64,000 nucleotides of DNA from Halobacteriales archaeon QS_4_62_28 (lineage in GTDB: Archaea; Halobacteriota; Halobacteria; Halobacteriales; Haloarculaceae), in the NCBI GenBank assembly GCA_003021685.1, contig PXRO01000050.1, positions 62,001 through 126,000 on the forward strand, written 5' to 3'. The translations under genes were made by a program, and so were the position numbers. The notes under the pieces are model-generated. The model saw only the letters and a program-made list of their open reading frames with translations, made no database searches and had not been told where the DNA came from. Positions 1 to 64,000 of the stretch are shown here, piece after piece; within the stretch, counting starts at the first letter, position 1; each line of letters opens with the position of its first letter.

Positions 1-7
1 CTATTAG

Positions 8-1387
8 TTGGGGTGTATAAATGGTCTCCGTATGACAGAAAACGTGTCAGACAGGCGTAGGCGGATCCTTCTCAAAACGATGGCAAGCGGCAGCGTGGCG
101 CTGCTTGCCGGTTGTAGCGGTGACGACGGTAGTGGCGAAACTCCGGAGGAGACCACCGCTGGCGGCGACGGTGGCGACGGCGGTGACGGCGGTGACGGCG
201 GGTCCGGTGCGACCGTCTCCTTCGTCCACATCTCGTCGTTCGAACCGTCGGCAAACGACTTCAAACAGGCCTACGGCAGCAATTTCGACGGCACGCTGGA
301 AGTCCAGTCGACCCCGGCGGAATCGAGTTCGACCCGCGAGTATTACGTGAATCAGTTCGCCGCGCAGTCCTCGGAGTTCGATGTCGGGATGATGGATGTC
401 ATCTGGCCGGCCGAATTCGTCAGTGCTGGCTGGGCAGCGGCGGTCGAGGATCCGGACAATCACACCGACGCGATGCTCTCGACGCCAGTCGAGGCCGCCA
501 CTATCGACGGCACACTACACGGGATGCCGATGTTCACGGACGCCAACGGCCTGTATTACCGGACGGACCTGCTCGAAGAGGCCGGCTACGACGAACCGCC
601 CTCGACCTACATGGAACTCGTCAACATAGCCCAGGACGTCAAAGAGCAGTCCGACGAGGACCTCAACGGCTACATCTGGCAAGGTGGTGCCAACGAGGGA
701 CTCACGATCATGTGGCTCAACTGGCTCTGGGGCATGGGCGGGTCCGTGCGTGACGACAGCGGTGACCTCGTGGTCAACACCGAAGAGGGCGTCATGGCAC
801 TCCAGCACGCCGTCGACCTCATCTACGAGCACGAAATCACGCCAGATTCGATTCCCTCCAGTGGGACCGACGGGAACAGGCAGACGTTTCAGCAAGGCAA
901 CACCATCTTCATGCGCAACTGGCCCTACGCGTACTCGCTGTTCCAGGACGACACGCCAGTGACGGACAACTTCGCGGTGACGACGATGCCCAAGGCCGAA
1001 GGGAACCCGGACGCGAGCAACTCCTGTCTGGGTGGCTGGAGCCTCTTTATCAACAGCTTCTCGGAGAACAAGGCCGCTGCACAGCAGTTAGCGAACCACG
1101 TTGCAACGGCAGAGGCCCAGGAGCAACTGGCCGCAGAACGGAGTCGTCTGCCAGTGCGTGAGGAACTGTACGAAGACGGCTACTGGGACGAGGAAAAACC
1201 CGCCTTTCTCGACCGGTTCGCGGAAATCCTCCAGCAAACCAGCGCTCGACCAGCGACGCCGAACTACTCACAGTGGTCGAATATCATCTACACTCAGTGC
1301 AACCAGGCACTTACTCAGCAGAAGAGTCCCCAGCAGGCCCTCGACGACGCACAGGATCAGATCGATAGCGAAATCAACGATGCGTGA
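8..1387 (+). CDS. Sugar ABC transporter substrate-binding lipoprotein (extracellular solute-binding family 1)
   Basis: TAT/lipobox N-terminus (RRRILLKTMASGSVALLAGCSG), Gly/Asp linker, SBP_bac_1-like body (NGLYYRTDLLEEAGYDEPPSTYMELV); followed by two permeases. Confidence 0.9.
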   Translation: MGCINGLRMTENVSDRRRRILLKTMASGSVALLAGCSGDDGSGETPEETTAGGDGGDGGDGGDGGSGATVSFVHISSFEPSANDFKQAYGSNFDGTLEVQSTPAESSSTREYYVNQFAAQSSEFDVGMMDVIWPAEFVSAGWAAAVEDPDNHTDAMLSTPVEAATIDGTLHGMPMFTDANGLYYRTDLLEEAGYDEPPSTYMELVNIAQDVKEQSDEDLNGYIWQGGANEGLTIMWLNWLWGMGGSVRDDSGDLVVNTEEGVMALQHAVDLIYEHEITPDSIPSSGTDGNRQTFQQGNTIFMRNWPYAYSLFQDDTPVTDNFAVTTMPKAEGNPDASNSCLGGWSLFINSFSENKAAAQQLANHVATAEAQEQLAAERSRLPVREELYEDGYWDEEKPAFLDRFAEILQQTSARPATPNYSQWSNIIYTQCNQALTQQKSPQQALDDAQDQIDSEINDA

Positions 1388-1469
1388 GCCGCGACACCGG
1401 GCGCGTCAGACAACGAGCCGGAATTAGCTGACCTGTAGTTTTAATACGCCTGAGAGAGCATCACAAACA

Positions 1470-2453
1470 ATGGCAGACGTGAATCCACAGACACAGGACC
1501 ACGTTCCGTTCGAGGAACAGGGTTTGCGTGGCCGACTCAGCCGCTACCGAGAACTCAGGCTTACACAGGAGGAACTGGCCGTCGTGCTGTTGACGCCGGT
1601 GATGCTCTTCCTATTGGCGGTGTCGTTTTACCCGATCATCGACACGTTCTGGGCGAGTTTCCACACCGGCTACGTCATCCAGTTGCCCACCCAGACGACG
1701 GAGTTCGTCGGCCTCGAGAACTACGCCCGACTCTTTTCGAGCGGGAGTTTCTGGAACGCACTCGGCGTGACTCTCTTTTATACGTTCGTTAGCGTCCCGA
1801 TCGAGCTGGTCTTTGGCCTCGGGCTTGCTCTGCTCCTGCAGAAGGATTTCAAGGGACGATACTTCGCGCAGGTTGCCATCCTGTTTCCCTGGGCGCTCCC
1901 GACGGTGATCAACGCGAAAATCTGGGCGTGGATGCTGAATCCGAACTACGGAGTGATCAGCGACATCCTGGTCAGGATCGGCATCCTCGGTGAGCCCTTC
2001 GCGTTCCTGTCGAACCCCGATATCGCGCTGTACTCGATGACGTCTATTACTATCTGGAAGACGTCGTCGTTCATGGCGCTGATCATGCTCGCCGGACTGT
2101 CGTCCATTCCCGACCACCTCTATGAGTCTGCCCGGATGGACGGCGCATCGCGGTGGCGGCAGTTCCGGGATATCACGCTCCCACTGCTCAAGCCGACGAT
2201 ACTGGTGGCACTGATCTTCCGGACGCTGCCCGCTTTCCAGGCCTTCGGACTCCCCTTCGGCTTGACCGGCGGCGGTCCTGGCGAGGCCACGACGACGCTG
2301 GTGTTGTACACACAGCAGGCCGCCTACAACAACCCCGGCCCGACGAACGGCGGATTCGCGCTGGGGTCGGCGGCCGCGACGGTGATCACGCTCATCGCGC
2401 TCGTCATCGCGCTCGTCTACGTCGGCACGCTGTACGAACCGGAGGTGCGCTGA
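1470..2453 (+). CDS. Sugar ABC transporter permease (MalF-type)
   Basis: Multi-TM; EAA-loop-like motif YESARMDGASRWRQFRDITLPLLKP. Confidence 0.9.
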   Translation: MADVNPQTQDHVPFEEQGLRGRLSRYRELRLTQEELAVVLLTPVMLFLLAVSFYPIIDTFWASFHTGYVIQLPTQTTEFVGLENYARLFSSGSFWNALGVTLFYTFVSVPIELVFGLGLALLLQKDFKGRYFAQVAILFPWALPTVINAKIWAWMLNPNYGVISDILVRIGILGEPFAFLSNPDIALYSMTSITIWKTSSFMALIMLAGLSSIPDHLYESARMDGASRWRQFRDITLPLLKPTILVALIFRTLPAFQAFGLPFGLTGGGPGEATTTLVLYTQQAAYNNPGPTNGGFALGSAAATVITLIALVIALVYVGTLYEPEVR

Positions 2454-2454
2454 G

Positions 2455-3396
2455 ATGAGCGTCATTGATCGGACTCGGTCTGTCGAACTCGAAGACGTCG
2501 CACTCTGGGACATCGGCCGGAAGTTCGGCTTCTATGGATCGATTATCGCGATTGCGCTCGCTTCGATGTTTCCGGTCATCTGGATCCTGATTAGCTCGCT
2601 GAAACCACCGGCCGAACTGTTCGTGTTCCCACAGGAGTACCTTCCCTACGCCGTTAGCTTCGACGGCGGGTTCCACATCGTCGAGCAATATCCGCTCACG
2701 CTGGAGAACTATCACCGTGCGCTCCAGCAGCGACCGGTCGGGACGTACCTGATGAACAGTTTCATCGTCGCCTCCGGGACGGCGATCATCGACGTGATCC
2801 TCGGTGCGATGGCCGGATACGCGCTATCACGTCTCCGGTTCCGATTCAAACTACCTGTGTTGCTCGTCATCCTCTTTGCCGCGTTGTTGCCCTTTATTTC
2901 CAGGCTCATCCCGCTGTACCGTCTGGCAATCGACCTCCAGGGGACGCCCTTTGGCACTGTCTTCGGCCTGAACCAGTATCTCGGCTTGATCCTGCCGTAT
3001 GCGGCCTTCCAGATGCCCTTTGCTGTCTGGATCTTCCAAGCGTACTTCAAGGAGCTGCCCGACTCGCTGGAGGAAGCGGGCCTGATGGACGGACTCACGC
3101 GAGTCGGCGTTCTCTTCCGGATCATCCTCCCGGTGTCGATGCCGGCGATGGCTACCGCCGCGATCATCGTGTTCATCTACGCCTGGAACGAGTTCCTGTT
3201 CGCGCTCACGTTCATGACCCAGGACTCGAAGCGGACGATCACTGTGGGTATCGCGCTCTTTGGCGGCCAGTTCAACTCACCGTGGGGAATCATCACTGCC
3301 GCTGTGTTCATGTCGCTCATCCCGCTGCTCCTCTTTATGTTCCTCTTCCAGAAGCGCATCGTCGAGGGACTGACTGCTGGTGTCGGGAAAGCCTGA
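2455..3396 (+). CDS. Sugar ABC transporter permease (MalG-type)
   Basis: EAA-loop-like motif LEEAGLMDGLTRVGVLFRIILPVSMPAMAT; starts 1 nt after the upstream stop. Confidence 0.9.
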   Translation: MSVIDRTRSVELEDVALWDIGRKFGFYGSIIAIALASMFPVIWILISSLKPPAELFVFPQEYLPYAVSFDGGFHIVEQYPLTLENYHRALQQRPVGTYLMNSFIVASGTAIIDVILGAMAGYALSRLRFRFKLPVLLVILFAALLPFISRLIPLYRLAIDLQGTPFGTVFGLNQYLGLILPYAAFQMPFAVWIFQAYFKELPDSLEEAGLMDGLTRVGVLFRIILPVSMPAMATAAIIVFIYAWNEFLFALTFMTQDSKRTITVGIALFGGQFNSPWGIITAAVFMSLIPLLLFMFLFQKRIVEGLTAGVGKA

Positions 3397-3427
3397 CACG
3401 CTCTCGTTTGGGGACTCTCCACCCGCT

Positions 3428-4333
3428 TTATTGTTCGGCGAGGCCTGCGTCGATTGCGTCGGACACGGTATGATAGCGAGATTCCAGACGCTCGCGTTCG
3501 CCAGCCGAGAGCGGTGCGAGCGGTGGCAGTGGGTCCCCGATGTCGAACCGGCCGTACTCGAAGAGATACTTGATCGCCGCTGCTGTCGGGAGGTCCCAGT
3601 AGCCGCTCACGAGGGGAAATACGACCGAACGGGTGAGTCGCCGGACGGTCGCATCGTCGCCACGGACGTGGGCCTCGTACAGTTCGGCGAGGGGCTCGGG
3701 GAAGACGTTCGCCGGGCCGCCGATCAGACCGTCTGCCCCGACAGCGAGTGAGGCAGTCGCGAGTTCAGTCGCGCCCTGGAAGACCCGAAAGTTCGCCGGC
3801 GTCGACTCGATGACTCGCTGGAGATAGACCAGATCGCCAGACGTGTCTTTCAGACCGACGACAGCGTCGTGGTCGGCCAGCGAGGCGACCAGGTCGACAC
3901 CGAGTTCGTTGCCGGTCAGCGGCGGGATGTTGTACAGGAAAAGGGGGAGACCGCTCTCGTCTGCCACAGCCTCGAAAAACCGGTCGAGACCGTTCTGGGT
4001 CGCCCCGAGGTAGTACGGGGTGACGACGACCGCCCCGTCGGCACCAGCAGTCTCGGCCGCGTCGATGCGGTCGAGGACCCCGTCGACGCTCGTGTCACAG
4101 CACCCGGCGAGGACCGGCGTGTCGTCGGCGGTGGCGGCGACCGTCTCGACCACGCGACGGTTCTGCTCGTTGGTGAGACTGGGGAACTCCCCGATAGAAC
4201 TACACGGGAAGAGTCCGTGGACGCCGCCCTCGACTAACTGCCGGGTGAACCGTTCCAGGGCGTCTGTATCCACCGCGCGCCGATTTCTGCAGGTAGGCGT
4301 CGCCATGGGAACGACTGTTCCCGAGAGGTCCAT
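3428..4333 (-). CDS. Dihydrodipicolinate synthase/KDG aldolase family protein (DapA superfamily)
   Basis: GVHGLFPCSSIGEFPSLT, VVTPYYLG, FLYNIPPLTG and VVGLKDTSGD match DapA-family signatures. Confidence 0.88.
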   Translation of the reverse strand: MDLSGTVVPMATPTCRNRRAVDTDALERFTRQLVEGGVHGLFPCSSIGEFPSLTNEQNRRVVETVAATADDTPVLAGCCDTSVDGVLDRIDAAETAGADGAVVVTPYYLGATQNGLDRFFEAVADESGLPLFLYNIPPLTGNELGVDLVASLADHDAVVGLKDTSGDLVYLQRVIESTPANFRVFQGATELATASLAVGADGLIGGPANVFPEPLAELYEAHVRGDDATVRRLTRSVVFPLVSGYWDLPTAAAIKYLFEYGRFDIGDPLPPLAPLSAGERERLESRYHTVSDAIDAGLAEQ

Positions 4334-4411
4334 ACGAGCGAAGTCGGCCAGCGATTAGTTATATCTTGGGATAGGTCAACACGCTGAGGACGGCACAGCG
4401 CCTGCCGGGCC

Positions 4412-4498
4412 TCATAGTGACTGTTGTAACTGATTACCGGATCGGTCGCACGTCGTCGTACGATCAATCCCGTAAAGACTTACAACAGTCACTATCAC
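4412..4498. repeat. Inverted-repeat element (divergent R1-like)
   Basis: Perfect 16-bp arms ATAGTGACTGTTGTAA (4414-4429) and TTACAACAGTCACTAT (4480-4495), 50-bp spacer. Confidence 0.88.
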
Positions 4499-4549
4499 AG
4501 CATCTGTCACTGCGTAACACTTATGATCGTAGTGATCGACCGCTCATCT

Positions 4550-6034
4550 ATGAGTCAGGACACAGCGGCCCGTCTCGACAAGCGGATGTTCGTCGACGGC
4601 GAGTGGGTCGACGCCGAGGAACGCACCGACGTTACTCACCCCTACGATGGCGATCTCGTGGGATCGGTCCCGATGGCCAGTGAATCAGATGTCATCGATG
4701 CTATCGACGCCGCACAGGCCGCGTTCGAGGCGTCGGCGCTGTCGGCCTACGAGCGCTACGAACTCCTCTCGGCGACGGCCCGACAGGTCGAGGACCGGGC
4801 CGGGGATATCGCCCGGATCCTCACCAGCGAGCAGGGGAAGCCAATCTCTGAGGCTCGCGGCGAGGTCGACCGGGCGGTCCAGACGCTGGATCTCTCGGCC
4901 GAACAGGCAAAGCGCATGTTCGGCGAGTACGTTCCGATGGACGCCCAGAAGGGCTTTGCGAAGGATCACTGTTTCACCCAGCGCGAACCGCTGGGCGTCG
5001 TCGCGGCCATCACGCCGTTCAACTTCCCGCTGAACCTGATGGTCCACAAGGTCGGTCCAGCACTGGCAGCAGGGAACGCTGTCGTCGGCAAGCCAGCGAC
5101 GAACACGCCGCTGACCGCCATCGCGCTGTTCGAGTGTCTCGACGCCGCCGCCGACGAGGTCGAGGCCGACGTTCCGGACGGTCTGTTCACCGTCGTCACT
5201 GGTGCAGGATCGACCGTCGGTGACGTGATTCTCGACCACGACGCCGTGGAAGCCATCTCCTTTACCGGGTCGACCGCCATCGGGACGTACCTCGCCGAAC
5301 ACAGCGGAATGAAGGAGATGACGCTGGAACTGGGGGGCAACGACCCGACTATCGTCTGGGACGACACCGACATCGAACAGGCCGCCGAGCAGGTCGTCGA
5401 CGGTGCCTGCTCGAACGCCGGACAGGTCTGCAACAGCGTCGAGCGCGTCCTCACACCGGAGCATATCGAGGACGAACTCGTCGATGCGCTCGTCGACGCC
5501 GCCGAGGAGCTAACCGTCGGCGACCCGTTCGACGAGACGACCGATATCGCCTCGATGGTCGACGACAGCCAGTTCGAGGACGTGGTCGACATCTTCGAAC
5601 AGACAGTGGCCCAGGGCGCGACAGTCGAATGTGGCGGGAACTACGGCGGGGACCTCGGCCCACGGTCGTTCGAACCGACTGTCCTCTCGGGCGTCACGCC
5701 CGACATGCCCGCCGCGAATCAGGAGACGTTCGGTCCACTGGTTCCGGTCATCACTGTCGAGGACTTCGACGATGCAATCGAGGAGGCCAACAACACCAAC
5801 TACGGGTTAGAGGCCGGCCTCTTTACCCAGGATATCGACCGTGCAAAGCGGGCCGCCGACGACATCGAGGCTGGCGGCGTCAACATCAACACCGTGAGCG
5901 GCTTCCGGGCCGACCACATGCCCTACGGCGGGTTCAAGGACTCCGGTGTCGGCAAAGAGGGAATCAAGTACGCTGTCGAGCACTTCTCGAAGGAGAAACT
6001 CGTCGGCTTCCACGACGGCTTTACCGACGTATAA
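4550..6034 (+). CDS. NAD(P)-dependent aldehyde dehydrogenase (semialdehyde dehydrogenase type)
   Basis: ITPFNFPLNL, FTGSTAIG, LELGGNDP and NAGQVCNSVERV motifs; ORF opens at 4523 but MSQDTAARLDKRMFVDGEW is the more likely start. Confidence 0.9.
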   Translation: MSQDTAARLDKRMFVDGEWVDAEERTDVTHPYDGDLVGSVPMASESDVIDAIDAAQAAFEASALSAYERYELLSATARQVEDRAGDIARILTSEQGKPISEARGEVDRAVQTLDLSAEQAKRMFGEYVPMDAQKGFAKDHCFTQREPLGVVAAITPFNFPLNLMVHKVGPALAAGNAVVGKPATNTPLTAIALFECLDAAADEVEADVPDGLFTVVTGAGSTVGDVILDHDAVEAISFTGSTAIGTYLAEHSGMKEMTLELGGNDPTIVWDDTDIEQAAEQVVDGACSNAGQVCNSVERVLTPEHIEDELVDALVDAAEELTVGDPFDETTDIASMVDDSQFEDVVDIFEQTVAQGATVECGGNYGGDLGPRSFEPTVLSGVTPDMPAANQETFGPLVPVITVEDFDDAIEEANNTNYGLEAGLFTQDIDRAKRAADDIEAGGVNINTVSGFRADHMPYGGFKDSGVGKEGIKYAVEHFSKEKLVGFHDGFTDV

Positions 6035-6063
6035 TCGGGACTCCGTGACGCCGTCTCGCACCC

Positions 6064-7158
6064 TCACTGCTCGACGTCGACGGCGACCCAGCGGTCAGTC
6101 TCGGCGGCCTCGTAGATGGCTTCCATCACCCGCATGTCGACGAGGCCGTGATCGCCGTCGGGAGAGAGCGATCCAGGACCGCGCAGGCGGTCGGCGAAGT
6201 AATCGAACTCCTCGTGCATCTGATCGACCGCCTCGATAGCGACTGTCGCGCGGCCGTCGCCCCGGGAGACGTGTAACTGGCGGGCCTGGTCCTGGAAGAA
6301 CGCGGGTTCGACGCGGACCTGGCCCTCGGTACCCGTGACGGTGATGCCCGAGGACTGCCGGGCGTTGTGGCTGGCGTAGCACTGTGCGTACACTTCGTCG
6401 GGGAACTCGACAGAGAACGCGACTGTCTCCTCGACCTCGTCGAACGCGTCGTGCGTGCTGGTCGTGTTGCCGGTGACGGCGACCGGATCGGTGTCCAGCA
6501 GGAACCGGGCGGTGTTCAGCGGATAGATGCCGATGTCGAACAGCGCGCCGCCGCCGGCGAGGGCTTCGTCGAGACGCCACTGGTCCGGGTCCGGATTGAC
6601 GCGGTCGAGCAACCGCTGGGACATGGTGCCAGTGACGGACACCGGGTCGCCGACGTAGCCCCCAGCGATCAGTTCGCGGGCCCGCCGCACCGCGGGTTCG
6701 GTGTGCATCCGGTACGCGATCATGAGAGCCACGTCGGCGGCCCCAGCCACGTCTCGGAGTGTGGCGGCGCGCTCACTGTCTCGTTCCATGGGCTTCTCAC
6801 ACAGGACGGCCTTGTTGAAGGCCGCCGCTGTCTCGACGTACTCCAGGTGCAGGGCGTTTGGTGTGACGATATGGACGGCATCGTATGCCTCTCGACGGGC
6901 ACCGTCGTGAAACTCGCCGTAGGTGATGCCGTGGGCCGCGCCGCTGGTGTCATCTGCGATGCGCTGTGCTTTCTCCTTCGAACTGCTGGCGAGGACTGCT
7001 GGCTCACACAGGTCGCTCTTTTCGAGGGCCGGCAGCACTCGTCCCCTGGTGAACCACCCCAGACCGACGACGGCAAAGCGTACCGGGTCGACAGCGTCGG
7101 GGTCGACGGTCTGCCAGTCGCGCGTACAACAGTCTTCGAGAATCACGCTCAACTCCAT
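6064..7158 (-). CDS. Gfo/Idh/MocA family oxidoreductase, probable sugar (D-xylose-type) 1-dehydrogenase
   Basis: Rossmann VRFAVVGLGWFTRGRVLPAL; VLCEKPMERDSERA; GGGALFDIGIYPLN; start chosen at MELSVILEDC. Confidence 0.8.
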   Translation of the reverse strand: MELSVILEDCCTRDWQTVDPDAVDPVRFAVVGLGWFTRGRVLPALEKSDLCEPAVLASSSKEKAQRIADDTSGAAHGITYGEFHDGARREAYDAVHIVTPNALHLEYVETAAAFNKAVLCEKPMERDSERAATLRDVAGAADVALMIAYRMHTEPAVRRARELIAGGYVGDPVSVTGTMSQRLLDRVNPDPDQWRLDEALAGGGALFDIGIYPLNTARFLLDTDPVAVTGNTTSTHDAFDEVEETVAFSVEFPDEVYAQCYASHNARQSSGITVTGTEGQVRVEPAFFQDQARQLHVSRGDGRATVAIEAVDQMHEEFDYFADRLRGPGSLSPDGDHGLVDMRVMEAIYEAAETDRWVAVDVEQ

Positions 7159-7227
7159 ATCGAACGCACTCCTGCGCGGATTATAAATGTCGTCCGGCGG
7201 GACAGCCCAGAATCCGGAATCACGGTG

Positions 7228-7293
7228 TCCCGTCCGTGAAGAATGTCGCGAGCCCGGAGTTGTAAATCTCGTGACATAGTGACAGCCGGCGGC
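7228..7293 (-). repeat. R1 palindromic element
   Basis: Reverse complement GCCGGCTGTCACTATGTCACGAGATTTACAACTCCGGGCTCGCGACATTCTTCACGGACGG aligns closely with 37783-37866. Confidence 0.85.
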
Positions 7294-7649
7294 ACGAGTC
7301 AACACATGCTCGTATACTTGTATTATTTGCCGTGAAAAGAATAGGTAGTAAAGACGTGATTTGTATATAGCAAAATTCGTATTTGTATTTGGCTAACTAC
7401 GGCCATAATCTCGGTACTGAAGAGCGTAGACTAGAATAGCGGATACATTTTCCCGGAATTTGGATACATACAGGTATGTTTGCGTTCAGACGGCGGAGGC
7501 CACCTGACGATGTGCGCATCCAGCCGGTCTGACGGCGAGTGCCAGGCCGATAGAACGACGTGGGACCCAGTGACTGGTGAGACGAATAGTCCGCGGCCAG
7601 TGTCGCCCTGGATGACAAACCGTTTTTTCCCGTAGTCCAAACGCGGCGT

Positions 7650-8921
7650 ATGAACGTACGACGTGTCGCAGATTTGGGACCTGAAGAGCGTCGGGCGCTG
7701 TTCGACCGCGACGCCGGTGTGGACGCTGTTCGTGACGACGTTGTCGGTATCGTCGATAGAGTTCGGACCGAGGGCGACGTTGCGCTACGCGAGTTCGCCG
7801 AGGAGTTCGACGACGTGACCGTCGGCAACGTGGATATCACTGATGCGGCCGAGCGGGCGGCCGACCAGATAGACGACGAGACTCACGAGACAATCGACGA
7901 CGCCGCCGAGAACATTCGGGCGTTTCACGAGGTCCAGCGACCCGATGACTGGCGCGGGGACTTCGAGGGGCGCGAACTCGGCCGTCGCTATCGCCCAATC
8001 GAGAGCGCGGGCGTCTACGTCCCCGGCGGGACCGCGGCGTACCCGTCGAGCGCACTGATGGGTGTCATTCCCGCGAAGGTCGCCGGTGTCGAACACGTCG
8101 CCGTCGCGACCCCGCCCGCCGAGGAGATCAATCCTGTCACGCTCGCCGCCATCCACATCGCCGGCGCTGACGTGGTCTACCAGGCCGGCGGGGCACAGGG
8201 CATCGCTGCACTGGCCTACGGGACGGAGTCGGTCGATGCCGTCGACAAAATCGTCGGCCCCGGCAACCGCTGGGTCACCGCCGCGAAGTCGATTGTTCGG
8301 GGCGAGGTTGCCATCGACTTCCTCGCTGGCCCCTCGGAAATCATGGTCGTTGCGGATGGGACGGCCGATCCAGCCTTCGTCGCCGCCGATATGGTCGCAC
8401 AGGCCGAACACGACGAGAACACGTCCGTCGTCGCGGTGACGGACGACGAAGCGACCGCGAACGCCGTCGCAGATGCTATCGAGCGACAGGCAAGCGAGCG
8501 AGACCGAGAAGCGGTGATCCAGAGCGCACTGGACAACGACGCCTCTGGCGTCTTCCTCGCGCGGTCGATGAGCGAGGCCGTTCTCTTCGCCGAGGAGTAC
8601 GCCGCAGAGCACCTCTCGATCATCGCCGAAGACGACGAGTCGATCCTCGACCGGATCCCCTCTGCTGGCTCTGCGTTCCTCGGGCCGTACAGTCCTGTTG
8701 CCGCCGGCGACTACGCGAGCGGCCCGAATCACGTACTCCCGACCGGTGGCCAGGCCCGGATCACCGGTGGACTCTCGGTCGATTCGTTCCTCCGGACGAC
8801 GACCGTCCAGCGCCTGTCCGAGGGCTCGCTCGACGACATCAGCGACGCGATCACGACCCTCGCGATGGCCGAAGGGCTGGAGGCACACGCCGAAAGCGTT
8901 CGAAAGCGCCTCGAGGAGTAG
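7650..8921 (+). CDS. hisD: Histidinol dehydrogenase
   Basis: [43 protein letters not shown] and [13 protein letters not shown] are HisD hallmarks. Confidence 0.96.
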
Positions 8922-8963
8922 GGTGGCGTCACTGTTAACACGCTCGGGAGCGATAGCTCTGCT

Positions 8964-9329
8964 ATGAGCAGTACCGCCGAACCAGAACCCGGGGGAGCCG
9001 GTATCGACGTGACGGAGATCGCCGCCGAGGAAGCGATTGACCTCATGGAGGGTGAGGAGATGGACATCGACGAGGCGGGGCTTCGCCTGTTCGTCCAGCA
9101 AGGTGGCTGTGCGGGCCTCTCCTACGGAATGCGGTTCGAGTACGAACCGGAACCCGACGACGAGGTGTTCGACCACCACGGCCTCCGCGTGTTCATCGAC
9201 CAGTCGAGCCTCAACTACATCGAGGGGTCGGTCCTCGATTTCGAGGGCGGCCTGCAGGGTGAGGGATTCCACGTCCGGAATCCGAACGTCGAGAGCGAGT
9301 GTGGCTGTGGCGAGTCGTTCCGAACCTGA
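8964..9329 (+). CDS. HesB/IscA family iron-sulfur cluster assembly protein
   Basis: VQQGGCAGLSYGM ... CGCGESF gives the three conserved cysteines of A-type carriers. Confidence 0.92.
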   Translation: MSSTAEPEPGGAGIDVTEIAAEEAIDLMEGEEMDIDEAGLRLFVQQGGCAGLSYGMRFEYEPEPDDEVFDHHGLRVFIDQSSLNYIEGSVLDFEGGLQGEGFHVRNPNVESECGCGESFRT

Positions 9330-9342
9330 CCCCTGGGCCTGT

Positions 9343-9543
9343 TTACTCTTCTAGTTCGAACGCGACCTCCACTTCTGCCTGGTATTCCCGCCCCTCGACA
9401 CTGGCTATTTCGACGCCCATCTCCTCGACTTCTGCCCACATGAGGTTGTCGAGCGTGTTCTCGGCCCGGGAGACGGCATCGTCGACGGCCTGGTCGAAAC
9501 TCTCGGAACTCGTGCCGATCAGTGTGATCTTTTTGAAGACCAT
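9343..9543 (-). CDS. Dodecin (flavin-binding)
   Basis: [46 protein letters not shown] matches the dodecin fold; internal start preferred over ORF start 9582. Confidence 0.9.
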
Positions 9544-9588
9544 GGTTGACGTTGACACGTCACGAGTATAAAGTTCGGGCACCGGAGT

Positions 9589-10248
9589 TCACGAGTCACG
9601 GACGTCGAGCCATCCCGAAACGACGCCCACGACATCAGAGAGGTGGGCCGTGCCCCAGACTGCGACGACGACTGCGCCGATGGTGTCGAAAACGAGGTCC
9701 AGCATCGTGTCGTCGAGACCGTATTGGGTGAGGACGGTCCCCGTTCCGAGCAGTGCGGCCCCTTCACTGACGGTGAACTCGATGACTTCCCAGAATACGC
9801 CGAAAGCAATGACGAACATGAGGATGAACACGAACATGAAGTGGGACGGAATGTAGATGTTCTCGGAGTGGGCATCCAGTGAGCGAACCGTAATATACCC
9901 GGCCGCGGCGACGACTGACGACGAGAGCGCGTGGGTCGCGTGATCCCACCACCAGATAGTCGCGTAGAAGTTCGCGCCCGCACCGGGGAGACCAACGGTG
10001 CCGAGGCCGTGCAACCAGACGGCAGTTGTGATCCACAGCGACAGTCCCGTATCGAGCGGTATGTGGTAATCTCGTTCGAGCACGGCCGGCAGTTGTGCGA
10101 CCAGCAATCCCATACCGGTATTGACGATGATGCTCGTCGACCCGCGTTCGATGCCGATAAAGAACATTCCGATCAGTGAGAGTTCCATGACGCGAGTGAG
10201 GCGTTTCTGGGTCGCCGTGCTGATCCCGGGCCGGTCTTTGATCCTCAT
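9589..10248 (-). CDS. Integral membrane protein (YjdF/DUF2238-like)
   Basis: Multi-TM; WWWDHATHALSS and FWEVIEF motifs. Confidence 0.55.
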   Translation of the reverse strand: MRIKDRPGISTATQKRLTRVMELSLIGMFFIGIERGSTSIIVNTGMGLLVAQLPAVLERDYHIPLDTGLSLWITTAVWLHGLGTVGLPGAGANFYATIWWWDHATHALSSSVVAAAGYITVRSLDAHSENIYIPSHFMFVFILMFVIAFGVFWEVIEFTVSEGAALLGTGTVLTQYGLDDTMLDLVFDTIGAVVVAVWGTAHLSDVVGVVSGWLDVRDS

Positions 10249-10910
10249 TCGACCACCTCCGATGGCAGTCGCTCGGACGGATCCACCTGCCGCCGAACGT
10301 AATACGTAAAGACGATGCCAGCGACGACACCGGCAACGGTCGATGCGGCGAACTCGATCATCAGCGCGTGCTCTATCTCGGTCCCCGGGACACCGTCCTC
10401 TAACAGCAGCGTCGTCCCGAGGAGGACATCAGATGACCAGCGTACGACGGCCCAGATGCCGGCCATCGCGAGCGTCGTCACGACGACGAATGCCACTGCG
10501 AAAGAGTCGGTCATGTGAACAGGCGTAAAGAGGTGCAGTTCGACGACGACAATGAGTGCGATGGCCGCAACCGAAAAATACGTTGCTATCTGACCCGTGA
10601 CCGGGACTGTCGCGAACGACCGCCCAAGTACCGGGAGGCCCGCCAGTGCTGTCACTTCCCAGGGGAGCGTCGCTGCCCAATTTCTGAGCGCAAGAGGCGG
10701 CAATACGGTAATGACAAGCACCGCGCCCGCAAAGGCGGCCCACCACAGGAGGTCACGCCAGACGCTCGTGATAATCGCGATACCGAGAAGAGAGATCAGA
10801 ACCCACGAGGGGATCGCGTTGGTCTGCTGGCGGCGTAACAGTTGTCCGAGAGCGCTCCCCATACTACAATCCAGTGTGGCCGCGATTGAAATACTATCGG
10901 CTAACGGCAT
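10245..10910 (-). CDS. Membrane protein of unknown function, overlapping the downstream membrane-protein gene
   Basis: Multi-TM ORF; its stop overlaps the 9589-10248 start by 4 nt, suggesting translational coupling. Confidence 0.6.
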   Translation of the reverse strand: MPLADSISIAATLDCSMGSALGQLLRRQQTNAIPSWVLISLLGIAIITSVWRDLLWWAAFAGAVLVITVLPPLALRNWAATLPWEVTALAGLPVLGRSFATVPVTGQIATYFSVAAIALIVVVELHLFTPVHMTDSFAVAFVVVTTLAMAGIWAVVRWSSDVLLGTTLLLEDGVPGTEIEHALMIEFAASTVAGVVAGIVFTYYVRRQVDPSERLPSEVVE

Positions 10911-10952
10911 TGGCAGTATTCGGATAAGAGATCAAGAGAAACGCTTACAAAG

Positions 10953-11090
10953 CACCGAAAGCCCTCGCGGCGCTCGACCGCTCCGGGGCTCGCTGTCGTC
11001 CGAGAGAGCCCAGCTCTCTCGTGATGACGAAAGGCACGCGAAGCGCGCGCAGCGAGCCGCGGGACTGCAACTGCACGAGGGCTTTCGGTG
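10953..11090. repeat. 138-bp long inverted repeat with nested hairpins
   Basis: Perfect 15-bp arms CACCGAAAGCCCTCG (10953-10967) and CGAGGGCTTTCGGTG (11076-11090), plus nested arms. Confidence 0.9.
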
Positions 11091-11186
11091 TCTCTGATGT
11101 ATTCGGCACGGTTGCTTATTTGGACAGCACTACAGCGTTTGGGTCAACGCTTTAGTATGTTCACTCGTTTTACTATTGTGCCAGCA

Positions 11187-11447
11187 ATGCTGGAGCTTTA
11201 CCAGTCCGAAGGCTGTCCACACAGTGCAAAGGTCCGGAAGAAACTCTCGGAACTCGGCGTCTCCTACGTCGCCCACAACCCCCGCCTGCCGGGCGGCGAG
11301 GGTGGCGATGTCACCAACGAGACGACGTACGACGAACTCATCGGCGGTGGGGAAGACGAGATCCCGTATCTCGTCGACACCGACCGTGAGGTGCGGATGT
11401 ACGAGAGCGATGACATCGTCGAGTACCTCGAAATAACATACGGGTGA
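11187..11447 (+). CDS. Glutaredoxin/GST N-terminal-domain-like protein
   Basis: MLELYQSEGCPHSAKVRKKLSELGV ... EIPYLVDTDREVRMYESDDIVEYL; single-Cys thioredoxin-fold motif CPHS. Confidence 0.85.
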   Translation: MLELYQSEGCPHSAKVRKKLSELGVSYVAHNPRLPGGEGGDVTNETTYDELIGGGEDEIPYLVDTDREVRMYESDDIVEYLEITYG

Positions 11448-11472
11448 GGCCTCGCAAACACCGGAGTGATGA

Positions 11473-11862
11473 ATGGAGGTTTTCGTCTACGGGACTCTGA
11501 CCGACGAGACGACAGCGCGGAGTGTGCTCGACGACTTCGAGTACCGTGGATCGGCCGAACTACTTGGCCTCCAGCGTGTCGACGGCCAGTATTCGACACT
11601 CGGACCAGGTGACTCGACGACGGGACGACTGCTGTGGACGCCAGAGACGGACGCATTCGACAGGTACGAAGGAGTCGACAGAGGACTGTACAGTCGCCTC
11701 ACCCTGCCCCTCGAACAGCACGGCAGAACCGGAACAGTCGAGGTATACGTCGGGGACCCGGACGTGCTCGGTGCGCCCGTAGAATGGCCTGGCGAGGGCC
11801 GCTTCGACGAGCGTGCTCGACGCTACTGCGAGACACAGGACGTGCGAGTCGTCCAGCGATAG
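11473..11862 (+). CDS. Gamma-glutamylcyclotransferase (AIG2-like) family protein
   Basis: MEVFVYGTLTD start and YEGVDRGLYSR. Confidence 0.85.
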   Translation: MEVFVYGTLTDETTARSVLDDFEYRGSAELLGLQRVDGQYSTLGPGDSTTGRLLWTPETDAFDRYEGVDRGLYSRLTLPLEQHGRTGTVEVYVGDPDVLGAPVEWPGEGRFDERARRYCETQDVRVVQR

Positions 11863-11876
11863 CCGAGTCTGGGAAT

Positions 11877-12866
11877 TCAGGGATTCTGTCGAGTCTCCTT
11901 CGTGACTGGAGACGATGACGCCACAGCAGTGACGAGACGATCGTAGAACTGGCCGGGGGTGCCGACCCAGGCGTTCATCTCCAGTGCGCGTTCGACGAGG
12001 CAGCGGTAGCAGCGGCGATAGCCCGGGAACTCGTCGGGATTGAAGTACCGTGGATGCCAGAGCACGGTCATCACGGCATCGTTCCTGGCGGCTTCAACGA
12101 GAAGGCGCTCACACTCCTCGATGGCGCGGTCGGTTTCGTCACTGACATCGGGTAGGGCGACTTCCATGAGTGTTAACGGGAATTCGACGAAAGCATCATC
12201 GAAGGGCCGCTGTGGCACGTAGCCGTGTTCGAATCCGTACTCGGTACTCGATCCGAGACTTGCGTCGTACCGCAGGCCGATGTCGGCCTGATGTCGCCAC
12301 GTCTGCGTGCCATCGAGACGCAGGTAGTGCTGGCGGCCGCCGCTGATCGAATTACCGAGTACGTCCTCGATGGTCGCCTTCTCGCGGGCGAGTCGGTCCC
12401 TGTCGTCGTGGGCGGGAATCGAGCCGTGGAGTCCGACCTCCCAGCCACCGTCGTCGAGTTCCCGGACCATCGCCGCGATGTCCTCCTTGCGCACGTCGTA
12501 GCGGCCGAGAAACTGGATCCACTTTTCGAGGCTGAGCCAGTCCCTGGGTGATCCGTCGGCTAGCAGATGGGGTTCTTGCAGGAAGTAGAACGCCGAGCGC
12601 ACGCCCAGGTCGGCTTCGAGGGTCATGATGTCCTCGAACTGCCAGTATGGGTTCCTGTCCGGGAGGGCAGTTCGGAGGTGATATCCCATCCGGGAGCGCT
12701 CGTGGAGCGCATAGTACAGCGCCTGGTGGCGCTTGTATGGCCGGTCGACATCGTGTGTCAGACACAGCGCGAACTCGTGGTCGTTCAGTGCCGTCGAGAC
12801 GACCGACTCGAACCGCCCTGTCGAGAGGCGTGCCAGCGGTTCGAGTCGGTCATCATGCGCTGTCAT
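11877..12866 (-). CDS. Polysaccharide deacetylase-like protein (NodB superfamily)
   Basis: FALCLTHDVDRPYKRHQALYY, GGWEVGLHGS, TVLWHPRYFN. Confidence 0.75.
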   Translation of the reverse strand: MTAHDDRLEPLARLSTGRFESVVSTALNDHEFALCLTHDVDRPYKRHQALYYALHERSRMGYHLRTALPDRNPYWQFEDIMTLEADLGVRSAFYFLQEPHLLADGSPRDWLSLEKWIQFLGRYDVRKEDIAAMVRELDDGGWEVGLHGSIPAHDDRDRLAREKATIEDVLGNSISGGRQHYLRLDGTQTWRHQADIGLRYDASLGSSTEYGFEHGYVPQRPFDDAFVEFPLTLMEVALPDVSDETDRAIEECERLLVEAARNDAVMTVLWHPRYFNPDEFPGYRRCYRCLVERALEMNAWVGTPGQFYDRLVTAVASSSPVTKETRQNP

Positions 12867-13911
12867 CGAGTGTATAATCGGAGTCCAGATCGAACTCGAG
12901 GTCCCTGTTGTAGCGCCGTTCCACGAGGAAGGCGACGACGACGAGGACCGGACACGCCGCGATGACTACAAGTGGGACGAGAAACCCCGTGACCGGTAAC
13001 GATGTCGCCGACGAGAGGGCGAACATCGTGCCTCCGATGCCGCTGAGTGCAGCGAGTCCGTACAGGAGGGCGACCGGGTGGAAGTCGAGCGGTGAATACC
13101 CAGACCGGAGTCGCCAGACGAAGCGAGAGGCCAGCAGCAGGGACAGCAACGGCACGAACGAGCGGTACTCGATGCCGCTCTCTTCCTCCCCGTAGATGGC
13201 CGAAACGGGGACATCGGCGATGCGTGCGTCGTGGACGTTGAGCCTGACGAGTATATCGTTGAGGAACCCGTAATCGTCGTAGAGCGCATCGATATCGAGC
13301 GATTCGAGAGCCTCACGGGAGATAGCAGTGAAGCCACTCTGTGGGTCTGTCATTCCCCAGTACCCGCTGGCGACTCTCGTCAGCCCAGTCAGCAGCGTGT
13401 TACCGAACAACCGCCAGGTCGACATCTCGTCGCGTAGCCCTTTCGTTCCGAGGCGGTTCCCTTTCGCGTACTCGGCGACGCCCGAGACGACTGGGTCGAT
13501 CAACGCATCGAGTCGGTCGGGGTTCATCTGGCCGTCCCCGTCCATCACGGCGATAACATCCATACCGTCGTCGAGGGCTGCTCTGTAGCCGGTTTTGACG
13601 GCACCCCCACGTCCCCTGTTCGTTTCGTGGCGAACCGGCACGATACGGGTTTCGGGCACGTGACTCCCGTCGGTCATCGTCGCGCGTTCCCACTCTTGGG
13701 ACTCGACGGCTGACTCCCGCTCGCGTCGGTCGACTGCCGAACGCTGTTCGATCACCGACCACGTCCCATCTGTCGAGCAGTCATCAACTGGATAGGCGCG
13801 GTCGACGAACGCCGGGAGGCCGTCGATTACCTCGCCGATGAACGACGCTTCGTTGTACACTGGAATGACGACCCCGACTCGGTGTCCATCGTACATCTCA
13901 GGCACCGACAT
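12853..13911 (-). CDS. Glycosyltransferase family 2 with C-terminal TM segments
   Basis: VGVVIPVYNEASFIGEVIDGLP, DVIAVMDGDGQMNPDRL, WGMTDPQSGFTAISREAL; overlaps the deacetylase start by 14 nt. Confidence 0.9.
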   Translation of the reverse strand: MSVPEMYDGHRVGVVIPVYNEASFIGEVIDGLPAFVDRAYPVDDCSTDGTWSVIEQRSAVDRRERESAVESQEWERATMTDGSHVPETRIVPVRHETNRGRGGAVKTGYRAALDDGMDVIAVMDGDGQMNPDRLDALIDPVVSGVAEYAKGNRLGTKGLRDEMSTWRLFGNTLLTGLTRVASGYWGMTDPQSGFTAISREALESLDIDALYDDYGFLNDILVRLNVHDARIADVPVSAIYGEEESGIEYRSFVPLLSLLLASRFVWRLRSGYSPLDFHPVALLYGLAALSGIGGTMFALSSATSLPVTGFLVPLVVIAACPVLVVVAFLVERRYNRDLEFDLDSDYTLDDSA

Positions 13912-14465
13912 CTGGTCGAGTGTGGCCGTTTGAAAACGAGGCAACCCCACCAGCCCGCAGGAAAACACGGGCAACGTCAGTGATCAGTGCGTACATGTAA
14001 GTCCCGCTACACTGGGAGACAGTATTGTAATCAAGCTTCTACAGTTCGAAAGGGAGTTGCTACGGCTTCAATGACTCGATACTAATCAGACTATCTCCAT
14101 AACATCAGTAACTCACTGGTGTCAATCAACACTCACCCTGATTCAGCCAGAAGAAAGATCGTTATACTCCACAAGTGCTACCGAAGCGTCGGCGAGCAAA
14201 ACGACGCTGTCAGACCGTAATCGTTCGAGAGACCAACTCTGGCTTCGTTTCCGATACCGAGGCCGTCGTCACGGCACACCATAGTGTAGGCGACTGGATC
14301 CACTCTCACTGTACCATCCGAATATCTGGACGCAAGCATCTCGTGGCAATGAGTAAGGCAGTCATTCTGTTAGCGATGAGAGAGTATAACAAAACGGAAA
14401 CCTCCCTCAAATCACGATACTGTCCGTGGATAATAAACGTGGTATCCGACAGGACAACACCGTCT

Positions 14466-15584
14466 ATGAGATACCTCATCTTCACCAACACTCCGGCACA
14501 CGTCCACCTGTATCGTAACGCAGTCGCACAGTTGCGTGACCGGGGACACGATGTTCTGGTCCTCGCCCGCGATTACGGCTGCACCGTCGAACTCGCCGAC
14601 TGGTACGACTTTCCATACGAGGTGTACGGTCGCTGTGATACGACCAAGTACTCGCTGTTCCGGCATCTCCCGAGTCAGTACGCCTCGATGGTGCGGGCGA
14701 CCCGGACGTTCGATCCAGACCTCATCTTCGGGATGGGCGCGTACGCGGCCCACGCGGGCGCGGTTTCGCGAACACGGACCGTACTCCTGCTTGACTCCGA
14801 GCCGACGTCGCTCGATCACATCGTTTCGCGTCCCTTCGCGGACGTGATACTCACGCCCGCGGCGTTTCAAAAGGATCTCGGATCGAACCACTACGTCTTC
14901 GACGGATTCAAAGAGACAGCGTATCTTCACCCGGAGGCGTTCACGCCGGATCCGAGCGTCCGGTACGACCTCGGTGTCGACGACGAGGAGTTCGCTCTCC
15001 TCCGGTTCAACGCCTTTGGCTCGCACCACGATGTCAGCCATGGCGGGTTTTCGACGGCAGAGTGTGCGCGGCTCATCGAACGCATCGCCGAGTCAGCCAC
15101 CGTCTTCGTGTCGGACGAGAGCGGTGAGATGGACCTCAGCACGCTCCCTGCCCGGCCCTACGACCTCCATCCGGCGCGGCTACACGACGCACTGGCGGAA
15201 GCGTCGCTGTTCGTTGCCGATACGCAGACGATGGCTACGGAGGCGGCACTGCTCGGAACGCCGACAATCAGGTCGAATTCCTTCGTCGGCGAGGACGATA
15301 TGGGGAACTTCATCGAACTCGGGCAGCGAAACCTCGTGCACAATCTGCAGTCGTTCGACGAGGTCTGTGAGACGGCGATGACGCTACTCACGCGCGACGG
15401 CATCGATGAGGTCTGGCGTCGTCGCCGCGATACCTATCTCGACGACAAGGTGAACCTCACTGACATCATCGTCGACGTGGCAACGACCCACGGGGCGGTG
15501 GAACAACTCGACTCGCTCTCGCGGTGGGCAAGTTCCGACCAGACGGCCAGCGTTTCGAAAGACAGTATCGGCGTCAAATCTTGA
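14466..15584 (+). CDS. DUF354-type protein (GT-B-like)
   Basis: MRYLIFTNTPAHVHLYRNAVAQLRDRGHDVLVLARDYG; ADTQTMATEAALLGTPTIRSNSFVGEDDMGNFIEL. Confidence 0.85.
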   Translation: MRYLIFTNTPAHVHLYRNAVAQLRDRGHDVLVLARDYGCTVELADWYDFPYEVYGRCDTTKYSLFRHLPSQYASMVRATRTFDPDLIFGMGAYAAHAGAVSRTRTVLLLDSEPTSLDHIVSRPFADVILTPAAFQKDLGSNHYVFDGFKETAYLHPEAFTPDPSVRYDLGVDDEEFALLRFNAFGSHHDVSHGGFSTAECARLIERIAESATVFVSDESGEMDLSTLPARPYDLHPARLHDALAEASLFVADTQTMATEAALLGTPTIRSNSFVGEDDMGNFIELGQRNLVHNLQSFDEVCETAMTLLTRDGIDEVWRRRRDTYLDDKVNLTDIIVDVATTHGAVEQLDSLSRWASSDQTASVSKDSIGVKS

Positions 15585-15604
15585 CGGCCGTATACGGCAA
15601 CTCA

Positions 15605-16792
15605 ATGAAACTTCAGTCGATCCACGACGGCACTGTCTATGCTACCGATGGCCGGGAGGTGTACCGAGAGACGGGCGAATCGATTAGCGCCGGGACAGCG
15701 AATGTGACGCTGCCAGGGGGTATGACCTTCAAGTCAGTCGGATCGTTACCCGTCGAGAGTTCCGGCCTCGCTGGTATCACAGAGCGACTCCAGACGGCGA
15801 GACCCTGGAAGGGACTGCTCGGACCGATTGTCGGATCGTACCAGACAGTGAACCTCTGGGCGTTTTCGTCGTCGATGCTGGCGACCGTCGGTCAGCGCGT
15901 GTTCGTCTCGGCGGACGGTGGCGAGACCTGGACCCAGCGCCTCTCGCTCCCACCGACGTCGCCACGGATGGGCGTGCTCCCGTCGAGTGTCTGCAGCGAC
16001 GGGGACGTGACCTATCTAGCGGAGTATCCGCTAGACGTGAACACGACGCCCCGCGTCTACCGGTCAACGGACGGCGGGTGGTCGTGGGAGACATATTTAG
16101 AACTCCCGGACGTGCGCCACGTTCACTCGGTTTCGATTGACCCCTACAGTGGTGATTGCTGGCTAACGACCGGTGACACGGACGACGCCTGTCGTCTGCT
16201 CCGTCTCCGTGACGACGAAATGCGGGTCGTCGGCGGCGGGAGCCAGGACTGGCGTATCGTCGAACCCGCATTTACGCGCGATGGGATCCTTTGGGGAGTC
16301 GACTGTGGATACACCGAGGTGAACCGAATATTCCGGTTACCCCGGTCACGACTTGACAGCGCCACACCGACGCCGGAACCGGTCGGTCAGGTGGAGTCGT
16401 CAGTGTACTACGCCGAGACGTTCTCGACGGGCGGCACGGAGTGGGTCGTGCTCTCGACTGCTGCCGAGAGTGGTGGCGACCGAACGGCCCCCGACGAAGA
16501 CACGCACGGGGACCAGGTCGCCCGTGTCGTCGCTGCGTCGGCCGAAACCGGGTTCACAGAGTGGACGACGCTCGCGACGTACCGCCGGCGGACGACGCCC
16601 GCCGACTGGTCGGTCACCCCGTCGGGCCTCCCGACAGCGAACGCGTACGTCTTCCTCGCGTCGTGCCCGGACCGGGGCCTCTTTGTCAATCCCTTTAATA
16701 CCGCGACAGCCAACGGCGATGTTCGCCGGATACCGCTATCGACGTTCGCAGACCTGTCCTCGCCCGACGGCCGACGCGCCGAAGTCAGCTGA
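15605..16792 (+). CDS. BNR/Asp-box beta-propeller protein (sialidase-like)
   Basis: Asp-box motifs FVSADGGETWTQR and YRSTDGGWSWET; start at MKLQSIHDGT. Confidence 0.7.
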   Translation: MKLQSIHDGTVYATDGREVYRETGESISAGTANVTLPGGMTFKSVGSLPVESSGLAGITERLQTARPWKGLLGPIVGSYQTVNLWAFSSSMLATVGQRVFVSADGGETWTQRLSLPPTSPRMGVLPSSVCSDGDVTYLAEYPLDVNTTPRVYRSTDGGWSWETYLELPDVRHVHSVSIDPYSGDCWLTTGDTDDACRLLRLRDDEMRVVGGGSQDWRIVEPAFTRDGILWGVDCGYTEVNRIFRLPRSRLDSATPTPEPVGQVESSVYYAETFSTGGTEWVVLSTAAESGGDRTAPDEDTHGDQVARVVAASAETGFTEWTTLATYRRRTTPADWSVTPSGLPTANAYVFLASCPDRGLFVNPFNTATANGDVRRIPLSTFADLSSPDGRRAEVS

Positions 16793-18158
16793 GGTAGCCG
16801 AGGTCTTCGAGTTGCGATTCCAGACGGTCGTCGAGGTCCGCCGTCGCATCGGCCGGGGATGCTTCGTCGATGTCGAGGTCGGCCACGCGAGACGTGAGTC
16901 GGTCGCGGAACGCCGCCAGGGTCTCGTCTGCAACGCTCGACAGCGGCACGACAGTCTCGCGGCGACCGTCGCCCCGGAGGACGTACTCACGGTCACCGGG
17001 GCCGTCGAGATACGTCGTGGCACCGTCGGACAGCGCACGCCACTGGCTGATGTCCTGTGAGACACTGGCCGTGTGTGGCAGGTAGTCTTCGACGAGTGCG
17101 TGCCCGTTCTCGGATACGAGTGGGCGCGTTTCCCGTGCGTTCTGGCCGGGTGCCGAGAGCAAGCCGTACAGGTCGGCGAGTTCGACCGGATCACTGACCC
17201 GCTCGGAGTCGGTCTGGCCGGGCCACTTGACGAGTAACGGGACAGACGTGTTAATATCCCGGAGGTAGTGTGGTGGCTCCTCGTCGCGGTCGAATTCGCC
17301 GAGCGTCTTCCCGTGATCGGCACAGACGACGATCAATGCGTCCTCGAACGTCCCCTCCTCGCGAAGCGTGGTCAGGAGTCGGTCGAACTCTCGGTCCTGA
17401 TATCGTGCACTCGCGTCGAGAAAGTCGTGAATCCGCTGGGTCTCGTCCGAGGAGAGCGACCGCTTGCCCATGATGTACGCGAGCAGTTTCGTGTTCAGTG
17501 AGCGGGCAGAAACAGGGTTCGGCGTCGACAGCCCGAGTTCACGGAAGGCCCACCGTGGTGGGTAATACGGACTGTGAGCCTCCATCAGATTCAGGAACGT
17601 AAACGTCGGGTCGGAACCGGCCTCGATCCACTCGGTCGCCCGCCTGACGAGATTGCTGGTGAAAAAGGGACGTTTCAGCAGGACGAGTGGCTGCTGGGTC
17701 GCCCGCCCGAACCACGAGTGAAAACGGTCGTAGAGTCGATCAGCGCGACGCTGTGGCGGACCGCCACGGCTCACTTCGAGATCCCATTCGACGAAGTAGT
17801 CGAACCCCCTATCGAGGCCCGATAGTTGTCCGACCCAGGGATTGTTCGAGAACCCCGCAGTCCGGTAGCCCCGGTCTGCGAGTCGCTGGGTTACTGTCGG
17901 ATGATCGTCCGACAGCGTCAGGTCACGGTCCGTGAACCCGTTCGTAATTCCGTGTTCCGAGGGCATCAGTCCAGTGAACATCGAGCAATGTGAGGGCAGT
18001 GTCCAAGGGGCCGGAACTGAAGCGTTTTCATAGACCGTCGCCGACTCCCCGAATTGATCGAGTGCCGGCGTCGTTTCTCGTTCGTACCCGTACTCTGACA
18101 CGTGGTCCTGCCGAAGTGAATCGAGAACGACGAAAAGCACGTCGGGAGACTCGTCCAT
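16785..18158 (-). CDS. Sulfatase-fold (alkaline phosphatase superfamily) hydrolase or transferase
   Basis: DVLFVVLDSLRQDHVSEYGYERETTPALDQF; APWTLPSHCSMFTGLMPSEHG; VVCADHGKTLGE. Confidence 0.85.
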   Translation of the reverse strand: MDESPDVLFVVLDSLRQDHVSEYGYERETTPALDQFGESATVYENASVPAPWTLPSHCSMFTGLMPSEHGITNGFTDRDLTLSDDHPTVTQRLADRGYRTAGFSNNPWVGQLSGLDRGFDYFVEWDLEVSRGGPPQRRADRLYDRFHSWFGRATQQPLVLLKRPFFTSNLVRRATEWIEAGSDPTFTFLNLMEAHSPYYPPRWAFRELGLSTPNPVSARSLNTKLLAYIMGKRSLSSDETQRIHDFLDASARYQDREFDRLLTTLREEGTFEDALIVVCADHGKTLGEFDRDEEPPHYLRDINTSVPLLVKWPGQTDSERVSDPVELADLYGLLSAPGQNARETRPLVSENGHALVEDYLPHTASVSQDISQWRALSDGATTYLDGPGDREYVLRGDGRRETVVPLSSVADETLAAFRDRLTSRVADLDIDEASPADATADLDDRLESQLEDLGYLS

Positions 18159-18541
18159 GGGGCTGCTACGGGGAGGAATTTGTTTTGTTATGTAGTTTGT
18201 ACACGTGTCAGCTATCAATCCCTGAAGGGATGCTTGTGATTCTCGTGAAGCCGAAGCGATTCACTAGGGAGTGCAGTAGCGCGCGCCGGAATTACTGAAG
18301 CCCTCTTGCACGTCTGCCCGCGATCAGACCGATCCCAGAATGCCGCTCTGGGGGTTGCAACCCTGGTACAATAACTTTACAGCGTGATCGGATCGATATC
18401 GACTAAATATACCTATCAGTTGAAAACCGGGCGGATACTGTATGATTTGTCAGCTATACCGTAGCAATATGGCAAGTAACAGGTTCGCTTCCCGTTCAAA
18501 ACGGCGAGAAATAATATAAGAATATACTCGTCTTACCGGGT

Positions 18542-19819
18542 ATGGTTCCCCGCAATGCCAGCGGACGCTCGGTGGACAGTACTAATAATAGTCTATTAAC
18601 AGATCGGACGGAAAATAATAAAGTCCTTACTAGCGACTCTACCAGCAAAGAATCGGGCTACGACCGCCGTTCGTTTCTAAAAGCAGCTGGAGCGGTGGCG
18701 GGTATAGCGGCAGGGTTGCCTGGCACGGCTTCTGCAGAGGAAATCCAGAGCGAGAGCGACGCATCGGAACTCCCGAATACGCTCACCGTGCGTGGGACTG
18801 GCACCCCGACGAACTACCGGTTCGAGGTCACGGGACAGGTCGGCGTTATCGACGACTCTGTCGAAGAGGGCGATACAATCGTCGGATCGACTGTCGAGGG
18901 ATCAGTCACCACCAGCGAGCACGTCGACAAATTCGGCTTCAGTGGTGAACTCTCTGCACTCGAATTACTCACAGGTGAGGCAGAGGTTCGGGTCAACGGT
19001 AGTGTCGTCGGTGCGGAGAATGCCTCCGGTTCGGAATCGCGCAGAACCCTGAAAGTCCAGGGGACAGGGACACCGACCCAGTACTATATCGAGGTCGACA
19101 AACTGTTAACGCCCGTCGAAGACACGGTTGAGAGCAACGAGAAGATATCTGAGACTAGTGTCACTGGCTCGGTCACTGAACCAGAAGATGTCGACAGGTA
19201 CACCTTCTATGGGGAAATCACCACCCTCGAGGTCAGCGACGGTGACGCTGATGTCTACGTCGACGGTCAACTCGTTGGATCGACCGATGAGAGCACCAGC
19301 GAATCGTCCAGAAGCCTGCAAGTGCGGGGGAGGGGGACGACGACCCAGTACCATATCGAAGTCAGCGACGTGTTGACCCCTGTCGAAGACACGGTCGAGA
19401 GCTACGAAGCGGTTTCTGAGGCCAGTGTCACTGGCTGGATCACAGAGCCCGGACACGTCGACAGGTTCACGTTCACCGGAGAAATTTCCGAGATCACGTT
19501 CTACGACGGTGAGGCAGACGTGTACGTCGACGGGCAGCGCGTCACACCCGACAACCCGACGACCGAACCGACGAGACGGCTGAAAGTGCAGGGGACCGGC
19601 ACAGCGACCCAGTACCACATCGAAGTTGACGACTCACTGGTGGGGGTCAACGACAGCATGGAGAGCTACGAAGAGGTCTCCAGTACGAGTGTCACGGGTT
19701 GGGTCACTGACCCCGAGCACGTCGACGAGTTCATCTTCACCGGTTCGGTCAACACTGTCAGATTCTACGTGGGGGAGGCCAACGTGTACGTCGACGGCCG
19801 GTTGATCGGCGGGCGATAA
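18542..19819 (+). CDS. TAT-exported protein made of four tandem ~80-aa repeat domains
   Basis: TAT motif DRRSFLKAAGAVAGIAAGLPGTASA; four copies of L-x-V-x-G-T-G-T-x-T-x-Y...VDGxxV. Confidence 0.85.
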   Translation: MVPRNASGRSVDSTNNSLLTDRTENNKVLTSDSTSKESGYDRRSFLKAAGAVAGIAAGLPGTASAEEIQSESDASELPNTLTVRGTGTPTNYRFEVTGQVGVIDDSVEEGDTIVGSTVEGSVTTSEHVDKFGFSGELSALELLTGEAEVRVNGSVVGAENASGSESRRTLKVQGTGTPTQYYIEVDKLLTPVEDTVESNEKISETSVTGSVTEPEDVDRYTFYGEITTLEVSDGDADVYVDGQLVGSTDESTSESSRSLQVRGRGTTTQYHIEVSDVLTPVEDTVESYEAVSEASVTGWITEPGHVDRFTFTGEISEITFYDGEADVYVDGQRVTPDNPTTEPTRRLKVQGTGTATQYHIEVDDSLVGVNDSMESYEEVSSTSVTGWVTDPEHVDEFIFTGSVNTVRFYVGEANVYVDGRLIGGR

Positions 19820-19871
19820 CCGCCACCGGGCCAGGCGTACGTCCACCGGTATAGGGGATTCTTCGAGGAAA

Positions 19872-21989
19872 TCAGCCTCTCGAATTTCTGATCAACGAGG
19901 GGTAGTCGACAACCAACTGCGAGTTCGCTGTAGCAGTATCACCCGCTCTGTTCGTGACTGTGAGATCGACAGTGTAGGTCCCCGGTAACTCAAACGTGTG
20001 TGAAATCGTCTCGCCAGTGTGAGTTGTTCCGTTGATCATCCACTGGTGGGATGTGATCTCTCTATCGGGGTCGACGGAATCAACAGCGGAAAGTTCGACG
20101 GTTCGGCCGTCCTTTTTTACCGCTGTGATCGTCGCTGAGGGCCATAAATGGGACTTCGCCGGAAGTTGACAGTCAGCCGATGAGATGTTCTCGGTAGCGA
20201 ATCCTCTGATCGATGCGTCAGGCATATCGATACAGGAGTTACGAATCACTGAGCCTGGTCGACTATTCGCGATGAACCCGCCACCTGTTCCAGTAAAGCT
20301 ACAGTTCTCGAAAACAATGGGGTCGTCCTCTATCGAAACAGGTGTGGCCCAGACCGTCGGCGTATCAGGGCGCACGTTGTGAACGACGCAATTGTAGAAC
20401 TCTGCGCGCCCGTGTGGGTCGAAACTAGGGAAAGTAATAGCACCTCGACCATTCACATCGCCCCAATCGATGTTGATACCTCGAAATATCGCGCCCGCAT
20501 CGTCACCATCACCGCTGACCCGGAGAGCGTCTGAGGTAGTGACTACGTTCTGGTCTACTTTGATGTACGTCCCGGTTGCACTGGACACTTTCGAGGGGTG
20601 GTTACCCGCGCCGAATCTGACATTGGCGTTCTGGTTGTTGACGAATTCGCCGCCGATGAGAGTCAGGACACCGGATCCATCCGTATATCGCACACCGTTC
20701 GAATTACGGCGATGAACAATCGGGTTTCTGAGGACGACTTCACCGACGTGCTCTGGACCACCCCAGATGAATTCCACACCGTCCGGATATTCGACTGGCT
20801 TCGCTGGCGTATCGAGACCGACGTGAATATTTTCGAACACAGCGAGACCGTCCACGTCTGTCACTTCGGCACCGACCGTGTAACTGAACCGTCCGCTATT
20901 ATCATCGGGTGTCCGACCGAGGAACTCGATGTTTTTAACCACTGTTCCGCCGGATGTCCGCACCAGGAGCGAGACCTGGGTTTCGTCGTCTTCCAGCTCG
21001 TCAAAAACCATGTTCTCGATGAGAACCGCTCCCGTCCCGAGGCCAGCGTCTATCGGCTTGATCGCGACGCCCTCGCTTGGATACAGTCGCACATCGCGTC
21101 GACTGGAACCAGTACCGCGGATGCCGACCCTATCCATTCCCGCGACTTTGTGACTCTCCTCTAACAAGTATTCTCCTGGTGGGAACTCGATCAGTGTTCC
21201 CGACTGCAGTGCTGTATCGAGTGCTGCATCGATTGGTTCTGTTCCGGTGTTGTCCACCCCGAGGTCATCGACAGCGTCGACCACTCTATCGAATGCGATC
21301 CCGTAACGAGTCCGTTCTGCTGATACCGTGTGGGCTAAACCGGATTTCGAGAGCGTGGTTCCGTCCACCTCATCTGTTCCGCTGGCGTACCCCGGTGGGT
21401 CCATAATCGGCGACTTGACGTGGCTTTCCCGGTGTTTCCCGTCCCTTGGGCCGATAACACTGCCGTTTGTTTCCGTGGTCAGGTTCCAGAACTCCCAGTC
21501 CGGAACTGAGAGGATGCTGGATTCCGTGTCGAAGGTGAGTTTCGAGTTCGACCGGCTGTGGCCGACGACTGTGATGGCAGATTTATCGACGGTATCGTAG
21601 TTCACATCGACCGAGTTCAACGATTTCGTCTTGAGTTGATCCAGCGAATACTCCCCGCGACCGATTCCGATGACATCGCCGGGATTCGAGTCGTTGTATG
21701 CCGCTTCGAACGTCTCGTAGTCGGTATTACCCTCATTCGAAACGATTACTGTCGGTTCCGGGGCACCCTCCCAATCCCAGTCCGTAGTGGATGTGGACGT
21801 TTGCGTGATGGTCGTTTCGTCCGCCGGCGTTGTCGTGGTGTTCTTTCCCCTCCTCGGATCGGCACTCTCTGCCTTTGTTTGGTCAGCAGCAGGGCAACCA
21901 GCAAGCGGCGTTGTACTTCCAAGAAAGAGCAAATATTTTCGTCGAGATAATCCCTGCTTCATAGGCGTAGGGGATATCTGGTTGCGCAA
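19872..21989 (-). CDS. Exported right-handed beta-helix protein with C-terminal PKD domain
   Basis: Lipobox-like N-terminus RRKYLLFLGSTTPLAGCPA; parallel beta-helix region; PKD-like HQWMINGTTHTGETISHTFELPGTYTVDLTVTN. Confidence 0.8.
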   Translation of the reverse strand: MRNQISPTPMKQGLSRRKYLLFLGSTTPLAGCPAADQTKAESADPRRGKNTTTTPADETTITQTSTSTTDWDWEGAPEPTVIVSNEGNTDYETFEAAYNDSNPGDVIGIGRGEYSLDQLKTKSLNSVDVNYDTVDKSAITVVGHSRSNSKLTFDTESSILSVPDWEFWNLTTETNGSVIGPRDGKHRESHVKSPIMDPPGYASGTDEVDGTTLSKSGLAHTVSAERTRYGIAFDRVVDAVDDLGVDNTGTEPIDAALDTALQSGTLIEFPPGEYLLEESHKVAGMDRVGIRGTGSSRRDVRLYPSEGVAIKPIDAGLGTGAVLIENMVFDELEDDETQVSLLVRTSGGTVVKNIEFLGRTPDDNSGRFSYTVGAEVTDVDGLAVFENIHVGLDTPAKPVEYPDGVEFIWGGPEHVGEVVLRNPIVHRRNSNGVRYTDGSGVLTLIGGEFVNNQNANVRFGAGNHPSKVSSATGTYIKVDQNVVTTSDALRVSGDGDDAGAIFRGINIDWGDVNGRGAITFPSFDPHGRAEFYNCVVHNVRPDTPTVWATPVSIEDDPIVFENCSFTGTGGGFIANSRPGSVIRNSCIDMPDASIRGFATENISSADCQLPAKSHLWPSATITAVKKDGRTVELSAVDSVDPDREITSHQWMINGTTHTGETISHTFELPGTYTVDLTVTNRAGDTATANSQLVVDYPSLIRNSRG

Positions 21990-22144
21990 AAAGCCCGTGC
22001 ACAGTTCAGAATATTAAATAATACCTTCTCCCGATAGAGATCGACCCCTACGTCCGGCAGCCAGTCTTTGATCGATGGAGTTGCTGATCGGAGGCTGGTT
22101 TACATTATCTATAACGAAGTATTCGACACCACCCGGTGTAGGCA

Positions 22145-23947
22145 ATGAAACCCCACTCTCCACTCAGTGACCGCCGCCTCTCTCTACTGAGTATCGTTGG
22201 TTTCCTCAGCCTGACAGGAGCGCTCGTCATCGCACATCTGAATCCTGCGACGGGATACGAATTATCCATCTATAGGGCAACTCCTATTACTTTCTGGATC
22301 GGTATCGCCATCGCTTTTATATCTTCGCTGACCGTCTCGTTTTGGCCCGAAAACGGATGGTACCGAGTCATTGGAACCGTTCTGGGCGGTCTATCAAGTG
22401 TCACCGTCGTTTCCCTTCCGATCATCAGAGGGTACTACTCCGCTGGAATCCACGATTCCGTGACCCACGTCGGTTGGGCGCGAGAGTTAGTCGCTGGTTC
22501 CATGGACCCTCTTGATCTACTCTACCCTGCTATCCACACCATCGCCGCGTTCATACAGAGTCTAACCGGGCTTACCATCTGGCATTCGATGTTCCTCGTT
22601 CCAGTGTTGATCGTTGTCGTGTTCCTGGTGTTTACCCCACTGGTCGTCCAGGAGTTACTCACCGGCAATCTCGCAACGACGGTCGGCGCGTTCTCTGCGT
22701 TTCTTCTGATTCCGATCCATCTGCTTGCAAACACCATTACCGCACACCCGAGCAGCCAGACGATTCTTTTCACTCCAGTGTTGCTCTTTCTCCTGATACG
22801 ATTTGTTCGGTCGACTGCCGTTCGGCGTCTCCATGGGATATTCTCTCCGGTCGGAGTAGCGCTCCTCTTGACTGTCCTGGCTTCGATCCTGTATCATCCC
22901 CAGCAAGCACTGAACGTGCTCATCCTGTTGACAACGATCACTCTGGTTCAGTACGCGGTGAACAGTCGTGGCGCTGTCAGGTGGCCACGTCACCGGCGAA
23001 CGTATTCCGTCACTGGTGTCGCGTTGCTCGCCTATCTCGGATGGATATTCAAGGAGCCGGCAGTGATTTCGATTGCACAGGGAGGGGTCGAGTCGTTGCT
23101 GGGATATGTAACCGGATCCCCTCCCCAGGCCGGATCTTCCGTTGTGACACAGGCTAGTTCACTCCAGGCTATCGGGGCAAGCCTCCCGATCATATTTGTC
23201 AAGCTTTTCTTCGTGAGCACAGTATTCGTCATTTTGACAGTTATTGTACTGCTCGCGGCCTTTAGTGACACGTTCAGGCAGAGTCAGGTCAGGGTTGATT
23301 CGACGAGTGTCGTCAGATACTTCGGAATCGGATTGATCGCGATGCTCCCGGTTTTTGGTGTCTATTTCTTCGGTAATATTGCGACCCACTACTTCAGGCA
23401 GGCCGGGTTCATGCTACTGATCGGAACGGTACTGGGTGCCGTCGGGATCGCATACGGGACGCAAATAGCGTCGAACACACGCCTCAAAACAGCTGCTCGG
23501 CTACTATTGATCGGCGGATTCGGGGTCATGCTCTTGCTCTCCATGATGGTTATTCACGATTCCCCGTACATCAACAAGGCGAATCAGCAAGTCACTGAAG
23601 CGCGGGTAAGTGGATACGAGACGACGTTTACGATGACAAACGAATCAGCAGTGATGGCTGGTGTCGGCCAAGAACCCCAGCGGTATTACGATTCACTCGT
23701 CAGTACGAGTGACAACGACAGACGTGATAGAAACGTCAATAGCTCTGAAATACGACGTTTACAGGAGCTGCGCGACAGGGAGTGGTATCTCGCCATGCAC
23801 AACAACACCTACGGTCGCGAGGTCGGGGCCTACGAGGAGTACCGGTTTACCAGGGCAGACCTGAGGTCTGTCGACCAGCAGGTCGGTGTCAATCGCGTCC
23901 ATTCCAACGGTGACATGGACCTGTATTACGTACTTCCGAGTGTGTAG
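22145..23947 (+). CDS. Large multi-pass membrane protein (possible polysaccharide polymerase or GT-C-like)
   Basis: 600 aa with many hydrophobic segments, inside the glycan cluster; function inferred from context only. Confidence 0.6.
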   Translation: MKPHSPLSDRRLSLLSIVGFLSLTGALVIAHLNPATGYELSIYRATPITFWIGIAIAFISSLTVSFWPENGWYRVIGTVLGGLSSVTVVSLPIIRGYYSAGIHDSVTHVGWARELVAGSMDPLDLLYPAIHTIAAFIQSLTGLTIWHSMFLVPVLIVVVFLVFTPLVVQELLTGNLATTVGAFSAFLLIPIHLLANTITAHPSSQTILFTPVLLFLLIRFVRSTAVRRLHGIFSPVGVALLLTVLASILYHPQQALNVLILLTTITLVQYAVNSRGAVRWPRHRRTYSVTGVALLAYLGWIFKEPAVISIAQGGVESLLGYVTGSPPQAGSSVVTQASSLQAIGASLPIIFVKLFFVSTVFVILTVIVLLAAFSDTFRQSQVRVDSTSVVRYFGIGLIAMLPVFGVYFFGNIATHYFRQAGFMLLIGTVLGAVGIAYGTQIASNTRLKTAARLLLIGGFGVMLLLSMMVIHDSPYINKANQQVTEARVSGYETTFTMTNESAVMAGVGQEPQRYYDSLVSTSDNDRRDRNVNSSEIRRLQELRDREWYLAMHNNTYGREVGAYEEYRFTRADLRSVDQQVGVNRVHSNGDMDLYYVLPSV

Positions 23948-24163
23948 TGAAGTTTTGTCGGTCGGTGGCCGACCGTATATCTGTCCGACAGTATGACAAC
24001 TGGTAGTATAGGCGGTGGCCACCAATAATTCGTAGTATAACTATACCGTTCCGACCCACATCGATTTAGAAGTACAGACCAAGATGGACACTCGTTGGCA
24101 ATCAAACATGTGGAATCAGTGGCAAAGGGGACTCAGAAAGTACATCAGCAATTCGAAATAAAT

Positions 24164-25231
24164 ATGGACGAAAACACACATAGCGTGCAGTCCAGTGGCT
24201 CCTCGACTATCTCGTGGACAGTGCCGCTAGATCTTGTCGCAATGATCCTGTTCGTCGTGTTCGTCGACGCGTTGCTATTTACTACTTCGACAGACGTTGC
24301 GTCACTGCGGGCGGTCTTTGCACTCCCAGTGATTGTATTTATACCGGGCTACGCGCTAGTAGCGTCACTGTTTCCGCGCCGATACGCGGACTACGAACGA
24401 CGGGACTCTAGTGGCACTGATAACAGTACGATGGCCTCGAACGCTGGACTCCAGCGGTCGTTTCAGGTTCGCTCTATCGACTGGCGAGCGCGGCTGGCGC
24501 TTTCTTTCGGTCTCAGCCTCTCGATGGTACCCTTACTCGGACTCGCTCTCGGGACGGTCACCAGTTCGCTAACTATCGAGCCGGTTCTCGCTGGATTGAA
24601 CCTGTTTATCTTGATCACTACCGGTGTCGCGGTCGCACGTCGAAACCGTCTGGAAAAAGAGGAGCGATTTCGGGTACCGTACCGAAACTGTCTCCGTGTA
24701 ATACGGGAGACGGTTTCTGGAGGGACCCGCCGGTTTGATCACTTCATCACCGTCTTTCTCCTCGTCACTGTCGTTGCTGCCGCAGGGACGATGGGATGGG
24801 TCCTCCTGGCTCCACAGTCCGGTGAATCGTACACCGGTGCAACACTGTTGACTGAGAACGGCGACGGTGAACTCACCGCTTCAGGGTATCCGACGACCCT
24901 CACGCAGGGAACTGGCGAAGAGCTAGTGGTGCGCGTTTCAAACAACGAGGGCGTCGAAACGACATACACTGTCGTCGGTGAACTCCAGCGTGTCGACACC
25001 GGTGGTGATTCGACAACGGTCACGGACAGCGAAACCGTCTATCGAGAACAGGAAACCGTCGGCACAAACGAGCCGTGGCTCACGAAACACACCGTTACAC
25101 CATCCATGACCGGTGAGGACCTACGGCTAGCGTATTACGTCTACCGGGGAGACACTCCGGACGAACCGGGCGAGGCGAGTGCATATCGCACTCTGTATCT
25201 CTGGGTCGACGTTTCGGCTTCGGAGAGCTGA
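24164..25231 (+). CDS. DUF1616-type membrane protein
   Basis: N-terminal TMs (FVVFVDALLFTTSTDVASLRAVFALPVIVFIPGYALVASLFP) and C-terminal extracellular domain. Confidence 0.75.
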   Translation: MDENTHSVQSSGSSTISWTVPLDLVAMILFVVFVDALLFTTSTDVASLRAVFALPVIVFIPGYALVASLFPRRYADYERRDSSGTDNSTMASNAGLQRSFQVRSIDWRARLALSFGLSLSMVPLLGLALGTVTSSLTIEPVLAGLNLFILITTGVAVARRNRLEKEERFRVPYRNCLRVIRETVSGGTRRFDHFITVFLLVTVVAAAGTMGWVLLAPQSGESYTGATLLTENGDGELTASGYPTTLTQGTGEELVVRVSNNEGVETTYTVVGELQRVDTGGDSTTVTDSETVYREQETVGTNEPWLTKHTVTPSMTGEDLRLAYYVYRGDTPDEPGEASAYRTLYLWVDVSASES

Positions 25232-25389
25232 TGTACGTTGCTTTTAGGATGCTATCATATACTGTAGTTTCACTGAAGTATACTGGCCAGACAGTCGTTG
25301 AACTGTAACCCGCGACTGTTATCTGTATTACTAGGTAACAACAGTAGGCGATCCAAAACTATACCGATGGCATACGCGGTACTGAGTCG

Positions 25390-26640
25390 ATGTTACGTCG
25401 CTGGACGGACCTACTCGGGGATGCATACGATATCTATCAATCAGCGGGGCGAACAGCGCTCGCGCATGGTGCATTGCGATACATGCGCCAGCGATTACCA
25501 ACAGAACTCTGGCCACCGTTACTGCTCGATCCGTATCACGCGGCCGACGAGACGGTTTCTTTACACGACACACCATCGATCCAACTGGAGTACGACGGTC
25601 GCCATCGGGAGTCGTTGCCCGGACAGCTGGCAGCCGCCGAAGGGCGAATACCCGCTGCGGACGGCCATGTCTGTGTCTACGACGACGCCGAAGTCGTCGG
25701 GCGTCGACCCATCGTCAAGGTGAACGGTCGATACTTTCCGCCGTCGTGGCTCGGTGTCGACACGGCGTTTTTCATCCATCAGGAGAAGTACCTACGACGG
25801 AACCTGCCGGTAACCTGGCCGTTGCAGCGGGCCATACTCGATTCACGTCCGGAGCGAAGCGTCGATACCGGGTTCTTGCTGTTGGGTGAGCGCAGTCACG
25901 AATTTCCCGCGTGGCACCACGAGGTGTTGCCAAAACTCCGGTGGTTAGAAGAATACGAACAAGCGACCGGTGAATCACCGACACTGATCGTGAGTGCCGA
26001 CCTCACGTCGTTTCACGAGGAGTCGCTTCAACTGATGGGATACGACCCCGATTCGTGGGTCGAGTCCGACGACAATGGTATCCAAGTCGGGAGATTGGTG
26101 ATTCCGCCGCATCCGCTCCGTGCGAAGGGGACACATCTTCACACGAGCCCACACGATTGGGTTGCCGACCGTATCCTCTCGAACGTTTCTGCACCGACAG
26201 CGGAGTTTTCAGACCGAATTTACATCTCTCGACAGGACGCTGACCGACGGCATATCGAGAACGAAAAAGCGGTAAGAGACGCTCTTGCTGCGGACGGATT
26301 TGAGTGGTACGAACCGGGGAGACTCAGCTACGAGGAGGAAGTCCAGTTGTTTGCGGGGGCCGAACATATCGTCGGCGCTCACGGCAAAGGCCTGGCGAGC
26401 ATGTTCTACGCGGAGGACGCGACGCTGCTGGAATTGTTCCCGGAGCGCGGCGGGACTGAACATTACTTTTTGACAGCCCACGAGTGCGGATTCGAGTACG
26501 ACTTCCTGACGGGTGAACCGATCCCTGCCGATCAGAACATCCGACCGAGAGACAGGGACTTCGTCGTCGACATCGATACGTTACAGTCTCGCGTATCGAA
26601 CCTTGTCGATCCAGCGAAACCCGACCCAGTAGAGCCATGA
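25390..26640 (+). CDS. Glycosyltransferase family 61 protein (DUF563-like)
   Basis: RIYISRQDADRRHIENEKAV, LFAGAEHIVGAHGKGLASMFYAEDATLLELFPE. Confidence 0.85.
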   Translation: MLRRWTDLLGDAYDIYQSAGRTALAHGALRYMRQRLPTELWPPLLLDPYHAADETVSLHDTPSIQLEYDGRHRESLPGQLAAAEGRIPAADGHVCVYDDAEVVGRRPIVKVNGRYFPPSWLGVDTAFFIHQEKYLRRNLPVTWPLQRAILDSRPERSVDTGFLLLGERSHEFPAWHHEVLPKLRWLEEYEQATGESPTLIVSADLTSFHEESLQLMGYDPDSWVESDDNGIQVGRLVIPPHPLRAKGTHLHTSPHDWVADRILSNVSAPTAEFSDRIYISRQDADRRHIENEKAVRDALAADGFEWYEPGRLSYEEEVQLFAGAEHIVGAHGKGLASMFYAEDATLLELFPERGGTEHYFLTAHECGFEYDFLTGEPIPADQNIRPRDRDFVVDIDTLQSRVSNLVDPAKPDPVEP

Positions 26641-26707
26641 GCACATATCGCGCCCTGTTCACAGAGACGAGCCGTGGAAAAAGACCACACGTCTGACAGC
26701 AATACGA

Positions 26708-28171
26708 ATGGTGAAAAAGATCGTCCGTGGCATCTCCGTTGTCTTCGTCGGTCAGATTCTGGGGATGCTGACGAAAGGTGCTCTCATACTTCTACTAACA
26801 AGATTCTTGCTACGACCGTCAGAGTACGGTTTGTTGTTTCTTTCCATCTCGGTGCTGGGGTTTGCAATGTTGTTCGCGAACCTGGGTTTCGAGAAAGCGG
26901 GAGCAAAATACGTTGCCGAGTATCGTGAGTCAGCGCCTGAACTCGTTTCGACTGCTGTCCGAAAGACGATACTGTACAACTGTCTCGCGATCACCGCTGT
27001 CGGGATCGGACTGGCTCTGTTTCACAGTCGAATTGCCACTACGATTGGCGAGCCAGCCATAGCGGGACTACTGCTTTTTGGGATCGGATATGTTGCGGCC
27101 AAATCAATCAAAGGGACTGCCGTAATTTTGTTTCAGGGTTTCAACTGGATGGGCTGGGTCGCTATTCTGAACATCATCACGAACATCTCTCTTGTCATTG
27201 CTGTTCCAGCATTCATCCTGCTTGGGTATGGCATCGAAGGTGCCCTTTCCGGATATATCATCAGCTATGCAGTCGGTGGCACTGTCGGGATTTTCGTTAT
27301 GTACACAGAACTGTACGAGCGCCACGATATTAGCCCAGAGCAGGAAGCAGACGTATCGTCCGGTATTCTCCGTTACAGCGTCCCACTCACGTTCACGATG
27401 AGTGCAAGCGTCATCAACAGTCGGACTGATACAGTACTTCTCGGGGTGTTTCAAGGACCAGTTGCAATAGCGTATTACACGCTTGGAAAACAGATCTCCG
27501 ACTTTCTTATCACTCCTGCGCGGTCGTTGGGCTTTGCAGTCTCACCGACCTACGGGGAACAGAAGGCAAACGAGAACTTACAGCAGGCAGCACGGCTGTA
27601 CGAACAGTCGTTCATCTACACGATACTGCTGTACGGGCCGGCAGCCGCAGGCGTCGTTCTGGTCGCCAATCCGACCATCGAGTTGATTTTCGGTGCCAAG
27701 TACCACGGTGCTGGCCCAGTTCTCCAGATATTCAGCATCTTCGTCGTCTTCAGAGCGCTCGATACGACCACGAGTGATGCGCTGGATTTCCTGGGCCGGG
27801 CACGATCCCGAGCAATTGCAAAAGGTGGTTCTGCCGTCTGCAACGTCGTTCTCAATCTCCTCCTTATCCCGCGGTTCGGGGTCATCGGTGCAGCAGTCGC
27901 AACCGTACTAACCTACGGTGCATACGTCGGATTAGAGCTGTTTGTCATTGCGGATGAACTGCCGATCAACACTCGAAGATTGCTCCGCTCTGGTCTGGTC
28001 GTCGGTGCAATCACGCTCGGGATGTCTGCTGTTGTCTATCCACTTTCAAGGGCCGTCTCAGATATCTCATCGCTGATCGGGGTGATCGCCGTTGGCGGTG
28101 GTATCTGGGCACTTCTGATCGCGTTGACGGATGTTGTTGATCTCCGACAGCTCTATGCGACACTAACCTGA
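26708..28171 (+). CDS. Oligosaccharide flippase (Wzx/MATE superfamily)
   Basis: RGISVVFVGQILGMLTKGALILLLTRFLLRPSEYGLLFL; 12+ TM; FGVIGAAVATVLTYG. Confidence 0.9.
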   Translation: MVKKIVRGISVVFVGQILGMLTKGALILLLTRFLLRPSEYGLLFLSISVLGFAMLFANLGFEKAGAKYVAEYRESAPELVSTAVRKTILYNCLAITAVGIGLALFHSRIATTIGEPAIAGLLLFGIGYVAAKSIKGTAVILFQGFNWMGWVAILNIITNISLVIAVPAFILLGYGIEGALSGYIISYAVGGTVGIFVMYTELYERHDISPEQEADVSSGILRYSVPLTFTMSASVINSRTDTVLLGVFQGPVAIAYYTLGKQISDFLITPARSLGFAVSPTYGEQKANENLQQAARLYEQSFIYTILLYGPAAAGVVLVANPTIELIFGAKYHGAGPVLQIFSIFVVFRALDTTTSDALDFLGRARSRAIAKGGSAVCNVVLNLLLIPRFGVIGAAVATVLTYGAYVGLELFVIADELPINTRRLLRSGLVVGAITLGMSAVVYPLSRAVSDISSLIGVIAVGGGIWALLIALTDVVDLRQLYATLT

Positions 28172-28236
28172 TGCGATGTTGTCAGAACGGAAATTCGGGC
28201 CGTCAGAAGAAGCGTGGGTCACAGGGTTCTGGAAAC

Positions 28237-28322
28237 TGATCATGCTGCCGGCTGTAACCTCGTGAAGATATTCGCTGCCCCGGGTAGCGAAATCGTTCAC
28301 GGACTTCCGTCCGACAGTATCA
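28237..28322. repeat. R1 palindromic element, near full length (86 bp)
   Basis: TGATCATGCTGCCGGCTGTAAC...GTTCACGGACTTCCGTCCGACAGTATCA; the right-end TGA (minus strand) is the stop codon of the 28320-30131 gene. Confidence 0.85.
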
Positions 28323-30131
28323 GTCGAAATGGCGCTGGAGCCACAGTTCGAGCGTCGTAATCGCACTCAGGGTTTTGATTTCCTCTGATTCCTCCTGAAG
28401 ATGTCGCTGTTGACACTCTCGAATGGCGGTGGCGTTCAAGAACGACCGCTTGCAGGCATCGTCGATGAGTCCGTCGAGCCGCTTCTGGAATTGATCGTGG
28501 TTCCGGTACCACTCACCAGCCATGCTCTTGCCCCCGTAGGTGCGCTGTGATTTGAGTCGGGAGAGTGCGGTACTCGTGAAAAACCCGGCAATATGAAGCG
28601 GGTAGGGGTACGTCAACTCCAATCGCGAACGCTCGTAGGGAATCTCGGCAAGGTCCCTGTTTAGCGTCCGCATCATTCGAATCTTCGGCTTGACGACGCC
28701 ATAAATGAGTTTGTCCTCAGTAAAGGGAAGCGACCCCATGCGCCAGGAGAGGGGCAGTTTCGCAGCGCGGGACAGAAAGTCGCCGTCCGCATATGGGACT
28801 CTGGTCCCGACCTGACTTCGTGGAACGGGGTTGCTCGCGTGGGCAAGCCGGGGGTAGTAGTTCTGGAAATGTGTGTCGACAACTGCTTTCCCGAACGAAG
28901 ATTCGTCGGTGCGACGGGCCTCCTTCCGGTAGGAGCCGAGTGGATCGACGTTGGCATCGAGTAAATCGTCGACATCGTCCATTGATCGACTTGCCTCACT
29001 TCGATACATCGAATCGACGAGTGACGAGGCCTCGGTGAGATGATATCGGCACAGGTGTTGGCCAATGAGTTCACCGACGATTCCTTCCATCAGGATGTCT
29101 GGATCGTGCTTCTCGATATTGTAGACGGCAGAGAGGTTGAGGAACGTATTCCAGTTCACCATCCCATCAGTGACATCGACGGACTTCTCCAGAACCGGGA
29201 GAAACTGGTCCGGCGACAGTGGGACTGTTTCGTTCGGTAACTCCAGAGTCTCGGCCACTTCGGTTGCGAGACGCGGATTAACACCGCCACCCGGGTTCGC
29301 ATCGTACGTGTAGGTCGTCAGCGAATCGAAGGTGTCGCTGGATTCGTGGTTGCGAGCGAGTTCACTGATTGTCGCGCGACTGTCGAGGCCGCCGGAGAGC
29401 CAGAGGCCGATATCGCCAGCGACAGCGTTTGCCGTCCTGTCGACAGTCTGCTGAAACGAGTTTGTCAGCTCGTGGAAATACTCGTCGGTTGTGCTCGCCT
29501 GATCGTACCCGGGATGCCAGTAGCGTCTCTCAGTGATCTCACCGTCGTGATATTCGATCACTGTCGCCGGGTGAAGCGTTTTGGCCTCTTCGAGGAGCGT
29601 CGTGTCACTCCACAGATGACCCATGAGCAACATATCACTAACTCCCTGTAGATCGACGGTTGGATCGTCGACCGCCTCGACGATGGTTGCCAGTCTCGAT
29701 CCAAAGACGAACCCGTTCTCGGTACTGTACATCGGTGGCCGACTCCCGATTTTGTCCGTCGCGAGCAGTATTCTATCGTCTGCGGCGTCGATACAGACGA
29801 TAGTGAACGGTCCCTCAATCGCTTCGAGCGTCTGTTCGGGGGACTGGAGGAGACGCTCGAAGATCGTAGACACGCTCCAGCCCAGTTCCGAGCGGTTCGA
29901 TACTGCCCCATCGATTGCACCAGCAGTCTGTCCATCGGTCCAGAACGAGTATCCGTGTGGATCCTTCTCGCCATGGTGTTGTAACCCTAATCCGAGTTCG
30001 CCCGATTCGAACTGCTCGTACTCGTACCAATCTTCGTGTTCCAGGGTTGCAGCCATTCGTCCGAGGACTTCTCCGTCGACGGTCCCACCAGCTATGCCGG
30101 TCATTGCCAGTACATTCCCGGTTGGACTCAT
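28320..30131 (-). CDS. Asparagine-synthase-like amidotransferase
   Basis: LWLSGGLDSRATISEL ATP-pyrophosphatase motif; N-terminal Ntn-like domain begins MTGIAGGTVDG; ORF extends to 30332 but MSPTGNVLAMTGIAGG is a likelier start. Confidence 0.8.
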   Translation of the reverse strand: MSPTGNVLAMTGIAGGTVDGEVLGRMAATLEHEDWYEYEQFESGELGLGLQHHGEKDPHGYSFWTDGQTAGAIDGAVSNRSELGWSVSTIFERLLQSPEQTLEAIEGPFTIVCIDAADDRILLATDKIGSRPPMYSTENGFVFGSRLATIVEAVDDPTVDLQGVSDMLLMGHLWSDTTLLEEAKTLHPATVIEYHDGEITERRYWHPGYDQASTTDEYFHELTNSFQQTVDRTANAVAGDIGLWLSGGLDSRATISELARNHESSDTFDSLTTYTYDANPGGGVNPRLATEVAETLELPNETVPLSPDQFLPVLEKSVDVTDGMVNWNTFLNLSAVYNIEKHDPDILMEGIVGELIGQHLCRYHLTEASSLVDSMYRSEASRSMDDVDDLLDANVDPLGSYRKEARRTDESSFGKAVVDTHFQNYYPRLAHASNPVPRSQVGTRVPYADGDFLSRAAKLPLSWRMGSLPFTEDKLIYGVVKPKIRMMRTLNRDLAEIPYERSRLELTYPYPLHIAGFFTSTALSRLKSQRTYGGKSMAGEWYRNHDQFQKRLDGLIDDACKRSFLNATAIRECQQRHLQEESEEIKTLSAITTLELWLQRHFD

Positions 30132-30424
30132 TAGTATAAACCTCCTAAAAAACACCCTCTCACGGCAGTAATTCTCGTTGTCTGGCAGTGGTTTCACAGC
30201 GACAACTTCCTCATTAGTATCCATTCTTTCCTGTTGGTCCGTGGCCACGAAGCTCCGATATTGCAACTCGACTGATGGTATGTGGCCGCTACAGTACGTA
30301 TCAAAGACGAAGGATACAGGTCGGACCTGCACTCACTACTTTAGGATAAAATAGAGTGTTCTCGTACGTAACTGGTACATAACAACGTTTGCACAAATAA
30401 ACCGAGACATAGAACCCCAGATCG

Positions 30425-31366
30425 ATGCTCTCAAAAAGACAAGTTTGCGTCGCGATGAAGTGGGCAGTCAACAGTCCAAACCTCCTCCTCAGGGAGGCAA
30501 ATCGTCTGTTTCACACCCGGTCCTACCGGCGCGATTTCAATCCCGATGGCGTCGATATCGTGGCCGAGGACTGGGACAACCTGATCGTTCTGGACGCCTG
30601 CCGATACGACCTCTTCGAAGCCTACCACGACCTTCCCGGTGAATTGACCTCGAAAGAATCACGGGCGGCACATACTTCGGAGTTCATTCTCGGCAATTTC
30701 CACGAACGGGACCTGACCGACACGGTGTACGTCACTGCGAGTCCGATCCTCCAGCGCGGGTACCAGGACCGTTATCGACCCGAATTCCATTCGGTCATCA
30801 ACGTCTGGCAAGAGGATGGCTGGAACGAACAGTGGAACTCGGTCCTGCCGGAAACGATGGTAGCGCATTCCCTCGAGGCCTTCGAAGAGTTTCCGAACAA
30901 ACGGCTCATTATCCACTTTATGCAGCCACACTATCCCTTTATCGGCTCAGAGACGGAATTGGACAAGCAGACAGTGCCCGACCCGGAAGAAATTACGACT
31001 GATATCTGGAACGAGATGATGAAAGGTCAGGACGTCCCGCCCACGGACGACATACTGGCTGCGTACCGACGGAATTTCGAACTCGTTGTCCCCCACGTGG
31101 ATACACTACTGGCGGAACTGTCGGGTAAAACTGTCGTCACCTCAGACCACGGAAACATGCTGGGTGAACGTTCCTGGCCCATTCCGGTTCGGGAATGGGG
31201 CCACCCGAAAGGAGTCTACACTCCCGAACTCGTGACAGTTCCGTGGTTAGAGCACTCCAGCGGGACTCGACGAGATATCGTCGCAGAACCGCCGTCAGCG
31301 ACGATTGGAGACGCCGAAGACGACGTGGTCCGTGATCGCTTGCGCCAACTGGGGTATGCAGAGTAG
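30425..31366 (+). CDS. Alkaline phosphatase superfamily (sulfatase-like) protein
   Basis: DNLIVLDACRYDLFEAY, FMQPHYPFIG, KTVVTSDHGNMLGER, C-terminal LRQLGYAE. Confidence 0.75.
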   Translation: MLSKRQVCVAMKWAVNSPNLLLREANRLFHTRSYRRDFNPDGVDIVAEDWDNLIVLDACRYDLFEAYHDLPGELTSKESRAAHTSEFILGNFHERDLTDTVYVTASPILQRGYQDRYRPEFHSVINVWQEDGWNEQWNSVLPETMVAHSLEAFEEFPNKRLIIHFMQPHYPFIGSETELDKQTVPDPEEITTDIWNEMMKGQDVPPTDDILAAYRRNFELVVPHVDTLLAELSGKTVVTSDHGNMLGERSWPIPVREWGHPKGVYTPELVTVPWLEHSSGTRRDIVAEPPSATIGDAEDDVVRDRLRQLGYAE

Positions 31367-31370
31367 CTTT

Positions 31371-31410
31371 TGATACTGCCGGCTGTAAGTTACGGGTTGC
31401 GCGCGCGCAA
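31371..31410 (+). repeat. R1 element half-site followed by a 14-bp perfect palindrome
   Basis: TGATACTGCCGGCTGTAA at 31371-31388; TTGCGCGCGCGCAA at 31397-31410. Confidence 0.85.
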
Positions 31411-31466
31411 AAAGGTAAGTAAACAGCGTCCCCTTTGCGAGAAGCCACCGGGTGAGTGTGTTCGCG

Positions 31467-33959
31467 CTAGTTCGTGGGGTCAACCTGCTTGCCGTCGATA
31501 TAGACGGCTGCCCGTCCCGATAGGAACTCGAAGTTCGTGAGTTCACCCGTATAGGTGAACGTATCGACGTGGCTAGAGGTGGTTACCCAGCCAGTGGCCC
31601 CCGTCTCGGAGACGCTGTCCCAGTCTTCGATGGTCTTCTCGACAGGAGTCAGCGTGTCGCTGACCTCGAAGGAGTACTCAGTTGGTTCACCTGCTCCCTG
31701 GATTTTCAACTCGCTCGGCGATGTCGCGTCCGTGGTCGGGTCGACCTGCTTGCCATTAACGTAGACATCGGCCTGCCCCGAGAGGAACTCGAAGTTCGTG
31801 AGTTCGCCCCCGAACGTGAACTCGTCGACGTGGCTGGCGGTAGTTACCCAACCAGTAGCCCCCGTCTCGGAGACGCTGTCCCAGTCTTCGATGGTCTTCT
31901 CGACAGGGTCCAGTCCGTCACTCACTTCAAAAGAGTACTCGGCTGGTTCGCCCGACCCCTGAATCTTCAGACTGTTCCGATATCCGACAGAGACGTCCGT
32001 TTCCGTCGTAGCGGTTGCACCCGCATCGTCTTCGACAGTCAGGCTGATAGTATACGTTCCTGGCGAAGCGAACGTATGGCTGACAGTTCGGCCGGACGCA
32101 GTCGTCTCGGGGAAATTCCACCGGTAGGCGACAATCTCTCCGTCAGAGTCGGTCGAAGCAGCGGCTGAAAGATCGACCGTGAGACCGGTTTTGTTCGTCA
32201 CAGTCATCGCCGCCGATGGCCCGGCATTGTCCGAACCGAACTCATCTGTCGTCACAGACTCACCGTTTCGTGTGATTTCGACCGGCCCGCCTTCCAGATA
32301 GGCGAACTCCGTTATCTCACCACTGTAGGCGAACTCGTCGACGTGTGACTGGGACGTGACCCAGGCCGTGACAGTCTGGTTATCAGTAATATCGTCCCAG
32401 TCCTCGATGGATGAGTTGATTCCCTTGACAGTATCGGAAACTGTGAACGTGTATTTCGTTGCCGTTCCGGTCCCATGGATCGAAACCGTATTCGGCAGAT
32501 CAGACTGTGATCCGTCGTCGGTGTTGTCAGCACTATCGTCAGTGTTGTCTGTGGTATCGTCGGTGCTATCACTGGAACCGCTTGGCGTCTCACATCCCGA
32601 GAACGAGCAACTAACCGTTTCAAACCCGCTGACCGACCCGTTCGGAACATCCATACAGCTGTCCTGAATGACTGAATCAGGCCTGCTGTCGGCCCAAAAG
32701 CCACCACCGGAACCGGAGAAACTGGAGTTTTCGACCCTTACGGTGTTGTTCGAGGTCGCCACGTCGTATGCAGCGATAGTAGGCGTACCACTGCCCTCGT
32801 TTCGGACAACACAGTTTCGAACGGTAAACGCGCCGTGCTCGCCGAAGTTCGGCGCTGCGATGACGCCACGCTGGCTGTCTTTGGCGTACGTTATTTCGCA
32901 CCCCTCGATCAACGCCCCTGCCTGGCCGCCTCTCCCGCCGACTCGGACAGCCTCGGCGGGTTCGTTGGCGTCTGCAGTAATTTCGACGGTGCAATTCCTG
33001 ACGACCGATTTCTTGGTCGGGTGTGTGCCTGCTCCGAATCGAATACTGGCGTTCTGGTTGTCCGAGAAGTAGCAGTTCTCGATTGTGCAAACGCCGATGT
33101 TATCTGCTGTGAATCGCGTCCCAGAGCTGTTCCGGCCTTCAACGTGGCAGTTTCTCATAACGACCTCGCCGTCGTGTGACGGGCCGATCCGGAAGAACAT
33201 CGTCCCATTCGGATATTCTGCTGGGTAAGCCGGTGCGTCTAAACCGATAACGACGTTTTCGTACGTTGCCACGGCATCCTCATCGAGAACGTGCCCGGCA
33301 ATCGTCTCGCCGTAGAAATCGCCACCCGTTCGGGAGCTGGCTTCCGGAGTGCGCCCCAGCCACTCGACGCTCTTGATAACCGGATTACCTGTGGTTGCCG
33401 TTTTCACCGACATCTGTGTGTCCGGGTCGTCCGTCTCGTCAAACGACACATTCTCGATCAGGAATGTCCCAGCACCGGTTCCGGTGTCGATAACACGGGT
33501 TTTCAATCCTTGCTTCGGGACAAACCGAACGTCGTTTCGATTCGACCCCGTTCCACGAATCCCGAACCGATCCAGATCATCAACACGAATCCCACTCGTC
33601 GAGACGAGATATTCGCCCGGCGGAAACTCGACAAGCGTGCCTGACTCGAGGGCGCTGTCGAGCGTGCTGTCTATCGGTGAACCGGCGCTGGGGTCCAGGC
33701 CGAGATCATCGACAGCGTCGACGACTCGGTCGAACGTGATCCCGTGGTCTGTTGTCTCTGCTGTCGCCGTTCGAGCTATATTTGCACCCACCACGCCTGA
33801 GGTAGCTACCCCTGCTAATTTCAGAAACGATCGGCGTTTAACGTTCGAATTCTGATCGTTCTTTCGACTGTTAATACTATCATACTGATCACTGCTGTCG
33901 GTATGACCATCATTACATCCATCCCCTAAATCGTTGTCGTCGGCAGTATACCATGCCAT
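31467..33959 (-). CDS. Exported beta-helix/PKD protein with three C-terminal ~80-aa repeat domains
   Basis: TAT-like KRRSFLKLAGVATSGVVGANIARTATA; beta-helix; PKD-like AYRWNFPETTASGRTVSHTFASPGTYTISLTVEDDAG; three copies of the domain seen in 18542-19819. Confidence 0.82.
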   Translation of the reverse strand: MAWYTADDNDLGDGCNDGHTDSSDQYDSINSRKNDQNSNVKRRSFLKLAGVATSGVVGANIARTATAETTDHGITFDRVVDAVDDLGLDPSAGSPIDSTLDSALESGTLVEFPPGEYLVSTSGIRVDDLDRFGIRGTGSNRNDVRFVPKQGLKTRVIDTGTGAGTFLIENVSFDETDDPDTQMSVKTATTGNPVIKSVEWLGRTPEASSRTGGDFYGETIAGHVLDEDAVATYENVVIGLDAPAYPAEYPNGTMFFRIGPSHDGEVVMRNCHVEGRNSSGTRFTADNIGVCTIENCYFSDNQNASIRFGAGTHPTKKSVVRNCTVEITADANEPAEAVRVGGRGGQAGALIEGCEITYAKDSQRGVIAAPNFGEHGAFTVRNCVVRNEGSGTPTIAAYDVATSNNTVRVENSSFSGSGGGFWADSRPDSVIQDSCMDVPNGSVSGFETVSCSFSGCETPSGSSDSTDDTTDNTDDSADNTDDGSQSDLPNTVSIHGTGTATKYTFTVSDTVKGINSSIEDWDDITDNQTVTAWVTSQSHVDEFAYSGEITEFAYLEGGPVEITRNGESVTTDEFGSDNAGPSAAMTVTNKTGLTVDLSAAASTDSDGEIVAYRWNFPETTASGRTVSHTFASPGTYTISLTVEDDAGATATTETDVSVGYRNSLKIQGSGEPAEYSFEVSDGLDPVEKTIEDWDSVSETGATGWVTTASHVDEFTFGGELTNFEFLSGQADVYVNGKQVDPTTDATSPSELKIQGAGEPTEYSFEVSDTLTPVEKTIEDWDSVSETGATGWVTTSSHVDTFTYTGELTNFEFLSGRAAVYIDGKQVDPTN

Positions 33960-34360
33960 ACTCTGGTAAGGCTATCATACTACGTTAACAGTTCTTGCCA
34001 GTTTGGGAGATATAGGCAAGGGGAAGCATCGATTTAACGTCTTCTTATTACCAGTTAGCAACGTTCTATCACGTATGATAACAACGTTCTTATTCTAAAT
34101 GAACAGGAAATGAACGGGTACACTTACGTCCGACAGAAAAGAATTACCATTCTGATAGTAGAAATACAAACCTACTATCGTGTCACACAGCGCAAAATAC
34201 CAGTATAGAACCATCCAAAAACAGTTGTTCACGGCATTTTTCAAAGGCTGGCACACCGACCGTGATTGACGTCCTCCGAAAGCGTTCTCTATCCTATTTT
34301 TGCCGACCGCGATTGATTAGAAAAAGTATTACTAAACCGATTTCTCGGATAATACATTCC

Positions 34361-35575
34361 ATGCACAGACGTTCGTTTCTTGCAATAGCTCCGTTGATCG
34401 GAGTCAGTGGTTGTGCCGGAAGCGGTACGACCGGCAACGCCACACAAAGTAGTTCTCAAACTTCTTCTTCCAGCACACACACCGAATCACCGACGCCAAA
34501 AGAGATATCTGCTGGACAGGTGGACGATTTCGAGAGTCTGTCCCACTGGTCCGAGATCTCCGGATCACTTCACGTTGATACGAACGAGGCGTATCAGGGA
34601 TCGCAGTCAGCACGCCTCCATATCTCCGAACCGGAGGGCTACGTCCGGATATCACGAGAATTTACACCGCCGATTGATGTATCGGGTTTACATATCACTG
34701 CAGCAGTGATGGCCAGTAGCAATACGCGCCCCTGGATGCGACTGATTGACGAGACAGGTGATAGCATCGTTATGAAGACGAGCGTGAGGGAGGCCATGCC
34801 GTTTCAAAAAGCCAATTTCGGGATACATCGGATCGACGGTGATCCGGATCTATCGACGATAACAGAACTCAGGATCGCGGATTGGAACGGCGCAGATGAA
34901 AGCCTCACAGTTTGGGTTGACGATCTGGCGTTCGGAGAGCGACAAGATACGGGGAAAGTGCATATATCGTTCGACGATACGAACGCAACTGATTACACGA
35001 GAGCGTTCCCCATTCTACAGGACCACGGATTTTCGGCTACGACGTTCATCAACCCGTCCTCTGTTGGTACTACCGGAGCACTCTCAGTAGAACAACTCAG
35101 TGCGCTCGACGATGCAGGATGGGATATAAGCAATCATACGTACGATCACCCCCATTTGTCGACCCTCAGCAGATCTCGACAGAAGGCACAGATTTTGGAC
35201 GCGAAACAGTGGCTCATCGAGCATGGGTTCGAACATGGAGCGGAGTACTTCGCGTACCCATTCGGCGACTTTGATCGGACGACACTCGAACTCGTGAATC
35301 GCCACCATACCCTCGGGTTCGGCGGCGGGTACCTGCCGTTTGGGCCAATAACGAACACTGCTCTTGTGCCCCGGTCGAGTGGGAGCCCCGATGTCAAAAC
35401 CGCTCGTCAGGCGATTGATCTCGCAGCGGAATACAACGGAGTCACGACACTTTTCTATCACAAATTAAATGATGAAGTAGAAAAAAAGTTCGAAGAGACG
35501 ATCTCATATGTGAGTACCGTAGAATCAGCAGGCGATGTCGAGGTTGTCACCGCCGATGGTTTACCTCGCTCGTGA
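34361..35575 (+). CDS. Polysaccharide deacetylase lipoprotein
   Basis: Lipobox MHRRSFLAIAPLIGVSGCAGS; KVHISFDDTNATDYTRAFPILQDHGFSATTFINP; WDISNHTYDHPHLSTLS. Confidence 0.88.
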   Translation: MHRRSFLAIAPLIGVSGCAGSGTTGNATQSSSQTSSSSTHTESPTPKEISAGQVDDFESLSHWSEISGSLHVDTNEAYQGSQSARLHISEPEGYVRISREFTPPIDVSGLHITAAVMASSNTRPWMRLIDETGDSIVMKTSVREAMPFQKANFGIHRIDGDPDLSTITELRIADWNGADESLTVWVDDLAFGERQDTGKVHISFDDTNATDYTRAFPILQDHGFSATTFINPSSVGTTGALSVEQLSALDDAGWDISNHTYDHPHLSTLSRSRQKAQILDAKQWLIEHGFEHGAEYFAYPFGDFDRTTLELVNRHHTLGFGGGYLPFGPITNTALVPRSSGSPDVKTARQAIDLAAEYNGVTTLFYHKLNDEVEKKFEETISYVSTVESAGDVEVVTADGLPRS

Positions 35576-35591
35576 TACTCCCGAGTGTTAC
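35573..35591 (+). repeat. R1 half-site overlapping the stop codon of the 34361-35575 gene
   Basis: TGATACTCCCGAGTGTTAC; 15/19 identical to TGATACTGCCGGCTGTAAC. Confidence 0.65.
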
Positions 35592-35669
35592 ACTGGTGGA
35601 CGTACCGTTTGATATATCTCAGCCGTTATGATCCCCGGTCTGACTGTGTCATTGCGTACGTCTACCAGT
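35592..35669. repeat. R2 hairpin element, 78 bp, copy 1
   Basis: Inverted termini ACTGGTGGACGTAC / GTACGTCTACCAGT (13/14). Confidence 0.85.
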
Positions 35670-36836
35670 AGAGACGTGAGATTTGTAGAGATCGATCAGT
35701 TCCTCGCTCGCTTCTTGCCACGAGTACGACTCCTCGATAGCTTGCCGGTTGTTGGCGGCCATTCGATGCCGTCGCTCAGGCGCAGTGATCAGCTCCTCCA
35801 GCCCACTGGTCAACTGATCCACATCCCCTGGCTCGACGATAATTCCTTGCTCGTCGTCGATCACGTCTGGGATACCTCCAACGTTCGTAGAGATAATAGC
35901 GTTTTCACCAGCCATTCCTTCCAGCATAGCGATTGGAAGTCCCTCGGCATAGGTCGGGAGAACAAAGATCGAACCGTCGCCGAGGAGTGACCGTTTTCGC
36001 TCTTCAGAGATGTACCCGAGGTACTGGACTTCATCGTGTTCCGCCGCAAGCCGCTCAATCCGGCCGGACAGTGGGCCATCGCCAGCTATGGACGCCTCGA
36101 ACGAATCTGGCTGTCGTTCGGACAACTGTTCGAGAGCTGCCGCCAGTTCGCGAACGCCTTTTCTCTCAATGAGATTGGACACAAAGACAATGTGTGGCAC
36201 TGTTTCGTTTTCTTTGACGGGATAGATTTCTGGATCGACCGCGTTCGGGATTATCCGAATCTTCGTCTCGATTCCCCTGGTAGCGAGAATTTCTTCCCAG
36301 TAGTCTGATAAGACAACGATTTCGGTACTCACGGCGAATACGTGGCGCTGAAGCGCTGCGACGACCGTTGATTCTGTCGTTACGAAATCGTCGAACGAGG
36401 AACCATGAATGTGGAGCACGACCGGAACGTCCCACACGTATCTCGCGAACAGAACATACATCGACGAGCGGTAGAACGAATATCGATGTGACGTGTGAAC
36501 GTGAACAATATCCGGCGTCGACTGGAACGGGAACCTGAGCATCGCATACACTCCGATCACGAGTCCTTGCAGAAACCTCAGGGAGCCCGTCTCTACCGGG
36601 GGCATTCCCATGTCATGCGTCGCAATCGAGAGAGAATCGTCTAGCCACTCGACTTGTTTGTCGATGTAGCTGTGGATACCGCCGCCACCAAACGTGCCGA
36701 CAACGAGTACTTCGAGCCCTATCACCGTGCCGGCCGCCGCCTCTGACGAACCGACCGCCTCTGATTGCGCTTCCGTATCAACTGGGCTGGAGGGATCCTC
36801 GGAGGCGGAAGTCGCGTTTGTGTTGATAGAAGTCAT
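35649..36836 (-). CDS. Glycosyltransferase family 4 (GT-B)
   Basis: VVGTFGGGGIHSYIDKQVEWL, PHIVFVSNLIERKGVRELAAAL, FVLPTYAEGLPIAMLEGMAGENAIIST. Confidence 0.93.
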   Translation of the reverse strand: MTSINTNATSASEDPSSPVDTEAQSEAVGSSEAAAGTVIGLEVLVVGTFGGGGIHSYIDKQVEWLDDSLSIATHDMGMPPVETGSLRFLQGLVIGVYAMLRFPFQSTPDIVHVHTSHRYSFYRSSMYVLFARYVWDVPVVLHIHGSSFDDFVTTESTVVAALQRHVFAVSTEIVVLSDYWEEILATRGIETKIRIIPNAVDPEIYPVKENETVPHIVFVSNLIERKGVRELAAALEQLSERQPDSFEASIAGDGPLSGRIERLAAEHDEVQYLGYISEERKRSLLGDGSIFVLPTYAEGLPIAMLEGMAGENAIISTNVGGIPDVIDDEQGIIVEPGDVDQLTSGLEELITAPERRHRMAANNRQAIEESYSWQEASEELIDLYKSHVSTGRRTQ

Positions 36837-37182
36837 CGTATTGTCTCACTGATTCGCATCCAGTTGGTTGTCTGAATTACATCTTTGTTATACGTAACAT
36901 TCTATGAACGTCGGGCAGACGTCTTCCTTTTCCGCTGTTTTGATCGGATAATCGCCTGCACTGTTCCGTACGGTAAAGAGTGTTGCACGGGTATTCGAGT
37001 ACCCGTTATTAAGTGGATTATTACTACGTGCTGTGTCCGGTAACCTAAGAGGCGTGTGGAGACCCACGAAAATTGACAGTGGCATCAGGGGACGGTGTCT
37101 CGAACGGTTGCAAACGTCTGTAATCGCAGTGGGGGGCAACGAAAAGTTGGTCGTCACCGGACGATTCCGGTGGCGGTAATCT

Positions 37183-37785
37183 ATGTGGCCATGGGAGCAC
37201 CTCGCGTTCGGCTATCTGCTGTACAGTGGCTACGTTCGACTCGTGCACACGAAACGGGTCAGGAGCGACGCCGCAATCGCTGCGGCCCTCGGAACGCAGT
37301 TTCCCGATATAATCGATAAACCACTCGCGTGGCACTTCGACGTTCTTCCGGGCGGTGTCTCGATGGCTCACTCGCTGGTGTTTGGAGCGCCGTTGTGTAT
37401 ACTCTGTATTCTCCTTGCACGCAAGTACGGGGCGAAGGCAGCCGGCCCCGCCTTTACTATCGGTTATCTCTCCCACCTGTTGGGGGATATTATCTATCCG
37501 ATTGCCGTCAACGGATTCGACTCTCTGCCGGTGTTTCTACTGTGGCCGCTCATTCCGGGGGCGTTCAGCGGTTCTCGTGGAATGGTCGGGAACGTGGCGT
37601 ATTATTTCGAGAAGTTCACGGTATTCCTCGGAACGCCCCGGGGCCAGCTGTATCTCATGCTGGAACTCCTCTTGTTATCACTTGCCTTCGTCGTCTGGGC
37701 AACGGATGGATTCCCCGGAAGCCGCTGGATCCTGCGACGTATCCGGCCACGTCGGTCGACGCCCGACAGTGACAGCCGTCATTGA
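37183..37785 (+). CDS. Metal-dependent hydrolase-like membrane protein (YdjM/DUF457-type)
   Basis: MWPWEHLAFGYLLYSG, GTQFPDIIDKP, AHSLVFGAPL, GYLSHLLGDI. Confidence 0.8.
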   Translation: MWPWEHLAFGYLLYSGYVRLVHTKRVRSDAAIAAALGTQFPDIIDKPLAWHFDVLPGGVSMAHSLVFGAPLCILCILLARKYGAKAAGPAFTIGYLSHLLGDIIYPIAVNGFDSLPVFLLWPLIPGAFSGSRGMVGNVAYYFEKFTVFLGTPRGQLYLMLELLLLSLAFVVWATDGFPGSRWILRRIRPRRSTPDSDSRH

Positions 37786-37866
37786 TACTGCCGGCTGTAA
37801 CTATTGCAAGAGATTCGCGACCCCGGGCTCGGGACATTCTTCACGGACGGACACCCGGCAGTACGA
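37783..37866. repeat. R1 palindromic element, near full length (84 bp)
   Basis: TGATACTGCCGGCTGTAACTATTGCAAGAGATTCGCGACCCCGGGCTCGGGACATTCTTCACGGACGGACACCCGGCAGTACGA; first TGA is the stop of the 37183-37785 gene. Confidence 0.88.
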
Positions 37867-38057
37867 GCGGTGTATAGATGGTATAACAATACAGTGCCGT
37901 CTTCTCAAACGGACGTAACGACCATACCTATGAGACGCGACACTTCGATAGTGCCTGGCTGGGTCGGGTTAGGACGAGACAGTGATGGGACGAAAACAGA
38001 ACATAAAAACGAGCGTGGCATGGGCGTGACTGCCTGCGCGCGACGGTCGGTAGCCAG

Positions 38058-39314
38058 ATGAAGTCTCACTACGACACACCGGCGTCACAGCGAACAGAGC
38101 AGCCAACAGACATCGACGTAGAGCGGTACGAGTCGATCCTCGAATCCGTACTCGACTACGCGCGCGAGCGATCATACTGTGGCTGGGACTACGGCGACGG
38201 GATGAGCAGCCGGGTCTTGCAGGCCGTCCCCTTCGAGAACAAGTGGCTAAACATCGCGGTCCAGGAACTCGCGAAGCGGCCGCCGATCAACCTCCGGCCG
38301 CTCTTGCTCGTCGAACAGCGTCGCAACTACAAGGGCACCGCTCTGTTCACGATGGCAAACCTCAATGCGGCCCACCTCGACATCGGGCCGACCGACGTGG
38401 ACTACGCCGGGGAGGCCCACGCCCTGGCAGAATGGCTCGTTGAGAACGAGAGTGTCGGCTATCCCGGATTCTGTGGCGGACACAACCATCAGATTCAGTT
38501 GCTCAGCGGGCGTGGCCATCCGAACGACCCGGACGTTGTCTCGACATCATACGCAGTCAAGGCACTGCTCGCCACAGAGGAACTCGACGACTCGTTCCCG
38601 TCGGTCGCAAAGACTGCCGCGAACGTCCTCGAAGAAACCCTCAACTACAGGTCCGTCGACGATGGCGCAATAATAAATTACCACCTCAACCACTCGGACG
38701 ACTCGACCACGATCAACGCCAACGCGCTCGGCGCTCGCCTCCTGACGGACCTCTACGCGCGCTTCGGTCGCGAGGCCGACCGACAGAAGGCCGAGTCGAT
38801 CCTGAACTACGTCGCCAGTCGCCAGACGGACCCGGGCGGGTGGTACTACCGGGACCCGCCGTCGGACTCGCATCTGTCGATGGACAACCACCACAACGCG
38901 TTCATCATCGAGTCCTTCCTCCGGTATCGGGAAGTCTGTGACAGTTCGGCGTTCGAGGACGTACTCGACCTGGCGCTTGATTTCTACCGCAATCAGTTGT
39001 TCAGTTCCGACGGCGCACCGAACTTCGACGAGGAAAACGCCTATCCACGAGACGTCCACGCGGCGGCCAACGGCATCCTCATCTTTACCTACGCGGGCGA
39101 CCACGAGTTCGCGGCACGGATTATCGACTGGACTGTCGAGAACCTCTCTGCGGGTAAGGGGACGTTTTACTTCCGGAAGCAGCGTTTCTACACCAAGCGC
39201 CACATCTTGATGCGATGGTGCCAGGCGTGGATGGCGTTTGCACTCTCAGAGTTCCTGACGAGTCTCGACAGGGACACCGACCGGACCGACCACCGCCTGG
39301 TACGGAGCAACTGA
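38058..39314 (+). CDS. Alpha/alpha-toroid-like protein (terpenoid cyclase/prenyltransferase-like helical repeat), surface-glycan context
   Basis: Repeated helical-hairpin pattern (TSYAVKALLATEEL; NANALGARLLTDLYARFG; NHHNAFIIESFLRYREV); fold inferred by eye. Confidence 0.5.
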   Translation: MKSHYDTPASQRTEQPTDIDVERYESILESVLDYARERSYCGWDYGDGMSSRVLQAVPFENKWLNIAVQELAKRPPINLRPLLLVEQRRNYKGTALFTMANLNAAHLDIGPTDVDYAGEAHALAEWLVENESVGYPGFCGGHNHQIQLLSGRGHPNDPDVVSTSYAVKALLATEELDDSFPSVAKTAANVLEETLNYRSVDDGAIINYHLNHSDDSTTINANALGARLLTDLYARFGREADRQKAESILNYVASRQTDPGGWYYRDPPSDSHLSMDNHHNAFIIESFLRYREVCDSSAFEDVLDLALDFYRNQLFSSDGAPNFDEENAYPRDVHAAANGILIFTYAGDHEFAARIIDWTVENLSAGKGTFYFRKQRFYTKRHILMRWCQAWMAFALSEFLTSLDRDTDRTDHRLVRSN

Positions 39315-39370
39315 TCGAATAGAGGGAGTGTCACTTCTCTCGAAACGGTAGGCAACACCCCCAGCCGCCA

Positions 39371-40411
39371 CTATTTCTTGATCGCGAGAAGCGGATTCTG
39401 GCCGCGGAATCGCTGGTACATCGACGCCAGAACGCTCATACCCGCCTCGGAGTGGGTCGCGCTGTAGTAGGTCTGGAGTTGAGGATTGAACTTCGCCTTG
39501 TACTCGTTGATCCGTTCGTCTTCGGCACCGACGAGGTCGTATGCCGACCGACCACCGTCGATACCGTCCTGCATCACGCGCCAGTCGAGGAGGTCGTTCA
39601 CCGGTAGGTCGATGTCGGTGTCCGTCCGAACACCACCTTGCCAGCGCGAGACAGTCTCGCCGGAGTCGGGCACGAGCATCCCGCCGACGAACTCATCGTC
39701 AACGCGGAAGACGTAGGGTTTGAGCGATCCATCTGGGAGTGCCTCGTACAGATCTGTGACGAAATCCGCCGTGAGTCCATACGAGATGCCCTGGGATTCG
39801 TACCGGTTTCGGACCTGTTCGACGATCAGTTCGATCGCTCGCTGTTTTCCGACCTCGATGGTATAGCTGTCCTCGTCGGCGTTGCGGATGTTGGACCGAC
39901 CGTCGCTGCTGAACCGCATTAGCAGCGACTCGGCGTCGGTATCGAGGTCGACGACGTACGTGTAAGAGGGGTCGACAGACCAGTCGTTCCACTTGAACGG
40001 ACGCACGTCCTCGTACCCACCGTGCATACGAGTGTGAGCATACTTCGGGTTGACCTCATCGGTGAGCCATTCGAGACACTCCTCGATGAACCGTTTCCGC
40101 CGCCGGTCGCGCTTGCGCTGTTTCAGTTTCGACAGGTTCAGCATTGCCGGGCCGAGATAGGACACCCGCATGTTCGGTGGCGGCGAGAACGCCATGCGGA
40201 CCGGTCCTTTTTTCATTTCGAAGAGCGGAAAGATGCCGACTGGCTCCTGTCCCTTGAATCCCATCAGCGGGTGAACCGTCGCGTCCGCATGGTCGGCAAG
40301 CACTCCCAGCGCTTCGAACCGATGAAAGACAGTCCCCTGGTGGGACCGCGACACGTGGCTGTTCCACCCCTCAATATCACTCTCGTCTGCTCGCCGAATC
40401 TCGATACTCAT
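39371..40411 (-). CDS. FemAB/GNAT-type acyltransferase
   Basis: RRADESDIEGWNSHVSRSHQGTVFHRFEAL; central FSSDGRSNIRNADED; AYDLVGAEDERINEYKAKFNPQL. Confidence 0.78.
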   Translation of the reverse strand: MSIEIRRADESDIEGWNSHVSRSHQGTVFHRFEALGVLADHADATVHPLMGFKGQEPVGIFPLFEMKKGPVRMAFSPPPNMRVSYLGPAMLNLSKLKQRKRDRRRKRFIEECLEWLTDEVNPKYAHTRMHGGYEDVRPFKWNDWSVDPSYTYVVDLDTDAESLLMRFSSDGRSNIRNADEDSYTIEVGKQRAIELIVEQVRNRYESQGISYGLTADFVTDLYEALPDGSLKPYVFRVDDEFVGGMLVPDSGETVSRWQGGVRTDTDIDLPVNDLLDWRVMQDGIDGGRSAYDLVGAEDERINEYKAKFNPQLQTYYSATHSEAGMSVLASMYQRFRGQNPLLAIKK

Positions 40412-40582
40412 TACTTTGCACTTGCGTGACCGACATGATTGTTATAGATTAGATACCACTGAGAGGGCAAGTGACCAATTTCTGCTCCACCGATGTATCT
40501 TAAGTACAGTAGCCTGCTGGACAGACGATCACGAGCGTATGAAGGTACTAACAAAGCAAGCAGATGACAATGGCACGATAAC

Positions 40583-42193
40583 ATGGATACGCTGGTAGTT
40601 GGTATCGACGCCGCATGCCGTCCCGTCCTCGACCCCCTGTTCGAAGACGGAACAGTGCCGACGATAGAACGTGTCGTCGAGAGCGGGACCGATGGTGCCC
40701 TCGAATCACAAGTCCCGCCCTGGACCGCCAGCGCGTGGCCGTCGCTGTACACCGGCAAGAATCCCGGTAAACACGGCATCTACGATTTCATTACCTTCGA
40801 GGGATACGACTGGCGGGTCGTCTCGGCGACTGACCTCCGGGAACCGCCGCTGTGGCAACTCCTCGACGATCAGGGATGTTCCAGCGTTGTCGTCAACGCA
40901 CCGGTTACAGCGCCGGTCCGACCGTTCGATGGGGCCCTCGTCCCGGGGTATATGGCACCAGCAGATCCGGACTGTCATCCCAAGGGATTACTCGACGACA
41001 TCCGTGCAGCCATTGGTGCCTACTCCGTCTACCCGGAGCACACGGGCGAGACGGTGCCTATCGACGAAGCGCGCGAGGCATATCGGCGACTCACGTCGAT
41101 GCGGGGCGAGGCGTTTCGCTATCTCGCCGACCGGTTCGACCCCGACTTTGGCTTCCTGCAGTTCCAGCAGACTGACACGCTGTTTCACGAATATCCCGAC
41201 GAACCGGGTCTCATCAGGGACGTGTATGCAGCCGTCGACAGCGAAATGGAGCAGGTGCTGACAGACTGTAGTCCTGACACAGTCTTTCTCGTCAGCGACC
41301 ACGGTATGGGGCCGTACGAGGGTTACGAGGTCCGACCGAACGAGATCCTCCGCCAGGAGGGGTACGTTTCGACGACCCGGTCGGGGACCGGTATGCCGAC
41401 GTGGTCGACAGTGCGTGACTCGCAACTCACTGCCGGCGACGAAGACACCGAACCGACCGCAAGCGCAGTCGAGCGAGCGATGGCCACACTCTCGACGGTC
41501 GGTCTCACGAGCCAACGACTGGGCCGCGTCTGCAGGGCACTCGGCATCGAGGAGACGGTGCGTGACCTCGTCCCGTCGAGCGTCGTCCACGCTGGGACCG
41601 AGCGAGTCGACTTCGCGGGGTCGGACGCGTACGTCCGTTCACGCGTCGAACTCGGTGTCCGGATCAATCTCGACGGTCGCGACCCGGAGGGGACCGTGTC
41701 ACAAGGTGAGTACGAGGGCCTCCGACAGTCGCTGATCGGCCTGCTGGAATCGCTGGAAGCGCCCGACGGGACACCGGTGTTCGAGGAAGTCACGCGGCGC
41801 GAACAGTACTTCCACGGTCCCGCAGCCGACGAGGCCGTGGATATCGTCACCGTTCCCAACGAGTTCGATCAGTTCATCTCCGCGACGGTCGGCACCGAAC
41901 CCTTCGGCGAGCCATCGGAACCCTGGAACCACAAGCGAAACGGAATTATCGCAGCTACGGGCGAAGGCATCGACACCGGTGTCACTCCGGACACGGCCCA
42001 TCTGTTCGATGTCGCGCCGACGGTCCTCGCGACGATGGGCGTCCCCCGCGACGACCGCATGGACGGCCGGGTCCTCCCGTTCGCGACGCCGGTCGGAGAA
42101 GCGCAGTACGATCCTCGCAAAGAGACTGACGTGGAAGCCACGGAGGATGCGGTCGTCCAGGAGCGACTGTCGGATCTGGGCTATCTCGAATGA
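40583..42193 (+). CDS. Type I phosphodiesterase/nucleotide pyrophosphatase-like protein (alkaline phosphatase superfamily)
   Basis: VVGIDAACRPVLDPLFEDGTVPTIERVVE; PPWTASAWPSLYTGKNPGKHGIYDF; FLVSDHGMGP; C-terminus LSDLGYLE. Confidence 0.88.
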   Translation: MDTLVVGIDAACRPVLDPLFEDGTVPTIERVVESGTDGALESQVPPWTASAWPSLYTGKNPGKHGIYDFITFEGYDWRVVSATDLREPPLWQLLDDQGCSSVVVNAPVTAPVRPFDGALVPGYMAPADPDCHPKGLLDDIRAAIGAYSVYPEHTGETVPIDEAREAYRRLTSMRGEAFRYLADRFDPDFGFLQFQQTDTLFHEYPDEPGLIRDVYAAVDSEMEQVLTDCSPDTVFLVSDHGMGPYEGYEVRPNEILRQEGYVSTTRSGTGMPTWSTVRDSQLTAGDEDTEPTASAVERAMATLSTVGLTSQRLGRVCRALGIEETVRDLVPSSVVHAGTERVDFAGSDAYVRSRVELGVRINLDGRDPEGTVSQGEYEGLRQSLIGLLESLEAPDGTPVFEEVTRREQYFHGPAADEAVDIVTVPNEFDQFISATVGTEPFGEPSEPWNHKRNGIIAATGEGIDTGVTPDTAHLFDVAPTVLATMGVPRDDRMDGRVLPFATPVGEAQYDPRKETDVEATEDAVVQERLSDLGYLE

Positions 42194-42209
42194 TACTGTC
42201 GGCTGTCAC
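42191..42209 (+). repeat. R1 half-site overlapping the stop codon of the 40583-42193 gene
   Basis: TGATACTGTCGGCTGTCAC. Confidence 0.85.
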
Positions 42210-42227
42210 CGTCGTCCTCGAAACGAT

Positions 42228-42305
42228 ACCGGTGGACGTGCCGTTTGATACGTCTCAACCGTCACGGTCCCCGGGCTGAACGTATTATTGCGCACGTCCA
42301 CCGAT
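42228..42305. repeat. R2 hairpin element, 78 bp, copy 2
   Basis: ACCGGTGGACGTGC ... GCACGTCCACCGAT; about 61/78 identical to copy 1 at 35592-35669. Confidence 0.85.
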
Positions 42306-42476
42306 ATACGAATCGAAGCGTGAATACATCGAAAACGGTGATATTTGCGAAAAAGACGCAGAAATACACTACAGTAGCATTTGCACGTCTTCACTCACCT
42401 GATCGCGCGACTGCGTATGATTGGGTGAGCAATCGGTTGCAAATGCCACTGTAGCTACGAGACGACGGCGCGGTGA

Positions 42477-43436
42477 TCAGAACTCGGGCAAATCAGCTGC
42501 GGTGACTGTGTACGGGTGATCGTACACGTCTCTGAGGTGGTCCGTGTCGTTCCGACGGATCAGGCTGCCGTGCCACGGCAGGAACCAGATGTAGGGGTAC
42601 TCTTCGCTCACGTCGTCGGGATGGGGGATGGTGTCACATTCGGCCAGCGCAACCGGTCTGCTCGGGGCTTTCGCCTCGATATCGTCGTAGTGTTCGCCCC
42701 AGTCCAGGTCAGGTTTCTGGTTGCGATAGGTGTCGACGCCAGTGATGTCGACGTAGTCGTCGCCGGGATACCAGGCGTCCGAAGCGAACTCGTGGGACGC
42801 AGACCAGACCCAGACGAGATTGTGTAGGTTACGCTCCTCGACGAAGTACTCGAACATCTGCTCCCACAGTCGGCAGTAGGCTTCGGGGCCGTCGTCGCTC
42901 CACCAGAACCATTCGCCGTCCATCTCGTGGTAGGGCCGCCAGAAGACCGGGACGCCAGCGTCTTCGAGCACACCGAGGCGGTCGGCCATCCGTTCGAGTT
43001 TCCCGGTCAGAATGCGGTGTTGTTCAGTTCCGTCGGTGAGACACGCCTCGACATCCGTCTCGACAGAGCAGTGTTCGAAGTCGCTGTCGTCCAGCGGTGG
43101 GCCGCCGAGGTGCCAACTCAACGTGACGAGTTGGCCCGCTTCGCTCCAGGTGTCGATGGCTTCGTCGAGGGGGTCGACGATGTAATCGGCGACATCGAAC
43201 CCGCGCAACGCGGGCTTAGACCCGGTCACCGACTCGACGTAGGCCTGTTCCTGACTGACGTGGTCGTCGTTTTCTTCCTGGCCCGCGAGCCAGCCGACTC
43301 CTTCGAGCGCACGGACGTACGCGAGCACCCGGCGAGCGACCGGCGCGAGGTCCGGGTCCGCCGGCGTAACGTCCAGTTCGAGAGCTGCCACGTCGGTGGT
43401 CGCGGGCTGGTCGAACGACTGTTCTCCACCTGTCAT
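42477..43436 (-). CDS. Glycoside hydrolase family 26 (beta-mannanase-like)
   Basis: LVTLSWHLGGPP, VFWRPYHEMDGEWFWWSDDGPEAYCRLWEQMF, LVWVWSASHE, ITGVDTY. Confidence 0.88.
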   Translation of the reverse strand: MTGGEQSFDQPATTDVAALELDVTPADPDLAPVARRVLAYVRALEGVGWLAGQEENDDHVSQEQAYVESVTGSKPALRGFDVADYIVDPLDEAIDTWSEAGQLVTLSWHLGGPPLDDSDFEHCSVETDVEACLTDGTEQHRILTGKLERMADRLGVLEDAGVPVFWRPYHEMDGEWFWWSDDGPEAYCRLWEQMFEYFVEERNLHNLVWVWSASHEFASDAWYPGDDYVDITGVDTYRNQKPDLDWGEHYDDIEAKAPSRPVALAECDTIPHPDDVSEEYPYIWFLPWHGSLIRRNDTDHLRDVYDHPYTVTAADLPEF

Positions 43437-43570
43437 AGCTCACGTCCTATCATGAATACTACTTGTCTCACGATTAATTCTAAATCACGTGAGAGGATAG
43501 ACCGTTGCATGGATAGATACAGATAATTCATACTTCAAGAGTGTGACGGTTGTGAGTTCTATTCACGAAG

Positions 43571-43588
43571 TTACAGCCGGCAGTATCA
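43571..43588 (-). repeat. R1 half-site in a divergent intergenic region
   Basis: TTACAGCCGGCAGTATCA (reverse complement of TGATACTGCCGGCTGTAA). Confidence 0.85.
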
Positions 43589-43630
43589 GTAGCCATCCCA
43601 CTTTTCAGGATGGTTGCCCAGTCACTGAAT

Positions 43631-44674
43631 ATGAACGCCGCAGTCTACCACGGTCCGGGAGACATCCGGGTCGAAGAGGTGCAACGGCCCGAAATTGAAA
43701 CACCGTCTGATGCCATCGTTCGCGTCACGCACACGGCCGTCTGTGGCTCTGATCTGTGGTTCTACCGCGGCGAGAGCGACCGCGAGACGGGAACTCGCGT
43801 CGGCCACGAACCGATGGGCGTCGTTGAAGCCGTCGGCGACGACGTGCGCAGTGTCCGGCCGGGTGACCGAGTGTTCGCACCCTTCGTCGTTAGCTGTGGC
43901 TATTGTGAGTTCTGCCGGAAAGGGCTACACACTTCTTGTGTGAACGGTGACTCCTGGGGCGGTGACAACGGCGGCGCACAGGGTGAGTACGTGCGCGCAC
44001 CACACGCTGACGGAACGCTGGTGCGGGTCCCCGACAGCGATGCCGATGACGAGGACGTGTTGACGGCGCTGCTGCCGCTGACCGACGTGATGGGAACGGG
44101 CCACCACGCCGCGGTCAGTGCCGGCGTCGGGGAAAGTGACACCTGCGTCGTCGTCGGTGACGGTGCCGTTGGTCTCTGTGGTGTGCTCGCTGCACGCAGA
44201 CTCGGCGCTTCACGTATCGTCGCTGTCGGCCACCATGCTGACAGACTGGCTCTCGCCGAGGAGTTCGGTGCGACGGAGACGGTCCTCGGGGGCGACGGCA
44301 CAGATGTGGTCGAAGCGGTGACGGAACGAACCGACGGCGGATCGGAGCACGTCCTCGAATGCGTCGGCGCGGCGAGCGCGATGGAGACGGCAGTCGAGGT
44401 GTGTCGCCCCGGCGGCACGGTCGGCTACGTCGGTGTTCCCCACGGGATCGAGGACGGAGCGTTTCCGATGTTCGAGATGTTTGGTGACAATGTCTCCCTG
44501 CGTGGCGGCGTCGCCCCGGTCCGTGCCTACGCCGACGACCTGATGGCAGACGTTCTGGACGGAACGCTCGATCCGTCGCCAATTTTCACGAAGACGGTGA
44601 GCCTCGACGACATCGCCGACGGCTATCGAGCGATGGACGAGCGCGAGGCGATCAAGGTGCTGGTTGAGCCCTGA
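43631..44674 (+). CDS. Zinc-dependent alcohol dehydrogenase (MDR family)
   Basis: MNAAVYHGPGDIRVEEV, HTAVCGSDLWFYRG, VGHEPMGVVEAVG, VVVGDGAVGLCGVLAARRLGA. Confidence 0.93.
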   Translation: MNAAVYHGPGDIRVEEVQRPEIETPSDAIVRVTHTAVCGSDLWFYRGESDRETGTRVGHEPMGVVEAVGDDVRSVRPGDRVFAPFVVSCGYCEFCRKGLHTSCVNGDSWGGDNGGAQGEYVRAPHADGTLVRVPDSDADDEDVLTALLPLTDVMGTGHHAAVSAGVGESDTCVVVGDGAVGLCGVLAARRLGASRIVAVGHHADRLALAEEFGATETVLGGDGTDVVEAVTERTDGGSEHVLECVGAASAMETAVEVCRPGGTVGYVGVPHGIEDGAFPMFEMFGDNVSLRGGVAPVRAYADDLMADVLDGTLDPSPIFTKTVSLDDIADGYRAMDEREAIKVLVEP

Positions 44675-44679
44675 TCGCT

Positions 44680-44928
44680 CTACTCGACGCTCTCAGAGAG
44701 TGCGTCGTTCAGCCGGTCGATGCCGAGCGTCGTGACGAACAGAACGGACCCGATGTACAGAAGCGACCGTGGATCTGCAACGAGACGCGTGACGAGTCCG
44801 TTCCCGTACCCCAGCATTGCACTCAAAAAGCCCAGCATGGAGGTCGTCCAGCCAACGCCAGTAATTCCAGCGATTCCGTTCAGCGAATCTTCGTTCAAGA
44901 TCGGTAGTTGCTCTAGTTCCACAATCAC
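44680..44928 (-). CDS. Small hypothetical membrane protein
   Basis: 82 aa with two hydrophobic stretches; adjacent to and convergent with the ADH gene. Confidence 0.5.
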   Translation of the reverse strand: MIVELEQLPILNEDSLNGIAGITGVGWTTSMLGFLSAMLGYGNGLVTRLVADPRSLLYIGSVLFVTTLGIDRLNDALSESVE

Positions 44929-45122
44929 TCCCCCTCGTGGTAAGAGAAGCTTACTCAGGAGTAGTCATGAACGTTCTTTCGATGTAATAGAGGAGTGGTT
45001 ACCAACTGGTCGAATCAAACAGGCGAGATATATTCATGAGTCTCACTCTTCGCTGTCTGCTGGGCTACTGGGAGCCGGTCCCTATCAATGAGATTGAAAT
45101 ACGCTCGGAAACAGGGGCCAGT

Positions 45123-45422
45123 ATGGCCAACGAACGGGATCCAGAAGCGACGCTGGAACAGTGGAAAGATGAGATGCAGGCGGAGCACAAAGACGCCATC
45201 GAGAATCCCGATCCTGACGAGGATCACGGAATAGAGGCCGTGATGCAAGTGAACTATCGGCTGTACTACGAATACGATACCGAGAGTGCGTCACTCGAAC
45301 GAGCGCGCGAGAAACAGGTCGACGAACTCGCGGACCCGGAGTTACTGGCCTGTTCCTGTGGCGTTCGCGGCATGACACGCCCGGAAGCACGGGCACACAT
45401 CGAAGCAGTGCGGAGCGGATGA
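45123..45422 (+). CDS. Conserved hypothetical protein (haloarchaeal)
   Basis: Acidic 99-aa protein MANERDPEATLEQWKDEMQAEHKD... with ACSCGVRGMTRPEARAHIEA. Confidence 0.65.
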   Translation: MANERDPEATLEQWKDEMQAEHKDAIENPDPDEDHGIEAVMQVNYRLYYEYDTESASLERAREKQVDELADPELLACSCGVRGMTRPEARAHIEAVRSG

Positions 45423-45478
45423 GCCCACTCGTCTCGGACGTGGTGTGGTTCAAGCGAGCCGTAATATAGCCGATTGTA

Positions 45479-46975
45479 TTAGCCGCTGTCGGGGCTGTAG
45501 TTCGGCGCTTCGTCGGTAATCATCACGTCGTGCGGGTGACTTTCCTGCTGGCCGGCAGCCGAGATTCGCACGAATTCAGACCGTTCCTTGAACTTCGGAA
45601 TCGTCTCGGCACCCACGTAGCCCATCCCGGACTGCATGCCGCCGACGAGCTGGTGGAGCTCCGACTGCACACTGCCTTTGTACGGCGTTGCGGCCTCGAC
45701 GCCCTCGGGGACGTACTCCTCGTCTTCCTCGTCATCTTTGAGGTAACGCTCGCCGCCGCCCTCGTTCATCGCACCGACGCTCCCCATGCCGCGGTACTGC
45801 TTGTACTTCTTGCCGTTCATCGTGATGACCCGTCCCGGTGCTTCGTCGGTGCCGGCAAAATAGGAGCCGAGCATCACGGCGTCGGCACCCGCGGCGATGG
45901 CCTTGATCGCGTCACCGGAGTAGCGAATCCCACCGTCGGCGATCACGGGCACGTCGTGCTGGCTGGCGACATCTGCGACCTGTGAAACGGCTGTGATCTG
46001 GGGCATACCCGACCCAGTGACGATTCGGGTCGTACAGATCGATCCGGGGCCGATCCCGACTTTGACGCCGTCTGCGAAATCGACGACGTCTTCGGCAGCC
46101 TCACGAGTCCCGATGTTGCCGACGACGACATCGGCGTCGACGGTCTCTTTGATTTCGCGCGCGCTCTCGATAACGTCCCTGTTGTGTGCGTGCGCACAGT
46201 CGATAAAGAGCACGTCTGCGCCGGCCTCGTCGGCCGCCGTCGCCCGGTCGAGTTCGAACGGCCCGACTGCTGTCCCGGCGATCAACGCGCCGTCCTCGTC
46301 GCGGGCGGCCTGGTCGTACTCCCGGCGCTGAAGAATACCCTGCATCGTGACGAGACCGATCAGGCGGTCGTCCTCGTCGATGATCGGGACCCGTTCGATC
46401 TTGTGCTCGTACATCAGTTCCAGTGCTTCACGGGCCGTCACGTCGTCTGGTGCTGTGATCACCTCGTCGGTCATCGCCTCGTCGACGCGGTCTTCCTCGC
46501 CGACTTCGAGATAGGGCCGGATGTCCGTCGCCGAGATGATACCGAGCACCGTCTCGTCGTCACTCACGACCGGTGCGCCCGAGACGCCGCGGCGGTCCAT
46601 CATCTCGTCGACCGCACGAACGGTCTGTCCGGGCGACGCCGTGACGACGTCGCGGATAATTAGCTCGTCGGCGCGCTTGATACGCTCGATTTCGGTCACC
46701 ATCTGGTCGACATCCATGTTGCGATGGAGGACGCCGACCCCACCGTGGCGGGCCATCGCGATTCCCATGTCGCTCTCGGTGACGGTGTCCATCGCCGCCG
46801 AGAGAACGGGAACGTTCAACTGGACGTTCTTCGAGACGCGAGTCGTCGTGTCTGCTTCGTCCGGTTCGACTCGTGACTCTTTGGGCCGGAGCAGTACGTC
46901 GTCGAAAGTAAGCGCTTCCGACACGCGGAGTTTCTCTGAGAAGGGTTCGCGCTCGTTCGCCATGTCAAGCGTCAC
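45479..46975 (-). CDS. guaB: Inosine-5'-monophosphate dehydrogenase
   Basis: LTFDDVLLRP, CBS domains, VGIGPGSICTTRIVTGSGMPQ, KYKQYRGMGSVGAM. Confidence 0.97.
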   Translation of the reverse strand: MTLDMANEREPFSEKLRVSEALTFDDVLLRPKESRVEPDEADTTTRVSKNVQLNVPVLSAAMDTVTESDMGIAMARHGGVGVLHRNMDVDQMVTEIERIKRADELIIRDVVTASPGQTVRAVDEMMDRRGVSGAPVVSDDETVLGIISATDIRPYLEVGEEDRVDEAMTDEVITAPDDVTAREALELMYEHKIERVPIIDEDDRLIGLVTMQGILQRREYDQAARDEDGALIAGTAVGPFELDRATAADEAGADVLFIDCAHAHNRDVIESAREIKETVDADVVVGNIGTREAAEDVVDFADGVKVGIGPGSICTTRIVTGSGMPQITAVSQVADVASQHDVPVIADGGIRYSGDAIKAIAAGADAVMLGSYFAGTDEAPGRVITMNGKKYKQYRGMGSVGAMNEGGGERYLKDDEEDEEYVPEGVEAATPYKGSVQSELHQLVGGMQSGMGYVGAETIPKFKERSEFVRISAAGQQESHPHDVMITDEAPNYSPDSG

Positions 46976-47048
46976 AGACGGGCGCTGAAAAGCGTTGCGA
47001 GATTCCGGTCCGACTGTGTCCGCTTGTCATACTGTCGAATAACGCTAC

Positions 47049-47118
47049 TGATACTGCCGGCTGTCACTGTGTCATGCTATTCGCGGCCCCGAGATCGCAA
47101 AATCGTTGCAGATAGTAC
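47049..47118 (+). repeat. R1 element upstream of guaB
   Basis: TGATACTGCCGGCTGTCACTGTGTCATGCTATTCGCGGCCCCGAGATCGCAAAATCGTT. Confidence 0.8.
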
Positions 47119-47257
47119 AGTCAATTGTCGATACCCATTGCACTGCATCTCGCTATTTGAGTATTGTTGCTCTATACCGGAGAAGCGTGTTCAATTCGGT
47201 TGCTTTAATCGGTATCTGCTGCAATTTGTTGTGTATGGGTCGCAATCTCACACAACG

Positions 47258-47263
47258 TTTATA
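47258..47263 (+). promoter_or_regulatory. Candidate TATA box for a leaderless small ORF
   Basis: TTTATA centred ~27 nt before the ATG at 47288. Confidence 0.5.
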
Positions 47264-47287
47264 CTCTGACAAAAGATAATTATAGAC

Positions 47288-47479
47288 ATGTACTGTGCTG
47301 CTCCCACCAGTGTCGAGACCGCTCGTCGACAGAACGCCGGCATCGCGACTGTCACAAACTGGTTCACGGGTAGCACATTTTTCAAGGGGTTCTCGAAGCA
47401 GTGGCGAGCAGCAGTCGGTTCGCTCGCGTGGCTTCCAGACCGAGAATACCCGACGCCCACGGGTCAGGGTAGATCGTAA
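47288..47479 (+). CDS. Candidate small protein (63 aa), leaderless, 6 nt upstream of the next gene
   Basis: TTTATA ~27 nt upstream; stop at 47479 followed by ATG at 47486. Confidence 0.45.
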   Translation: MYCAAPTSVETARRQNAGIATVTNWFTGSTFFKGFSKQWRAAVGSLAWLPDREYPTPTGQGRS

Positions 47480-47485
47480 GCCCAG

Positions 47486-48373
47486 ATGAGTAGCTCCCAA
47501 CACCCAGTCGCGCTCGAACTCGAGCGACGCGTCGGGGGTGCGACCAGACTTCTGGCGACCGTCATGGCGCTCCCGCTACTCGACGGTATCTTCCCGGCCT
47601 TGGTCCTCACGGGCGCGCTCTCGACGACGACGGGCATCCTCGAGGTCGGCCTGCTGATTTTCGGTGGCTCTGCGACGGTGGCGGTCATCCTCGCGGAGAT
47701 GGACGGCTCTCCTCGCGAACAGGCCGCGTCGGTCCTGCTGGTCGGCAGCGTTATCGTCGTTGTCGCCGTCGCCGAGGCCGCCCTCGCCCCGACCATCGCC
47801 GGCCTCCTCGACCTCGTGGTGTTCAAACGCTTCGCAGCACTGGTGATCCTCTCGATTGCGGCCCACACCGCGAGTTCTCGCCTCGGCGAGTGGCTCCCTC
47901 GACCTGCCGTCATCATCGGCCTCGGTCTCGTCGCCAGCCTCGACCCGGCCGGTGCGACCGTCGTCCTCCAGACTGATCTGGCACTCATGGCGCGGGCGGC
48001 CGCCGCCAGCGGTGTCGGTGTCCTCTTTGCGCTGGGCATCGCCCTGACCAGCCCGTGGCTGCGCAACGCGGTCGACATCGACCGCTTCCGATTCGGGAGC
48101 GCGGTCGCACTGGGCGTGTTACCCCTTGGCTTCTTCGGGCTGATCCCCGGCGACGCACCGGTAGCGCTTGCCGTCCTCGGCATCACGACGCTGCTCTCCG
48201 TCGATCCACAGCGAGCACGCGAACGCGACCAGTACTACGAACCCGACACCGTCGACATGACGGCCGCCTTCTCCGATGGCGGTGCCTCACAGGGTGTGAG
48301 CCACGACGACCCGGATTCGGAACCCCACACGACCGTTGAGTACGACGGCGAGGACCGCGCACCCTGGCTGTAA
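47486..48373 (+). CDS. DUF5794-type haloarchaeal membrane protein
   Basis: Multi-TM 295-aa ORF with acidic C-terminal tail; family name from memory. Confidence 0.6.
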   Translation: MSSSQHPVALELERRVGGATRLLATVMALPLLDGIFPALVLTGALSTTTGILEVGLLIFGGSATVAVILAEMDGSPREQAASVLLVGSVIVVVAVAEAALAPTIAGLLDLVVFKRFAALVILSIAAHTASSRLGEWLPRPAVIIGLGLVASLDPAGATVVLQTDLALMARAAAASGVGVLFALGIALTSPWLRNAVDIDRFRFGSAVALGVLPLGFFGLIPGDAPVALAVLGITTLLSVDPQRARERDQYYEPDTVDMTAAFSDGGASQGVSHDDPDSEPHTTVEYDGEDRAPWL

Positions 48374-48447
48374 CTCGCTAGTGCATAGCAAACGCCGCCC
48401 GATACCGAGTGACAACCCTTAGGGTGCTCAGCCACCGCCCTAGTAGT

Positions 48448-48678
48448 ATGGCTAACAATCGCGTCGTGCAGGGCCGCATGGTTACGCCCCAGCATCTCGC
48501 CGAAATCATCGAAGGCGAAGACGTCATGGACGCCGAAGCAATCGAAGACACCGACCGGGACTGCCCCGAGTGTGGTAGCGACGTTATTTCGGTGGGCTAC
48601 ATGCCCAGCATCACCGAGTTCGTCACCGGCTACAAGTGCCAGGACTGTGACTGGGCTGACACTGATCGGGACGACTGA
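48448..48678 (+). CDS. DUF5795-type small zinc-ribbon protein
   Basis: CPECGSDVISVGYMPSITEFVTGYKCQDCDW two CxxC pairs; start at MANNRVVQGRMV; family name from memory. Confidence 0.7.
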   Translation: MANNRVVQGRMVTPQHLAEIIEGEDVMDAEAIEDTDRDCPECGSDVISVGYMPSITEFVTGYKCQDCDWADTDRDD

Positions 48679-48690
48679 TACTGCCGGCTG
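48676..48690 (+). repeat. R1 half-site overlapping the stop codon of the 48448-48678 gene
   Basis: TGATACTGCCGGCTG, then diverges. Confidence 0.8.
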
Positions 48691-48746
48691 ACTCCTGGCG
48701 ACACAATCGTAATCCCTTTAGTGCAGTTGGGCATACGCCGGAGTGC

Positions 48747-48926
48747 GGGGTCGTGGCCTAGTCCGGGAAGGCGGCTGACTCCAGAGGCCACGTGCCCGGT
48801 GACGACACTCCAGGGTTGATATACTGAGCGACCGACTGATCATCGGTTCGCGTTGATGACCCTCTGGAGTACCGAGGCGCAACCGGAGATATCAGCCGAT
48901 CGGGGGTTCAAATCCCTCCGACCCCA
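48747..48926 (+). tRNA. tRNA-Trp (anticodon CCA), intron 48785-48890
   Basis: Acceptor GGGGTCG/CGACCCC + A; anticodon stem GCTGA/TCAGC; CCA at 48781-48783; T-arm GGGGGTTCAAATCCCTC; 106-nt insertion after position 37. Confidence 0.95.
48785..48890 (+). ncRNA. tRNA-Trp intron with box C/D-like guide motifs
   Basis: GTGACGA (C-like), CTGA (D'-like), TTGATGA (C'-like); haloarchaeal tRNA-Trp introns are established C/D methylation guides. Confidence 0.75.
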
Positions 48927-48971
48927 CTGCGTTTTGCCGCGAACACGACCGTGAGCGGCATGCGGTCACGT

Positions 48972-49041
48972 CGAGGGATTTGAACCACACGAGACGAGCG
49001 TAGCGAGTCTCGCAGTCAGGTTCAACATCCCTCCGACCCCA
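48972..49041. repeat. Inverted and direct partial copies of the tRNA-Trp 3' end
   Basis: CGAGGGATTTGAACC (inverted T-arm) and GGTTCAACATCCCTCCGACCCCA (direct 3' end) flanking a small stem-loop. Confidence 0.85.
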
Positions 49042-49212
49042 TTGTCGCTGTCGCGAGCAAATCCGCGAGCGACAGCACCGTCACGGGAGGAGGATTTGTG
49101 TCGAGCATATACGTTTTTGTATAGTAGTATTCCGATCCTGTGGCTACTGAACGCAGGTAGCTGGAATCTAACTCAAAAACAGGCTTTCCTTTCGGTAGGA
49201 GAGAGGGGGAGT

Positions 49213-51699
49213 ATGGACGAGTCATCCGATGGGTTGGATCAGAATACCGGCGCACAGCGCTCCGGGACGGATGGGAATCACACTGTAGAACTAGAGTCGG
49301 CACAGTTGCGAGAGATCGTGTCGGCGGTTCCGGAACCAGTTGTAGTGATCAGGCAGTCGGGCGAAATCGTGACCGGCAACGGCGAGTTCGCGTCGCTCTT
49401 CGATCAGCAACTGTCGAGCCTCGTTGGAAGACAGTTCTCTGCGCTGTTCCCCGACCTGACCTGGACAGCCATCGAGGACAACTGTGACGCGGACGTGTCC
49501 GAGTACGTCACCAGCAGGGGGGTTCGCGAGCAGGGTGGGGATCTGTGGGTGGACCTGACCTTCGACAGTCATCGCCTGAGTGGCAGAGTGTTCTACATCG
49601 GAACGTTACACGACGTAACTGTCCGTCGCGAGCGCGAACAGGTGCTCGAACAGTACGAGCGTATCGTGGAGACTATCGAGGACGGCGTCTACACGCTCGA
49701 CGAGTCGTTCACGATCCAGACGGTCAACAGCGCTGTCGAGTCGATGATGGGGTACGACGAGGCCGACCTCGTCGGAGAGAGTGCAACGATGCTCGCAGAC
49801 GAGTCGGTCATCGATCGGGCCACGAGATTGAGTACCGAGTTGCTGGCGGGCGAGCGCGACGCTGCCACGCTCACGGCGGACCTGCAGACGGCAGACGGCG
49901 AGACGCTCCCGGTCGAGACACGCTTCACGACGTATCCGCTCGACGACGGTAGCCACAGGCAGGTCGGCGTTGTCCGGGATATCTCGGACCGGCGGCGATT
50001 CGAGCGTACCCTGGCGGCGTTACACGATTCGACTCGCGAACTCCTCGAAGCACAGACGACGACCGAGGTCGGTCGAATCGTCGTTGCCGCCGCCACGGAC
50101 GTGCTGGAAATCGACGGCGCAGTCATCTACCAGTTCGACCGGCCAGCGAACGCGCTCTGTCCAGTGGTCGTCTCCGAAGGCATCGCCGGCGATCCGGATA
50201 CACAGCCGTCTGTCGACCCGGGGAGCGGACCACTCTGGGACGGGTTCGTCGACGGTAAGCGAGTGAGTGTCTCGGCCGAGAGCGATCCAGTTCCTGACGG
50301 GGTCTCGACCGGTGGTGTCTGTCTCTCGCTCGGAGAGTTCGGCGTACTCTACGTCAAGAGCGACGCTGTCGACGAGCACGATGCCGATACCATCGAAGTC
50401 CTCGAACTGCTGGCGGCCAGCGCCGAAGCGGCACTCGCGCGCGTGGACCGCGAGCAGGCCCTTCGCGAACGCGACGAGAAACTACGGGAGCGAAACAGTC
50501 GCCTCAAGCGTCTCGAAGAGGTCAACACCATCATCCGCAGTATCGATCAGGTACTCGTCGATGCAGACACCTGTGACGAAATCGAGCAGGCAGTCTGTGA
50601 CCAGCTCGCGGCCTCCCGGGGCTTTTCGTTTGCCTGGATCGGCCGTCTCGACGGGACCGAACTCGAACCGCGGGCCTGGGCCGGGGACTCGCCGAGCTAT
50701 CTAGATGCGGTGTCACTGACGACGGGAGACAGTGGCCCGCCGGCGGTCCGCACGGCACAGCGCGAGACGACGACCGTCGATTCGTCAATCGCCGATGGCC
50801 TTCAGGACGACCACTGGCGGGCCGAGGCAGTCGCCAGAGAGTTCCAGTCGGTCATCAGCATCCCGCTGCAGTACGAGGAGTTTACCGATGGTGTGCTGAC
50901 CGTCTACGCGACAGAGCAGGCCGCGTTCGAGGAGATGCTCCAATCGGTCTTTGCCGAACTCGGTGAGACCATTGCCAGTGCGATTCGGGATGTCGAGTCC
51001 CGACAGCGCCAGTCGGCCGCGACGACCCTGGAACTCGAAGTGGCCATCTCGGCTCCGACGAGTCCGCTCGGCAAAATTGTAGACCGGATCGGTACGACTG
51101 TAGTCTGTGAAGGCGTTGTCCCTCAGGCAGGCGACGAGACACGATTGTTCTTCAGACTCGCAGACGAGGCCGAGACGATACCGCCAGCAGTGATCCGTGA
51201 GCGTGCCAGTGAACTGACCTGCGTCGAGTCACTGACGGTGATCACAGACGACGACGTGAACGCCCGCTTCGAAACGGTCGTCTCCGGTGGGACAGTTGCC
51301 CAGACGCTGGTCGACCAGGGAGCCCGCATCGTCTCGATCCGTGTCAGTGAGGGGCGTGGCCCGGCTGTGGGGACGGTCCGGCTCTCGGCAGGCGTCGATG
51401 TCCGGCGGTTCGTTGATCGACTCGACGAGCGGTACGAGGACGCACAGCTCCGTGCACGACGAGAATGTGATGTCTCGGACCAGACCGGAAGCGGAGCGAG
51501 GACTGCACTGGAGACGGAACTGACTGACCGACAGTTGCAGGTCCTCCGGACGGCGTATTTCAGCGGGTTCTTCGAGTGGCCCCGGAAGAGCACGGGTCAG
51601 GACCTCGCCGAGCGCCTGGATGTGTCTCAGCCGACGGTCAGTCGGCATCTGCGCGTAGGTGAGCGTAAACTTCTCGAATTCGCGTTCGAAGAGGGGTGA
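49213..51699 (+). CDS. Bat-like (bacterio-opsin activator type) regulator: PAS/GAF domains with C-terminal HTH_10
   Basis: PAS (TIEDGVYTLDESFTIQTVNSAVESMMGYDEADLVGES), GAF, Bat HTH LTDRQLQVLRTAYFSGFFEWPRKSTGQDLAERLDVSQPTVSRHLRVGERKLLEFAFE. Confidence 0.93.
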   Translation: MDESSDGLDQNTGAQRSGTDGNHTVELESAQLREIVSAVPEPVVVIRQSGEIVTGNGEFASLFDQQLSSLVGRQFSALFPDLTWTAIEDNCDADVSEYVTSRGVREQGGDLWVDLTFDSHRLSGRVFYIGTLHDVTVRREREQVLEQYERIVETIEDGVYTLDESFTIQTVNSAVESMMGYDEADLVGESATMLADESVIDRATRLSTELLAGERDAATLTADLQTADGETLPVETRFTTYPLDDGSHRQVGVVRDISDRRRFERTLAALHDSTRELLEAQTTTEVGRIVVAAATDVLEIDGAVIYQFDRPANALCPVVVSEGIAGDPDTQPSVDPGSGPLWDGFVDGKRVSVSAESDPVPDGVSTGGVCLSLGEFGVLYVKSDAVDEHDADTIEVLELLAASAEAALARVDREQALRERDEKLRERNSRLKRLEEVNTIIRSIDQVLVDADTCDEIEQAVCDQLAASRGFSFAWIGRLDGTELEPRAWAGDSPSYLDAVSLTTGDSGPPAVRTAQRETTTVDSSIADGLQDDHWRAEAVAREFQSVISIPLQYEEFTDGVLTVYATEQAAFEEMLQSVFAELGETIASAIRDVESRQRQSAATTLELEVAISAPTSPLGKIVDRIGTTVVCEGVVPQAGDETRLFFRLADEAETIPPAVIRERASELTCVESLTVITDDDVNARFETVVSGGTVAQTLVDQGARIVSIRVSEGRGPAVGTVRLSAGVDVRRFVDRLDERYEDAQLRARRECDVSDQTGSGARTALETELTDRQLQVLRTAYFSGFFEWPRKSTGQDLAERLDVSQPTVSRHLRVGERKLLEFAFEEG

Positions 51700-51806
51700 G
51701 ACGATTCCGACACTATACAGTTAGTGATACAGTGGTCGGTCCAGCATTAGCTTAGCCACAATCCGCTTTTCCGTCTCAGTAATATGGACGAACAGTGGAA
51801 CGACAG

Positions 51807-52109
51807 ATGACTCAGAACAAAGTCACGTACGAACTGACGACGGATGAATCGATGAGTAGTGTGGTCACGCGGGCCATCGCCGATCAAAAGGGCACCGACC
51901 CGGTTAATCTGGACGAGCGGTTGTACGATCACGTCGACCCGAACGCCCTCGACCGACTGTTCGACGCGACCGGTTCGACCGGGATGTCCCGGAACGGTCG
52001 AGTGACGTTCAGGATGGCTGGCTATCGCGTCGAAATCGAAGGGACGCAGAGAGTGATCGTCACCCCGCTGCCAGACAGTGCCGGCAGTGCCGAAGAAGTG
52101 CGTTCCTGA
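51807..52109 (+). CDS. HalOD1 output-domain protein
   Basis: SSVVTRAIADQKGTDPVNLDERLYDHVDPNALDRLFD...RVTFRMAGYRVEIEGTQRVIV. Confidence 0.9.
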   Translation: MTQNKVTYELTTDESMSSVVTRAIADQKGTDPVNLDERLYDHVDPNALDRLFDATGSTGMSRNGRVTFRMAGYRVEIEGTQRVIVTPLPDSAGSAEEVRS

Positions 52110-52440
52110 CGGTATAAGATAGTATTACTGGCGGTACGAGCTGATTATCGATCAGAGATTGTGGACATCGACCTCGACTGATTAGAATCGCCAGACCGAC
52201 CTGCTCGTAATAAATTGAGTAGTAACTAGTTGTTTACGTGTAGGTAATACCTACGTGTCACAGTCAAACAGACTGCCAGTCTGAAAGAACACCTAAGAGC
52301 GTAAGGTAGTCATACCTATCTATGCGTCATGGATGGTTGCGATTAAGGGGATGCGTAACAGCGAGAATCGAAGATAGCAGACCGAAATTCCTGCTTACTC
52401 GACCAGAGCGTGCCGCTGTCAGTTCGGAGGGACGATAGAC

Positions 52441-53409
52441 ATGGCAACGAGAAACGAGACACAGTCCGGTGACAGTGTCGACTTCTACGACCGTATCGCT
52501 CGCGTTACCCTGCCGGAACCGGTGGCGACGCTGGCCGACGACTACGACCGACAGTTCGGGGACCGTGACCGGTTCCTGTGGCGGTGGATCTACTCGCTGT
52601 TCCCCGAATTTACGCTGTCGTCGGTGTCGTCGGAACACGAGCATCACGTCCGCGTCCAGAAGACGGTGCTGACGATGTACGTGACTGTACTCGACGACCT
52701 GATCGAGCACCACGACGACTCGCGCACCTTCGATGAGGCGCGCAGACTCGTCCGGGACCCAGCGAACGTCGACCCGGAACGGGCGGCAGTCGACGCCGAG
52801 CAATTCGCCTTTATCGAGCGGCTCTGGCAGACCTTCGAGGACGGGGTTGCCGACGCACCGCGACACTCGGAGTTTGCCGACATCTTCGAGTACGACATCC
52901 GCCAGACGACGAACGCGATGGAGTACAGTGCCGTCGTCAACAGGCACCCACACATGGCGAATTTGAGCGGTGCCAAGCAGTACGGCGCGCACAACATGGT
53001 CATGTTCCCGTACGCCGACGTGGACCTGATGTACTCACCGACGTTCGAGTTCGATGATTTCGGGCCGCTGCGAGACCTCCTGTGGGACCTCCAGGAGATG
53101 GCCCGCATCGGCAACTGGCTGACGACCTGGGAACGAGAGATCCATGAGGGTGATTACACCGCTGGAATCGTCGTACTGGCACTTCAGGAAGGTCTCGTCA
53201 CGCCGGCAGAACTCAGAGAGTCAGGAGGCGCAGTCATCGAGACGATCAAAGCCAACGACATCGAACAGCGGTTCCACGACCGCTGGGCAGACCGGTACGA
53301 GGCCGTCCGAACTCGTGAATACGACGCCAGCAGCGTCGATTTCGATGCACTCGTCGGCGGGATGGAAACTGTGTTCGACTACCATCTGGAGAGCCGTGGT
53401 CACAAGTGA
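52441..53409 (+). CDS. Class I terpene-synthase-fold-like protein (all-alpha isoprenoid synthase candidate)
   Basis: DDLIEHHDD (DDxxD-like) and NWLTTWEREI (NSE-like) placed as in class I terpene synthases; all-helical. Confidence 0.6.
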   Translation: MATRNETQSGDSVDFYDRIARVTLPEPVATLADDYDRQFGDRDRFLWRWIYSLFPEFTLSSVSSEHEHHVRVQKTVLTMYVTVLDDLIEHHDDSRTFDEARRLVRDPANVDPERAAVDAEQFAFIERLWQTFEDGVADAPRHSEFADIFEYDIRQTTNAMEYSAVVNRHPHMANLSGAKQYGAHNMVMFPYADVDLMYSPTFEFDDFGPLRDLLWDLQEMARIGNWLTTWEREIHEGDYTAGIVVLALQEGLVTPAELRESGGAVIETIKANDIEQRFHDRWADRYEAVRTREYDASSVDFDALVGGMETVFDYHLESRGHK

Positions 53410-53440
53410 CTACCTGGGACTGTTCAGAGCACAAGACGTG

Positions 53441-54838
53441 CTACGACGGAGAAACGAGACGGTACACTGTGCCTGATCCGCGTTCCAGTCTCGTGGTCAA
53501 GACGTAGAGTTCGCCGTACGGATCACGAGCGAACGAGAGAATGAATTTCTGAAACGGCTCTCCACCAACAGTCGGCTGAAGCTCGACCATGGTCCAGGGC
53601 CGCTCGTCAGATGGCGATGTCGCAAACAATCGTCCTGCACGTCCACTGCCCAGGAGGTCGCCGAACACATACTTCCCCTGGAGTGCAGGAATCGTGTCAT
53701 TCTCGAAAACGTACCCGCCGATGACAGCGGCGCCGAACGTCTCGCCGTCTCGCTGGTGGGGATAGGACACGACCGGATCGATCAGTGTATCGCCGTCAGA
53801 TGTGGCACTCGGACAGGCAATCCAGTTGTTCTTGACACCGGGAAGTTTGCCAATTGCATAGCTAGCGTAGCGGTTCGAAATGCAGAGTGTTCCTTCCCGG
53901 ACGTTCCAGCCGTAGTTACCGCCCCGCTCGACGACGTTTATTTCCTCGAATTTGCTCGATCCGACATCCCCTACAAATAGCCGACCATCCGGGCCAAACG
54001 ACATCTGGTATGGGTTTCGTAACCCCCAGGCCCAGTGTTCGTCGAGTCCGTCCGTACCGACGAGTGGATTGTCGTCGGGAACAGCGTATGGTTTGCCATC
54101 TTCTCGATGATCGACATCGATACGCAGGATGCTTCCGTGGAGGTTCTCTTCGATGTCCTGGCCGTTCCCGCCCCTGTTCAGTACGTACCAGTCGGACGCG
54201 TGACCACGTCCCGCACCGTCATCGCCCGAATTACCGTCACCGAGAGCGACGTACAGGTACCCATCGGGGCCGAACGTGATCGCACCCGCATTGTGGTTCG
54301 TCCCTGGCTCTGGGAGCGAAAGAAGGACGCGCTCGGACGCCGGGTTGACGCGACGCCGGTCCTCGCTGGCGATAAACTCCGAGACGATAAACGTGTGCGA
54401 ATAGTCGTCCGGGGCGTCCGAGGACAGTGGTGCGCTATAGCGAGCGTAACACTTTCCGTTGGATTCGAATTCCGGATGCAATGCGAGGCCGAGAAAGCCC
54501 ATTTCCCACGATCCGAGTTCGGCGAGTTGGTCAGAAACATCGAGAAACGGTTCCTTCTGGAGGCCGTCTGTATCGTGGCGATAGACGACGCCGAATTTAT
54601 CGGCAATAAGACGAACCGATGGATCGTCACGCGGAAAGACCATCGCAACCGGTTGCGTCATATCCGACGCGACTGGCTCGAGTCCGACTGTCGGTCCGTC
54701 GGTGATCGAACTCATTTCAGGACTATTCAGTTCCCAGCGAGGACTTTGCAATCGCATCCCCACTGCCGTTCCCATGACAGAGGCAAGCCCTGTCCCCAGG
54801 AATTGTCGGCGAGTTATTGGTAATTCGTTAAGATCCAT
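53441..54838 (-). CDS. PQQ-dependent aldose/soluble glucose dehydrogenase-like protein, TAT-exported
   Basis: TRRQFLGTGLASVMG; GFLGLALHPEF; NHNAGAITFGPDGYLYVALGDG; WAWGLRNPYQMSFGPDGRLFVGDVG. Confidence 0.9.
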   Translation of the reverse strand: MDLNELPITRRQFLGTGLASVMGTAVGMRLQSPRWELNSPEMSSITDGPTVGLEPVASDMTQPVAMVFPRDDPSVRLIADKFGVVYRHDTDGLQKEPFLDVSDQLAELGSWEMGFLGLALHPEFESNGKCYARYSAPLSSDAPDDYSHTFIVSEFIASEDRRRVNPASERVLLSLPEPGTNHNAGAITFGPDGYLYVALGDGNSGDDGAGRGHASDWYVLNRGGNGQDIEENLHGSILRIDVDHREDGKPYAVPDDNPLVGTDGLDEHWAWGLRNPYQMSFGPDGRLFVGDVGSSKFEEINVVERGGNYGWNVREGTLCISNRYASYAIGKLPGVKNNWIACPSATSDGDTLIDPVVSYPHQRDGETFGAAVIGGYVFENDTIPALQGKYVFGDLLGSGRAGRLFATSPSDERPWTMVELQPTVGGEPFQKFILSFARDPYGELYVLTTRLERGSGTVYRLVSPS

Positions 54839-55075
54839 TCAACGGTGTTTTGCCATCGATATCACTGTCATTGATTGCAAATACAATAGATGTTGTCGTG
54901 ACGCACTGCCACCTATTAGGATGTCTTATGGCTACTAACATATAATTGTTCCCAGGTATACTACGAAGGAGCGATTAACAAAATTTCTATATTATTACTT
55001 ATTGATATTCTATATGCAAACAAGAAAGAAACGTCTGACAAAGACTTATGTCATTGTTAACAAAGTCATAGTTAT

Positions 55076-55333
55076 ATGGGAATGATTACGAGCAAGTCGT
55101 CGTCAGCGTTCGATGAAAACGTCGCTCCGAGTACAGCCGTCGTTCAGGCGATCAGCGAGACGACAGGGATAGACGTTTTGGACCTGCCTCCGCTGAACAA
55201 CGTGATCGATCCCGATTCGCTGGACGGGTTGTTCTCAGGTCGTGACACCATCGGGAGCGTCAACTTCGAGTACGCGGGCCATCACATAACTGTCCACGCG
55301 GATCGAACGGTCGACATCTCCGAATCAGTGTAG
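55076..55333 (+). CDS. HalOD1 output-domain protein
   Basis: PSTAVVQAISETTGIDVLDLPPLNNVIDPDSLDGLFS...VNFEYAGHHITVHADRTVDI. Confidence 0.88.
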   Translation: MGMITSKSSSAFDENVAPSTAVVQAISETTGIDVLDLPPLNNVIDPDSLDGLFSGRDTIGSVNFEYAGHHITVHADRTVDISESV

Positions 55334-55408
55334 ACGGGGCTGTTTCCGGTGCCAGCAGGCTGACTATCGTCCCACAAATTTAGGCCGTTGAATCGACAAT
55401 TCAGCCGA

Positions 55409-55888
55409 TCAGGTCGCGCCCTCGACAACCTCGATGATCGCGTCGTAGTCGGGTTCGTTCGTCGGATCTTCGGCTACCCACTGGTAGGTGACAGTGCCCT
55501 CGTCGTCGATGACGAAGACTGCGCGGTTAGCGATGCCATAGAGTCCGAGGTCCGGGATGTCCATCTCTAGATCGTACTTTCGGATGGCGTCGCCGGCCAT
55601 GTCACTCACGAGGTCGAACTCGATGCCGTGTTCCTCGCGGAACGCGTCCTGTGAGAACGGCGAGTCGGCACTAATTCCGAAGAGGGTACCACCGGCGGCC
55701 TGGAGGTCGCCGAGATGCGCTTGCAGGGCGATCATCTCGTTGGAACAGGGCGGTGTGAACGCGCCCGGAAAGAACGCCAGGACGACAGGACCGTCGCCGA
55801 TATGATCTGCGAGGTCGAACGATTCGTGGTCACTCGTGCCGACGGTCGCGGTGAAGACTGGTGCGGTGTCTCCGTTGGATATCATCAC
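55409..55888 (-). CDS. Peroxiredoxin (AhpC/TSA/BCP-like)
   Basis: VVLAFFPGAFTPPCSNEMIAL peroxidatic motif. Confidence 0.93.
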   Translation of the reverse strand: MMISNGDTAPVFTATVGTSDHESFDLADHIGDGPVVLAFFPGAFTPPCSNEMIALQAHLGDLQAAGGTLFGISADSPFSQDAFREEHGIEFDLVSDMAGDAIRKYDLEMDIPDLGLYGIANRAVFVIDDEGTVTYQWVAEDPTNEPDYDAIIEVVEGAT

Positions 55889-55974
55889 TCCAATCTTTTG
55901 CCCGTCTCGCTCATAAAGTCGTTCCCTAATAGTTCTCCAGTTCCGGGAGGCAGCCGAACTCGTTCGGGAGTCTG

Positions 55975-56217
55975 CTAGAACGTGTAGTCGTCACCACCCT
56001 CGTCGCGGGCCGCAGGGTCGGTCTGGTCGGCCATGTTCTGCTCGAAGATGTCTTCGCCCGGTTCCTGTGTCGTCTCTTCGGCGGGACCGTATGCCGAAAC
56101 ACCCATCGAGAGCAGCTCTTCGAAGGCCTGCTCGCGATTGAGAAACTCGCCGGCTTCGACGAGACGGTCGATTTCGGTGATGACCCGGTCCGGGAGGTCG
56201 ACGTTTGTCTTTGCCAT
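55975..56217 (-). CDS. Ribbon-helix-helix (CopG-like) regulator
   Basis: MAKTNVDLPDRVITEIDRLVEAGEFLNREQAFEELLSMG. Confidence 0.82.
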   Translation of the reverse strand: MAKTNVDLPDRVITEIDRLVEAGEFLNREQAFEELLSMGVSAYGPAEETTQEPGEDIFEQNMADQTDPAARDEGGDDYTF

Positions 56218-56320
56218 GTCGACACCTCTAGATGGTATCACCGTTAACGTTACGCTCCCCACAGTCCACTGGAGCAAAACGTTCGGAGTAGGCAGACAAA
56301 CCGTTTGCTGATGAGTTCAT

Positions 56321-57031
56321 TCAAGTCGTGTTGGTTCGGATTTGCTGGATGTGCTCTACGAACGCGAGAAAGTTATCGAACAGCTGTTTGACTTCGCAAG
56401 CGGCCTCGTAGTTCTCGGCGGTAATGCCGTCCAGAACGGATTGAATGCGGTCTTCGGGGAGCCGATCTTTCCCGCTCGTGACCGCTCTCGCGGTCGCCAT
56501 GTCGTACTCAGGGTGGAACTGTACTGCAAAGACACGGCCCTTGCGGAAGCCGTGGATACCGTACTCGTTTCTGGCGAAGACAGTCGCACCGGGTGGCTCC
56601 TCGACTACGTGGTCGGAGTGGGTCGTGAAGACGGTCATTCGTTCGTCGATCCCATCGAGCAGTCTATTTTCTCCGTCGTGTTCGACAGTCCGGTAGCCGA
56701 TCTCGTACTCACCCATGCCCTCGACGCGACCCCCCATGACGTCTGCCAGCAACTGGTGGCCATAACAGACCCCCAGTGCTGGCAGCCCTGCTCGGACCGC
56801 GTCACCGACCCAGGTCTTCAACTGGCCGATCCACTCCCGGTCCCAGTAGACGGACGCCCACGACCCTGTCACGACGAACCCGTCGAAACGGAGGTCCCCT
56901 GGTAACTCGCCAGAGGGGCAGTGAAACACGTCCAGATCGGCGTCGAGTTCTCGCCTGAAATTTTCCCGCGTGTTTTCGGCTTTCTGGGCCGCGTTCAGGA
57001 GAGCAAGACGCATATTTGATGTTCTTACCAC
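56321..57031 (-). CDS. Class I glutamine amidotransferase-like protein
   Basis: FVVTGSWASVYWD, LPALGVCYGHQLLADVMGG, VFAVQFHPEYD. Confidence 0.92.
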   Translation of the reverse strand: MVRTSNMRLALLNAAQKAENTRENFRRELDADLDVFHCPSGELPGDLRFDGFVVTGSWASVYWDREWIGQLKTWVGDAVRAGLPALGVCYGHQLLADVMGGRVEGMGEYEIGYRTVEHDGENRLLDGIDERMTVFTTHSDHVVEEPPGATVFARNEYGIHGFRKGRVFAVQFHPEYDMATARAVTSGKDRLPEDRIQSVLDGITAENYEAACEVKQLFDNFLAFVEHIQQIRTNTT

Positions 57032-57076
57032 CGGGCAAAGTGACCGTCAGTCGCGTCATTATTTGCCATGGTGCAG

Positions 57077-58222
57077 TCAGTCTGCGCTGATCGATCTGGC
57101 CCTGTTGATATCTTTTTCGAGGCGGTCTGCGTACGTCAACCGGATCTCTCTGGCGCGCTCTGGCGACAATCCCTCACACGCTTCGAACTCGTGGCTCAGT
57201 GGTGCGAATGCCGACACGTCGAACCCCATTCGGTCCAGATACGAACGGACTGCGGGTGACGACAGGCCAGTCCGTATTCCGGACTGGACGTGCTGCTGGA
57301 CGACATCGAACTCCGGCAAGACGATTGCCTCGTCGGTCACACCGCCGGTCTCGCCCTCGATGTATACGTCAGTGCCGTCGATCCGCTCCATGATTTCGCT
57401 CAGTTGGTCGGCCAGTTCCAGCACCTGATTCGGAAGCGCTGTGTCGGGCGAACGCCACTCGACGGTCGAGAATTCTTCCCGGAGTTTGACCGGTGTCCAG
57501 ACCGCACTCTCGGGACTGAAGCACGACTCGACTTCCTTTCGATCAAACCCGGCAACGATCGCTCCGGTCACGAACTCCTCGTACCGTTGCTGGAGATGAG
57601 TGGCCCACTCCTCAGTGTCCTCTACGTAGGGCCACAACTGTCCCTGGTGGGGGAGACTCTCGTAGGCTTTCCACCGGTAGATCTCCGAGCGCGCACCGGC
57701 GGCGATGTGTGACCCCTGGAAGTACGGCGAGGAGTTGACAAGCGCCAGTGCGGGATCGAGCGCTGTCAGTGTGTTGAGCTGGTCGATTTCCCGACCGGGT
57801 TGTTGCTCGAAGTGGATGTGTGTGCCCGCACAGTGGCGCACGCACTCGAACTCGTCGCCGACGACGCGCTCCTGAATCCGGGTGCGTTCGTGGGGCAGGT
57901 CCTCGATGTCACTCCCGCACAGCGGTGTCGCCAGCGGGACCAGGCTCTTTCCCTCGCTTTCGGCCGCGGCGAGAACGCGACCGATCCTGTCGTACAGTTG
58001 CTCGCGCAGTTGGGCTGTGGTCTCACAGGGAGAGGTCTTGATTTCTAGCAGTGGCTTGACGAACTCCCGTTCGACACCTGGCGAGGCATCGACCAGTGTG
58101 CCGGGCTCTGTGAGTTGGCCCGTATCGTCAATCACCCAGTACTCTACTTCGATACTGCGTCTGAGCGGTCTATTTCCGGCCCTAGGGTGCGACGACCGTC
58201 CCGGATCGATTGATCCAGTCAT
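57077..58222 (-). CDS. gshA: Glutamate-cysteine ligase family protein (GCS2/YbdK type)
   Basis: SIEVEYWVID, VKPLLEIKTSPCETTAQL, CAGTHIHFEQQPG, SPYFQGSHIAAGARSEIYR, EWRSPDTALP. Confidence 0.82.
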   Translation of the reverse strand: MTGSIDPGRSSHPRAGNRPLRRSIEVEYWVIDDTGQLTEPGTLVDASPGVEREFVKPLLEIKTSPCETTAQLREQLYDRIGRVLAAAESEGKSLVPLATPLCGSDIEDLPHERTRIQERVVGDEFECVRHCAGTHIHFEQQPGREIDQLNTLTALDPALALVNSSPYFQGSHIAAGARSEIYRWKAYESLPHQGQLWPYVEDTEEWATHLQQRYEEFVTGAIVAGFDRKEVESCFSPESAVWTPVKLREEFSTVEWRSPDTALPNQVLELADQLSEIMERIDGTDVYIEGETGGVTDEAIVLPEFDVVQQHVQSGIRTGLSSPAVRSYLDRMGFDVSAFAPLSHEFEACEGLSPERAREIRLTYADRLEKDINRARSISAD

Positions 58223-58528
58223 CCCTCGTCACAGAATCCGCTGATTTTCTTCCCGATTGGCTCTCGGGGGGATTCTGACTGATACCACTCTCCCAGTTCG
58301 ATTTCACTGTAACGCGAATTTAGCATGGACAGACTAACGGAACATCCACATTTAAATAAGTCCTTTGTGCATATGTCTTTCAAGGTCCTAATATACTACA
58401 CGAACAAGGCTAAATTGGCCAAATAATATTTTGGACAGTCAATAATTGCTGGCACTATCAGTCTGAGCTGGGACCGAGAGGACTCGAATCCCAACGCGGC
58501 GGGCTGTCTCACGAAATCGTGCAGGAAC

Positions 58529-58597
58529 ACAGCCGGTCGTATCACTGGCATCCATCCGACAGTATCGTACACGACGGGTCGACAGCCGACAGTATAA
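58529..58597 (-). repeat. Tandem array of three R1 half-sites upstream of dinB
   Basis: ACAGCCGGTCGTATCA (58529), CCGACAGTATCG (from ~58556), GACAGCCGACAGTATAAG (from 58581). Confidence 0.6.
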
Positions 58598-58623
58598 GAG
58601 GCTCCGCCAGTGTAACTCTCGGC

Positions 58624-59907
58624 ATGGACGGGGCACGGTTGCCGGGGACCAGCACCGACGACGCCGACCAGATCGTTGCCCACGTCGATATGGACTGTTT
58701 CTACGCGGCCTGTGAACGGCTTCGCGAGCCAGCCCTCGAGGGTGAGCCACTGGTCGTCGGTATGGGGTTCCAACCGGGCAAGCGTCACGGTGCAGTGGCG
58801 ACTGCGAGTTACGAGGCCCGCAAGTACGGCGTCGACAGCGCGATGGCGATCACCGAGGCCCTCGAACGACTGCCACGGAAGATCGATGCCGTCGACGACC
58901 CCGACCTGGACGTGGCCGAGGCCGGCTACTACCGGCCCGTCGACATGGCGTTCTACGAGTCCGTCAGCGAGGACGCTCGCTCGATCCTCCACGACAGGGC
59001 CGACGTGGTCCGTGAAGTCAGCATCGACGAGGCATACCTGGACGTCACCGGAGAGACGGAGTGGGAGTCGGCCCGGCAGTGGGCCCGGTCGCTGAAAGAC
59101 CGGATCGAGGACTCGGTCGGCGTCACTGCGAGCGTGGGCGTCGCGCCGACGATGAGCGCCGCCAAGGTCGCCAGCGACCACGACAAACCGGACGGCCTCG
59201 TGGTCATCGAACCCGGCGAGGTTCGATCCTTCTTCGCCGACCTGCCCGTCGAGAAAGTCCACGGCGTCGGCCCGGTGACGGCCGCCGAACTCGGCGACCT
59301 GAGCATCGAGACGGCAGGCGACCTGGCGGCGGCCGATCCAGACGTACTCGAAGACCGCTTTGGCGAGCGTGGCCTCGAAATCTACCGTTACGCGCGCGGT
59401 GAGGACAGTCGTGAAGTCACGCCCCGTGGTCGGCCAAAGAGCCTTTCTCGGGAGTCCGCCTTTACCGAAGCGACGAGCGAGCGCAGTGAGATCGCCGACC
59501 GCGTGCGGTCACTCGCATCCTCGGTCGCCGACCGGGCCCGGTCGAAAGACGCACTCTACCAGACGATCAGTATCAAGGTGGTCACGCCACCGTTCGATGT
59601 ATACACGCGCGCTCGCTCTCTTCCAGGGCCGATAGACAGGCCCGCCCTCGTCGAGGATGTGGCCCTGGAACTGCTGACGGAGTTCGACGACGAGCGGGTC
59701 CGGAAAGTCGGCGTCCGGGTGTCGAACCTCTCGTTTACCGAGGGCGAGCAGGCCAGTCTCAGTGGGTTCGAGTTAGACCCGAACGATTCGAACGCTCTCG
59801 AACCGCCCGAGGGACAGTCGACACTCGCAGCGACCGAGTGGGGCGACGACGGCGACGACGAGCGAGCAGACCTGTCGGCGGGTCAGACGACCCTCGACGA
59901 GTTCTAG
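58624..59907 (+). CDS. dinB: DNA polymerase IV (Y-family)
   Basis: IVAHVDMDCFYAACERLREPALEGEPLVVG, SIDEAYLDVTG, SVGVAPTMSAAKVASDHDKPDGL; C-terminal QTTLDEF PIP-box-like. Confidence 0.95.
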   Translation: MDGARLPGTSTDDADQIVAHVDMDCFYAACERLREPALEGEPLVVGMGFQPGKRHGAVATASYEARKYGVDSAMAITEALERLPRKIDAVDDPDLDVAEAGYYRPVDMAFYESVSEDARSILHDRADVVREVSIDEAYLDVTGETEWESARQWARSLKDRIEDSVGVTASVGVAPTMSAAKVASDHDKPDGLVVIEPGEVRSFFADLPVEKVHGVGPVTAAELGDLSIETAGDLAAADPDVLEDRFGERGLEIYRYARGEDSREVTPRGRPKSLSRESAFTEATSERSEIADRVRSLASSVADRARSKDALYQTISIKVVTPPFDVYTRARSLPGPIDRPALVEDVALELLTEFDDERVRKVGVRVSNLSFTEGEQASLSGFELDPNDSNALEPPEGQSTLAATEWGDDGDDERADLSAGQTTLDEF

Positions 59908-60251
59908 GCGACGCCGCTTTCTAAGTTCTCCAGTAGTTTCCCCACGAACATGCCCGCGCGCGGGGAGAGCTCTTGTTCGCCGCTTGCATCGACGGGATAG
60001 GCCGCCAGCGTTTCGACGAAGCGCTCGCTGTGGGTCATCGCCTGGAGCATGTCGACCACGTCGACCACCAGTCCCTCGTCGGCGGTGTCCATCTCCGGAT
60101 GGCGCTCCTTGTAGGCATCAGAGTAGCTAATAGTCCACGCCGGCCCGCCGACGGCGTCGAGGACTGTCTCTAAGGGTGCCACTTCGAGTCGGTCCTCGCC
60201 GGTCCCGACGTACACCGTCCCGCCTTCGACGATTGTCCGGTAGCGTGTCAT
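59904..60251 (-). CDS. Conserved haloarchaeal hypothetical protein
   Basis: MTRYRTIVEGGTVYVGTGEDRLEVAPLETVLDAVGGPAW...; shortened from ORF start 60722 because that overlaps the divergent HerA-like gene. Confidence 0.7.
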   Translation of the reverse strand: MTRYRTIVEGGTVYVGTGEDRLEVAPLETVLDAVGGPAWTISYSDAYKERHPEMDTADEGLVVDVVDMLQAMTHSERFVETLAAYPVDASGEQELSPRAGMFVGKLLENLESGVA

Positions 60252-60411
60252 CGCGTGGTTATCGTACCAGATGTGAGTCTCGCGTAAAGATGTTCCCACG
60301 ACACAGGACAGTAGTACGAGAACCGAATCACTTCGATAGAGCCTGTTCGGCGGGTGACAGGCGTCTGACGGAGAGTTATGGGCTGGCAGGGACTGATATA
60401 TCTCAACGCGC

Positions 60412-63400
60412 ATGGCAGAGACAGAACACATCACCGTCGCGACGACGAGTTCCGGCGTCGGCGGCCAGGGCGAACCCGGCCGTTCGGTGGACCTGCCGGT
60501 ACTGGAATTGTTGACTGGGCGTGGGTTCATCACGGGGAAGTCGGGCGGCGGAAAGAGTATTCTGGAAGGCACTCCTGTCCATACTCGCAATGGTCGGCAA
60601 CCGATCGAGGATGTCGACGAAGGGCAAGCGGTACTCTCTCTCAATAAGCACACGTACGAACAGGAGTTCCGGGAAGTACAGGCGACGATCGAACACTCCG
60701 ACGATCGACTGCTAAAGATCACGCTCGAAGACGGGACCGAACTCGTCGGGACGGAAGATCACAGTTTCCTCACGGTCGATAATCTCGAAATCGTCCCAGT
60801 ACGGGGAGACGAACTCGAAGAAGGAACGTGGATGCCAGTGGCACGTGAACTGCCAAGTGCCGAGTCCGTGACTGATATCGACCTCGCGGAGTACGTCGGT
60901 GACGCCAACAACGTCGTCGTGGACGGCGAGACGATACGCAGTGGCTCCCGTACGGAGGATCGGTGCGTCGACCTGGATTTCGACGCTGGCAAAGAGATCG
61001 GTCTCTATCTGGCCGAGGGATCGTTCGACTCGGGCGAAACCCTCCAGATTTCGAACGTCGACGACGACATCCATGACTTCCTCGACCGGCGTGGTTTCAA
61101 CGTGTACGAACGGACCTGTAACAAGGGGTTCCAGCCCTATGCGAGGTTCCTGCGCACGGAGTTTGGGTCCGGTGCCGGCGAAAAGTCGGTCCCGAACTGG
61201 GCGTTCGATGCGCCGGCACCGTTCCGGGCAGGACTCCTCTCTGGGTACTTCGACGGCGACGGTACGATCGGTTCGGACGAGGTAACCGTCATCTCGAAGT
61301 CGCCAGCCCTGCTCGATAGGGTGCGTACCCTGCTCCGTCAGTTCGGCATCTCGTCAACGGTTCGAGACAAGTTTACGGTACACGACGGCGACCGCCAACG
61401 GTATCGGCGTCTCCGCGTCGATGCGTTTGCTATTCCGGCGTTCCGGGAGGTTGTCGACTTGAGCGTGGCTGACAAGCAGTCGAAACTCGACCGGTTCGCT
61501 CAACGACTCGACGACGGCGACACGTACAACCGAAAGGACATGATCCCGAACTTCGGATCGGTGTTGAACGCCGCCGCCCGTGAAAAGGGATGGACGACCG
61601 GCGACAGTCATCAATCTGCCGGTGCCAGCCTCCACCAGCACACTCGAAAGCAGAAAGTCGGACGTGAGACCTACAACCGACTCGTCGACGAACTCGGGAT
61701 CGAGGGTCGCGCCCGTGCATTTGGGCGATCCGACGTTCAGTGGAAACGAATCGTCTCGATCGAGGCCGTCGACGAGGAGCGAACAGTGTACGACCTCGAT
61801 GTCGAGCACAACGACAACTTCGTCGCCGATGGCGTGTTCGTCCACAACTCCAACACCGCCTCGGTCATCGCCGAGAACCTGTTGGACAATGGCTTTGGAC
61901 TGCTCATCGTCGACATCGACGGCGAGTATTACGGCCTGAAAGAGGAATACGAGATCCTCCACGTCGGGGGTGACGAGGAGTGTGACATCCAGGTCACCGT
62001 CGAACACGCGGAGAAAATCGCCTCGCTGGCCCTGGAACAGAACGTGCCGATCATCCTCGACATCTCGTCGTTTCTGGATCAGGAGGAGGCCGAAGAACTG
62101 CTGACACAGGTCGCAAAGCAACTGTTCGTCAAGGCCAAAAAACAGAAACAGCCCTTCCTGATGCTCGTCGAGGAGTGCCACGAGTGGATTCCCGAGAAGG
62201 GGTCGGTCAACGAAGTCGGGAAGATGCTCATCAAGATCGGCAAGCGCGGGCGCAAGCACGGCCTCGGCATCGTCGGCATCTCCCAGCGCCCGGCTGACGT
62301 CAAGAAAGACTACATCACACAGTGTGACTGGCTGGTGTGGCACCGCCTCACCTGGAACAACGACACCAAGGTGGTCGGGCGGATCATCGACTCCGAGTAC
62401 GCCAACGCCGTGGAGGAGTTGGACGACGGCGAAGCGTTCCTCATGACCGACTGGGCCGAATCGATCCGCCGCGTGCAGTTCCACCGCAAGCAGACCTTCG
62501 ACGCCGGCGCGACGCCGGGCCTCGACGACTTCGAACGCCCCGAACTCAAGTCCGTCAGCGAGGACCTGGTCAGCGAACTGGAGACGATCAGCGACGAGAA
62601 GGCCCAGACGGAGGACCGCATCAGGGAACTCCGCGAGGAACTCGACAAGAAGAACTCTCGCATCGCCGAACTCGAAACGGAGTTGCAGGACGCCCGGGAT
62701 ATGACACGGATGGCCGAGCAGTTCACCGATGCACTCCTGAACCACGTCGAGGGGTACAACCCCGGTCGGACCGAGAAGGAGAAACAGCGCAAGCGCCAGG
62801 CCCGCCTGACCGGCGACGCGATGACCAGCGACGGCCCTGACGAGACCTCCTCTCCCGACGAAACCACCGGCGGCGGCTTTGGCGACGCCTTCGGTGCCTT
62901 CGCCGACGACGGACCGGCTATCGCTGGCGGGATCAAAAACGGTGAGTCCGACGATACCGCCTTCGAGTTCGAACCGGCTGCCTTCGCCGAGGCCTCCGAC
63001 GAAGGCGACGGGGACCCGGCAGCCGCGTTCGACGCCCCACCGGACGACAGCGACGACGATGTCGTCGAGACGGACGACACCGGGGCCGACGGCGAGGCGG
63101 CCTCTGCGGAGGCACTCGCGGCCGAGGAAGCAGCGGCCAACGGGTCAGGGTCGGAGTCCGTCGACGAGCAGGCAAATGAGACACACACCGGATCACCCGG
63201 CATTCAGCACCGGTTTCTCGTCGATCTTCGCACAGATATCGCCGAAATGGACGAGAAGACGCGTCGTATGCTCGCGTACTACGTCGAACAGGGGTCGGAT
63301 ACCCCGCTGAACGCCCACTTTTCGGCCGGTGGCAGCGGCGACCGGACGAACGCCTACGCGCACAACCGACAGCTACGACTGGCTGGCTTCGTCGAACACG

Positions 63401-63525
63401 TCGGTCGCGGGCGATACGCGCCGCGACTTCAGGACCTCGTCAGGGAGTCGGCACCCGACGACCTCCCGGCTAGCGACGTCGTCGATGCCGTGATGACGCT
63501 CCGGGAGACGATCACCGTCGAATAG
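60412..63525 (+). CDS. HerA/DUF87-like ATPase interrupted by an intein
   Basis: Extein Walker A GKSGGGK|S and FMLVEECHEWIPEK Walker B-like, ISQRPADVKKDYITQCDW; intein 60556-61848. Confidence 0.93.
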   Translation: MAETEHITVATTSSGVGGQGEPGRSVDLPVLELLTGRGFITGKSGGGKSILEGTPVHTRNGRQPIEDVDEGQAVLSLNKHTYEQEFREVQATIEHSDDRLLKITLEDGTELVGTEDHSFLTVDNLEIVPVRGDELEEGTWMPVARELPSAESVTDIDLAEYVGDANNVVVDGETIRSGSRTEDRCVDLDFDAGKEIGLYLAEGSFDSGETLQISNVDDDIHDFLDRRGFNVYERTCNKGFQPYARFLRTEFGSGAGEKSVPNWAFDAPAPFRAGLLSGYFDGDGTIGSDEVTVISKSPALLDRVRTLLRQFGISSTVRDKFTVHDGDRQRYRRLRVDAFAIPAFREVVDLSVADKQSKLDRFAQRLDDGDTYNRKDMIPNFGSVLNAAAREKGWTTGDSHQSAGASLHQHTRKQKVGRETYNRLVDELGIEGRARAFGRSDVQWKRIVSIEAVDEERTVYDLDVEHNDNFVADGVFVHNSNTASVIAENLLDNGFGLLIVDIDGEYYGLKEEYEILHVGGDEECDIQVTVEHAEKIASLALEQNVPIILDISSFLDQEEAEELLTQVAKQLFVKAKKQKQPFLMLVEECHEWIPEKGSVNEVGKMLIKIGKRGRKHGLGIVGISQRPADVKKDYITQCDWLVWHRLTWNNDTKVVGRIIDSEYANAVEELDDGEAFLMTDWAESIRRVQFHRKQTFDAGATPGLDDFERPELKSVSEDLVSELETISDEKAQTEDRIRELREELDKKNSRIAELETELQDARDMTRMAEQFTDALLNHVEGYNPGRTEKEKQRKRQARLTGDAMTSDGPDETSSPDETTGGGFGDAFGAFADDGPAIAGGIKNGESDDTAFEFEPAAFAEASDEGDGDPAAAFDAPPDDSDDDVVETDDTGADGEAASAEALAAEEAAANGSGSESVDEQANETHTGSPGIQHRFLVDLRTDIAEMDEKTRRMLAYYVEQGSDTPLNAHFSAGGSGDRTNAYAHNRQLRLAGFVEHVGRGRYAPRLQDLVRESAPDDLPASDVVDAVMTLRETITVE
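60556..61848 (+). mobile_element. Intein (431 aa) with LAGLIDADG homing endonuclease
   Basis: N-terminal SILEGTPVHTRNGRQPIEDV; block B-like GTEDHSFLTV; LAGLIDADG-like IGLYLAEGSF and GLLSGYFDGDGTI; C-terminal VYDLDVEHNDNFVADGVFVHN|S. Confidence 0.95.
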
Positions 63526-63560
63526 CGGGGAGAGTGATCGGGAAACTGGTTCTCGCTGGC

Positions 63561-64000
<440 letters not shown>

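Follow-up and report, generated by a model that had tools for sequence, protein, structure and literature searches.

R2, an 80-bp palindromic element that duplicates TA, is a MITE-like repeat dispersed in a haloarchaeal genome

Introduction

The element described here (R2) has its closest counterparts among short mobile elements without a transposase gene of their own. RUP of Streptococcus pneumoniae, a 107-bp MITE of IS630-Spn1, is likewise short, palindromic and non-coding with terminal inverted repeats and TA duplication, and it resembles R2 also in its many intergenic copies and in its insertion in other mobile elements (PMC2229807). The Correia or NEMIS elements of Neisseria are TA-ended MITEs as well, and their transcripts form a long stem-loop (PMC10969869, PMC2229807). 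In the haloarchaeal species Haloquadratum walsbyi, the MITEs and SMRs of the HqIRS families share with R2 a size of 80–110 bp, the lack of a transposase, the terminal inverted repeats and the frequent nesting in mobile elements (PMC3119063). Further haloarchaeal MITEs, mobilised in trans, are those of Halobacterium (ISH2, MITEHsal1 and MITEHsal2).

We analysed a stretch of 64,000 nucleotides from Halobacteriales archaeon QS_4_62_28 (the window; contig PXRO01000050.1, assembly GCA_003021685.1), in which an earlier note had described a hairpin element in two copies, and compared it with the remainder of its own genome, a draft assembly of 2.64 Mb in 57 contigs and about 90% complete, and with other Halobacteriales genomes.

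Results and Discussion

Anatomy of R2

The two segments at 35592–35669 and 42228–42305, described earlier as 78-bp copies with inverted termini and about 78% identity, were confirmed as such by 61 identical positions out of 78 (78.2%). Their interpretation as a repeated hairpin element was also borne out, with both copies folding far better than dinucleotide shuffles on either strand (copy 1: z = −6.0 plus, −3.7 minus; copy 2: z = −5.4 plus, −6.2 minus). The 78-bp copies lie where they had been placed, but the repeating unit proper is a palindrome of 80 bp, TACCGGTGGACGTAM…KTACGTCCACCGGTA, with a duplicated TA on its flanks; including this TA, the consensus is TATACCGGTGGACGTACCGTTTGATACGTCTCAGCCGTCACGGTCCCCGGGCTGAATGTATCATTGCGTACGTCCACCGGTATA. 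The terminal inverted repeats comprise about 15–17 bp and read TACCGGTGGACGTAM inward, 92% of the cells of the outer stem are paired, and the entire element forms one imperfect palindrome. Like a MITE, R2 is short, non-coding and devoid of a transposase gene. An Rfam scan yielded no family matching R2. The features of the window are listed in Table 1.

Table 1. Positions of R2, its terminal inverted repeats and adjoining features in the window
Feature	Position	Strand	Details
R2 fragment, single terminal inverted repeat	19835..19853		19/19 identical to R2 end
R2 copy 1, element 35591–35670	35589..35672	+	flanks TA / GA (decayed TA duplication); aligned with 42 full copies of the own genome; covariance model match 87.5 bits
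Left terminal inverted repeat, copy 1	35591..35607	+	consensus TACCGGTGGACGTAM
Right terminal inverted repeat, copy 1	35654..35670	-	consensus TACCGGTGGACGTAM; fold
Glycosyltransferase-like ORF	35649..36836	-	last codons and stop within R2 copy 1 (…STGRRTQ*); ORF list, empty-site reconstruction
R1 half-site TACTGTCGGCTGT	42194..42206	+	fused to TGA stop of upstream ORF; separate element, outside R2
R2 copy 2, element 42227–42306	42225..42308	+	flanks GA / TA (decayed TA duplication); covariance model match 96.3 bits; alignment
Left terminal inverted repeat, copy 2	42227..42243	+	consensus TACCGGTGGACGTAM
Right terminal inverted repeat, copy 2	42290..42306	-	consensus TACCGGTGGACGTAM

Copies, Target Site and Relation to Sister Species

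A blastn search of the own genome with copy 1 gave 37 matches, and the 17-base end TATACCGGTGGACGTAC occurred 132 times with up to three mismatches, compared to 6 occurrences of a reversed control. The stretches around these matches contained 43 full and 27 partial R2 copies, and a covariance model recorded about 50 full-length places in both orientations. The number of two copies is therefore to be replaced by about 50. The full copies show a mean pairwise identity of 87% and include a subfamily defined by A-T at stem pair 17:68. Truncated, chimeric and interrupted copies are present as well, among them two deletion derivatives (loci L064 and L079) and two chimeras of R2 with another repeat, R1 (L066 and L077).

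The similarity between R2 copies ends sharply at TATA on both sides, and no target duplication longer than TA rose above shuffles in 43 flank pairs. The target was identified from two nested insertions. At locus L026, R2 lies inside the end of an R1 copy in the arrangement GCCTCA-TA-(R2, 80 bp)-TACTGCC…GGCAGTA-TCA, and once these 80 bp and one TA are taken out, what is left is a full 78-bp R1 flanked on each side by TCA. At locus L147 of Natronosalvus amylolyticus, removing a relative of R2 restores the end GGCTACTATAG of a different repeat (GGC-TA-CTATAG). Because the interrupted repeats are restored in both cases, R2 inserts at the dinucleotide TA and duplicates it, in the manner of IS630-type MITEs such as RUP.

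R2 was absent from all six genomes of the same genus. At two loci that were examined, sister species retain the syntenic genes around the site but lack R2, a comparison that gives presence and absence rather than base-exact empty sites because the intergenic DNA of the sisters is too diverged. This distribution between species suggests that R2 is mobile.

The best explanation, to which we assign a probability of roughly 0.87, is that R2 is an 80-bp palindromic, TA-inserting MITE that is moved in trans by a putative transposase of the IS630/Tc1-mariner type. It is supported by the size and dispersal of the family, its sharp ends and TA duplication, the mutual insertion with other repeats, the absence from syntenic sister sites, the truncated and chimeric derivatives and the diverged relatives found across the order (see below). 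A DDE transposase of this type would act in trans on both ends, which would change together between hosts as both must fit the same enzyme, and the host would tolerate copies chiefly in intergenic DNA and at the 3' ends of genes.

Gene Context and Covariation within the Genome

R2 might alternatively be a structured RNA or 3'-end element selected by the host, such as a terminator, an mRNA stabiliser or an RNase substrate, with its hairpin under selection. The strong hairpin on both strands is consistent with this reading, as is part of the gene context, which was derived from a simple codon-bias ORF caller rather than from published annotation. All full copies are intergenic, none lying within a called gene; 17 are located between convergent, 17 between tandem and 8 between divergent genes, and one was not classed. 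The location at gene 3' ends proposed earlier is thus partly right. The 17 convergent copies among the 42 classed ones fit a host-selected RNA; the 8 divergent copies and the unrelated neighbouring genes argue against it.

Of 43 reconstructed insertion sites, 11 hit a stop codon or lie no more than 3 nt from one, compared to 29 of 469 non-coding TA sites of the window (Fisher p = 1.6e-4). This enrichment also favours a 3'-end element, but it amounts to p = 0.02 without divergent regions and is expected from selection against insertions in coding sequences and promoters. Such selection is sufficient to explain the location of R2 at gene ends, while a genuine preference for gene ends is possible. 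Four further sites were reconstructed inside called coding sequence; insertion may thus have truncated some genes. Joining the flanks of copy 1 restores the TAA stop codon of the glycosyltransferase-like ORF, showing that R2 entered this stop and that the ORF now ends inside the element. With the motif TTGATA…TATCAA, the eighth codon read inward from each end is an in-frame TGA (38 of 48 elements at each end); a gene hit at its stop codon would thereby terminate after about 7 extra residues.

Covariation within the genome was evaluated in 42 aligned copies. The two pairs on which the proposed selection had been based are real changes, but each of them is private to a single copy: pair 6:79 has changed from C-G to T-A only in copy 1, and pair 16:69 from A-T to G-C only in copy 2. 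Apart from the subfamily pair 17:68, compensated stem cells were at the level of chance (6 vs. 3.5 expected, p = 0.12), and the two cited pairs do not support the claim that a folded hairpin, of RNA or DNA, is under selection. One-sided and pair-breaking stem changes are common among the copies of the own genome, which is the very observation that the earlier note had named as speaking against its proposal. Conservation is equally high in the stem (92.8%) and in the interior (92.5%), and the outer stem shows no preference for G-U (17 G-U vs. 35 A-C cells) that would indicate strand-specific selection of an RNA; together with the missing Rfam match and the absence from the six sister species, these results count against a structured RNA. 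Palindromes can be homogenised through template switching in replication, and compensated pairs alone would therefore not prove selection.

Relatives in Other Genera

Elsewhere in the family, two genomes contain one to a few R2 copies, one of them being the metagenome-assembled genome SW_9_67_25. The covariance model detected diverged homologues of 77–86 bp, often in multiple copies, in 14 other genomes out of 394 of the Halobacteriales, and the homologues range over 12 genera in all and several families. Most of these relatives have TA-flanked palindromic ends with different terminal inverted repeat sequences: the ends vary (GTGGAC, GTCGAC, TCGGACAG, GCCGAC and others), and the two arms within each element are mutually complementary. 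A search of plasmid and viral collections gave no match for R2 itself. The variant from the N. amylolyticus genome matches a plasmid of this species.

Among 48 elements across genera, 91.2% of the cells are paired, compared to 80.6% in shuffles, and 126 cells show double changes, compared to 44.8 in shuffles, with 0 of 500 shuffles reaching the observed number. The covariation score is 0.316, whereas shuffles give 0.132 and slid pairings no more than 0.073; pair 27:61 switches from C-G to G-C across genera. Because the homologues were gathered by a structure-aware model, palindromes are favoured in this comparison. In most subfamilies the inner stem is paired as well, with a sequence that differs between them (32 of the 48 elements have a fold z below −1, the mean being −1.5), and its being re-formed in this way in other genera lends some support to a selected hairpin. 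Paired transposase-binding ends account for the cross-genus covariation as well as such a hairpin does; the pairing of the inner stem exceeds what plain MITE ends require, which is a point against a bare MITE, and the hairpin may have a role. A host function in forming transcript 3' ends or in mRNA stability is possible, but nothing requires one, and taking all of these observations together we regard a host-selected structured RNA as quite improbable.

A more far-reaching version of the mobile-element interpretation holds that function and selection reside in the whole palindrome, that the element belongs to a haloarchaeal superfamily spread across the order in which each lineage rebuilds the inner stem with a different sequence, and that insertion at or next to stop codons is an adaptation of the element. 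We consider this unlikely. If true, R2 would become a new gene 3' end that brings its own stop codon and mRNA hairpin and burdens the host little.

REP-Like Hairpins and R1

The whole-element palindrome, the extragenic location and the high copy number would also fit a REP/BIME-like or IS200/IS605-type (PATE) hairpin that a Y1 HUH transposase mobilises in single-stranded form. PATEs possess neither terminal inverted repeats nor a target duplication (PMC3119063), and the true terminal inverted repeats and TA duplication of R2 make this reading very improbable.

R1 is a distinct 78-bp palindrome (TACTGYCGG…CCGRCAGTA) with 3-bp duplications of the type TNA (TGA/TGA, TCA/TCA or TTA/TTA), often TGA, and its ends therefore frequently look fused to TGA stop codons. 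The R1 half-site reported beside each window copy of R2 is clear next to copy 2, but at 35576–35588 the match is merely approximate (TACTCCCGAGTGT). Although R1-like sequence adjoins both window copies and R1 ends are denser near R2 (3.7 per kb) than in intergenic DNA far from it (1.2 per kb), the composite 3' unit of R1 and R2 suggested earlier has a negligible probability, as most R2 copies stand alone (an R1 end lies within 60 bp in only 4 of 43 full copies), the duplications differ (TNA vs. TA), and each element inserts into the other (R1 within R2 at loci L036 and L040).

Transposase Partner

Returning to R2 as a MITE, its TA target and its ends starting with TAC point to a transposase of the IS630/Tc1-mariner type, for which RUP and IS630-Spn1 provide a precedent (PMC2229807). 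No autonomous partner with matching ends was found by searching the own and the carrier genomes for DDE_3 and IS630 families and for terminal inverted repeat patterns, a result of little weight since the own assembly is a draft of about 90% completeness from which multi-copy insertion sequences may be missing. In the own genome, IS630 transposases occur as C-terminal remnants only, none of them bounded by R2-like ends, and the IS630-type elements in genomes with R2 relatives do not possess R2-like ends either. In N. amylolyticus (G237), every strong R2-like end is paired with another one at a distance of 80–83 bp. One of the latter, an IS630-like element (L198 of G205) from a genome with R2 relatives, has one end reading TACTGTCGGCTAAAAG and TAA on both sides, as R1 does; R1 shares TACTGTCGGCT with one end of this element, which offers a clue to the partner of R1 and, more remotely, to that of R2. 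Haloquadratum MITEs, too, have moved in a genome that lacks an intact transposase (PMC3119063), and in 2007 most accepted bacterial MITEs lacked ends matching those of an autonomous transposon (PMC2229807).

Comparison with Described Elements

The presumed RNA hairpin in two copies is thus replaced by a family of mobile elements that extends over several haloarchaeal families and whose ends, target site and target duplication are known to the exact base; a covariance model finds further copies. This raises the testable question of whether the palindrome is kept by matching of the transposase ends or by selection of a hairpin at gene 3' ends. It also calls for caution in general, because covariation in mobile elements with inverted repeats can imitate the signals of RNA structure.

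A search confined to the open-access literature gave no published description of R2, which may have been named earlier in ISfinder or in subscription papers. In contrast to R2, RUP can be assigned to an IS630 element whose ends match its own, and it differs in sequence and host domain. The Correia/NEMIS elements are longer (107–204 bp), carry another terminal inverted repeat and have known roles in RNase III processing and as promoters. Compared by description rather than by sequence, the Haloquadratum SMRs differ in having no duplication, and the MITEs of this species in sharing their ends with known transposons, whereas the Halobacterium MITEs are about 400–500 bp long with duplications of 6–8 bp (MITEHsal2) or 10 bp (one ISH2-ISH8A cassette) (PMC10264941). 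R2 does not fit the following existing classes: REP/BIME, which excludes ends of the terminal inverted repeat type and duplication; PATEs or other IS605-derived elements, which have near-terminal palindromes and no duplication; and the Haloquadratum SMRs, which have terminal inverted repeats but are defined by the lack of the target duplication that R2 produces. R2 is a new MITE family and not a new RNA; it belongs with RUP, Correia and the Haloquadratum elements, and it is set apart from them by a partner not yet found, by its sequence and by a whole-length palindrome that is kept across genera.

Stop codons within R2-type elements

Across the 48 elements of alignment A5, which comprises the palindromic MITE R2 and its relatives from several genera, a TGA lay in frame at codon 8 from the TA duplication in 38 elements at each end. 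Because of this TGA, a gene whose TAA or TAG stop codon is hit by an R2-type element gains only some 7 residues.

R2 derivatives and other repeat elements

Two chimeric elements carried one R1 and one R2 end, which suggests recombination between these two related families, and two internal-deletion derivatives retained both R2 ends (see table). The target duplications of R1 were of the 3-bp TNA type. R4 adjoined the second R2 copy in the window, and R3 was found next to an R2 copy in locus L011 and splitting another in L067.

Elements observed besides the full R2 copies
Element	Location	Length	Ends	Further copies
R1 (palindromic)	window 37786-37863	78 bp	TACTGYCGG…CCGRCAGTA	L011, L028, L032, L036, L040, L060, L062, L065, L072, L075, L084
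R3 (palindrome)	window 4414-4495	~82 bp	ATAGTGACTGTTGTAA…TTACAACAGTCACTAT	L067 ~3130; L011 ~6000
R4 (palindrome)	window ~42366-42454	~90 bp	CTACAGTAGCATTTGCA…TGCAAATGCCACTGTAG	L009, L029, L066
R1/R2 chimera	L066 2083-2155		R1, R2
R1/R2 chimera	L077 1964-2039		R1, R2
R2 deletion derivative	L064 1999-2028	30 bp	both R2
R2 deletion derivative	L079 ~2036-2084	about 50 bp	both R2
Order-wide elements	L227, L228, L238-L240	~98-108 bp	TACTGTCGGACAGAAC

The order-wide elements shared the end motif TACYGTCGGACAG with the R2 relatives, showed TNA-type duplications in several cases, and were frequent in family f7 and the Halobacteriales genome G329 (46 end matches).

Likeness to IS630-like elements

An IS630-like element of another Halobacteriales genome, G205 (L198), carried TACTGTCGGCT at one of its ends, and the R1 end matched this sequence. 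The R4 ends were similar to the ends CTATAGTAG of an IS630-like element from the same genome (L182/L188/L193).
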